Translations under genes and position numbers: made by a program
In this document: one piece after another, positions 1-41,187 of the stretch
How the letters are laid out: each line of letters starts with the position of its first letter
How positions within the stretch are numbered: the stretch's first letter is position 1
Notes under the pieces: generated by a model
What the model was told of the DNA's origin: nothing
The model's database searches: none
The model's input: the letters and a program-made list of their open reading frames with translations, nothing else
Assembly (NCBI RefSeq): GCF_000257645.1
Contig: NZ_AJHJ01000041.1
Coordinates: 1-41,187, forward strand
Length of the DNA: 41,187 nucleotides
Direction: 5' to 3'
Origin: Serratia sp. M24T3
GTDB taxonomy: Bacteria > Pseudomonadota > Gammaproteobacteria > Enterobacterales > Enterobacteriaceae

Positions 1-855
1 GCGCTGCTCTTCGAGCAGTTTGTTGTTGGCCAGCAAATTTTTGCGACGATCGGCCAGCTCGACTTTGATCTCTTCCATCGCCTGCACAATGCGCTCACGC
101 GGGGTAACGTAGTGCGTTTTGGGATAAATAGTAAAACGCGGCACCTCGGTGGAAATCTGGCCGGTCAACGGATCGAACAGTGACAGCCTCTCGACCTCTT
201 GATCGAACAGCTCGATTCGCAGCGCCAGATCGTCAGACTCCGCCGGGAAGACGTCGATCACTTCACCGCGCACGCGGAAAGTACTGCGCTGAAATGCCTG
301 ATCGTTACGCGCATACTGCAGCTCGGCCAGACGACGCAGGATCGCTCGCTGGTCAATGATCATACCCTTGGTGAGATGCAGCATCATTTTAAGATAGAGA
401 TCGGGATCGCCCAGGCCGTAGATAGCCGACACCGACGCTACAACGATCACGTCTTTGCGCTCCAGCAGCGCTTTAGTTGCGGAAAGACGCATCTGCTCGA
501 TATGTTCGTTTACCGACGCATCTTTTTCAATAAAGGTATCCGAGCTCGGCACATAGGCTTCAGGCTGGTAGTAATCGTAATAAGAGACAAAATATTCCAC
601 CGCATTCTCGGGGAAAAACTCTTTCATTTCGCCATAAAGCTGGGCTGCCAGCGTTTTGTTAGGCGCCAGCACCATGGTAGGACGATTCAAATCGGCAATC
701 ACGTTGGCGACGGTAAAGGTTTTGCCCGAGCCGGTCACACCCAGCAATGTCTGATGTGCCAGACCGTTCTCCAGCCCTTCTTCAAGACGGCGGATCGCCT
801 CAGGCTGATCGCCCGAAGGTTTAAATTCGGAATGTAATTTGAAAACTTTGCTCAT
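1..855 (-). CDS. uvrB: UvrABC excinuclease subunit B (N-terminal 285 residues, cut by window edge)
   Basis: UvrB is the DNA-damage verification helicase of nucleotide excision repair; it receives DNA from UvrA and recruits UvrC. Only the first 285 codons are inside the window; the gene runs off the left edge in frame. The start is fixed by the family N-terminus [20 protein letters not shown]. Walker A (GVTGSGKT) is at residues 39-46, and the region of the DNA-gripping beta-hairpin ([20 protein letters not shown]) follows near residues 90-115. No lesion is visible. The promoter upstream carries a LexA box, so SOS induction as in E. coli is expected. In E. coli uvrB follows bioD directly; here an ABC ATPase gene and a long spacer separate them. 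Confidence 0.97.
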
Positions 856-983
856 TGCGGGCTACCTGAGATGAGAACGTGCGAGACAGGTCAGGAAGTA
901 TGGAATACTCCCCCACTATGTCAAATGGATCACTTTCCTGCGAATTTACCGCTGCATCAGCCTGAGCAGCGTTTTGGTCAACC

Positions 984-1011
984 ATTATACTGGATAAAAA
1001 ACCAGTCTCAA
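984..1011 (-). promoter_or_regulatory. uvrB sigma70 promoter
   Basis: On the minus strand a -35 TTGAGA (1006-1011) and a consensus -10 TATAAT (984-989) are separated by 16 nt. The start codon lies about 130 nt downstream. The arrangement, with the -10 directly after the SOS box, matches the known E. coli uvrB P2 promoter. Confidence 0.8.
988..1007 (-). promoter_or_regulatory. LexA (SOS) box of uvrB
   Basis: The plus-strand sequence TACTGGATAAAAAACCAGTC fits the LexA box pattern CTG-N10-CAG, with a symmetric CTGG/CCAG core. It overlaps the promoter spacer and is nearly identical to the E. coli uvrB SOS box as I recall it. LexA bound here would block RNA polymerase. Confidence 0.85.
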
Positions 1012-1984
1012 GTGGCTATTTTTTGTTAAACGGTTAAGTTGTTCATTTTAGGGCAACACGTCCTCCTCTTTTCCCCATCAAAGGACATTTATCCCCAGAT
1101 TTTGTCGCGACTAAACTTTTACAAGGTCTGCTGACGAAAATTTACACAACCTTGCAGGCAAATTATTAGCGCTATTGACTTTAATTAAGCTGTTGAAAAA
1201 TATAAATTTACTTAAAAAGCTGCGAATGCGGACAAACTAAGCTCAACCCGCGCCCTGACTCGCCTGTAGCAAGTTTTATGTCTCTCATGCACAAGGTTAT
1301 CCACAGGAATGGTGGATAACTCACAGCGCGCCGCACGGGACCTGCGTTGACAAAAATCGACATTTTCCTAATCCGGACTCGTTTGGCATTTTTTTAGTTA
1401 TTTTTTTACACTTTTATTTCTTTATATATTCAGATTTGACCTAGAAAAGGTCGATCTTTTAGATTGCAAAATCAGTATGTGCATCCTATCGGGACTTTTC
1501 TGCTCTTAAGTCGGTTTAAGCTTGCACCAAAAATTGCGATCTCGGCACTGGCAAAGTGCACCTCAGGATCGCGGATCTCACATAAACATTATCCCTGATA
1601 ATGAATTGCCCCTTCCCCCTACTTGCGCAGCCTTACAAAACCTCAATCAATAGTGTTTAGGAGTTATCTTTTTAAACTTGGCCCAAGAGTTGCAACATTA
1701 CTTCAGCAGGTAACCTTTACGAATTATCTGCTGTGTTATCTAAAACAACTTAACTCTCTACTTTTTTAGCAACAGTGAATGCTTTTAAGGCCAAAAAACG
1801 TCAGTTTTAGCCGTTTAGCACTGCGGGATAGCCGTTTGTCACCTGTTAATGCTGTTGAAATACGAGACTTAAACGGAATTTAATCCTGTGTTAACAGATT
1901 AACGGCATCGTAAAAATGTCAGAAATATGACAGGGGTCGTCAATGATGTGTTCAACGGAACGCCTAATAAGTGAGGAACAACTG
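1012..1984. other. long AT-rich non-coding spacer between uvrB and the ABC ATPase gene
   Basis: About 970 bases with no credible ORF, tRNA or transposase remnant. It contains runs of A and T, the DnaA box pair described separately, and no clear intrinsic terminator. Weak sigma70-like hexamers occur (a TTGACA near 1347) but none pairs convincingly with a -10. It separates two divergently transcribed genes, so it may hold a promoter for the ATPase gene or an unannotated small RNA; nothing definite is seen. Confidence 0.5.
1296..1320. promoter_or_regulatory. inverted pair of DnaA boxes
   Basis: The arms GTTATCCAC (1296-1304) and GTGGATAAC (1312-1320) are perfectly complementary, with a 7-nt loop. 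The left arm contains a full consensus DnaA box TTATCCACA (1297-1305). The right arm read on the minus strand is TTATCCACC, one mismatch. A DnaA site upstream of E. coli uvrB has been described in the literature, so a role in uvrB control is plausible. Confidence 0.6.
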
Positions 1985-2695
1985 ATGCTAAGCGTAAAAG
2001 CAGTTAACCAATTTTATGGTCAAAACCATATCCTTTGGGACATCAATCTCGAATTGTATCGCGGACAATGTAATTGCCTGATCGGCCGCAACGGTGTTGG
2101 CAAAACGACGTTGATCAACTGCATCATGGGTCATTTACCCGTGAAAAGTGGATCGATGACTTGGCAGTCGGCCAATCATGAACCGCAGAATTTGCTGATG
2201 ATGCCGGTGGAAACCCGCGCGCAGATGGGGATTGGCTATGTACCTCAGGGGCGACAGATTTTCTCGCAGATGAGCGTGGATGAAAACCTGCAGATTGCCA
2301 TGATGGCCGGGCGTAACAAAACCCGCCGCGTTCCTTCGCAGGTTTACGATCTGTTTCCTTCGATGAAAGAAATGGGTTCTCGCAAGGCCGGAGAACTGGA
2401 TGAAAGTCAGCAGCAGCAACTGGCTATCAGCCGGGCGCTGGTGCAGGAGCCAGAGCTGCTGATCCTCGATGAACCAACAGAGCATACCAGCGAGGCGATG
2501 GAAGCCAACATGGGCAATATTATCCATCGTCTCAACCGCGACCTTGGCCTGACATTGCTGCTGGTCGGTCATAAACTGCCGTTTATTCGCAGCGTCGCAG
2601 ACCGTTTCTGCCTGCTGGACGGCGGGCGCAACGTCGCTCAGGGCACGCTGGAACAGCTGGACGATAATCTGGTGAAAACTTATCTTACCGTCTGA
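1985..2695 (+). CDS. orphan UrtE/LivF-like ABC transporter ATPase with atypical signature motif
   Basis: The protein (236 residues) follows the UrtE branch of branched-chain amino acid/urea ABC ATPases. It opens MLSVKAVNQFYGQNHIL and has an intact Walker A (GRNGVGKTT), the Q-loop region (VPQGRQIF) and Walker B (LLILDEPTE). The ABC signature, normally LSGGQ, reads LDESQ; the D-loop region reads EHTSEA; the switch position reads VGH where the family usually has VEQ. No permease, binding protein or other urt gene lies nearby. I start at the ATG at 1985 because of the family N-terminus and a GAGG 8 nt upstream; an in-frame ATG at 1943 would add 14 residues. It is convergent with bioD, with only 3 nt between stop codons and no terminator. 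Function is unknown; the open, conserved frame argues against a dead gene. Confidence 0.8.
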   Translation: MLSVKAVNQFYGQNHILWDINLELYRGQCNCLIGRNGVGKTTLINCIMGHLPVKSGSMTWQSANHEPQNLLMMPVETRAQMGIGYVPQGRQIFSQMSVDENLQIAMMAGRNKTRRVPSQVYDLFPSMKEMGSRKAGELDESQQQQLAISRALVQEPELLILDEPTEHTSEAMEANMGNIIHRLNRDLGLTLLLVGHKLPFIRSVADRFCLLDGGRNVAQGTLEQLDDNLVKTYLTV

Positions 2696-2698
2696 CGC

Positions 2699-3397
2699 TT
2701 AGGCCAAAATCAAAGCTTTCAACGAAAGATAGCGGCCATGATCGTTAAATTGATGATGTTGAAGATACGGGATCTCGCCCAGTAGTGGCGCAGGCAGCAG
2801 CCGGGTCAGGGTTGCAAGATAAGCCTGATGATGCTGCCCCGTTTCCTCTACATCATTGGCGATCCAACCCGCCAGCTTTAGCCCGCTTCGCAAGATAGCC
2901 TGCGCGGTCAGCAGCGCATGGTTGATGCAGCCCAAACGCATACCAACCACTAATATCACCGGCAACTGCTCGTCGATCACCCAGTCGGCGAAGGTGTGCT
3001 CCTTGTTAAGCGGCGTAAACCAGCCTCCCGCGCCCTCTACCACGACCCAATCGGCCAAAGGTTCCAGCTCACGCAATCCCCGGGACAGCTCCGCCAACAC
3101 GATAGCTTTGCCCTCAAGCTCGCTGACAATATGTGGCGAGGTCGGCTCACGAAAGGTATAAGGATTGACCTGTTGGTAGCTCAGCGCTACTGAACTGTTA
3201 GCCTGTAGCGCCAGCGCATCACTGTTGCGCAGGCCTTGTGGCGTGATTTCACTGCCCGAGGCGACAGGCTTGTAGCCCGCCGTGGTGAAACCCGCCGCGG
3301 CCGCAGCCTGTAAAAAGGCGCAAGTAGCCACTGTTTTGCCGACTTCAGTATCCGTGCCGGTAATAAACCAGCGCTGCTTGTCGATCGCCCTATCCAT
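2699..3397 (-). CDS. bioD: dethiobiotin synthetase
   Basis: BioD closes the ureido ring of dethiobiotin from 7,8-diaminononanoate, CO2 and ATP, the penultimate step of biotin synthesis. The 232-residue protein has the P-loop GTDTEVGKT at residues 14-22 and the motif VEGAGGWFTPL further on, both typical of BioD. Its ATG overlaps the bioC stop codon by one base (TAATG), indicating translational coupling at the end of bioBFCD. The stop faces the UrtE-like gene 3 nt away. Confidence 0.97.
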   Translation of the reverse strand: MDRAIDKQRWFITGTDTEVGKTVATCAFLQAAAAAGFTTAGYKPVASGSEITPQGLRNSDALALQANSSVALSYQQVNPYTFREPTSPHIVSELEGKAIVLAELSRGLRELEPLADWVVVEGAGGWFTPLNKEHTFADWVIDEQLPVILVVGMRLGCINHALLTAQAILRSGLKLAGWIANDVEETGQHHQAYLATLTRLLPAPLLGEIPYLQHHQFNDHGRYLSLKALILA

Positions 3398-4179
3398 TAT
3401 TCTTCTTCAACATAAATAATCCCGTAAACCAAACGATAGGTCAGCGGCAGTTGCCCATCCTGACGGGCAAAATGCTGTTCGACACTTGCCAGACGGGACC
3501 GTCCGCCCAAGCCGCCCAGTCGCCCGCCTTTGATATGGGTAGCCCCAATGCCCTTGAGCGAACGCATCAGGCTCATCACATCAGGAAACAGCGCAGTATG
3601 CTGACTGAACTCGACGTGATGGGTAAAGGGCGCGCAGGCTTCGGCGATTTTATCCGGCGTAAGAAACTTGTTAACGTGAGGACGGCCATCGACCTTCATC
3701 CACGCCTGCGACAGCTCAAGCAGAGAATGTTCTGCCAGAGTCGAGAACAGCACCACTCCACCCGGACGCGTTACCCGCACCAGCTCTTGCAGCGCGCGCG
3801 GCAACGCATTGCACCACTGCACGGCAAGATTGCTGAAACTGACGTCCACCGAGTTGCTTTCCAGCGGCAGGCGCTCAATGTCACCGGGTAAATAATGTGC
3901 GGCAGAATTTAACTCCCGCGCCCGCGCCAGCATGCCCTCGGAGAGATCTAAAGCGGTGACTGTTTTACCCAACGCCTGCCAGCAACGGCTGAAATAGCCC
4001 GTGCCGCAACCGGCATCCAGCACTTGTGGCCCTAATTCAACGCCCTGTTGCTCAGCCATGGCTATCAGGGTTTCGCCACTCAGACGCTGCAACTCTGCGG
4101 CACCTTCGTAGCTGTGGGCCGCACGACTAAACGCATTGGCGACCGCTTTTTTATTCACTAATTCGGTAACTGCACCCAT
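3397..4179 (-). CDS. bioC: malonyl-[acyl-carrier protein] O-methyltransferase
   Basis: BioC methylates malonyl-ACP with S-adenosylmethionine so that the fatty acid machinery can build the pimeloyl chain of biotin. The 260-residue protein has the SAM-binding motif VLDAGCGTG at 53-61 and the N-terminal pattern [16 protein letters not shown] seen in BioC. The ATG start has GGAG 7 nt upstream and overlaps the 3' end of bioF by 29 nt. A GTG further in (before NKKA) would match the E. coli N-terminus more exactly, so the true start may be slightly downstream. Confidence 0.96.
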
Positions 4180-5314
4180 TCAGGGACTCCAGCAAAATAT
4201 CAATATCTTCAGGCTGATGGGCAGCCGTCAGGGTCAGACGCAACCGTGCACTGCCTGGTGGCACCGTCGGCGGGCGAATCGCGCTGACCCACAGACCCTG
4301 CTTGCGCAACCGCTGCGCCCATTGCAGTGCTGGCTGATTCTCACCGATGATCAAGGGCTGAATCGCGCTCGATGAATCGGCAAGCTCTAGACCCAACTGC
4401 CCGGCACCCGTTCTAAAACGGGCAATGTTATTGGCCAGTTTATCACGCAGGTCATCGCCTTGCTGAATACATGTCAACGCGGCCTGTAACGCACAAACCT
4501 GGGCCGCGGGCATTGCGGTGCTGTAAATCAGATGGCGAGCAAACTGCAACAGGTAATCGGCGGTAGCTTCATCGCATAGCACCGCCGCACCGCTGCAGCC
4601 CATCGCTTTTCCAAAGGTCAGCACCAGCAGCTCGGGTTTAATCCCTTGCTGCCAGCAGCTACCGCGACCTTGCTCGCCCAGTACGCCGACGCCGTGTGCA
4701 TCATCGACCATCAGCCAGCCGCCGTATTGTTTTGTCAGCCTATGCAGGGCGGCCAAAGGTGCCGCATCGCCGTCCATGCTGAAGATACCTTCGGTGACTA
4801 CCAGTGTTTCTCCCGCCAGAGGCTTTTCCAGCAATCGTTGTAATGCCGCAGGCTGATTGTGGGCAAAACGCCGCAACTGGGCCGGGGAATGCACCGCCGC
4901 CTCCAGCAGCGAGGCGTGACTGAGTTTATCGGCGAGGATCCGGTCTTCTCCCTGCATCATCGCCGCCAACACCGCCTGATTAGCGGCAAAACCAGAGATA
5001 AAAAGCAAGGCGCGGGGATAACCCTGCCACTCCGCCAGCTGCTGTTCAAACTGCTGATGTACCTGAGAAAAGCCGGTAACGTGGCCTGAACCGCCGCTGC
5101 CGACACCATATTTTTCCGCACCGCGCTGCCAGGCGGCGATCAGCTCAGGATGCTGCGACAACCCGAGATAATCGTTACCGGAAAAGTTCAGATAGTGGCG
5201 ATCGCCCTGTTGCAGCCAGCGGCCATTGCCGCCGTGATTAGGCTGCCGCTGGCGAAAAGCGTCGGCCTGTCGCCGCTCGGCAATCGCTGCATCAAAACGC
5301 GCATGCCACGACAT
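4151..5314 (-). CDS. bioF: 8-amino-7-oxononanoate synthase
   Basis: This PLP enzyme condenses pimeloyl-ACP with L-alanine to 8-amino-7-oxononanoate. The 387-residue form beginning [10 protein letters not shown] is preferred: it matches the E. coli N-terminus and puts the PLP lysine (TFGKAMG) at residue 236, the E. coli number. The motifs [12 protein letters not shown] and [12 protein letters not shown] are present. In-frame ATGs at 5317 and 5329 are alternatives; a run of five G just inside the 5329 start is the likely ribosome binding site for the downstream ATGs. It lies between bioB and bioC in the operon. Confidence 0.96.
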
Positions 5315-5374
5315 CATCAATGCCCCCATTGCTGGTGACGAAAACGAAACCTTGGCATAAACCGCAGCCGCACG

Positions 5375-6412
5375 TTAGCGCGCAGCATTGTAAAATTGCT
5401 CGCTGTCGGCATGCAGCAACTGTGAACTCAACGCCTGCTGCTGTTCTTCATCGCCCATTTCGGTGGCGAAATTTTGTGGATTCAGGCCAAGCTTGCCGAA
5501 CAGGATCAGGTCTTTATCTTCTGCCGGATTCGGCGTAGTCAGCAGTTTGCAGCCGTAGAAAATCGAGTTTGCACCGGCCATAAAGCACATCGCCTGCGTC
5601 TGCTCGCTCATTTGCTCGCGACCGGCGGAAAGGCGCACGTAAGATGTCGGCATCATGATGCGCGCAATCGCAATAGTACGAATAAAATCAAACGGATCGA
5701 CGTCGGCGTTATCGGCCATCGGGGTGCCTTTAACCTTGACCAGCATGTTGATCGGCACACTCTCGGGCGGCACCGGCAGATTCGCCAGCTGCATCAGCAG
5801 GCCCGCACGGTCTTTAACCGTTTCTCCCAGTCCGACAATCCCCCCCGAGCAAACTTTGATCCCCGCACCACGCACTTCCTGCAACGTATCCAGCCTTTCC
5901 TGATAGCTGCGAGTCGTGATTACGCTGCCATAAAATTCCGGCGAGGTGTCGAGATTATGATTGTAAAAATCCAGCCCGGCGCTCGCCAGACGCTGCGCCT
6001 GCAAGGTATTCAGCGTGCCCAACGTCATGCAGGTTTCCATGCCCAGCGCTTTGACGCCCTGCACCATCTGCTCGAGATACGGCATATCACGGTCGTGCGG
6101 ATTCTTCCACGCCGCGCCCATGCAGAAGCGAGTCGAACCCGCAGCCTTGGCCTGGCGCGCCGACTCCAATACTTGCTGAACTTCCATCAGCTTCTCGGAT
6201 TCAAGCCCGGTTTTATAACGCGAACTTTGCGGACAGTATTTGCAGTCTTCTGGACAGGCACCCGTCTTGATCGACAGCAGCGTGCTGACTTGCACCTGTC
6301 GCGAGTCGAAATGTTGACGGTGAATCTGCTGCGCTTCAAACATCAGTTCCAGAAAGGGTTTTTCGAATAGCGCTTCTGTTTGCTCATAAGTCCAACGAGG
6401 GCGGGTTGTCAT
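5375..6412 (-). CDS. bioB: biotin synthase
   Basis: BioB is the radical SAM enzyme that inserts sulfur into dethiobiotin. Starting at [10 protein letters not shown] gives 345 residues, with the radical-SAM cysteines at C53, C57 and C60 (CPEDCKYC), the same numbers as in E. coli. GGAG 7 nt upstream supports this start over an upstream ATG at 6445. It is the first gene of bioBFCD and is transcribed away from bioA across a shared operator. Confidence 0.98.
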
Positions 6413-6438
6413 AAGACATCTCCAAAAGTAATGATATA

Positions 6439-6472
6439 CCGTCAACCATTTTTGATTTATTTTAGTTTACGG
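6439..6472. promoter_or_regulatory. BirA-type biotin operator between bioB and bioA
   Basis: Half sites CCGTCAACC (6439-6447) and AGTTTACGG (6464-6472) are complementary at 7 of 9 positions across a 16-nt AT-rich spacer. This is the geometry of the E. coli bio operator (TTGTAAACC-N16-GGTTTACAA). Its position in the 124-nt divergent gap agrees with BirA repressing both operons. A further GGTTTACGA lies at about 6494-6502 (see findings). Confidence 0.7.
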
Positions 6473-6536
6473 TCAACGTAATATTTTATTTTTGGTTTAC
6501 GACTAATTTTCGACCTGACTTTTGCAAGGAATTTTC

Positions 6537-7814
6537 ATGACGCCCGCCGACCTCGAATTTGATCAACGACATATCTGGCATCCCTACACTTCTATGACCC
6601 AGCCACTGCCAACCTATGCGGTGGAATCTGCGCAAGGGGTGCTGCTCAATCTGGCCGATGGCCGCCAACTGATTGACGGCATGTCATCCTGGTGGGCCGC
6701 AATCCACGGCTATAACCACCCGCAGTTAAATCAGGCGGCAATTGAACAGATTGGCAAGATGTCGCACGTAATGTTTGGCGGTATCACTCATCCGGCGGCG
6801 ATCGCGCTGTCAAAACAGTTGGTAGCCATCACGCCAGAAGGCCTGGAATGCGTATTTTTGGCTGATTCAGGATCGGTGGCAGTTGAGGTGTCACTAAAGA
6901 TGGCAATGCAATACTGGCAGGCGCGCGGCGAAAAACGTCAAAAGCTGTTAACCCTGCGCCACGGTTATCACGGCGATACTTTTGGCGCGATGGCAGTGTG
7001 TGACCCGCAGAACTCGATGCACAGTCTGTATCAGGGATATTTGCCAGAACATTTGTTTGCCCCTGCGCCTCAGTGCCGTTTTGATGGCGAATGGCATGCA
7101 GAGGACATTGCACCTTTTGCGGCACTGTTGAAAGAGCATGAAAAAGACATTGCCGCAGTCATTCTTGAGCCGGTAGTTCAGGGCGCAGGCGGGATGCGAA
7201 TTTATCACCCCGAGTATCTGCGTCAGGTGCGAAAACTTTGCGATGAAACAGGCATTCTGATGATTGCCGACGAGATAGCGACCGGCTTTGGCCGCACCGG
7301 CAAGCTGTTCGCCTGCGAACATGCCGGGATCGCACCGGACATTCTTTGTCTCGGCAAGGCGCTGACGGGCGGCTACATGACACTGTCCGCCACGCTGACG
7401 ACCCGCGAGGTCGCTAACGTCATCAGCAATGGCGAAGCGGGATGCTTTATGCACGGCCCGACTTTTATGGGCAATCCGCTGGCCTGCGCCGTCGCCAGCG
7501 CCAGCCTGTCATTACTGGCGGAAAACCGCTGGCCGCAGCAGGTCGCAGCAATTGAAGAGCAGCTTAACGCCGAGCTTGCGCCACTCAAACATCATCCGGC
7601 AGTGGCTGATGTGCGAGTGTTGGGAGCGATCGGCGTGGTGGAAATGCGCCAACCCGTGGAGATGGCACGCCTGCAGCAGCATTTTGTTGCGCAAGGAGTG
7701 TGGATCAGGCCGTTTGGCAAACTGATTTATCTAATGCCGCCGTACGTGATTACCCCTGAGCAGTTGCGTCAGCTCACGCAGGCAGTGGCCAGCGCTCTGC
7801 AACAGCTTTATTAA
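6537..7814 (+). CDS. bioA: adenosylmethionine-8-amino-7-oxononanoate aminotransferase
   Basis: BioA transfers the amino group of S-adenosylmethionine to 8-amino-7-oxononanoate, giving diaminononanoate. The 425-residue protein starts [19 protein letters not shown], like E. coli BioA, with AAGGA six bases upstream; an ATG five codons earlier is disfavoured. The PLP lysine in [10 protein letters not shown] is K274, the E. coli number. [11 protein letters not shown], typical of class III aminotransferases, is present. It is transcribed divergently from bioB. No clear terminator follows; its 3' end faces the LysR gene. Confidence 0.97.
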
Positions 7815-7816
7815 AG

Positions 7817-7883
7817 CTTGCTGCCCGTGCGAACTGAACTTTGCCGCAGGTGCGAGCTAAACCTTGCCGCCAGTACGGACTAG
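7817..7883. repeat. three tandem degenerate 22-23 bp repeats at the bioA/LysR junction
   Basis: Copies at 7817-7838, 7839-7861 and 7862-7883 share the pattern TTGCyGC-x2-GTrCGr-x-CTrA. The third copy encodes the C-terminal tail (RTGGKV) of the LysR protein, so the repeats straddle its stop codon. Confidence 0.6.
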
Positions 7884-8861
7884 TTGTCGCGAGGCGGCCA
7901 GCAGGGTATCAAGCCTGTTGCGGCTTTCACCAGCCTGCTGATTGAGAAAATCGATGGCAACCTGCAGCGCCGGGCTTGGATTATCGGGGTAAAGCAGTTG
8001 ATAACTTGCCCCGCTGGCGACACAAAGAGTAAACGGCGCGATCACTCTGTGGGCCTGCAAATCATCCTCAATCAGCGTGAGATCGCCGATCGCCACGCCG
8101 TAACCTTGCAACGCCGAGTTAATCGCCAGATCCAGGGTGTCAAAATGCTGGGACTTGCTTGAGGGAAGTACCTGTACGCCAGCGGTTTTAAGCCAAAGCA
8201 GCCAGTCACGACGATCGCGGGTCGGATGCAGCAGCGTTTGATCCGCCAGACTGCCAAGCCCGATATCTTCTGTCTTTGTCCTTAGAAGATCAGGCTTTGT
8301 CGCTAAAAGATCCGGTACGCAAACGGGCGTCAGTACTTCATCGAACAGATGCAGCACGTTGGCCGCATTCTCAACCGGTCGTCCAAACACCACCGCCGCA
8401 TCAAAATGTTCGCTGCTAAAATCCACCCCATGCGCCACCGAAGCAGTGAGCTCGATCTGCATATCCGGACGATCGTTTTGCAGCTGGATCACCCGCGGTA
8501 ACAGCCAGCGCATCGAACAGGTTGGACACTTGATGCGCACGGTATCAGGATGACTCGCTACCCTTTGCAGCGCCTCGCCCATTTGTGTCATGGCCATCTG
8601 TATCGGCGGCAACAGCTGCGCACCTCGCGGTGTCAGCGTCAATCCCCTTGCCTGCCTGACAAACAGCGGATACCCAAGATGCGCTTCTAGCCCGGTGACC
8701 TGCCTGCTTACCGCACCTTGCGTGATGTGCAACAGCTCGGCGGCGCGCGTCAGATTCAAGGCTTGAGCAACGATGACAAATGTCTTGAGCAAGTTTAGCG
8801 GCGGTAAATTGAGTGCCGAATTTGGCACAGAATGAGGCGAAAAATCCGAGTGTGAACGCAT
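7857..8861 (-). CDS. LysR-family transcriptional regulator (GcvA-like)
   Basis: A 334-residue LysR-type regulator. The winged HTH is at about residues 20-80 (PPLNLLKTFVIVAQALNLTR, then ITQGAVSRQV), followed by a type 2 periplasmic-binding-like effector domain. The PLNLLKTF opening resembles the GcvA/AmpR branch. It is divergent from the aminotransferase/binding-protein pair, with 130 nt between starts, which suggests it regulates that pair. An inverted repeat with T-N11-A spacing lies in the gap. Its last residues come from a tandem DNA repeat, so the C-terminus may be recently altered. The ligand is unknown. It is not an evident orthologue of E. coli ybhD. Confidence 0.9.
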   Translation of the reverse strand: MRSHSDFSPHSVPNSALNLPPLNLLKTFVIVAQALNLTRAAELLHITQGAVSRQVTGLEAHLGYPLFVRQARGLTLTPRGAQLLPPIQMAMTQMGEALQRVASHPDTVRIKCPTCSMRWLLPRVIQLQNDRPDMQIELTASVAHGVDFSSEHFDAAVVFGRPVENAANVLHLFDEVLTPVCVPDLLATKPDLLRTKTEDIGLGSLADQTLLHPTRDRRDWLLWLKTAGVQVLPSSKSQHFDTLDLAINSALQGYGVAIGDLTLIEDDLQAHRVIAPFTLCVASGASYQLLYPDNPSPALQVAIDFLNQQAGESRNRLDTLLAASRQLVRTGGKV

Positions 8862-8877
8862 TGTGGTTTGGCTCCAG

Positions 8878-8896
8878 CCATGACGTCAGATCATGG
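8878..8896. promoter_or_regulatory. candidate LysR-regulator binding site
   Basis: CCATGA-N7-TCATGG is a perfect 6-bp inverted repeat containing TGA-N7-TCA, that is T-N11-A, the LysR-type consensus. It lies 17 nt upstream of the regulator start codon and about 95 nt upstream of the divergent aminotransferase. Confidence 0.45.
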
Positions 8897-8991
8897 TAAG
8901 TATGACAAACTTTCTATTGTGGACCTAACGAATCTATTGCTTAATCAAACTTCACTATTCTGCCCATCCGTTACTGCACACAGGAGTTAGC

Positions 8992-10146
8992 ATGAAAAGC
9001 GCCATGTCCCCGCAGTCGAAATTACCCGACGTCGGCACCACGATTTTTACCGTTATTGGCCAGCTAAGCGCCGAGCATAACGCACTTAACCTGTCTCAGG
9101 GCGCGCCAAACTTTTCATGCCAACCTGCGCTGATTGACGCCGTAGCCCAGTCGATGCGTGCAGGCAAAAACCAGTATGCGCCAATGAGCGGCGTTGCGGC
9201 GCTGCGTCAGGCACTGTCTGCCAAGGTCGAAGCGCTGTATGGCAGCCATTATGATGCCGACGAGGAAGTCACCATTACTGCCAGCGCCAGTGAAGGGATT
9301 TATTCTGCCATCAGCGCGCTGGTTCATCCGGGCGACGAGGTAATCTATTTCGAACCGGCCTTCGACAGCTACTCGCCGATTGTCAGACTGCAAGGTGCAA
9401 CGCCAGTGCCGATCACTCTGTCGATGGAAGATTTCAGCATCAACTGGGATGAAGTGTCGAGCGCTATCAACAGCCGGACGCGGATGATCATTATCAACAG
9501 CCCGCACAACCCGACGGGCGCGATTTTCACCCAGCACGACGTCGACAGACTCACCACGTTGACCCGCAATACCAACATCGTGATCCTGTCCGATGAAGTC
9601 TACGAGCACGTGGTTTTTGACGGCGAACGTCATGAGAGCATGGCGCGTCATGCGGAACTGGCCGAGCGCAGCGTAATTGTTTCCTCGTTTGGCAAAACCT
9701 ATCACGTTACCGGCTGGCGCGTGGGCTACACGCTGGCCCCGGCGGCGCTGATGGACGAGATCCGCAAGATCCACCAGTTTATGGTCTTTACCGCCGATAC
9801 CCCAATGCAATACGCGTTTGCCGAGGCGCTGGCCAGTCCGCAAAGTTATTTGGGACTGGCTGATTTTTATCAGCAAAAACGTGATTTACTGATTAATGCG
9901 TTGCAGGGGTCACGTTTCGAACTGCTGCCAACGCGCGGCAGCTTCTTTATGCTCGCCAGATTCAGTCATTTCAGCCCGCTGAGTGACGATGAGTTTGTGC
10001 TGAGTCTGATTCGCGATCATCAGGTTTCCAGTATTCCGCTATCGGCATTTTACAGCGGTAATAAACCTACTGGACTGATTCGCCTAAGCTTTGCCAAAGA
10101 CGATGCGACATTAATTGAAGGCGCGCGCCGTTTGAGCGGCGTTTAA
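8992..10146 (+). CDS. YbdL/MtnE-like class I/II PLP aminotransferase
   Basis: A 384-residue fold-type I aminotransferase. PQSKLPDVGTTIFT, NLSQGAPNF, NQYAPMSGV and INSPHNPTGA match E. coli YbdL, a methionine/aromatic aminotransferase, along most of its length. The PLP lysine is K235 in SSFGKTYHVTGWRVGY. The SD AGGAG is 6 nt before the ATG. An amino-acid binding protein starts 24 nt downstream, so the two form an operon divergent from a LysR gene. The natural substrate cannot be read from sequence; methionine or another imported amino acid is plausible. Confidence 0.9.
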   Translation: MKSAMSPQSKLPDVGTTIFTVIGQLSAEHNALNLSQGAPNFSCQPALIDAVAQSMRAGKNQYAPMSGVAALRQALSAKVEALYGSHYDADEEVTITASASEGIYSAISALVHPGDEVIYFEPAFDSYSPIVRLQGATPVPITLSMEDFSINWDEVSSAINSRTRMIIINSPHNPTGAIFTQHDVDRLTTLTRNTNIVILSDEVYEHVVFDGERHESMARHAELAERSVIVSSFGKTYHVTGWRVGYTLAPAALMDEIRKIHQFMVFTADTPMQYAFAEALASPQSYLGLADFYQQKRDLLINALQGSRFELLPTRGSFFMLARFSHFSPLSDDEFVLSLIRDHQVSSIPLSAFYSGNKPTGLIRLSFAKDDATLIEGARRLSGV

Positions 10147-10170
10147 AACATCACTTCTGGAGCAATAAAA

Positions 10171-10950
10171 ATGCATAAATTGAAAAGCCTGATGCTGCTG
10201 AGCTGTGCCTTGGCATCTTTTTCTTCCCTGGCTGCAAGCTCGACCATCAAGTTTGGCCTTGAGGCGCTGTATCCGCCGTTTGAATCCAAATCGGCCACTG
10301 GCGAGCTGCAAGGGTTTGATATCGACGTCGGCAATGCGGTCTGTGCGGCGGCAAAGGCCAAATGTGAGTGGAGCGAAACCTCGTTCGACGGCCTAATCCC
10401 TGCCCTTCAGGCGCGTAAGTTCGACGCCATCAACTCGGCCATGAACGCCACCGATAAACGTCGTCAGGCGATTGATTTCACGAATGTTATTTATCGTATT
10501 CCGACCAAACTGATTGCGAAAACCGACTCTGGCCTGCTGCCGGATGCCGCGTCGTTGAAAGGCAAGCACATTGGCGTGTTACAGGGTTCGATTCAGGAAA
10601 CTTATGCGCAGGCTCACTGGGCGCCGCAGGGTGTCGATATTGTGTCATATCAGGACCAGGATCAGGTCTATCTCGATTTGACCTCAGGCCGTCTTGACGG
10701 AACGCTTGTCATGGCACCGGCGGGCCAGAAAGGCTTCCTCGATCGTCCAGACGGCAAGGGTTATGGCTTCGTCGGCGATTCCGTGCGTGATGACAAAATC
10801 CTCGGCAGCGGCATTGCTTTTGGCGTGCGTAAAGGCGATACCGCCAACAAAGAGCGCCTCGACAAAGCCATTGCGCAAATCAAGCAAGACGGCGTCGTTA
10901 CCCGGCTGGCGAAAAAATATTTTGGCGATCTCGACGTAACTGCCAAATAA
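10171..10950 (+). CDS. periplasmic amino acid-binding protein, HisJ/ArgT family (orphan)
   Basis: A 259-residue solute-binding protein (SBP_bac_3). A signal peptide (about residues 1-22, ending SSLAA) precedes IKFGLEALYPPFES. The ligand-site segment AINSAMNATDKRRQAIDFT keeps the arginine that grips the amino acid carboxylate. The cysteine pair AVCAAAKAKCEW matches the HisJ/ArgT disulfide. Serines that HisJ uses around this segment are partly replaced (SAMN instead of SSLS), so ligand preference may differ. No permease or ATPase follows; it may use a transporter encoded elsewhere, such as HisQMP. It is co-transcribed with the upstream aminotransferase. Confidence 0.9.
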   Translation: MHKLKSLMLLSCALASFSSLAASSTIKFGLEALYPPFESKSATGELQGFDIDVGNAVCAAAKAKCEWSETSFDGLIPALQARKFDAINSAMNATDKRRQAIDFTNVIYRIPTKLIAKTDSGLLPDAASLKGKHIGVLQGSIQETYAQAHWAPQGVDIVSYQDQDQVYLDLTSGRLDGTLVMAPAGQKGFLDRPDGKGYGFVGDSVRDDKILGSGIAFGVRKGDTANKERLDKAIAQIKQDGVVTRLAKKYFGDLDVTAK

Positions 10951-10964
10951 GCTTGAGGTTTCTC

Positions 10965-10990
10965 CCGCCACTATCATCAGATGGTGGCGG
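10965..10990 (+). terminator. stem-loop after the aminotransferase/binding-protein operon
   Basis: CCGCCAC (10965-10971) pairs with GTGGCGG (10984-10990), with partial extension inside the loop. There is no U-tract after it, so it is either an RNA-stabilising hairpin or a weak terminator. Confidence 0.4.
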
Positions 10991-11155
10991 ATAACTTGAC
11001 CATTCCCCGCAATAATCCTTTTATTATTATTCATTAACAAAATACTCCTGCCAATTCCTGTACCTTGCCGCGGGTCCTCTGTAGTGTCGCTTCCACGTTT
11101 CGCCTTGCGTTCTATACTTATACTTGGTGGAAGTTTTTAAATATAAGGAATCAGT

Positions 11156-12199
11156 ATGTCTCAGAAATCATCCGTTAATCGTCGCTTCGTTCTCGCCTCT
11201 CGTCCAACCGGTCTGCCAGTGGCAGAAAATTTCCGTCTGGAAGAAACCGAGCTGCCAAAACCGGCAGAAGGCCAACTGCTGCTGCGCACGGTGTATCTGT
11301 CGCTTGACCCTTACATGCGCGGTCGTATGAGTGCCGGTCCTTCTTATGCGCCACCGGTTGAGATTGATCACGTCATGACTGGCGGTGCCGTATCGCGCGT
11401 AGTTGAATCTAAAGACGCCAACTTCAAGACCGGTGACTGGGTGGTAGCCACCAACGGCTGGCAGGATTACGCAGTGGTTAATGCCAAAGAAGCCAGAAAA
11501 CTCGAAGGCGCTGCACTGAAGCATCCTTCGCTGGCACTTGGCGTGCTCGGCATGCCTGGCTTCACCGCCTTTATGGGGCTGTTGGATATCGGCCAGCCAA
11601 AAGCCGGTGAAACAGTGGTCGTTGCCGCAGCAACCGGCCCGGTCGGCTCATTGGTTGGGCAAATCGCCAAGCTTAAAGGCTGTAAAGTGGTGGGTATCGC
11701 CGGTGGTGAAGAGAAGTGTCGCTACGCGGTCGAACATTTCGGTTTTGATGAATGCCTGGATCACCGCGCGGCCAATCTCCCACAGCGCCTGAAAGAAGCC
11801 TGCCCGCGCGGCATTGACGTGTATTACGAAAACGTTGGAGGTGCAGTGTTTGAGGCGGTGTTACCTCTGCTCAATACCAAGGCTCGCGTACCGGTGTGCG
11901 GCGTGATCGCGCAATATAATGACGTCGACAACAAGAAAGGTGGCGAGGCTATGACCCTGCTGACCAACACTATCTTGAAGAAACGCCTGCGCGTTGAAGG
12001 TTTCATTATTTTTGATGACTACGGTCATCGCTATCCAGAATTTGCGGCCCAGATGAGTGAATGGTTCTCGGCCGATAAAATCAAATTCCGCGAACAAATC
12101 GTTAAAGATTTGGAAAGTGCGCCAGCCTCGTTGAATGACGTTTTGCTGGGCAAAAACTTCGGCAAGATGGTGATTCAGGTAGGCCAGGAAGAAGCCTAA
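11156..12199 (+). CDS. curA: NADPH-dependent curcumin/alkenal reductase family protein
   Basis: A 347-residue medium-chain oxidoreductase without the catalytic zinc site. RTVYLSLDPYMRGRMS, GVLGMPGFTAFMGLLDIGQP, the nucleotide-binding stretch VVAAATGPVGSLVGQIAKLK and DVYYENVGG follow E. coli CurA (YncB) throughout. Such enzymes reduce the C=C bond of enals, enones and curcumin with NADPH. AAGGAA lies 6 nt before the ATG. A DJ-1/Hsp31-like gene starts 42 nt after its stop and ybhB follows, with no terminators between, suggesting a three-gene unit. In E. coli curA lies elsewhere. Confidence 0.92.
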   Translation: MSQKSSVNRRFVLASRPTGLPVAENFRLEETELPKPAEGQLLLRTVYLSLDPYMRGRMSAGPSYAPPVEIDHVMTGGAVSRVVESKDANFKTGDWVVATNGWQDYAVVNAKEARKLEGAALKHPSLALGVLGMPGFTAFMGLLDIGQPKAGETVVVAAATGPVGSLVGQIAKLKGCKVVGIAGGEEKCRYAVEHFGFDECLDHRAANLPQRLKEACPRGIDVYYENVGGAVFEAVLPLLNTKARVPVCGVIAQYNDVDNKKGGEAMTLLTNTILKKRLRVEGFIIFDDYGHRYPEFAAQMSEWFSADKIKFREQIVKDLESAPASLNDVLLGKNFGKMVIQVGQEEA

Positions 12200-12241
12200 G
12201 TTTTTACAGGTACGTTACTGAAATCATTGGAGATAGATGAT

Positions 12242-12922
12242 ATGAAATTACTTATGGTATTAACTTCTCACGATAAACTTGGCGATACCGGCAAGAAAAC
12301 CGGATTCTGGCTCGAGGAATTCACTGCCCCTTACTATGAATTTCTCGACGCTGGTGCGGACATCACTTTGGCCTCCCCCAAGGGGGGCCGACCTCCGCTT
12401 GATCCAAAAAGTGATGAAGCGGATTCGCAAACCGAAACCACAGAACGTTTTCGTCACGACAAAGATGCCCAAAAACTTCTGGCTACCACCCGCAAGTTAT
12501 CGGAAGTTTATGAAAGTGACTTTGATGCGGTGTTTTATCCCGGAGGTCACGGTCCACTGTGGGATTTGGCGGAAGATGCTGATTCTATTGCGCTAATCGA
12601 GGCCTTCTGGCGTGCCGACAAACCCGTGGCTGCTGTGTGTCACGCGCCCGGCGTGTTCCGCCATGTCGAAATAGATGATTTACCTCTGGTCAAAGACAAG
12701 CATGTTACCGGCTTTAGTAACAGTGAAGAGGAAGCGGTTCAGCTTACCAATGTTGTGCCTTTCCTGGTTGAAGACGAGCTGAAGAAAAACGGTGGCGAAT
12801 ACAGCAAAGCGGCCGACTGGCGTCCTTACGTGTTGGTTGACGGCAAGCTGATCACCGGCCAGAATCCGGCCTCTTCCGCAGGCGTTGCTCAGGCATTGTT
12901 GAAAATGTTAGGCTCGGTCTGA
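12242..12922 (+). CDS. DJ-1/PfpI superfamily protein, Hsp31-like (glyoxalase III/chaperone type)
   Basis: A 226-residue class I glutamine-amidotransferase-like protein. The nucleophile elbow AVCHAPG puts Cys133 next to His134, with Glu26 in the segment WLEEFTAPYY. This Glu/Cys/His set matches yeast Hsp31-type glyoxalase/deglycase proteins. The ATG at 12242 has GGAG 9 nt upstream; an in-frame TTG five codons earlier is unlikely. It lies between curA and ybhB with short gaps. Handling of reactive carbonyls such as methylglyoxal fits the neighbouring reductase but is inference. Confidence 0.88.
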   Translation: MKLLMVLTSHDKLGDTGKKTGFWLEEFTAPYYEFLDAGADITLASPKGGRPPLDPKSDEADSQTETTERFRHDKDAQKLLATTRKLSEVYESDFDAVFYPGGHGPLWDLAEDADSIALIEAFWRADKPVAAVCHAPGVFRHVEIDDLPLVKDKHVTGFSNSEEEAVQLTNVVPFLVEDELKKNGGEYSKAADWRPYVLVDGKLITGQNPASSAGVAQALLKMLGSV

Positions 12923-12963
12923 AAATTTCAAAGCGTAAATTTAACCAGTTTGCAGGGGATATA

Positions 12964-13446
12964 ATGGCTTTTACGATTAAAAGTAACGATCTCAAAGACG
13001 GCGACAAGATGCCTAATGGTCAAGTATTCAACGGCATGGGTTATCAGGGTGACAACCTCTCTCCCCACCTAAGCTGGGAAAATGCCCCGGCCGGAACCAA
13101 AAGCTTTGCTATCACCTGCTACGACCCGGATGCGCCGACGGGCTCTGGCTGGTGGCACTGGGGCGTCGCCAACCTGCCTGCCAGTCTGCATGAGTTGCCT
13201 GGCGGCGCTGGGTCGGACAAGGGCGGCCTGCCTGCGGGTGCAGTGCAAACGCGCACCGATTTCGGCAAAGCGGGTTACGGCGGTGCTGCACCTCCGCAGG
13301 GCGAGCATCATCGTTACATCTTCACTGTCTACGCGCTCGACGTTGAACATCTTGAAGTCAGCGAAGAGTCCAGCGGTGCTTATCTCGGCTTCAACATTCA
13401 CTTCCACACGCTGGGCAAAGCCTCTCTGACGGTGATTTATAGCTAA
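12964..13446 (+). CDS. ybhB: YbhB/YbcL-type phosphatidylethanolamine-binding (PEBP/Raf kinase inhibitor-like) protein
   Basis: A 160-residue cytosolic PEBP-fold protein. FNGMGYQGDNLSPHLSW, CYDPDAPTGSGWWHWGV, TDFGKAGYGGAAPP and HHRYIFTVYAL match E. coli YbhB. The DPDAPT and G-x-HR motifs line the anion-binding pocket of the family. In E. coli it lies next to bioA; here five genes are inserted between them. It follows the DJ-1 gene by 41 nt and may be co-transcribed. The molecular role is not settled in any bacterium I know. Confidence 0.95.
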   Translation: MAFTIKSNDLKDGDKMPNGQVFNGMGYQGDNLSPHLSWENAPAGTKSFAITCYDPDAPTGSGWWHWGVANLPASLHELPGGAGSDKGGLPAGAVQTRTDFGKAGYGGAAPPQGEHHRYIFTVYALDVEHLEVSEESSGAYLGFNIHFHTLGKASLTVIYS

Positions 13447-13587
13447 GATTGACGCTTTTTTGTTTGCACAATAAATATTTTCTAATGATAAAATCCGGTT
13501 TGTGATACAAAACAACCATGTTTTTGTCTGGGAAGTTTGTAAGCTGCAACCCAGTTAGCAAAACAAACCGCATTCGAAATGATAAGT

Positions 13588-13613
13588 GGTCAGCCGTGCT
13601 GGCCGCTTTTTTT
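13588..13613 (+). terminator. intrinsic terminator/attenuator just before ybhC
   Basis: GGTCAGC-CGT-GCTGGCC forms a 7-bp stem with one G-T pair and is followed by GC and seven T (13607-13613). It ends only 22 nt before the ybhC start codon, so it can end ybhB transcription but also lies in any ybhC leader. Upstream, CGGTTTGT (13496-13503) is complementary to ACAAACCG (13564-13571), and CTGGG/CCCAG form another pair. Confidence 0.75.
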
Positions 13614-13635
13614 GTGCATCAAGGAGTCAGACACA

Positions 13636-14943
13636 GTGAAAATTTCCACCCTGTCGCGTGCCAGCGCTGCTTTATCCGCCACATTGCTTTTGGCTGCCTG
13701 TAGCCATAGTCCGGAAAATCAATCTACTCAGATTGCACCGGGCACCGCGGCACTGCCAGTCCTGAGCGCCGATGAAGCGGCAAACTATACGGCGAAATCC
13801 TATCTGGCCTTTGGTGGGCCATCCGTTCAAGTGCAGCAGCAGGGCTGGACGCCAGTGCTGGCAAAAACCGACGGCGTGAAAAAGGTTTACGTCGTCGGTC
13901 CCAAGAAAGGGGCTGACGGCGCAGAGTTCACCTCAGTGCAACAGGCCGTTGAAGCTGCACTGGCTGACCACAATCACGGCGAACGTGAATACATCAAAGT
14001 TCTGCCAGGCACTTATACCGGCGCGATTTACATCCCTGCCGGTTCTGCGCCAATCAGCCTGTTTGGTGCCGGTGACAGTGCCGACCAGGTGGTGTTGCAG
14101 CTTGGTTTGGAAGCGGGCGTAGCGCCTGCGGATTACCGCAAGTCAGTCAATCCAAACGGCGAATTCCTGCCGGGCGATCGCGCGTGGTACATGTACAACC
14201 TGTGCGCCAATCCGCAAAACCAGACCCTTGGTGCAAGCTGTAGCGCAACGCTGTGGTCACAGGGTAATGGCCTGCAATTGCAGAACCTGACCATCGCCAA
14301 CAGCTTGCAGGACAGCACCGACGCGGGCGAACATCCTGCTGTTGCGCTGCGCGTTGACGGCGATCGGACGCTGCTGGAAAACGTGCACCTGCTGGGCCGC
14401 GAAAACACCCTGATGGTCAATACTGCCGACATCAATAATAAACCGGTAACCAGCCGCTACAGCCGCGTTTACGTGCACAACAGCCTGATTGCAGGCGATG
14501 TAGATTATGTGACCGGACAGGCTGACGCCGTGTTTGACCACGTTGAATTCCACACTCTTTCGAGCCGTGGCGTTAAGCAGGCCAGCATTTTCGCACCGAT
14601 TACTCCAGCTAATGTGCCTTACGGTTATCTAGTCACCGACAGTAACCTGACTGCCGATAAAGGCTTTGCAGGACAAGGCGCAGCAGCGAAAGCGATACTG
14701 GGACGATCGGTTGATTTAGGTGCAGATCAGGGCGGTTACACTGCCGGTTCAACGCCAAACGGCCAACTGGTGATCCGCGACAGCCAGATTGATGCGACCA
14801 GCTATAACCTGCAACAGCCGTGGGGCGAAGCGCTTTACTCTCAGCGTCCGTTCTCTGGCAACGTGGCACCGAACCGCAATCTTAATGACGCCGGCTTCAA
14901 CCGCCTGTGGCAGTACAACAACACCGTGCCTGCGGTGAAATAA
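13636..14943 (+). CDS. ybhC: YbhC-like outer-membrane lipoprotein of the pectin methylesterase family
   Basis: A 435-residue protein starting at GTG with AAGGAG 9 nt upstream. Its signal ends in the lipobox LLLAAC, so it is a lipoprotein. The body is a right-handed beta-helix of the pectinesterase family: NGLQLQNLTIANSL, HPAVALRVDGD and GDVDYVTGQADAVFDHVEFH, the last containing the family GxxDxxxG aspartate. Closest recognised relative is E. coli YbhC, for which pectinesterase action is doubtful. E. coli ybhDHIJ, expected between ybhC and pgl, are absent. A strong terminator follows. Confidence 0.93.
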   Translation: MKISTLSRASAALSATLLLAACSHSPENQSTQIAPGTAALPVLSADEAANYTAKSYLAFGGPSVQVQQQGWTPVLAKTDGVKKVYVVGPKKGADGAEFTSVQQAVEAALADHNHGEREYIKVLPGTYTGAIYIPAGSAPISLFGAGDSADQVVLQLGLEAGVAPADYRKSVNPNGEFLPGDRAWYMYNLCANPQNQTLGASCSATLWSQGNGLQLQNLTIANSLQDSTDAGEHPAVALRVDGDRTLLENVHLLGRENTLMVNTADINNKPVTSRYSRVYVHNSLIAGDVDYVTGQADAVFDHVEFHTLSSRGVKQASIFAPITPANVPYGYLVTDSNLTADKGFAGQGAAAKAILGRSVDLGADQGGYTAGSTPNGQLVIRDSQIDATSYNLQQPWGEALYSQRPFSGNVAPNRNLNDAGFNRLWQYNNTVPAVK

Positions 14944-14968
14944 CGTTCTACGACAAGACGTTAAAAAT

Positions 14969-15004
14969 AAAAACGCCAGACTCGTCAGCCTGGCGTTTTT
15001 TTTC
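14969..15004. terminator. bidirectional terminator between ybhC and pgl
   Basis: AAAACGCCAG (14970-14979) pairs with CTGGCGTTTT (14990-14999) around a 10-nt loop, with A- and T-runs on both sides. It serves the convergent genes ybhC and pgl. Confidence 0.92.
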
Positions 15005-15024
15005 GATCCTGAAAAGCAAACAGA

Positions 15025-16026
15025 CTAGTGATGCAGCTCGATAATAGTGACCCACATCGCGCCCTTGCCGACCGGATAGGTCTTAAGGCGAGTCAGTTTG
15101 CCTGTGGCCTGATCAATTTTCGCCACTTCAATATCAGGGGATTTCTGACCGGCGGTTATCACATATTTGCCGTGATGGTCGATATTGAAGCCGCGTGGCT
15201 GTGTCTGGGTTGGGTGATGCCCTACCAGCGTCAACTCGCTGCCATCGGCAGACACTTTAATCACTGACAGCGTGCTTGCGGTTCGGTCGGAGGCATAAAG
15301 ATACTGGCCGTCTGTAGTGATATGCAGATCGGCAGACCAGCGCTCGCCGCTGAAATCAGCAGGCAGGATATCCAGCGTTTGCACGTTCCGGTATTCGCCG
15401 CTGGTTACGTCTTTCTGGTACGCGTCCACGGTGCCATTAAGCTCATTGACGCAGTAGGCGAAATGCTGATTTGGATGGAACGCCATATGACGCGGGCCTG
15501 CGCCTGACACAGTAGAAAGTTCGGCAGGCTTGTGCGCGGTTGCTTCGCCTTGCAGATTAAAATCGAACAGGCGGATATGGTCCTCTTTCAGCGCCGGGAT
15601 CATCAGCAATTGATTGGTCGGATTCATATTGGCCGAGTGCGGAGCCTGCAGGTTTTCAAGCACCTGATGCGGAGCCAGTGCCACGCCATCATCGCCAATC
15701 TTGTGGATGCTGACATTGTTGTAACTGTAGGAAGCGCTGAAAACAAAACGGCCTTGTAAATCGATACCAAGATGCGTTGGGCTGCCTGGTAAAGGTGCTT
15801 GCCCAGCCAGTTCCAGCTTGCCGTCGTGGCCGATGTCATAAGTCACAATGGCAAATTCCGGGCGCACGCCGACATAAAGTTGACGTGAGTCCGGCGAGGC
15901 AACCATTGGCTGAACCTGACCCGGAACTTCCACCACCTGTAGCAGTGAAAGCTCACCGTCTTCGTGGAGGTTGAAGGCGTGAATCTGCTGACTGTCGGGA
16001 CTGGCAACATAAACGACTTGTTTCAT
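15025..16026 (-). CDS. pgl: 6-phosphogluconolactonase (beta-propeller type)
   Basis: Pgl hydrolyses 6-phosphogluconolactone to 6-phosphogluconate in the oxidative pentose phosphate pathway. The 333-residue form starting [20 protein letters not shown] matches the YbhE/Pgl seven-bladed propeller family: [25 protein letters not shown] and [14 protein letters not shown] are typical. An ATG directly upstream would leave only 2 nt from GGAG, so the second ATG, 5 nt from GGAG, is preferred. It is divergent from ybhA. Confidence 0.96.
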
Positions 16027-16200
16027 CATATCTCCTTATTAAATCTGAAAATGGGTACGTTTTATTAAAAGAGCAGGGTTTCAGCATAGCTTAACACCTT
16101 GCCAAAGCATTAGCCCTTGATGCGAGGTTTTAACATTTAGATTTAAGGTGTAACATCTATAGCCTTAATTTTAGACAATGACACTCTGCTGGAACCGCTC

Positions 16201-17019
16201 ATGACTTACCGCGTTATCGCGCTCGATCTCGACGGCACGCTGCTTGACCGTCAAAAACGTATTCTCCCTGAATCTCTGGCTGCTTTGGCTGACGCGCGCG
16301 CTGCGGGTGTTAAAGTCATCGTGGTGACCGGACGCCATCACGTGGCAATCCGTTCGTTTTATAAAACCTTAGAATTAGATACTCCGGCCATTTGCTGCAA
16401 CGGCACTTATCTTTATGATTTTCAGGCGCAAAAAGTGTTGGCCTCCGATCCGCTGGATAAAATCAAAGCCAAAAAGGTGATCGACCTGCTGGAGTTTTAC
16501 GGGATCCACGGCTTGCTGTACGTTGATGATGCGATGCTGTATCAGCAGACCAGCGGCCACGTTGAACGTTCGATTATCTGGGGAAAAACCTTGCCAGAAG
16601 GCCAGCAGCCGACGATTAGTCAGGTCAACAGCCTGCGTGAAGCCGCAGACGAAGCACAGTCGATCTGGAAATTTGCTACCTCGCATCACGATTTAGACGC
16701 TTTGGAAGCCTTCGCACAACAGGCCGAGAAAGAGCTGGGTCTCGCATGCGAATGGTCATGGCACGATCAGGTTGACGTCGCCAAAGGTGGCAATAGCAAG
16801 GGTAAACGCCTGCAACAGTGGGTAGAATCTCAAGGGATAAGCATGAGCGAAGTCATCGCCTTTGGTGATAATTTCAATGACCTTAGCATGCTGGAAAACG
16901 TCGGCCTTGGCGTGGCGATGGGTAACGCCGTTGATGAGATTAAGTTACGTGCCGGGCTGGTGATCGCCGACAACGAACAACCGGGCATTGCAGATGTGAT
17001 CCGTACAAAAGTGCTTTAG
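16201..17019 (+). CDS. ybhA: HAD-superfamily phosphatase, pyridoxal phosphate phosphatase family
   Basis: A 272-residue Cof-type HAD phosphatase, exactly the length of E. coli YbhA. The catalytic DLDGTLLD is at residues 9-16, motif II in VVTGRHHVAIRSFY, and the C-terminal GDNFNDLSML binds the metal. PAICCNGTYLYD and ECEWSWHDQVD-like segments are conserved. E. coli YbhA dephosphorylates pyridoxal phosphate and sugar phosphates. In E. coli modC lies directly beyond its 3' end; here acrZ comes next. Confidence 0.95.
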   Translation: MTYRVIALDLDGTLLDRQKRILPESLAALADARAAGVKVIVVTGRHHVAIRSFYKTLELDTPAICCNGTYLYDFQAQKVLASDPLDKIKAKKVIDLLEFYGIHGLLYVDDAMLYQQTSGHVERSIIWGKTLPEGQQPTISQVNSLREAADEAQSIWKFATSHHDLDALEAFAQQAEKELGLACEWSWHDQVDVAKGGNSKGKRLQQWVESQGISMSEVIAFGDNFNDLSMLENVGLGVAMGNAVDEIKLRAGLVIADNEQPGIADVIRTKVL

Positions 17020-17054
17020 AGTATTCTAGCCCGTGAAAAATTGCGGGTTATCCA

Positions 17055-17083
17055 TAAAAAAACCCGGCGTGATGACCGGGTTT
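17055..17083 (-). terminator. terminator shared by acrZ and ybhA
   Basis: AAACCCGG (17060-17067) pairs with CCGGGTTT (17076-17083) around an 8-nt loop. The A-run at 17055-17062 becomes a U-tract for acrZ on the minus strand. It may also end ybhA on the plus strand. Confidence 0.85.
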
Positions 17084-17103
17084 CATTAGCAATAGGCAGA
17101 GAT

Positions 17104-17259
17104 TCAGCTTTTAGGTTCGCTGTGTGACTCTTTTGAGTGACCGACTTTGGAAATCACGTTAAACAGCTCGCCCATGCCGTAAATCAGACCTAATACCAAG
17201 GCGATAAAAATAGGCACCATAATTATCGCAAACAGCAAACTTTCCAGTAGTTCCAACAT
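17104..17259 (-). CDS. acrZ: AcrZ, small membrane partner of the AcrB multidrug pump
   Basis: A 51-residue ORF beginning [20 protein letters not shown]. One transmembrane helix spans about residues 5-30 and a polar tail follows. [16 protein letters not shown] matches E. coli AcrZ (MLELLKSL..., LIYGLGEVFN). AcrZ sits in a groove of AcrB and alters its substrate range. In E. coli it is followed by modABC; here its terminator is followed immediately by ybhA. It is divergent from modE. Confidence 0.93.
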
Positions 17260-17456
17260 GATAGCCTCTCTTCGCTAAAGCATCAGCCTTTTAAGCAAAT
17301 GCAAAAATATGTAACTAATCTTAACAGCGTTTTGGCTGATTTACTTTAGCTTTTCGCCAACTCTTTAAGAACTCCCAGCAATCGGCGACAATGCCCTATT
17401 ATCAAGTTATGCCTCAAACCATAACTTTTGCTGACGCCAAGGTTGGACCCTCATTT

Positions 17457-18239
17457 ATGCAAGCTGAAATCCTGTTAACCCTGAAACTGCAACAGCGCGT
17501 GTTCGCCGACCCGCGCCGTATCGAATTACTTAAACAGGTAAAAATTACCGGCTCAATCAGCCAAGGGGCAAAGCTGGCCGGAATTAGTTATAAAAGTGCC
17601 TGGGATGCGATTAACGAAATGAACCAGCTAGCCGACCAAACGCTGGTTGAACGCAACACCGGCGGCAAAGGCGGTGGCGGCGCGGTGCTGACTCGCTACG
17701 GCGAGCGCCTGATCCAGCTGTTTGATTTACTTGCCCAAATCCAGCAAAAAGCTTTTGATGTGCTTAAAGATGACGGCCTGCCCCTCGACAGCCTGCTCGC
17801 GGCGATCTCTCGTTTCTCACTGCAAACCAGCGCGCGTAATCAGCTTTTTGGTACAGTCATCGAGCGCGACCATGAAGAGGTCCAACAGCATATCAATGTC
17901 CTGCTTGCCGATGGTAAAACGCGGATTCGTGCCGCTCTCACACAACAAAGCGCCGACCGTCTTTCTTTGCTCCCGGGCAAAGAGATCCTCGCACTGATAA
18001 AAGCGCCGTGGATAAGCCTGAGCTATCAGGCCAGCAATAACGATAACGCGCTGTTAGGTAAGGTTCAGAGTATCCAGCATGGTGCGGATAACTGTGAGGT
18101 ACTGATTGCCCTGCAAGGGGGCGAAATTCTGTGTGCCACTCTGGCGACTAAAGAAGTCGATAAAATGGCACTCAAAGAAGATGCAGAGGTCTACGCACAA
18201 TTTGATGCTGACAAGGTGATTATCGCCACGCTGTGCTAA
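17457..18239 (+). CDS. modE: molybdate-responsive transcriptional regulator ModE
   Basis: ModE binds molybdate and represses modABC and activates molybdoenzyme genes. The family start MQAEILLTLKLQQRVFADPR gives 260 residues; the frame is open a further 22 codons upstream but those do not match the family. The N-terminal winged HTH includes GSISQGAKLAGISYKSAWDA and the conserved GGKGGGGAVLT. Two molbindin-like domains occupy about residues 124-260, with TSARNQLFGTV and the ending VIIATLC. Its usual target operon modABC is not in this window. Confidence 0.96.
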   Translation: MQAEILLTLKLQQRVFADPRRIELLKQVKITGSISQGAKLAGISYKSAWDAINEMNQLADQTLVERNTGGKGGGGAVLTRYGERLIQLFDLLAQIQQKAFDVLKDDGLPLDSLLAAISRFSLQTSARNQLFGTVIERDHEEVQQHINVLLADGKTRIRAALTQQSADRLSLLPGKEILALIKAPWISLSYQASNNDNALLGKVQSIQHGADNCEVLIALQGGEILCATLATKEVDKMALKEDAEVYAQFDADKVIIATLC

Positions 18240-18414
18240 AGCTATTATTAATCAATATCTTGCATTTTTAGCGCTGACAGTTTGCAGAATTGTCAATTGA
18301 CTTGGGCCGGTGATGAGCTTATCCCTAAAATTCTTAATGATTCATTTTAATAAGAATCTCAGGGTATAAGACCCCGCGCGGGCAACCCCAAGGTCATAAG
18401 CAGGCAGGAGCAAA

Positions 18415-19893
18415 ATGTCATCTTTATCTATTTCACAAGCCATTTTCCGTCTTAGCGATACGCGCACTCTCGATTTACCCGAGTTAACCTTGCGCCAGGG
18501 TGAAACCTGGTCTTTCGTCGGCTCGAACGGTAGCGGAAAATCGGCCCTGGCGCGTGCCATTGCTGGAGATTTGGTGTTATTGGAAGGCTCGCGCAACAGC
18601 GATTTCGGCAGCATTGTTCGCCTCTCTTTTGAGCAGTTGCAAAAGCTAGTCGCCGACGAATGGCAGCGCAATAACACCGATATGTTAAGCGCCGATGAAG
18701 ACGATACTGGCCGAACCACTGCTGAAATTATTCAGGAGCAGGTCCATGATGCGGCCCGCTGCGAGAAGCTGGCGGCGCAGTTTGGTATTGCGCACCTGTT
18801 GAGTCGACGCTTCAAATATCTTTCAACTGGCGAAACACGTAAAACGCTGCTGTGCCAGGTATTGATGCAACAACCCGATCTTTTGGTGCTCGATGAACCG
18901 TTTGACGGGCTGGACGTCAAGGCGCGGGAACAGCTGGCGGAGATGCTGGCAGAGCTTGCCGCTCAGGGCCAGACGATGGTGCTGGTATTGAACCGCTTCG
19001 ATGATATTCCTGATTTTATCCAATACGTTGGCGTGCTTGCTGACTGCTCTTTGGCGTCTGTCGGGCCGCGTCAGCAAGTGTTGTCAGAGGCGTTGGTTGC
19101 CCAGTTGGCGCATAGCGAAACGCTGAGCGGGATGAATTTGCCCGAAGCTGAGGATCCGACCCAGAAAGCCCTGTTGCCTGCCGATCAACCGCTGATCGTA
19201 CTTCGTAATGGTGTGGTTCAGTACAACGACAAACCTATCTTGCACGGGCTGACTTGGCAGGTTGATGTGGGACAGCACTGGCAAATCGTCGGTCAAAACG
19301 GAGCCGGGAAATCGACCCTGCTAAGCCTTATCACTGGCGATCATGCACAGGGTTACAGCAACGATTTAACCTTGTTTGGTCGCCGTCGTGGCAGCGGAGA
19401 AACCATCTGGGATATCAAGCGCCATATCGGCTATGTCAGCAGTAGCCTGCATCTCGATTACCGCGTCAGTTCAAATGTTCGCAACGTAATTCTATCCGGA
19501 TTCTTTGATTCGATTGGCATTTATCAGGCCGTTTCCGATCGCCAACAGCAGCTGACCACCCAATGGCTGGAACTGCTTGGATTGGGCGGACGCACGGCTG
19601 ATACGCCATTCCATAGCCTCTCCTGGGGTCAACAACGACTGGCGCTAATTGCGCGTGCGCTGGTCAAACATCCTGCCTTGCTGATCCTCGATGAACCATT
19701 ACAAGGTCTTGACCCGCTTAACCGCCAATTGGTGCGACGCTTTATCGACGTGCTGATCGGTGAAGGCAACACCCAGCTACTGTTCGTTTCCCATCATGCG
19801 GAAGATGCCCCGCAATGTATTTCGCATCGACTGACTTTTGTGCCGGATGGGGAGATTTATCAATACCAGATTGATGAGCTGGATCGCGGTTAG
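18415..19893 (+). CDS. modF: ModF, tandem ABC-ATPase protein linked to molybdate genes
   Basis: A 492-residue soluble protein of two fused ABC ATPase domains without membrane segments. Domain 1 has Walker A GSNGSGKS (about residues 37-44), signature LSTGE and Walker B LLVLDEPFDGLD. Domain 2 has Walker A GQNGAGKS, signature LSWGQQ and LLILDEPLQGLDP. Length and motifs match E. coli ModF; its exact role is uncertain (PhrA/photorepair-like in older literature). It follows modE by 175 nt. The leader has a compact hairpin around CCCGCGCGGG (about 18373-18382) nested in GACC/GGTC. The SD is AGGAG. Confidence 0.95.
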   Translation: MSSLSISQAIFRLSDTRTLDLPELTLRQGETWSFVGSNGSGKSALARAIAGDLVLLEGSRNSDFGSIVRLSFEQLQKLVADEWQRNNTDMLSADEDDTGRTTAEIIQEQVHDAARCEKLAAQFGIAHLLSRRFKYLSTGETRKTLLCQVLMQQPDLLVLDEPFDGLDVKAREQLAEMLAELAAQGQTMVLVLNRFDDIPDFIQYVGVLADCSLASVGPRQQVLSEALVAQLAHSETLSGMNLPEAEDPTQKALLPADQPLIVLRNGVVQYNDKPILHGLTWQVDVGQHWQIVGQNGAGKSTLLSLITGDHAQGYSNDLTLFGRRRGSGETIWDIKRHIGYVSSSLHLDYRVSSNVRNVILSGFFDSIGIYQAVSDRQQQLTTQWLELLGLGGRTADTPFHSLSWGQQRLALIARALVKHPALLILDEPLQGLDPLNRQLVRRFIDVLIGEGNTQLLFVSHHAEDAPQCISHRLTFVPDGEIYQYQIDELDRG

Positions 19894-19899
19894 GTTGGT

Positions 19900-19932
19900 T
19901 TTAGATTGGGAATCTAAAGGCAACTTTTTGTT
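19900..19932 (+). terminator. probable modF terminator
   Basis: TTTAGATT (19900-19907) and AATCTAAA (19911-19918) form a perfect 8-bp AU-rich stem with a GGG loop. A T-rich stretch (TTTTTGTTTT) follows after six bases. Confidence 0.45.
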
Positions 19933-19974
19933 TTAGGGATTGGGGCAGCGCACTAGGGTTTAATTCAGCATCTT

Positions 19975-20030
19975 GTGCTGCGCACGGCCTTTAATGCTGC
20001 GCATGGCTTAGGTGCTGCGCACGGCCTTTA
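19975..20030. repeat. three copies of an 18-mer boundary repeat (left set)
   Basis: GTGCTGCGCACGGCCTTTA occurs at 19975-19993 and 20012-20030, and a variant ATGCTGCGCATGGCTTA lies between them. A fourth copy opens the second large unit (20834-20852). The same motif in inverted orientation marks the right side at 21606-21623, 21626-21643 and 21767-21784. Confidence 0.75.
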
Positions 20031-20833
20031 GCTTAACTTCAAATTCAACTTCAACTTCAACTTCAAATTCAAATTCAAATTCATGCGCTGCGCTTACTGG
20101 GCTGCGGCCCAGACCGCCTCAAGGGTGGCCCTTGGGCCGCCACCCTTAAGAATCCCGGGCCCCTTTTCTCGCGACCAGATTGGTGCAAAAAAAAGTAGAT
20201 CTTTTCAGAAGCCCACGTGCGTGGCGTTGGCCACGGCCCTGCGGGCTGCCTTCACTCAGTCGGGAGCCAAAAGCGTCTCCCTTTCCTTCGCTCAGCGTAG
20301 GCCTGAGGCCGCCAATAGCAGCTAAAAAGAAAAACCGGCAACTCTACGGCGGTCAAAAGCCGATCTCACAAAGATAGATCTCTTAGGTTTGTTCGAGACT
20401 AAATATAACTTTTGATTTCGTTTCTGAATTAATAAAACCGATATTCACAAAATGTCACCTTCAAATGAAAGTTTTTGTCAGAAGAAAGGCCTTTTGACCT
20501 CAGCTTAGGTTGCCGGTTTTTCTTTAATAGCCCTGATTGGCGGCCTCGGGGCGGCGCTGAGGGAGTGAGAAAGACGTTTTTGGCTTTCGAACAAACGAGG
20601 GGACCGCGCAGCGGCGCGTCCAACGCCACATGCGGTGGCAACTGAAACGAACTCATCGTCTGGTGCCGTACAGGCAAACGACACCCAAAACGCGGAGATG
20701 CAAGAGGGCTCGCCCTGGAGACCTCTTGCCCGGTTCCGGCGCGGCCGGTTAAATGCTCATTGAATTTAGTGAACCGGAAAACGGCTCAGAGTTTAATGGC
20801 TTTAAAAGTTACTCGCGTCCAACGCAACTCTTG
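20014..20833. repeat. large palindromic repeat unit, copy 1
   Basis: An ~820-bp unit repeated in tandem as copy 2 at about 800-822 nt spacing. Order: boundary 18-mer; hexamer tract; hairpin CTGGGC-TGCG-GCCCAG (20097-20112); hairpin AAGGGTGGC/GCCACCCTT (20121-20147); a left arm (about 20205-20372); an AT-rich centre; an inverted right arm (about 20478-20660); a tail with stem CAAGAGG/CCTCTTG (20701-20728). The arms are homologous in inverted orientation; the best stretch is 17 perfectly complementary bases (20326-20342 with 20509-20525). Short ORFs inside (64-82 codons) look spurious. Confidence 0.85.
20037..20083. repeat. hexanucleotide tract (CTTCAA/ATTCAA), about 8 units
   Basis: Units read C,A,C,C,C,A,A,A followed by TTCAA, the last one partial. 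The matching tract in unit 2 (20859-20881) has about 4 units. The difference of 24 nt is the main length difference between the two large units. Confidence 0.85.
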
Positions 20834-21608
20834 ATGCTGCGCACGGCCTTTAGCTTAACTTCAACTTCAACTTCAACTTCATGCGCTTCGCTTACTGGGC
20901 TGCGGCCCAGACCGCCTCAAGGGTGGCCCTTGGGCCGCCACCCTTAAGAATCCCGGGCCCTTTTCTTGTGACCAGATTGGTGCAAAAAAAGTAGATCGTT
21001 TCAGCAGCCCACGTGCGTGGCGTTGGCCACGGCCCTGCGGGCTGCCTTCACTCAGTCGGGAGCCAAAAACGTCTCCCTTTCCTTCGCTCAGCGTAGGCCT
21101 GAGGCCGCCAATAGCAGCTAAAAAGAAAAACCGGCAACTCTACGGCGGTCAAAACCCGATCTCAGAAAGATAGATCTCTTAGGTTTGTTCGAGACTAGAT
21201 ATAACTTTTGTTTTCGTTTCTGAATTAATAAAACCGATATTCACAGAATGTCACCTTCAAAAAGAAAACTCTTGTCAGAAGAATGGTCTTTTGGCCTCAG
21301 CTTAGGTTGCCGGTTTTTCTTTGATAGACCGAATTGGCGGCCTCGGGGCGGCGCTGAGGGAGGGAGAAAGACGTTTTTGGCTTTCGAACGAACGAGGGGA
21401 CCGCGCAGCGGCGCGACCAACGCCACACACAGTGGCAACTGAAACGAACTCATCGTCTGGTGCCGTGCAGCTAAGCGACACCAAAGGGGCGCGGAGATGC
21501 AAGAGGGCTCGCCCTGGAGACCTCTTGCCCGGTTCCGGCGCGGCTGGTTAAATATCCATTGAAATTATTGAACCGGAAAAACTCCTCAGTGATTATTGAC
21601 CTTAAAAA
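20834..21608. repeat. large palindromic repeat unit, copy 2
   Basis: Tandem copy of the preceding unit with scattered substitutions and small indels (offset 796-800 nt in the body). It has the same order: boundary 18-mer (20834-20852), short hexamer tract, GC hairpins, left arm (about 21001-21170), AT-rich centre, right arm (about 21275-21460) and tail hairpin. No ORF with recognisable similarity or protein-like composition is present. Confidence 0.85.
20859..20881. repeat. hexanucleotide tract (CTTCAA), about 4 units
   Basis: Four pure CTTCAA units, the last partial, at the same place in unit 2 as the eight-unit tract in unit 1. Confidence 0.8.
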
Positions 21609-21625
21609 GCCCATGCGCAGCATCT

Positions 21626-21865
21626 AAAGCCCGTGCGCAGCACTCAAAACGCGGAGATGCAAGAGGGCTCGCCCTGGAGACCTCTTGCCCGGTTCCGGCG
21701 CTGCCGGTTAAATGACCATTAAAATGAGTGAACCGGAAAAAACTCCTCGGTGATCATTGACCTTAAAAAGCCTGTGCGCAGCACCCAAAACGCGGAGATG
21801 CTGCCAGTTAATTGACCATTGAATTTGGTGAACCGGAAAAACGCCTCATAGTTTATTGGTTTAAG
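21626..21865. repeat. two extra copies of the unit tail module
   Basis: The tail (ACGCGGAGATG, stem CAAGAGG/CCTCTTG, CCGGTTCCGGC, GGTTAAAT, TGAACCGGAAAA) ends units 1 and 2 and then recurs alone at about 21646-21765. It recurs again at about 21787-21865, where the whole hairpin between GGAGATG and CTGCC is deleted. Inverted boundary 18-mers separate the copies. Confidence 0.75.
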
Positions 21866-21966
21866 AATTGATACAGGGCATTGACCACAAGAGTCAGCCT
21901 GAATAATTGATTAAAAACCAACCTCGAAAATTGCCCCAAAAAAACAATTTTGCAATAAAAAAATCA

Positions 21967-21982
21967 CTGTAATCGATTACAC
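21967..21982. promoter_or_regulatory. upstream GalR/GalS-type operator
   Basis: CTGTAATCGATTACAC matches GTGTAANCGNTTACAC at all positions except the first base; the inner 14 bases are a perfect palindrome. It lies 98 nt upstream (centre to centre) of the promoter-proximal gal operator. Confidence 0.6.
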
Positions 21983-22003
21983 TATCCGTATCCCAAGGGT
22001 TCA

Positions 22004-22020
22004 AAGGGGATTATCCCCTT
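22004..22020. other. perfect inverted repeat in the gal leader region
   Basis: AAGGGGA-TTA-TCCCCTT, 7-bp arms. I do not recognise a regulator for it; it lies between the upstream operator and the promoter. Confidence 0.5.
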
Positions 22021-22034
22021 CCCTATCCCCATGG

Positions 22035-22050
22035 TAGGAAGCCTATCACA
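22035..22050. promoter_or_regulatory. possible CRP site of the gal promoter
   Basis: TAGGA-AGCCTA-TCACA has one perfect CRP half site and one weak half. Its centre lies about 50 nt upstream of the predicted transcription start, which is not the classical -41.5, so the call is tentative. Confidence 0.3.
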
Positions 22051-22064
22051 GTGGTAAACTAGAG

Positions 22065-22080
22065 GTGTAAACGATTCCAT
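22065..22080. promoter_or_regulatory. gal operator OE (GalR/GalS)
   Basis: GTGTAAACGATTCCAT is essentially the E. coli gal external operator. It sits just upstream of a -10-like TATAAG at 22083-22088. Confidence 0.85.
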
Positions 22081-22082
22081 TT

Positions 22083-22088
22083 TATAAG
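22083..22088 (+). promoter_or_regulatory. galE promoter -10 element
   Basis: TATAAG lies 67 nt before the galE start codon and directly behind operator OE. No good -35 is visible, as in the activator-dependent E. coli gal promoter. Confidence 0.55.
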
Positions 22089-22155
22089 ATGGATCACCTT
22101 TTTGCGCACCACAGCATGATATTGTTACCCACATCATTTCCATCAAGGAGTCGAT

Positions 22156-23172
22156 ATGTACGTTCTAGTGACAGGTGGTAGCGGTTACATTGGTAGCCAC
22201 ACTTGCGTTCAATTAATTGAAGCGGGCTATTCGCCAATCATTCTGGATAACCTTTGCAACAGCAAAGCCAGCGTTTTGGAACGCATCACTACTCTGACGG
22301 GTAAAACTCCCGTTCTGATCCAGGGCGATATTCGCGACCGCGCATTGCTGGACAAAATCTTCAGCGAATATAAAGTCGATTCGGTTATTCACTTTGCCGG
22401 CCTGAAAGCCGTGGGTGAGTCGGTGAACAAACCGCTGGAATATTACGATAACAACGTTCACGGCTCGCTGGTGCTGGTCGAAGCAATGCGCGCCGCTGGC
22501 GTGACTAACCTCATTTTTAGTTCATCGGCCACAGTTTACGGCGATCAGCCTAAAACCCCTTACGTTGAAGATTTCCCAACCGGAACGCCTTCCAGCCCTT
22601 ATGGCCAAAGCAAACTGATGGTTGAGAAAATCCTGCAAGATTTGCAGCGCGCGCAACCGAACTGGAGCATCTCTCTGCTGCGCTATTTCAATCCAGTCGG
22701 TGCACATCCGTCGGGCCTGATGGGTGAAGATCCACAAGGTATCCCCAACAACCTGATGCCGTTTATCGCGCAGGTTGCCGTAGGCCGTCGCGAGTCGCTG
22801 TCAGTATTTGGCAACGACTATGACACTCCAGACGGTACCTGTCTGCGTGACTACATTCACGTGGTCGATCTGGCCGATGGTCACATCGCCGCGATGAAAA
22901 CCCTGCATGACAAACCGGGCGTACACATTTACAACCTCGGAGCAGGTGTCGGCAAGAGCGTTCTTGATGTTATCAATGCCTTCAGCGAAGCCTGTGGCAA
23001 GCCGGTGAATTACCACTTTGCCCCGCGCCGCGCTGGAGATCTGCCAGCTTATTGGGCTGATCCGGGCAAGGCGGCCAAAGAGCTGAATTGGCGTGTAAGC
23101 CGTACTTTGGAAAACATGGCGGACGATACCTGGCTGTGGCAATCAAAAAACCCACAGGGCTATCCAGATTAA
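22156..23172 (+). CDS. galE: UDP-glucose 4-epimerase
   Basis: GalE interconverts UDP-galactose and UDP-glucose in the Leloir pathway and supplies UDP-galactose for surface sugars. The 338-residue protein (the E. coli length) is a short-chain dehydrogenase: NAD motif GGSGYIG at residues 7-13, catalytic SSSATVYG and the Tyr/Lys motif YGQSK. AAGGAG lies 6 nt upstream. It is first in galETKM; a GalR operator lies inside its 5' coding region. Confidence 0.98.
   Translation: MYVLVTGGSGYIGSHTCVQLIEAGYSPIILDNLCNSKASVLERITTLTGKTPVLIQGDIRDRALLDKIFSEYKVDSVIHFAGLKAVGESVNKPLEYYDNNVHGSLVLVEAMRAAGVTNLIFSSSATVYGDQPKTPYVEDFPTGTPSSPYGQSKLMVEKILQDLQRAQPNWSISLLRYFNPVGAHPSGLMGEDPQGIPNNLMPFIAQVAVGRRESLSVFGNDYDTPDGTCLRDYIHVVDLADGHIAAMKTLHDKPGVHIYNLGAGVGKSVLDVINAFSEACGKPVNYHFAPRRAGDLPAYWADPGKAAKELNWRVSRTLENMADDTWLWQSKNPQGYPD
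22175..22190. promoter_or_regulatory. gal internal operator OI (within galE)
   Basis: GTGGTAGCGGTTACAT inside codons 7-12 of galE is the E. coli internal operator sequence. Its centre is 110 bp from that of OE, close to the E. coli spacing used for DNA looping. Confidence 0.8.
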
Positions 23173-23181
23173 GGAAAGAGA

Positions 23182-24231
23182 ATGTCTGATTTTGATCCCA
23201 TCGAGCATCCGCACCGCCGCTATAACCCGCTGAGCGATCAGTGGGTATTGGTCAGCCCGCACCGTGCCAGGCGACCGTGGCAGGGTCAGCAGGAAACGCC
23301 TTCGCAGGAAACTTTGCCTAAACACGACCCAGACTGTTTCCTGTGTCCAGGCAATACTCGCGTGACCGGTGACGTCAACCCCGATTACCAGGGGACGCAC
23401 GTGTTTACCAATGATTTTGCGGCGCTGATGCCGGATACACCTTTTGCGCCGGAAAGCGAAGATCCATTAATGCGTTGTCAGAGTGCGCGCGGCACCAGCC
23501 GGGTTATTTGCTTCTCTCCCGACCACAGCAAAACCCTGCCTCAGTTGTCGCTGCCCGCCCTTGAAAAGGTCGTGCATACCTGGCAGGAACAAAGCGCGGA
23601 TTTAGGCAAAACTTACCCGTGGGTTCAGGTTTTCGAGAACAAAGGCGCGGCGATGGGCTGCTCTAACCCGCATCCGCACGGTCAAATTTGGGCCAACAGC
23701 TTCCTGCCTAATGAAGCTGACCGTGAAGATCATCTACAGCGTCAATATCTGGCGCAGTATGGTTCTTCGATGCTGCTTGATTACGTGCAGCGCGAGCTGG
23801 CAGACGGCAGCCGAACGGTAGTTGAAACTGAACACTGGCTGGCGGTAGTGCCTTACTGGGCTGCATGGCCGTTTGAAACGCTGCTGCTGCCAAAAGCCAA
23901 AGTTCTGCGCCTCACCGAGCTTGGCGAAGCGCAAAGCAGCGATCTGGCATTGGCGCTGAAAAAACTCACTAGCCGCTACGATAACCTGTTCCAGTGCTCT
24001 TTCCCGTATTCAATGGGTTGGCATGGCGCACCGTTTAGCGAGGGTGATTACTCGCACTGGCAGCTGCATGCCCATTTTTATCCGCCATTGCTGCGCTCGG
24101 CGACGGTAAGAAAATTCATGGTCGGCTATGAAATGCTGGCTGAAACCCAACGAGACCTGACTGCCGAACAGGCCGCTGAACGTCTGCGAGCAGTGAGCGA
24201 CGTTCACTATCGTGAAGCCGGAGTTAAATGA
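23182..24231 (+). CDS. galT: galactose-1-phosphate uridylyltransferase
   Basis: GalT exchanges UMP between UDP-glucose and galactose-1-phosphate. The 349-residue protein has zinc cysteines C52 and C55 (CFLCPGN), as in E. coli, and the active-site HPHPHGQIW carrying the nucleophilic histidine. It starts 9 nt after galE with AAGGAA as SD and overlaps galK. Confidence 0.98.
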
Positions 24232-25379
24232 TGGAATTGAAAAACAAAACCCTGGAAATCTTTGAACAGAAATTTGGCTATCCGGCCACCGTGACTATCA
24301 AGGCCCCTGGCCGCGTCAATCTGATTGGCGAACACACCGACTATAACGACGGCTTTGTCCTGCCTTGCGCCATTGATTACGAAACGGTAATTGCCTGCGG
24401 TCAACGCAACGATCGCGTTATCCGCGTTATCGCCGCAGATTATGAAAATGAGCAAGACGAATTCTCGCTCGACGATCCCATAGTCAGCACCAATGCGCTA
24501 CCGTGGGCCAACTACGTGCGCGGCGTGGTCAAACATCTGTTACTGCGCAACAGCGAATTTTCCGGTGCCGATATGGTGATAAGCGGCAATGTACCGCAGG
24601 GCGCGGGCCTGAGTTCATCGGCCTCGCTGGAAGTGGCGGTCGGCCAGGCGCTGAAAAGTCTCTATGATCTGGATATCGACGGTGTACAACTGGCGCTAAA
24701 CGGTCAGGAAGCAGAAAACCAGTTCGTGGGCTGCAACTGCGGCATCATGGACCAGCTGATTTCCGCATTGGGCAAAGAGAATCACGCGCTGCTGATTGAC
24801 TGCCGATCGCTGGAAACCAAAGCGGTTTCGATGCCAAAAGATGCCTCGGTTGTGATCATCAACTCCAACGTGAAACGCGGTCTGGTCGACAGCGAATACA
24901 ATACGCGTCGCAAACAGTGTGAGGAAGCGGCACGTTTCTTTGGCGTTAAGGCGCTGCGTGACGTGGATATTGCCTTGTTTGCCGCCAGGGAAGCCGGCCT
25001 TGATCCGCTGACTGCCCGTCGCGCACGTCACGTAATTACTGAAAACGATCGCACTCAGGCAGCCGCTATTGCCCTGAGCCACGGTGATTTGAAAACCATG
25101 GGCGTATTGATGGCGGATTCTCACGCCTCGATGCGTGACGATTTCGAAATCACCGTGCCACCCATCGACACGCTGGTTGAAATCGTTAAATCAGTTATTG
25201 GTGATAAAGGCGGCGCACGCATGACCGGCGGCGGCTTTGGTGGCTGCATTGTGGCATTAATGCCGAGCGAGCTGGTTGAAAAAGTGCGCAAAACCGTCGC
25301 TCATGAATATCACGCTAAAACGGGTATCAAAGAAACATTCTACGTTTGCCAGGCTTCAGAAGGTGCCAGCATATGTTAA
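24228..25379 (+). CDS. galK: galactokinase
   Basis: GalK phosphorylates alpha-D-galactose with ATP. The 383-residue protein carries the GHMP-kinase signatures [17 protein letters not shown] (about residues 26-42) and [16 protein letters not shown], with C-terminal [11 protein letters not shown]. The first ATG overlaps the galT stop (ATGATG), so translational coupling is likely; the second ATG of that pair, one codon later, is equally possible. Downstream it overlaps galM by 7 nt. Confidence 0.98.
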
Positions 25380-26419
25380 CACCCGTCGACACACAGCGAG
25401 CCCCGGACGGCTCGCCATTTCAGTTGGTTACGCTAAAAAATCCTGCTGGGACAACGGCTACCTTTATGGATTGGGGTGCTACCTGGTTATCTTTGGTTCT
25501 GCCTCTGCAAGCGGGTGGACAGCGCGAGCTGCTGTTGGGCTGTCAGAGCCCGGAAATATATCCTCGGCAAACCGCTTATCTGGGCGCGACAGTGGGCCGC
25601 TATGCCAACCGCATCGCCCGTTCGCAGTTCCAGATCGACTGCAAACCGCATTTATTGGTTGCCAATCAGGGCGTCCACCAGCTGCACGGCGGGCCAGAGG
25701 GTTTTAACGCTCGTCGTTGGAAAATCCTTAACTATACGGAGCAAAAAGTGAGCTTCCAGCTGGTATCGCCAGATGGCGATCAGGGTTATCCTGGCGAGCT
25801 GACCGCCGAGGTTCACTACGTTTTGACCAATGATAACCGCCTGGAAATCAGCTACAAGGCGCAGGTTGATAAGCTTTGTCCGGTGAATCTGACTAATCAC
25901 GCCTATTTCAATCTCGACGGCGAAGGTCACGACGTGCGTAAGCATAAGCTACAGCTGTTCGCAGAGCGTTTCCTGCCTATTGATAGCGACGGGATTCCGT
26001 GCGCTGATTTAACTTCGGTACAACAAACTGGGATGGATTTCCGCAAGCCGAAAACGCTGGCTCAAGATTTTCTTGCCGATCGCGATCAGCAACGGGTTAA
26101 AGGCTACGATCACGCTTACCTGCTATACGCCACCTGTAACGCCAGTGACAACGCGGCGGCGCACCTGTGGTCATCCGACGAAAAAGTCAAAATGTCGGTA
26201 TTTACCTCGGCCCCTGCCCTACAGCTTTATACCGGTAATTTCCTCAACGGCACGCCGAACCGCAGCGGGGGGCAGTATGCCAATTATAGCGGCGTTGCGC
26301 TCGAGAGCGAATTCCTGCCAGATAGCCCGAATCATTCAACCTGGCCGCAGCCGAGCTGCTGGTTGAAACCGGGTCAGATTTATCGTTCAGCCACAGTGTA
26401 TCAGTTTTTCGCGCTGTAA
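25373..26419 (+). CDS. galM: aldose 1-epimerase (mutarotase)
   Basis: GalM converts beta- to alpha-galactose, feeding GalK. Starting at the ATG that overlaps galK gives 348 residues ([13 protein letters not shown]); the frame is open nine codons further up but inside gal[16 protein letters not shown] and [12 protein letters not shown] carry the conserved histidines, and [13 protein letters not shown] carries the catalytic glutamate. It ends the gal operon and is followed by a strong terminator. Confidence 0.97.
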
Positions 26420-26437
26420 CTTTTCACCGCGCATAAA

Positions 26438-26466
26438 AAAGGGCCATCTCGACAGGATGGCCCTTT
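26438..26466. terminator. bidirectional terminator between galM and the TonB receptor gene
   Basis: GGGCCATC (26441-26448) pairs with GATGGCCC (26456-26463) around a 7-nt loop, flanked by A6 and TTT. It serves both convergent genes. Confidence 0.88.
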
Positions 26467-26494
26467 GCTTATCTTGCCTTATCCATTGCCGAGA

Positions 26495-28864
26495 TTAGAA
26501 GTCGACGTTCACACCCAGCTGGAAGGTTCTGCCCGGCATGGTTGCCAGAGCCAGGTCAGACTTGTCCTGGGCGGTTGAAGTCTCGGTATCGCGAGTGCTC
26601 AGGTAATCCCAGTATTTTCTGTCGGTGACGTTATAGATACCACCGCTGATTTTGACGTTTTGCGCGACCTGCACATAGCCGGTCAAATCGACAATTCCGT
26701 AGCCCGGAATACGCGCATATTCGGTTGAGGAGCTTCCCAGATTTCCGCCGGTATTGGTATAGCTTTCACGATTGGTTGGCGTTGCCTGCTTGCCTTTATT
26801 GAAGGTTGCAGTGACTGCCATGCCGTAAAGTTTCGACGGGTCGTCATAGGCCAGTCCAGTGACCAGTTTCATTGGCGCTACACTTTCCAGAGAGACGTAT
26901 TTATCCCCTTCATAGCTCGATTTCGATGCGCCTTTGGCATAACCGAACGCCAGACGGGCGCTTAAACCATCCACTTGCTGATACCAGGTGCCGAAGTTGA
27001 AACGGGCGCTGAGGCTGGTGCCATAGATATAGGCCTTGTCGCGGTTTTCTGCTTCATACGCCGTATAAATGTTGCTCGGAATATTGGTAAATACCGCTGG
27101 GCTGCCGGATCGGGTATAGCGAGTGTAGGCGATAAAGTTTTTGTACTGACTGTAGAAGGCGTTGAGGTTAAAAGTGATCCCCGGCGTCGCCTCGCCTTTG
27201 ATGCCCCACTCATAGTTGTTGCTGGTTTCGGTCTTCAGATTCGGATTACCGATTAACGCATACTGAGCTGTTCCGGCGTAGCTTGAACTAAGGTTCCAGG
27301 AACCGTAAAGCTGGCTGGCATCCGGGAACTGTGCGCCGCGCTTGTATTGCAGATAGGTTTGCACTTTTGGCGCGATATCATAGATAAAGGCCAAAGACGG
27401 CAATAGCTCTGTGTCGCTGGTTTTGCTGTACAGCGTTGACAGCTCTGATTCCGACAGAGAACCACTGGCCAGTGCAGAAAGATCCTTAGGTTCGGATTTT
27501 TGGTAGGCCAATCGCAGGCCCGGCACTACAGAGAAATTATGCCCGCCAAGATCCCAGGTCATGGTGTCTTCGGCAAAAGCGCCAAATACGTAAGTGCGGC
27601 TATTGGCAGCCGGCTGCATGATATAGGTGTATGCACTTTGATTCGGCGACTGGCTAAACGGACGCTCAGTTTCAGAAATATTGCCGTTCAGGCCCCAACG
27701 GAATTCGTGAATCCCCCAGGATTTGGCCATCTTGTTATCGAAACCCAGAGTGTGGGCATTCGAGTCTGAGAAGGTACGCACCATGCCGCTGCCGGTAGTC
27801 GTATTCGGGCCGTAGGTATTATCGTGCGCCTGGGTTCTTTGATAGAAAACGCGAGTGTCGATGGTGTCCACCAGCAGCGAGTACGGCGTCCAGTGATCCA
27901 GCAGGCTTGCGCTGAAACGTCGAGTTTCGCTGCTCTGATAATCCCTGCCGTTAATGGCGGTTCCAGCGGTGTTCCATGAGTCAAAATTGGTGTGATTTGT
28001 TTTCTGATAGAGATCGACGGTACCCGTCAGAGTATGAGTATCGGTCGCAGCCCAGGTTCCAGACGCCATCAGCGCGTCGGAATGCCAGTTAGCCGGATAG
28101 GCATCTCGCGTACCGCTATTGTTGCGCGTCTCTTGCCCGTCGCGGCGGCTCAGCACCACAATACCGCTGAGGTCGCGATCGCCACCGGCAACGGTAATGC
28201 CGTTGTGCCAGCTGCGGTTGGCCGAATCGTAATCACTCTGGTAACCAAAGTAGCTGTGCTTGCTGGCATTCAAATAATCGTCGGCGGTCTTCGGCTTGAA
28301 GGAAACTGCGCCACCAATGGCGGTGTTGGCGTAGGAAACGTTGGTCGCACCAGACTGAATATCGACGGTGCCGTACATATAAGGATCAATATAGTCACGG
28401 CCTATTCCAAAGGTGTCCTGCCCGGCGCGTCCGACATAAGGTCGCCCTGTGGCGTTAGGCTGGGCGATACCGTCAACGTCTATCGCCACGCGGTTGGATT
28501 CCAGACCACGGATGTTGTAACCGGTATAACCACCGCGATCAAAACCGCTTTTGCCGACAGAAGATCCACCCGCTGAACCTGTGGCGCTCACCAGCGGCTG
28601 GTACCGCATGATAGTACCAAAATCATTGCCGCCATCACGTTGCATATCTTTGGCGGTAATCTTGGTTTCATCACCGGCCTTTCTTTCAATTTTTGGTGAA
28701 ATAACGGTCATGACATCGCCGGTATCGGCGTTTTTATTATCAGAGTTCTTAACCACTGGTGTAGAAACTGCATTTTCCGCTGCGACGGCACTCATAATCG
28801 AGCTGGCAACCAGGCTTAAAGACAGCAAGGTCTTAAGGTGACGTTTTCCCTTGTGTGGAGACAT
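26495..28864 (-). CDS. TonB-dependent outer-membrane receptor, heme/hemoglobin receptor family
   Basis: A 789-residue receptor. A signal peptide (ending about SAVAA, residue 29) is followed by a TonB-box-like DVMTVIS (about 50-56), a plug with YNIRGLESNRVAIDVDGI and SYANTAIGGAVSFKP, and a C-terminal barrel ending in F. The plug is closest to the hemin/hemoglobin/transferrin receptor group. The extracellular NPNL motif (GNPNLKTETSNNYEWGIKG) is present, but the preceding FRAP box is replaced by QFPDASQLY and I see no histidine between them, so heme as the ligand is uncertain. A near-consensus Fur box lies about 130 nt upstream. It is absent from this locus in E. coli. Confidence 0.88.
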   Translation of the reverse strand: MSPHKGKRHLKTLLSLSLVASSIMSAVAAENAVSTPVVKNSDNKNADTGDVMTVISPKIERKAGDETKITAKDMQRDGGNDFGTIMRYQPLVSATGSAGGSSVGKSGFDRGGYTGYNIRGLESNRVAIDVDGIAQPNATGRPYVGRAGQDTFGIGRDYIDPYMYGTVDIQSGATNVSYANTAIGGAVSFKPKTADDYLNASKHSYFGYQSDYDSANRSWHNGITVAGGDRDLSGIVVLSRRDGQETRNNSGTRDAYPANWHSDALMASGTWAATDTHTLTGTVDLYQKTNHTNFDSWNTAGTAINGRDYQSSETRRFSASLLDHWTPYSLLVDTIDTRVFYQRTQAHDNTYGPNTTTGSGMVRTFSDSNAHTLGFDNKMAKSWGIHEFRWGLNGNISETERPFSQSPNQSAYTYIMQPAANSRTYVFGAFAEDTMTWDLGGHNFSVVPGLRLAYQKSEPKDLSALASGSLSESELSTLYSKTSDTELLPSLAFIYDIAPKVQTYLQYKRGAQFPDASQLYGSWNLSSSYAGTAQYALIGNPNLKTETSNNYEWGIKGEATPGITFNLNAFYSQYKNFIAYTRYTRSGSPAVFTNIPSNIYTAYEAENRDKAYIYGTSLSARFNFGTWYQQVDGLSARLAFGYAKGASKSSYEGDKYVSLESVAPMKLVTGLAYDDPSKLYGMAVTATFNKGKQATPTNRESYTNTGGNLGSSSTEYARIPGYGIVDLTGYVQVAQNVKISGGIYNVTDRKYWDYLSTRDTETSTAQDKSDLALATMPGRTFQLGVNVDF

Positions 28865-28989
28865 AAAAAAGGCCTTAGGAAGATTAGGATTATTATTTTA
28901 CTCAGCCATTTTTCCAGCGAAAAAAGACAAATCATACGCACAGCAATACCCTGTTATTTATCAGGTTTTATATAATCAATATTCGTAAT

Positions 28990-29008
28990 GAAAATGATAA
29001 TAATTATC
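28990..29008. promoter_or_regulatory. Fur box upstream of the TonB receptor
   Basis: GAAAATGATAATAATTATC matches the Fur consensus GATAATGATAATCATTATC at 17 of 19 positions, and 28994-29010 is a perfect 17-bp palindrome. AT-rich -10-like hexamers lie just downstream on the minus strand. The rest of the 377-nt gap (28865-29241) holds no gene; a TTGACA at 29077 may belong to the psiF-like promoter. Confidence 0.88.
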
Positions 29009-29241
29009 ATAACCATTCATGTCAATAGAAGTTCACCGCTAAGTTCCGTGATCTTATGTAATTTTTAGGTAAGTTTTTGACAGGATAAAAAAACCGAGTT
29101 GTTACGATTGTTTAGCGATCATTTATCGAAAAATGTGATATCTATCCTCGCTGGACGGGAATTTCCCCAACCAATATTCAACAGTCCATCTACGCTTACA
29201 GAGTGTCCTGGTGAGCAGGACGTTTAAAAAAGGAATACGTT

Positions 29242-29577
29242 ATGCGTCTACCCATTTTATTGTCATTGTTAGCTACGCTGTGCATCAGCGGCAATGTTAT
29301 GGCCGCCGATGCCATGAAGGCCCCTTCCCCGGCTCAGGCAGCTCAACGTCAGAAAATGACCGACTGTAATCAGCAGGCCACCACGCAAAGCCTCAAAGGC
29401 GACGAGCGTAAGACTTTCATGAGCCACTGCTTGAAAGCGGAATCCAAAACCGGTGACAAAGCCATGACACCGCAGCAAAACAAAATGAAGACTTGTAACG
29501 CGGATGCTGCCAAAAAAGAACTCAAAGGTGATGCTCGTAAAACCTATATGAGCACATGTTTGAAAAAAGCTGCGTAA
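29242..29577 (+). CDS. PsiF-family periplasmic protein
   Basis: A 111-residue secreted protein with a signal peptide ending VMA/AD near residue 21. Two PsiF repeats follow, each with the pattern QxxKMxxCNxxA...LKGDxRKTxMSxCLK; the cysteine pairs suggest one per repeat. E. coli PsiF is phosphate-starvation inducible, but I see no convincing Pho box here. The leader contains a hairpin GTCCTG-GTGAG-CAGGAC (29205-29221). A terminator follows. Function is unknown. Confidence 0.88.
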   Translation: MRLPILLSLLATLCISGNVMAADAMKAPSPAQAAQRQKMTDCNQQATTQSLKGDERKTFMSHCLKAESKTGDKAMTPQQNKMKTCNADAAKKELKGDARKTYMSTCLKKAA

Positions 29578-29603
29578 TCAGCGGTAAAGCAAACTCCCAT
29601 TAA

Positions 29604-29639
29604 CGCGCAGCCTGCCAACTCGGGCTGCGCGTTTCGTTT
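29604..29639 (+). terminator. terminator of the psiF-like gene
   Basis: CGCGCAGCC (29604-29612) pairs with GGCTGCGCG (29623-29631), followed by TTTCGTTT. Confidence 0.85.
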
Positions 29640-29644
29640 ATTGA

Positions 29645-29674
29645 TTGCCGACGCGGGGGGTCAGGCCATATAAT
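29645..29674 (+). promoter_or_regulatory. gpmA promoter, possibly Fur-overlapped
   Basis: A perfect -10 TATAAT (29669-29674) lies 18 nt behind TTGCCG (29645-29650). The region 29669-29687 matches the Fur consensus at about 12 of 19 positions with a good left half; gpmA is Fur-linked in E. coli, so weak iron control is possible. Confidence 0.5.
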
Positions 29675-29720
29675 GATCACAGTCGTCATTTGGAATTTCA
29701 GTAAATTGAGGAGTTTAGCT

Positions 29721-30473
29721 ATGGCTGTAACCAAGCTGGTTCTTGTAAGACACGGCGAAAGTCAATGGAACCAAGAGAACCGTTTTACCGGTTGGCATGA
29801 TGTTGATCTTTCGGATAAAGGTCGTACTGAAGCAAAACAGGCAGGTCAACTGCTGAAAGAAGAAGGCTTCCAGTTTGATTTCGCTTACACGTCTGTACTG
29901 AAACGTGCGATTCACACTCTCTGGAGCGTGCTGGATGAACTGGATCAGCCATGGCTGCCGGTTGAAAAATCCTGGAAACTGAACGAACGTCATTACGGTG
30001 CGTTGCAGGGTCTCGACAAAGCTGAAACCGCTGCGAAATACGGCGACGAGCAGGTTAAACAATGGCGTCGCGGCTTCCGCGTTACTCCGCCAGAGTTGGA
30101 AAAAACCGACGAGCGTTTCCCCGGTCATGACCCGCGTTATGCAAAACTGCGTCCAGAAGAGCTGCCAACCACCGAGAGCCTGGCTCTGACCATCGAACGC
30201 GTTATTCCTTACTGGACTGACGTTATCAAGCCACGTCTGGAAAGCGGCGAACGCGTTATCGTTGCTGCACACGGTAACTCCCTGCGTGCGCTGGTAAAAT
30301 ATCTGGATAACCTCAGCGAAGATGAAATTCTTGAGCTGAATATTCCTACTGGCGTGCCGCTGGTTTATGAATTCGACGAGAACTTCAAACCAATCAAACG
30401 CTACTACTTGGGTAATGCTGACGAAATCGCTGCAAAAGCTGCTGCGGTTGCCAATCAGGGTAAAGCCAAGTAA
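29721..30473 (+). CDS. gpmA: 2,3-bisphosphoglycerate-dependent phosphoglycerate mutase
   Basis: GpmA interconverts 3- and 2-phosphoglycerate in glycolysis through a phosphohistidine. The start [17 protein letters not shown], with GAGGAG 7 nt upstream, gives 250 residues. His11 in RHG is the phosphorylated residue, and [18 protein letters not shown] holds the second catalytic histidine. A 16-codon upstream extension of the frame runs into the promoter and is rejected. It is convergent with aroG. Confidence 0.98.
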
Positions 30474-30494
30474 TTCAGTGCTGAACTGAATGCG

Positions 30495-30524
30495 AAAAAA
30501 AGAACGCCTCGGCGTTCTTTTTTT
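30495..30524. terminator. bidirectional terminator between gpmA and aroG
   Basis: AGAACGCC and GGCGTTCT form a tight hairpin flanked by A7 and T7, active for both convergent genes. Confidence 0.92.
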
Positions 30525-30570
30525 ATTGGCTGCAATTTGCCGGTATAACATTACCGGCAATGCGAAAGAA

Positions 30571-31623
30571 TTATCCGCGACGCTGTTTTACAGAGTTCGC
30601 CAGATTACGCAGCAGAGTTTCAGTGTCTTGCCAGCCGATGCAGGCGTCGGTCACACTTTGGCCATAAACCAGCGGTGCACCGGTATCCAGACTCTGATTG
30701 CCTTCAATCAGATTACTTTCAACCATCACGCCCATGATTGCCTGCTCGCCCTGAGCAATCTGACCGCAAACATCTTCACAAACTTCCATCTGCTTTTTGA
30801 ACTGCTTGCTGCTGTTAGCGTGGCTAAAGTCGATCATAATCGAGGCTGGCAGGCCGCCTTTTTTAAGGCCTTCTTTCACTTCTTTAACATCTTCGGCGCT
30901 GTAGTTTGGCTTTTTTCCGCCGCGCAGAATGATGTGGCAGTCGCTGTTACCGGCAGTATTGACGATGGCAGAATGGCCCCATTTGGTCACAGACAAGAAG
31001 CAGTGCGGCGCACCGGCGGCGTTGATCGCGTCGATCGCCACTTTAATCGTGCCATCGGTGCCGTTCTTGAAGCCCACCGGGCAAGACAGCCCGGAAGCCA
31101 ACTCGCGGTGAACCTGTGATTCGGTCGTTCTCGCGCCGATAGCGCCCCAGCTCATCAGATCCGCCAGATACTGAGGAGTGATCATATCCAGGAACTCTCC
31201 GGCGGCAGGTAATCCGGTGTCATTAATATCCAGCAGTAATTTACGCGCGATTCTTAAACCGTCGTTAATCTGGAAACTATTGTTCATTTGCGGGTCATTA
31301 ATCAGACCTTTCCATCCCACTGTGGTACGCGGTTTTTCAAAGTAAACACGCATCACAATTTCCAGCTCTCCGCGCAGTTCTTCGCGCAGGGTCAGCAGAC
31401 GCGTAGCGTACTCTTTTGCCGCTTTCGGGTCATGAATGGAACAGGGTCCAATGACTACCAGTAAACGATCGTCATTACCCTTCAATATCTTATGGATAGC
31501 ATTGCGCGCCTGGGAAACCGTTTTAGCGGCTTTATCCGTTGCGGGGAATTTTTCCAGCAGAGCAACCGGCGGCAAAAGTTCCTTAATTTCTTTGATACGT
31601 AAATCGTCGTTTTGATAATTCAT
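30571..31623 (-). CDS. aroG: 3-deoxy-7-phosphoheptulonate synthase, Phe-sensitive type
   Basis: AroG condenses phosphoenolpyruvate and erythrose 4-phosphate, the first step of the shikimate pathway. The 350-residue form starting MNYQNDDLRIKEIKELLPPV equals E. coli AroG in length and is near-identical at the N-terminus. GPCSIHDP, GWKGLINDP, AGEFLDM and IDFSHANSSK are the phosphate and metal-site motifs. The frame is open 33 codons upstream into the promoter; that extension is rejected. Confidence 0.98.
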   Translation of the reverse strand: MNYQNDDLRIKEIKELLPPVALLEKFPATDKAAKTVSQARNAIHKILKGNDDRLLVVIGPCSIHDPKAAKEYATRLLTLREELRGELEIVMRVYFEKPRTTVGWKGLINDPQMNNSFQINDGLRIARKLLLDINDTGLPAAGEFLDMITPQYLADLMSWGAIGARTTESQVHRELASGLSCPVGFKNGTDGTIKVAIDAINAAGAPHCFLSVTKWGHSAIVNTAGNSDCHIILRGGKKPNYSAEDVKEVKEGLKKGGLPASIMIDFSHANSSKQFKKQMEVCEDVCGQIAQGEQAIMGVMVESNLIEGNQSLDTGAPLVYGQSVTDACIGWQDTETLLRNLANSVKQRRG

Positions 31624-31678
31624 AACTGTTCCATTGGGTATTTCAAAAAAGTGCGGTTCTGTTTTTCTAATCGCGACC

Positions 31679-31707
31679 AATCTAGCGGCAATGTGTACAG
31701 CTGTAAA
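31679..31707 (-). promoter_or_regulatory. aroG promoter
   Basis: On the minus strand TTTACA (31702-31707) and TAGATT (31679-31684) are separated by 17 nt. TTTACA is also a half site of the TyrR box (TGTAAA-N6-TTTACA); the other half is poorly matched, so TyrR control is only a suggestion. Confidence 0.55.
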
Positions 31708-31831
31708 TCGACTTTCCGCCATTAATCGGCATTAATCTCATTGCTTACCCTTAATCATCGACTAAGCTTTTATATTGATAAGCATTTACAAGAATTGATG
31801 GTTGAAGCTCAAACTTATAAGGAGATAGCAA

Positions 31832-32161
31832 ATGAAAAAGCTCGCAATAATACTTCTGACCGCAGGTTTGGCACTGAGCGCCGGTGCATACGCCGAAGAT
31901 GGCTCTGGTTCCAACAACAATGGTAACGCCAATGCGTCTGACAGCCCAGGTTCGATTCAGAAACTGGCACCAAACGGCGTTGTTAACAGTAAAATCAATA
32001 CCTCGAATACCAATGTCGCTCAGCAGTCGCCACATAAAAAAACGACCACGATGCACCATAAAACCAGCAAAAACAAAGACCACAAGATTACCATGTGTAA
32101 AGACGGTCGCTGCCCTAATCAAACTCCGGGCACCAAACAGTCTGCTGACACCGGCAAATAA
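31832..32161 (+). CDS. ybgS: YbgS-like secreted protein
   Basis: A 109-residue exported protein. The signal peptide MKKLAIILLTAGLALSAGAY ends near AYA (residue 21). The mature part is low-complexity, rich in N, S, K and T. The C-terminal HKITMCKDGRCPN matches the conserved end of E. coli YbgS (HKNTMCKDGRCPD), and the gene is beside aroG as in E. coli. The two cysteines could form a disulfide. The SD is AAGGAG. Function is unknown; the symbol rests on position and the C-terminal motif. Confidence 0.85.
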   Translation: MKKLAIILLTAGLALSAGAYAEDGSGSNNNGNANASDSPGSIQKLAPNGVVNSKINTSNTNVAQQSPHKKTTTMHHKTSKNKDHKITMCKDGRCPNQTPGTKQSADTGK

Positions 32162-32238
32162 GCCTTTTTTCAGGCAAATAATTACCGGTAAACAGGCTGC
32201 AGCTTAGCAGGTTTATGGCATTATCTGGTTCTATCCTG

Positions 32239-32264
32239 ACGGGAGGCTTCGGCTTCCCGTTTTT
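32239..32264 (+). terminator. terminator after ybgS, directly before the response-regulator gene
   Basis: ACGGGA (32239-32244) pairs with TCCCGT (32255-32260), with an inner GC-TTCG-GC tetraloop and a T5 tract. It ends 18 nt before the response-regulator ATG, too close for a normal promoter in between. Confidence 0.8.
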
Positions 32265-32282
32265 ATCTTTGCAGAGTGCCGC

Positions 32283-32897
32283 ATGCCAAGGTTACTTTTA
32301 GTCGATGACCATCCTTTAGTAGAAGTTGCCATTGAGGCCGCACTACAACGTTCCGGCCGTGACTGGCAACTGCACAGTGTCGAGGACGACCAGGCTGCGA
32401 TGGCCAATCTGGCCAGCTGTCAATATCAGTTGGTGGTGCTCGATATCGGCCTGCCGCAGGTTGACGGTTTGCAACTGCTTAAACGAATCCTGCGCCACTA
32501 TCCAGCTCAGTCAGTGCTGATTTATACCGCCCAGGAAGAAGAGGTTTATGCCAGACTGGCTTTTGCCGGTGGCGCGAGCGGCTTTATTAATAAAGGCCAG
32601 TCGATGAGCATATTGGTAGAAGCTCTTGAGGCACTGAGTCGAGGAGAGACAGTGTTTCCCGCCTGGCTTGATCAAGATGCGGAAACGGATAACGACGACG
32701 CCAGTGGTTCGTTGACACCAAAAGAGTTGCAGATCATTGGTTTGCTGGCGCAGGGCCATTCTAATCTGCAAATTGCCAACATGTTGAATATCAGCAACAA
32801 AACCGTCAGCACCCACAAAAAGAATATCTTGCGCAAGACCGGAGCCAATAACCTGTTCGAGCTGGCTGCAGTCTACAAAGAATTGCAGAAGCCATGA
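32283..32897 (+). CDS. NarL/FixJ-family response regulator (EvgA/BvgA-like)
   Basis: A 204-residue regulator. The receiver domain has the acidic pair D8/D9 (LLVDDHPLV), the phospho-acceptor Asp54 in LVVLDIGLPQVDGL, Thr in IYTAQ and Lys in FINKG. The C-terminal LuxR-type HTH is LTPKELQIIGLLAQGHSNLQ with ISNKTVSTHKKNI. The gene overlaps the kinase by 4 nt (ATGA), so they form a two-component pair. No strong SD is visible and a terminator lies just upstream. The pair is inserted between ybgS and zitB relative to E. coli. Its stimulus and targets are unknown. Confidence 0.92.
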   Translation: MPRLLLVDDHPLVEVAIEAALQRSGRDWQLHSVEDDQAAMANLASCQYQLVVLDIGLPQVDGLQLLKRILRHYPAQSVLIYTAQEEEVYARLAFAGGASGFINKGQSMSILVEALEALSRGETVFPAWLDQDAETDNDDASGSLTPKELQIIGLLAQGHSNLQIANMLNISNKTVSTHKKNILRKTGANNLFELAAVYKELQKP

Positions 32898-35800
32898 AAA
32901 GCCTGAAGCTGCTGATATTGCTGGTAGGATGTCTGCTAATGCCCGCCAGTTATGCCGCGTCTGTCACCAATTACCATTTGGTCAGCACGTTGACCTTACC
33001 GACCGATATGTTGCTAAATGGCGTGCAAAATCCCTGGCGAGGAAAAACGCTGCGCGCGGGGATCCTCAGTGATAACAGCAGCCCGTATAATATCCTGATT
33101 GCCAACGATTATTACGGCTTGAATGCTGACTATCTCAGCTACGTGCAACAGGTTACTGGCATCCATTTTGCCATCAGTGGTTATTCCAGCCCGGAAGCCC
33201 TGCTCGAGGCGCTTAAACAGGGGCAGATAGACGCTATTTTTGGTGTGCCGCAAAACTAGTTGCCACCGGGCGTGTGGTCCAGTAAACCCTATTACATTAG
33301 CCCGTTACGGGTGCTTCGCAGTCGACAAAATGCTCGTCAAGTCATGGTCAATTCGCAGAGCGCGGAAATTGCCATCAGTAAAATGACCGGCATGGAAGCC
33401 TATGATCGCATCAGCAAACTCACCCACAGCATTCAGTCTTTCGACAGCAACCTGCAGGCGATTTACTCGCTGCTAAACGGCAAAAGTGATTATCTGATAG
33501 CCGACGAAGCCAGCGCCAGCTTCATTATTGACCAACTCCAACTCGGGCAAATTTATCAGGTCGAAACTACGCTTAATTTCGGCAGCCTGTCGTTCATTTT
33601 TTCAAGCCAGAATGCGCAGCTATTGGATGTGCTGAATCAGACCATCAGCGCGACACCGGTCGAGGTTATGAATCAGCTACAGGGCCGCTGGAATAAGCCA
33701 ATCCCCAGCTATCTCGACACCGGCAACGCCGCGCTAACGCCCATGGAAGCACAGTGGGTGAAGCAAAATCCGCTGGTGCATTACGCGGCGACCGAAAACG
33801 ATTACCCGTTCGTCTATCGCGGTTCAGATGGACAACCGCACGGCTTTGTTGTTGATATTCTGAATATTATTGCCCAGAACAGCGGGCTGCGATTTTCCCC
33901 GGTGTGGTCTGCCAATGAGCAGCAGGCGGATCAGGAAGTCGATCAACACAAAGCGGCTTTTCGCGCCGTACTTCCGCTGTTTGAACAGGCCAAACGGCAG
34001 TATGAAAGCAGCATGGCCTATCATCGCTCGCTGTGGGGAGTGTACGTTCCGCAATCGGCAGGGAATGTCTCGACCTGGCAGGGTTTGAGCGGCAAACGTA
34101 TCGGCGCCTTGCGTGGCGATCTGTCACTTTCGATTATTCCCGCTTCACTAAATGTGCAAATATTTAATGACAGCCCCTCGCTGTATAACGCTTTGGCCAA
34201 CGGCCAGATAGATGCATTGGTTGATAACATTGTCACCGCCAACTTCACTGCCCTGTCGCGATATGCAGGGGTGATCAAGCTGGCATTTGCCGCCAACAAT
34301 ATTTCTTATCCGATTGCCTTCGGCGTACCGAAAAACGCCCCGCTACTGTTGGGTATTCTGGATAAAAATCTGCAACAGATCCCGTCGCAAACCCTGCAAA
34401 CGTTGCGCGACCAATGGGTTAGCGATCGGCGTAACGTAATCGATGCGGTAAACGATAACCGCATGCAGCCGCAAACCACCTGGCTGCTAAGTCTGCTGGC
34501 GGCGGTGGTGGTGGTGCTATTGATTATTCTCTCTCGCCGCCTTTATCTGCAGCGTCGTGATAAACAGGAGCGACAGCGGCTGGACCTTGCGCGACGCCAG
34601 GCCGAGGAAGCCAACCGGTCTAAAAGTCACTTTCTGGCGACCATCAGCCATGAATTACGAACTCCCATGCACGCCATCCTCGGACTTTTAGAGCTGGAGC
34701 TGAAAGATGGGCGGCCAAACGGTGATAATCTGCCGCTGGTTTACAGCTCGGCTTCGTCGCTGATGAATCTGCTTAACGATTTACAAGACTATGCACGGCT
34801 CGATAGCGGCGTTTTGACGCTTTCCCCGCAACCGCTGGCGTTGCGATCCTGGCTGTTGCAGCTGCCGAAGTTGTTTATTCCGCTCATTGGCCAGCGCCCT
34901 ATTGTCTTTACTCTGCATACGGTAGAACCGTTGCCCGAGGTAGTGCTGATAGACGGCAATCGACTGATGCAAATCATCAATAATCTGGTCAGCAATGCGA
35001 TTAAATTCACCGAGTCGGGTCGAATTGATCTCACTCTGAGCTGGTTGACGGTAGAAGCCACGGCTGGTGAACTGCAGATTGTCATCAGCGATACAGGCAG
35101 CGGCATTGCAGCAGATGAACAGGAAAAACTGTTTCAACCATTTTATCGGGCGGCGGGAGCGCAGCGTGTCTCGGTGCAGGGCAGTGGCCTGGGGCTGTCG
35201 GTCTGCAAAGAGATTGTCGAGAAAATGTCGGGAACAATCCGGCTGACGTCAATCCTCGGCGAGGGGACGTCGGTAAACATTAGCCTGCCTAGCTCTACAC
35301 TGCCGCTGAGCGCGCTAAAGGAGCCTGAAGTGTCTTTCAGCGCGGAACAGGCCAGCCATGACTTGGTTTATCCATTGCGGGTAGCAGTAATCGACGATCA
35401 CCCGACCAATTTACTGTTAATGCAGCGCCAGCTATTATCTTGCGGCATTGTGGCAAGCACTTTTGAAAGCGGCAAAATTTTCCTGCTTGCCTGCGCAACA
35501 CAGACATTTGACTTGCTGTTTATCGATTACAATATGCCACGCCCTGATGGCGCGTTGCTCGGTCGATTAATTCGCCGACAAGAGAGACAGCACGGACGTT
35601 CTCCCTGTCATATCGTGCTGTGCTCGGCGGATGTACAGGAATTCACGCGCCTGCCGATTCAGCGGCTTGGGGTCAACGATTTCCTTACCAAACCGGTATC
35701 GTTAGCGGCTATTCAGGCTATTCTGACATCGGTGCTAAACGCTCGTCAGGCCGAGCTGGCGGCCTTCGAGGATAAATTACACGAGCGAGGCAATGGCAAT

Positions 35801-36094
35801 CCTTCGCTGGTTAAACGCCTGATCGATACGCTCTGTCAGACGCTTGGCGAGGATCGGCAAAAGCTGGTCGAGGCGGCGGCTGCACAAGATTGGCCGTCGA
35901 TGGCAAAGGCGGCGCACAGAATCAAGGGCAGCCTGCTTATCATCGGCGACGAGCATCAGGCTGCGCTGTGCCAGCGGTTAATCGAGGCCTGTCAACACGG
36001 CAAGAAACACCAGCAGGCCTATAATAAGGTAATTAATCTGTTGCAGACCTTGCTGCATCAGTTAGAAATTTTACGGAAAAGTGCGCAGACTTAA
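32894..36094 (+). pseudogene. BvgS/EvgS-type hybrid sensor kinase split by an in-frame TAG
   Basis: One continuous reading frame of 1066 codons is interrupted only at codon 122 (TAG, 33257-33259). The first part has a signal peptide (ending SYAA) and the start of a periplasmic solute-binding domain, with DAIFGVPQN just before the stop. Directly behind, still in frame, LPPGVWSSKPYYISPLRV continues that domain. Next come a second binding domain, a transmembrane helix (about codons 530-550), HisKA with His586 (ISHELRTP), HATPase (NNLVSNAIKF; GSGLGLS), a receiver with Asp878 (FIDYNMPRPDG), and an Hpt domain with His1008 (AHRIKGS). A single C-to-T change (CAG to TAG) would explain it. The downstream ORF from 33260 has only a TTG start and no signal peptide, so without suppression the kinase is probably non-functional. 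No frameshift or other stop is present, so the event is recent, or is an error. Confidence 0.85.
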
Positions 36095-36147
36095 ACGCCG
36101 ATGCTGTCCAGCGTTTTATCAATACTTAGAAAATATAGGGAATAATA

Positions 36148-37158
36148 ATGTCAGTTCGGTCTCTTTTACCTGAGGACAGGAACAGCCGCCGTTTGCTGCT
36201 GGCCTTCCTGGTTACCGTAGTCTTTATGGTGGCGGAAGTCATTGGTGGCCTGATTTCAGGGTCGCTGGCGCTGCTCGCCGATGCTGGTCACATGCTGACC
36301 GATGCCGCAGCCCTGCTGATGGCGCTGATGGCGGTGCGGTTTGCACGCCGTAAACCCAATTCACGCCTGACCTTTGGTTACTTGCGCCTGACCACCATGG
36401 CGGCCTTCGTTAACGCCGCAGCGCTGCTGCTGATTGTCGTACTGATACTGTGGGAGGCGATTCGCCGCTTTGCTACGCCGGAGCCAGTGCTGGGTGGCCC
36501 CATGCTGGCTATCGCGATTGCGGGTCTTTTTGCCAATCTGCTGTCTTTCTGGCTGCTACATCAGGGGGAAGAAAAAGAGAATATCAATGTGCGAGCCGCC
36601 GCATTACACGTTATGGGCGACCTTTTGGGATCAATTGGCGCTGTCGTTGCGGCACTGATCATCATGAATACTGGCTGGACACCGATCGACCCGATTTTAT
36701 CGGTGCTGGTTTCGTGCCTGGTTCTGCGCAATGCCTGGGCACTGCTGCGCGAGAGTTTCCACGAACTGCTGGAAGGCACCCCCCAGGAAATTGATATTGA
36801 TAAACTGCGTAAAGACCTGTCGCTAGTGATCCCCGAAGTGCGCAACGTGCATCACGTCCACGTCTGGCAGATTGGCGAGCAGCGTTTGATGACTCTGCAC
36901 GCGCAGGTGGTTCCGCCGCACGATCACGACGGCTTGCTCGCTCGGATCCAGCATCATCTTTCTGAAAAATACAAAATCGGGCATTCGACGATTCAGATGG
37001 AGTTCGGTGCTTGTGAAATGTATGACTGCACGCTTAGCGACGAGGCTGCCACCGCGGCAGCTTCCGGGCATCACGGACACAATCATGCACACAGTCATGG
37101 CTCTACTGATGATCATGAGGATCACGACCATGCAGGCGATCACGTGCATCGTCACTGA
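36148..37158 (+). CDS. zitB: CDF-family zinc exporter ZitB
   Basis: A 336-residue cation diffusion facilitator with six transmembrane helices that exports Zn2+ in exchange for protons. The metal-site motifs are DAGHMLTDA in TM2 and HVMGDLLGS in TM5. A cytoplasmic domain holds [20 protein letters not shown]. The C-terminus is a histidine-rich tail ([26 protein letters not shown]). Location next to aroG/ybgS matches E. coli zitB, but the kinase pair is inserted between. AGGGAA lies upstream of the ATG. Confidence 0.95.
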
Positions 37159-37173
37159 TCTTTAATCCTGCTG

Positions 37174-37212
37174 ACCCGCGTTTAAAGCTGTTTTATAAAA
37201 CGCGGGTTTATT
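37174..37212 (+). terminator. terminator of zitB
   Basis: ACCCGCGTTT (37174-37183) and AAACGCGGGT (37198-37207) form a perfect 10-bp stem with a 14-nt loop, then TTATTG. The following 293 nt (37213-37505) are AT-rich and must contain the promoter of the glycosyltransferase gene, but I see no consensus pair. Confidence 0.7.
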
Positions 37213-37505
37213 GCAATCTCAATCCTGCAACAAGCATCGTCGACATCCCCCTTACCGCGACTTTTCCAAGACCAATATCAACGCCAGCTCAACCAGTTGT
37301 TTGAAAACTTCCCCTCATCACTACGGTTTATAAATCGTGTATCAATCCGTGTTTACACTTCAAAAATCACTGACAAAAAGCCAATACCTGCCTTTCTGAA
37401 TCACTGTTTTGTGCAAATCGTCAAAGTAATTTTCACAAAACGTAATGACGATTTTTTAACGGGTTAGGCCCCTGTAAATATCTGCAAATTGGGTAAGCGT
37501 AAATA

Positions 37506-38615
37506 ATGAAAATACATTATCTCGTCACCAGCCTTGAAACCGGAGGCGCTGAGTTTGCTATCCCGGATATTGTCCAAACGCTTGAGAAACTTGGACATCA
37601 GGTTTCTATTATCGCTTGTGAACCTCGCGATCTGGGGGCCGCGGTGCGGCTTACAGAAGCCGGGCTGACCTATCGCCTGCTGGCGAAGCGGCGGCGTAGT
37701 TTGCCGATTATTCTCGGCAGCTATCTAGCAACAATTTTCTCGGATCGCCCAGACGTCATTTGGACATCTTTAAGCTGGGGAACCGTTATCGGCCAATTAG
37801 CCGGTCGTATTCTGAACATCCCTGTCGTGAGCTTTAAACACAGCGCCAGCGTGCGTTTCCATACCTATTGGCTGCGGAAAATGTCACGCCTGTGGATTGG
37901 CGACTCTCAAACCGTTGTTCAATTCTTGCGTGACGAAATGCACATTCCTGCTCAACAGATCATGCCGTGGCCATTCTTCTGCAGCAATCCCCAGGCTCCG
38001 CAGGCTAATGCCTGGGATGGCCAGTCAGTCTTGCAGTTGGGCAGCGTCGGCCGCCTGCATGAAGTGAAAAACTATGCATATTTAATTGACGCATTAGCGG
38101 CATTTTTAAATAAACATCCTCAGCTTGCTTCGCATATTCGTTTGACTATTCTTGGGGACGGCCCTGAGCACGAGGCTTTACAGGCTAAAATTGAGCAGCA
38201 TGACTTGCAGGAAGTCGTGTCATTGCCCGGGTTTTCTGGTGAAGTAGAATGCTTTCTCGCCGGATTGCATGTTTATGTGCAAACCTCTAGATATGAAGGG
38301 ATGTGCATTGCCGCTCATGAAGCGATGAACGCTGCGCTACCCGTTATTGCCACGCCGGTTGGTGAGTTACGCGAGGCCGTTTTAGAAGGACAAACGGGCT
38401 TTATTCTAGAGGGTGATTTGACCGCCGCGTTTATTGACGTGCTAGAGCGCATTTTTGCCCAGCCGGCTGCGCTACGGCAATATGGTCAACAGGCACGCCA
38501 ATACGTGCTGAACAGGTTTAGCCGGGAGCTTTACGTCCAGGCTGCGGCCAGCATTACTGCCAATATTACCACCAGCCTTGGCGACAAGCTGCATTACCAA
38601 ACTTCAACTAAATAG
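37506..38615 (+). CDS. GT4-family (GT-B fold) glycosyltransferase
   Basis: A 369-residue retaining glycosyltransferase of the RfaB/WcaL type. The N-terminal half carries SLETGGAEFAIPDI, typical of GT4 acceptor domains. The C-terminal Rossmann domain has GSVGRLHEVKNYAYLIDA, ILGDGPE and the nucleotide-sugar E-x7-E motif in YEGMCIAAHEAMNAALPVIA. There is no membrane segment. It is followed after 12 nt by the propeller gene, forming a pair in the position where E. coli has pnuC. A role in lipopolysaccharide, capsule or glycolipid assembly is likely, but substrate is unknown. Confidence 0.88.
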   Translation: MKIHYLVTSLETGGAEFAIPDIVQTLEKLGHQVSIIACEPRDLGAAVRLTEAGLTYRLLAKRRRSLPIILGSYLATIFSDRPDVIWTSLSWGTVIGQLAGRILNIPVVSFKHSASVRFHTYWLRKMSRLWIGDSQTVVQFLRDEMHIPAQQIMPWPFFCSNPQAPQANAWDGQSVLQLGSVGRLHEVKNYAYLIDALAAFLNKHPQLASHIRLTILGDGPEHEALQAKIEQHDLQEVVSLPGFSGEVECFLAGLHVYVQTSRYEGMCIAAHEAMNAALPVIATPVGELREAVLEGQTGFILEGDLTAAFIDVLERIFAQPAALRQYGQQARQYVLNRFSRELYVQAAASITANITTSLGDKLHYQTSTK

Positions 38616-38627
38616 ACTCATCAATCA

Positions 38628-39530
38628 ATGGATATGTTGCTTACGGATTTATGGCGTATTGGCATTATTCAGGCTCCCATTCAGCAGGTTGCCAGCGCGG
38701 GAAAGCTGGATGCGTTTGCCATTAAATGGATTGAAGCCGATCGCTCGCTCTGCTTTTTAGCCGATCCTTTTGGTCTCTGGCGTAATGGCTATCTCTATAT
38801 TTTTGCAGAATTTTATGACTATCGCACCCGGCGAGGAGACATTGCTGTTTTCGTGCTGGATGCCAATTTGAAGGTGATTGAACAGCGCACGGTGCTTTCA
38901 GAGCAATGGCATCTTTCCTATCCCGTGGTTTTTGAGGCTGATGGCGAGACTTGGATGCTGCCCGAAGCCTACAAATCCGGCCAGCTATCGCTATATCGTG
39001 CTATTGATTTTCCATGGCAGTGGGAAAAAGTGCCTGAGTTTTCATTTCCCTGTGCCGCGATTGATGCCTCGCCATTTTTTGCCGAGGGTAGCTGGTGGAT
39101 GTTCTATACCCCACCGTCGCCAAAAGAAGCGCGGACCCGCACGCTGATGCTGGCGCGCGCCAATCATCTGTTTGGCCCATGGGAAAATGTCACGGAGCAG
39201 CCGCTGCGGCAGGATAAAAGTGGTGCTCGAATGGGAGGAACGCCCTTTGTACAGGATGGCACGCTGGTGTTACCCACGCAGGATTGCAGCCACACTTATG
39301 GCGGTGCCTTGCGTCTGCTGGAGATGCCGTTAGCCAGTTTACAAGCGCCCGAGCTGTCTTTAGGGGCGTTTTTGCAAGCTCCTGCCAGCGCAGCTCCCTT
39401 CACGGATGGTTTACACACCTTATCTTGTGCAGGAAATGTCACGCTGATTGACAGTAAACGCACCCTGCGAGGTTCTGCTCATCGAGTGGGAGTAGATTTG
39501 CAGCGTGCCTATCGTCAGTGGCGGGGATAA
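38628..39530 (+). CDS. GINT1_N-like five-bladed beta-propeller protein
   Basis: A 300-residue protein with the pattern of the N-terminal domain of glucosamine inositolphosphorylceramide transferase 1 (GINT1_N, GH43-like propeller). Matching segments are LADPFGLWRNGYLYIFAEFY, HLSYPVVFEADGETWMLPEA, LYRAIDFPWQWEK, ASPFFAEGSWWMFY, LFGPWENV and TQDCSHTYGG. No signal peptide or membrane segment is visible, so it should act in the cytoplasm with the upstream glycosyltransferase. The SD is weak, suggesting coupling to the gene before it. The family assignment is from motif memory and enzymatic activity is unknown; a carbohydrate-binding or transferase role is inference. Confidence 0.75.
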   Translation: MDMLLTDLWRIGIIQAPIQQVASAGKLDAFAIKWIEADRSLCFLADPFGLWRNGYLYIFAEFYDYRTRRGDIAVFVLDANLKVIEQRTVLSEQWHLSYPVVFEADGETWMLPEAYKSGQLSLYRAIDFPWQWEKVPEFSFPCAAIDASPFFAEGSWWMFYTPPSPKEARTRTLMLARANHLFGPWENVTEQPLRQDKSGARMGGTPFVQDGTLVLPTQDCSHTYGGALRLLEMPLASLQAPELSLGAFLQAPASAAPFTDGLHTLSCAGNVTLIDSKRTLRGSAHRVGVDLQRAYRQWRG

Positions 39531-39551
39531 TTAATCACTGATTGTTTTGGC

Positions 39552-39582
39552 GGCCTGCTGCACCTGGCAACAGGCCCATTTT
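39552..39582. terminator. hairpin between the propeller gene and nadA
   Basis: GGCCTG (39552-39557) pairs with CAGGCC (39571-39576) and is followed by CATTTTC. It may end both convergent units; the T-tract is short. Confidence 0.5.
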
Positions 39583-39596
39583 CTGAAGCATCAACC

Positions 39597-40658
39597 TCAG
39601 GCATTACCCTGAACGCGAAGTTTCAGGCTGGCAGCAAAGTCCAGCATACGATTCAGCGGTATCAAAGACTTCACACGCAGCGCCTCGTCGACCTCTATCG
39701 CGTGCTGGCTTCCGCCCTGCTCTAACCCTTCAGCTATCGCCTTGAGGCCGTTCATCGCCATCCACGGGCAGTGCGCGCAGGTACGACAACTTGCCCCCTC
39801 ACCCGCAGTCGGCGCGGCAAACAGTTCTTTGTCCGGGCAAGCCTGCTGCATCTTGTAAAAAATACCGCGATCGGTGGCGACAATCAGCTTCTTGTTAGGC
39901 AAGGTTTTTGCCGCCTGAATCAGTTGACTGGTAGAACCCACAGCATCAGCAAGATCGACGATCGCCTGAGGAGACTCAGGGTGAACCAACACGGCAGCTT
40001 CAGGGTATAAAGCTTTCATGCGGGTCAGCGCCTGGGTCTTGAACTCGTCATGAACGATACAGGCACCTTGCCAGCAGAGGATATCTGCGCCGGTCTGCTT
40101 ACGAACGTAATTTCCCAGATGGCGATCAGGTGCCCAAATGATTTTTTCACCCAGACTATCAAGATGTTCAATCAACTCTACGGCAATGCTTGACGTGACC
40201 ACCCAGTCGGCACGCGCCTTAACCGCTGCCGAAGTGTTGGCGTAAACCACCACGGTGCGATCGGGATGGGCATCGCAAAAATCAGAGAAGGCCTGTTCGG
40301 GACAGCCTAAATCCAGCGAACACTCGGCGTTCAGTGTCGGCATGAGCACGGTTTTTTCAGGGCTCAAAATCTTAGAGGTCTCGCCCATAAAACGCACTCC
40401 TGCAACCAGCAAGGTTGAAGCCTGATGCTGGCTGCCGAAACGTGCCATCTCGAGAGAGTCGGCGACGCAGCCGCCCGTTTCTTCCGCCAGTGCCTGGATT
40501 TCAGGATCGGTATAGTAATGAGCAACCATCACCGCATCGCGTTCTTTAAGCAGTCTTTTAATTTTCTCTTTATAGAAGACTTTCTCATCGTCGTTTAGCG
40601 AAGCGGGCTTAGGAGGAAAAGGGTAAACCGCCGCGTTCAGGTCCAATGTCTCACTCAT
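39597..40658 (-). CDS. nadA: quinolinate synthase A
   Basis: NadA condenses iminoaspartate and dihydroxyacetone phosphate into quinolinate for NAD synthesis, using a [4Fe-4S] cluster. The 353-residue protein has the cluster cysteines C113 ([10 protein letters not shown]), the one in [12 protein letters not shown] and those in [29 protein letters not shown] is typical of the family. A NadR box lies upstream. In E. coli nadA is followed by pnuC; here that gene is missing and two sugar-related genes face nadA. Confidence 0.98.
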
Positions 40659-40726
40659 TGCTCATCATCTCTTTCAGCCGTCAATCATCCGGCAAATCAT
40701 CAGTTCAAGCCTTTTTGAGGCTCATT

Positions 40727-40744
40727 TGTTTTGTATGCTAAACA
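40727..40744. promoter_or_regulatory. NadR box of nadA
   Basis: TGTTTT-GTATGC-TAAACA matches the NadR consensus TGTTTA-N6-TAAACA with one mismatch. It lies about 70 nt before the nadA start, where the promoter is expected. Confidence 0.75.
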
Positions 40745-40837
40745 AAATACTCTGATAACAGTAAAATGTCGCTGTAATTTTGCGCGTAATACGGGTTTCG
40801 TTTAAGCGGCTTAAAATTTAACAAATGGAATGACGGA

Positions 40838-41145
40838 TATTGAAGTTTGAAGTTTGAAGGATCGTGGACTTGACCTCAAGGTTGCCGCTTTTGGTTTGAT
40901 GCTCATATTGGCGGTATCAGGACGGCGCTGAACGAAGTGATGAGAAACGATTTTGTTTCGAATCCGCAGTGAAGAAACCGCGAAGCGGCGCGACCTACGT
41001 CATGCGCAGTGGTAACTGAAACGAACTCATACTTCTGCCTCGATCTTATCGAGATAACAAGGCCGGGGATTCACAAGGGGAATGGCCTTGAATTCCTCTT
41101 GTGTCGGTCTGGGCCGATGCCCAGTAAGCGCAGCCTATGCTGTTG
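40838..41145. repeat. diverged solo arm of the large palindromic repeat family
   Basis: After a short GAAGTTT repeat (about 40842-40858) the sequence follows the same order as the inverted left arm of the 20-21.6 kb units: GACCTCA, GGTTGCC, ATTGGCGG, GGACGGCGCTGA, GAAGCGGCGCGACC, AACTGAAACGAACTCAT, GGGGATTCACAAGG, then GGTCTGGGCCGATGCCCAGT and AAGCGCAG. Identity is moderate, with many substitutions. No opposing arm is seen inside the window, which ends 42 bases later. Confidence 0.7.
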
Positions 41146-41187
41146 ATTTAAGATGCAATTGACCTTAACAATTTCTGCGTTTCTAAA

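Follow-up and report, generated by a model that had tools for sequence, protein, structure and literature searches.

What are the two long and similar units that follow each other between modF and galE, and what keeps such sequences in the genome? The question arose in a window of 41,187 nt (the whole stretch of DNA that was analysed), in which the intergenic stretch from the modF stop at 19893 to the galE start at 22156 holds the two units in tandem, with the genes around the array being co-directional. The first-pass annotation had described them as giant palindromes at 20014–21608, either a non-autonomous repeat or a large structured RNA. Enterobacterial extragenic repeats such as REP, BoxC and ERIC are usually thought to be short. 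Here we describe a much larger composite element in which the fold is kept by compensatory change, the arms are unlike and the copy number shifts between sister strains. ModF was 91% identical to that of Rouxiella badensis, 90% to that of R. silvae and at most 83% to that of the other 78 loci kept; as judged from sequence, the host genome is a Rouxiella species.

The claim of a tandem pair of similar units of about 0.8 kb was borne out. The units, about 797 bp long, are spaced 796–799 bp apart and share 93.3% identity over 741 aligned bases (piece by piece, 97% over 278 nt, 90% over 226 nt and 95% over 108 nt). Each opens with a hexamer repeat and a 72-nt end module (H1); the left arm and the inverted right arm come next, separated by a loop, and are followed by a degenerate copy of the end module in inverted orientation (H1'). 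H1 is made up of a small hairpin with a possible pseudoknot and then a hypervariable stem, and short repeats of 19 bp stand in direct orientation on the left of the array and inverted on the right. The array first delimited was real, but the span was too narrow, with repeats beginning near 19972 and right-end copies reaching about 21864. Likewise, inverted arms exist, but at a length of about 163 bp each rather than 170–180 bp and with an imperfect match (72–74%); in unit 2, the 82-nt arms at 20993–21074 and 21369–21450 are 74% complementary. The perfect 17-nt complement that had been pointed out in unit 1 is present and has a counterpart in unit 2. The features are as follows, where R1 is a covariance model of the 72-nt H1 made from 17 hand-chosen sequences.

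19972–20030, plus strand: left end, three direct copies of a 17–19 bp near-palindromic repeat (GTGCTGCGCACGGCC type)
20035–20082, plus strand: preceding unit 1, microsatellite of 8 hexamers (AACTTC/AAATTC)
20094–20166, plus strand: H1 end module of unit 1 (R1 match of 75.2 bits; covariation)
20197–20359, plus strand: left arm of unit 1 (72% inverted match to 20491–20653)
20326–20342, plus strand: 17-nt segment, perfect complement of 20509–20525
20491–20653, minus strand: right arm of unit 1 (inverted match to the left arm)
20684–20752, minus strand: degenerate inverted H1' at the right end of unit 1 (R1 20.5 bits, E 3.9e-4)
20857–20880, plus strand: preceding unit 2, microsatellite of 4 hexamers (AACTTC)
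20892–20964, plus strand: H1 module of unit 2 (R1 match of 77.8 bits)
20993–21450, no strand assigned: two arms and loop of unit 2 (self-inverted match of 458 bp, 67%)
21483–21544, minus strand: H1' module of unit 2 (R1 match of 20.6 bits)
21606–21643, minus strand: 19-bp end repeat in inverted copies, at the close of the array (repeat comparison)
21641–21794, minus strand: extra tandem right-end copy with H1' at 21644–21711 (R1 match of 21.3 bits)
21800–21864, minus strand: third right-end copy, shorter (repeat comparison)
41056–41127, minus strand: contig end, H1 of a separate and more diverged element (R1 79.6 bits)

A Pfam search of six open reading frames of the units gave nothing at the cut-off (a single weak match had E 0.06), and an Rfam search of the units gave no family at gathering score. 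The covariance model of TwoAYGGAY RNA (RF01731) found nothing at that score in the window or in the element at locus L205. No match to a window unit was present in phage and plasmid records, no match to the L205 element in phages, and no tRNA in the window. The description of a repeat that is present in many copies, greatly exceeds REP or ERIC in size and encodes no recognisable protein was supported. In the literature no description of the window element was found, most subscription-only papers on E. coli repeats (the RSA and RU-3 originals) being beyond our reach.

Confinement of the units to the modF–galE gap, which the first-pass annotation had named as a refuting result, was not observed: the family is dispersed well beyond it. 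A query of 1595 bp matched 64 pieces of the host's own genome (G000), with arrays on several contigs, and had many matches in the complete genome of another strain of this species (G060). Comparison of the flanks placed the arrays at the same sites in both strains, whereas the number of units, counted as strong H1 modules, was unequal at six of eight sites. There were two units at modF–galE in G000 and one in G060, and the other seven sites had 2/2, 3/1, 3/4, 3/1, 2/4, 1/1 and 0/4 units, respectively; the comparison omits arrays interrupted by contig ends of G000, and the tandem counts in G000 may err because this genome is a draft. In R. badensis the modF–galE gap is 356 bp without units, and in R. 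silvae it is 3.1 kb of other sequence.

At the 0/4 site, the array body is replaced in G000 by a gene from the cycle inhibiting factor (CIF) family, which lies between array-end remnants (L050:1557–2366, plus strand; about 40.1–40.9 kb of contig C28; PF16374, E 1.1e-42). Array sites may serve as entry points for strain-specific genes. Another Rouxiella genome (G002) had 196 unit matches, many of them right-half copies in tandem at a spacing of about 300–400 bp.

The R1 model found matches in 14 of 24 named genomes. Ten of these belong to the Rouxiella, Rahnella and Ewingella groups, with 3–90 matches each: 7 in Rouxiella badensis, 3 weak ones in R. silvae, 11–67 in six Rahnella, 90 in Ewingella americana and 72 in 'Hafnia psychrotolerans', which shares its GTDB genus group with Ewingella genomes. 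The more distant Edaphovirga cremea, Pectobacterium peruviense, Yersinia massiliensis and E. coli E69 had 20, 4, 2 and 2, and no match was found in Yersinia frederiksenii, five Serratia, two Brenneria, one Pantoea and one Erwinia. Across the bacterial family, 55 of 392 genomes and 21 of 154 genera were matched when at most 12 candidates were scored per genome, and no genome beyond the Rouxiella, Rahnella and Ewingella groups had an E-value better than 7e-7. When 200 kb of G060, sampled at ten places, were searched with R1, there was no match. Copies also occur on Rahnella plasmids (10 of 13 and 11 of 11 matching records), and none of the 24 Rahnella plasmid matches listed had an annotated feature beneath it.

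As RNA, unit 1 folded at -323.3 kcal/mol, compared with -238.1 ± 7.4 kcal/mol in 20 shuffles (z = -11.6), and one paired-module element of the relatives gave z = -15.6 with 100 shuffles. In H1 of an unfitted alignment (A1), we counted 48 cells changed on both sides, where shuffles gave 16.8 and slid controls no more than 19. Of all cells, 84.6% were paired; two of five covariation measures were not above the shuffles (both-sides-changed pairs, 101/500; pair types, 340/500). A fitted alignment (A2) of 106 distinct rows had 297 double-change cells, where shuffles gave 95.0 and slid controls no more than 36, with double changes in 13 of 15 pairs and 94.8% of the cells paired; one measure of five, the number of pair types, was not above the shuffles (350/500). 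Compensatory changes, the absence of which would have argued against an RNA according to the first-pass annotation, are present in the H1 stems of both alignments. Covariation was also seen in a candidate pseudoknot between the first loop and the bases that follow, with all of its three pairs double-changed, but in one register this helix is paired in only 58.6% of A2 cells. Covariation shows that the single-strand fold of the family is under selection. It does not single out RNA, because the folding of single-stranded DNA would leave identical covariation. The proposal of a large structured RNA may hold, although between 19800 and 22160 no promoter-like site was found (1.5 expected). The same stretch held one site resembling an intrinsic terminator (a G+C stem with a T run), compared to 4.0 in shuffles.

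The modules come in pairs that face each other. In two genomes of relatives (G197, a complete genome of the Ewingella group, and G446), 51 of 54 neighbouring modules less than 700 bp apart were inward-facing, three lay on the same strand and none faced outward, as counted from 76 of 76 hits in G197 and 69 of 74 in G446. The median spacing from start to start was 504 bp in G197 and 443 bp in G446. If the two arms of an element evolved together, each arm would find its best match within its own element; the opposite was observed and such co-evolution was rejected. The mean similarity between the arms of one element was 73.1 in G197, compared to 139.7 for random pairing (n = 29; none of 20,000 permutations was as low), 67.2 compared to 116.8 in G446 (n = 22; fraction 5e-5) and 64.5 compared to 110.4 in E. 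americana (n = 12). At the middle threshold, 2 of 29 pairs in G197 (12.2 expected) and 0 of 22 in G446 (6.5 expected) joined arms of the same type. Because its own two arms are less alike than the arms of different elements, the element is not a true palindrome, and the term giant palindrome has to be dropped: the arms have diverged in the window and are kept unlike each other in the genomes of the two relatives.

One asymmetric element inserted either way round would explain much of this unlikeness, and arm types 1 and 2 form 22 of the 29 pairs in G197. However, 18 elements of the Ewingella group had the type pairs 1-3, 1-5 and 3-5, which do not fit two fixed ends, the borders of the types hinging on the clustering threshold. 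This suggests that more than two types of arm are combined, still subject to the rule of unlikeness. At one orthologous site in five Ewingella-group genomes, arms and ends differed, and one element was truncated with a BoxC-type hairpin (L300). In G446, tandem small hairpins (ACCTTGGGTTGCCACCCAAACTGGC) and a CCGAGAAAGTTTCGGTTTTTC motif were seen upstream of many modules (L369–L390), and the mosaic therefore reaches past the modules.

The elements sit preferentially at gene ends. The 13 elements in 400 kb of E. americana, in stretches that were partly picked around known hits, were flanked by convergent genes in 8 cases, by co-directional genes in four and by divergent genes in one. Of the 290 other gene pairs, 48 were convergent (P = 5e-4). 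Of 40 fetched loci, which include orthologous copies and some of the 13 E. americana elements and were called with a crude ORF caller, 24 were convergent, 14 co-directional and 2 divergent, compared to 30 convergent of 145 in G060. Rho loading (rut) as a general rule was rejected, as C exceeded G in 36 of 102 module flanks and in 212 of 438 gene-end controls. Chains of at least four YC dinucleotides with a 6-nt period occurred in 16 of the 102 flanks and 9 of the 438 controls.

We suggest that the family is a large modular BIME-like extragenic repeat with a selected single-strand fold, probably located at mRNA 3' ends, and we regard this reading as evenly poised between right and wrong. An element would be an inward-facing pair of modules, each composed of a small hairpin, a hypervariable base-paired stem, a conserved tail and then an arm of more hairpins. 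The left module would be read in sense by read-through from the left gene and the right module by that from the right gene, so that each transcript would carry a stable terminal fold able to halt 3' exonucleases. Such folded ends could also keep two converging transcripts from pairing or colliding. That the fold acts in RNA at mRNA 3' ends is what we infer from position and orientation; on the other hand, the right module of the window copy is not in the sense of galE. Copy number might change through recombination, gene conversion and tandem duplication. We read the unlikeness of the arms, from sequence comparison, as selection against long perfect palindromes, which would keep the arms of an element from becoming alike.

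Several other explanations have to be weighed. The element could be a non-autonomous DNA transposon (MITE), in which the H1 modules are the inverted ends of an element with an unidentified or lost transposase and the fold serves transposition. It resembles MITEs in its terminal inverted repeats (the inward modules and the inverted 19-bp ends in the window), in its many dispersed copies without a protein and in the mosaic way in which ends and arms are combined at orthologous sites. Nevertheless, we consider this fairly unlikely: no alignable empty site that could show a target-site duplication was found (the 356-bp gap of R. badensis is too diverged to align), the other sites compared held remnants, different elements or unrelated sequence, and all compared sites were identically placed in both sister strains. 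The sole transposase family searched, Y1 (Y1_Tnp, PF01797, the RAYT family), was matched in 7 of 21 genomes, in none of six Rouxiella genomes and in neither of two Rahnella with 48 and 52 modules. A RAYT as the partner of the family was rejected because PF01797 was not found in the six Rouxiella genomes; to our knowledge, RAYTs are known for GTAG REPs only, and we know of no mobilising enzyme for the family.

BIMEs hold sites for gyrase, IHF or Pol I, and the elements may act as topological or nucleoid sites of the DNA at convergent gene ends, with the fold as a by-product of cruciform-prone sequence. Convergent placement, as reported for REP (PMC1525189), is consistent with this. However, the stems covary while their sequence changes freely, which favours the fold over a sequence-specific duplex site and makes such DNA sites distinctly unlikely. 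Covariation and strong folds would also be expected if each unit were an independent large non-coding RNA gene, which is highly improbable in view of the lack of a promoter-like site and of an Rfam match, the variable number of units and a placement tied to the ends of neighbouring genes. Finally, microsatellites at the module borders, changes in unit number and the separate duplication of unit ends are reminiscent of recombination debris, that is, functionless tandem repeats growing and shrinking by slippage; this is very doubtful, because it leaves the compensatory changes, the inward pairing and the convergent placement unexplained.

REP and BIME (such as the PU-BIME of E. coli) are extragenic palindromic units that form mosaics and inverted pairs near gene ends and between convergent genes (PMC3733652 and PMC1525189). 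Our family shares with them a multi-copy, intergenic location at the ends of convergent or co-directional genes, but REP/BIME units have 20–40 bp, whereas in our family a module takes up about 200 nt and an element about 540–800 bp. The BoxC/PIT/TMECO intrastrand triplex repeat is a G+C-rich extragenic stem whose inverted pairs in K-12 always couple a type A with a type B motif (PMC4666352), resembling the unlike arms of the family. The BoxC consensus CCCTC..GAGGG..GAGGG, as given in PMC4666352, was missing from the window, from L205 and L217 and from the dusC region of K-12; on this published consensus, identity of the E. coli H1 stem with BoxC was ruled out. Hairpins of the BoxC/TMECO kind replace the element or sit inside it at two Rahnella/Ewingella-group loci (L298 at about 1043 and 1438; L300 at about 1795 and 1886). 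ERIC/IRU, YPAL/RU-2 and RU-3 are likewise intergenic, foldable and enterobacterial, but with 127, 168 and 103 bp (PMC2229807) they are shorter than the 540–800 bp of our family, from which they are set apart by published lengths, not by alignment. Thus, the kind of sequence, an extragenic foldable repeat, is known, while the size, the pairing, the unlike arms and the reach appear to be new as far as our searches go.

Weak R1 hits in E. coli E69 (L196), a Klebsiella-like genome (G269), Edaphovirga, Pectobacterium and Y. massiliensis revealed relatives that keep the order of stem, CCCGGGCTC-type tail, GC hairpin and more hairpins. The K-12 relative lies unannotated at about 2229160–2229390 of NC_000913.3, in the 372-bp gap between the convergent yohP and dusC. 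When 5426 E. coli genomes were searched with a 210-nt query from it, 5375 were matched, 5356 of them over at least 80% of the query, with a median of three places, and no annotated feature lay beneath any of the ten matches listed. With blastn, the K-12 sequence matched 30 of 81 loci of the family in 32 pieces (best E = 1.3e-14). Among the best 25 of these 32 pieces, those in Ewingella and Rahnella elements were mostly 41–48 nt of H1 at 80–95% identity; the window units were absent among the best 25, and the link to E. coli therefore runs through R1 and the intermediate genera. The E. coli relative may already have been named in the literature, and it might be kin to RU-3 or RSA.

Tentatively, and with more doubt than belief, we extend our proposal to modular 3'-end elements throughout the Enterobacteriaceae, in which two facing and necessarily unlike modules at gene ends would keep converging transcripts apart and protect the 3' ends of both mRNAs. 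These elements would have been amplified to dozens of copies in Rahnella, Ewingella and Rouxiella, with one or a few unannotated copies persisting in almost all E. coli. With the relative between yohP and dusC of K-12, the role of such elements at gene ends becomes testable in a laboratory strain.

Hairpins of at least six pairs with a GGA loop were found neither in the two window units nor in four other elements of the Rouxiella, Rahnella and Ewingella groups. GGA-loop hairpins were observed in the related elements of E. coli, Edaphovirga, Pectobacterium and Y. massiliensis. Large elements of Edaphovirga cremea (L395, L398 and L392) carry several of them in their arms, together with an H1-type stem, and these hairpins may resemble CsrA sites. 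At an Enterobacteriaceae locus (L183), a match to TwoAYGGAY (RF01731) at 1821–1884 adjoins an H1-type module, and a DsrA match lies at 988–1074.
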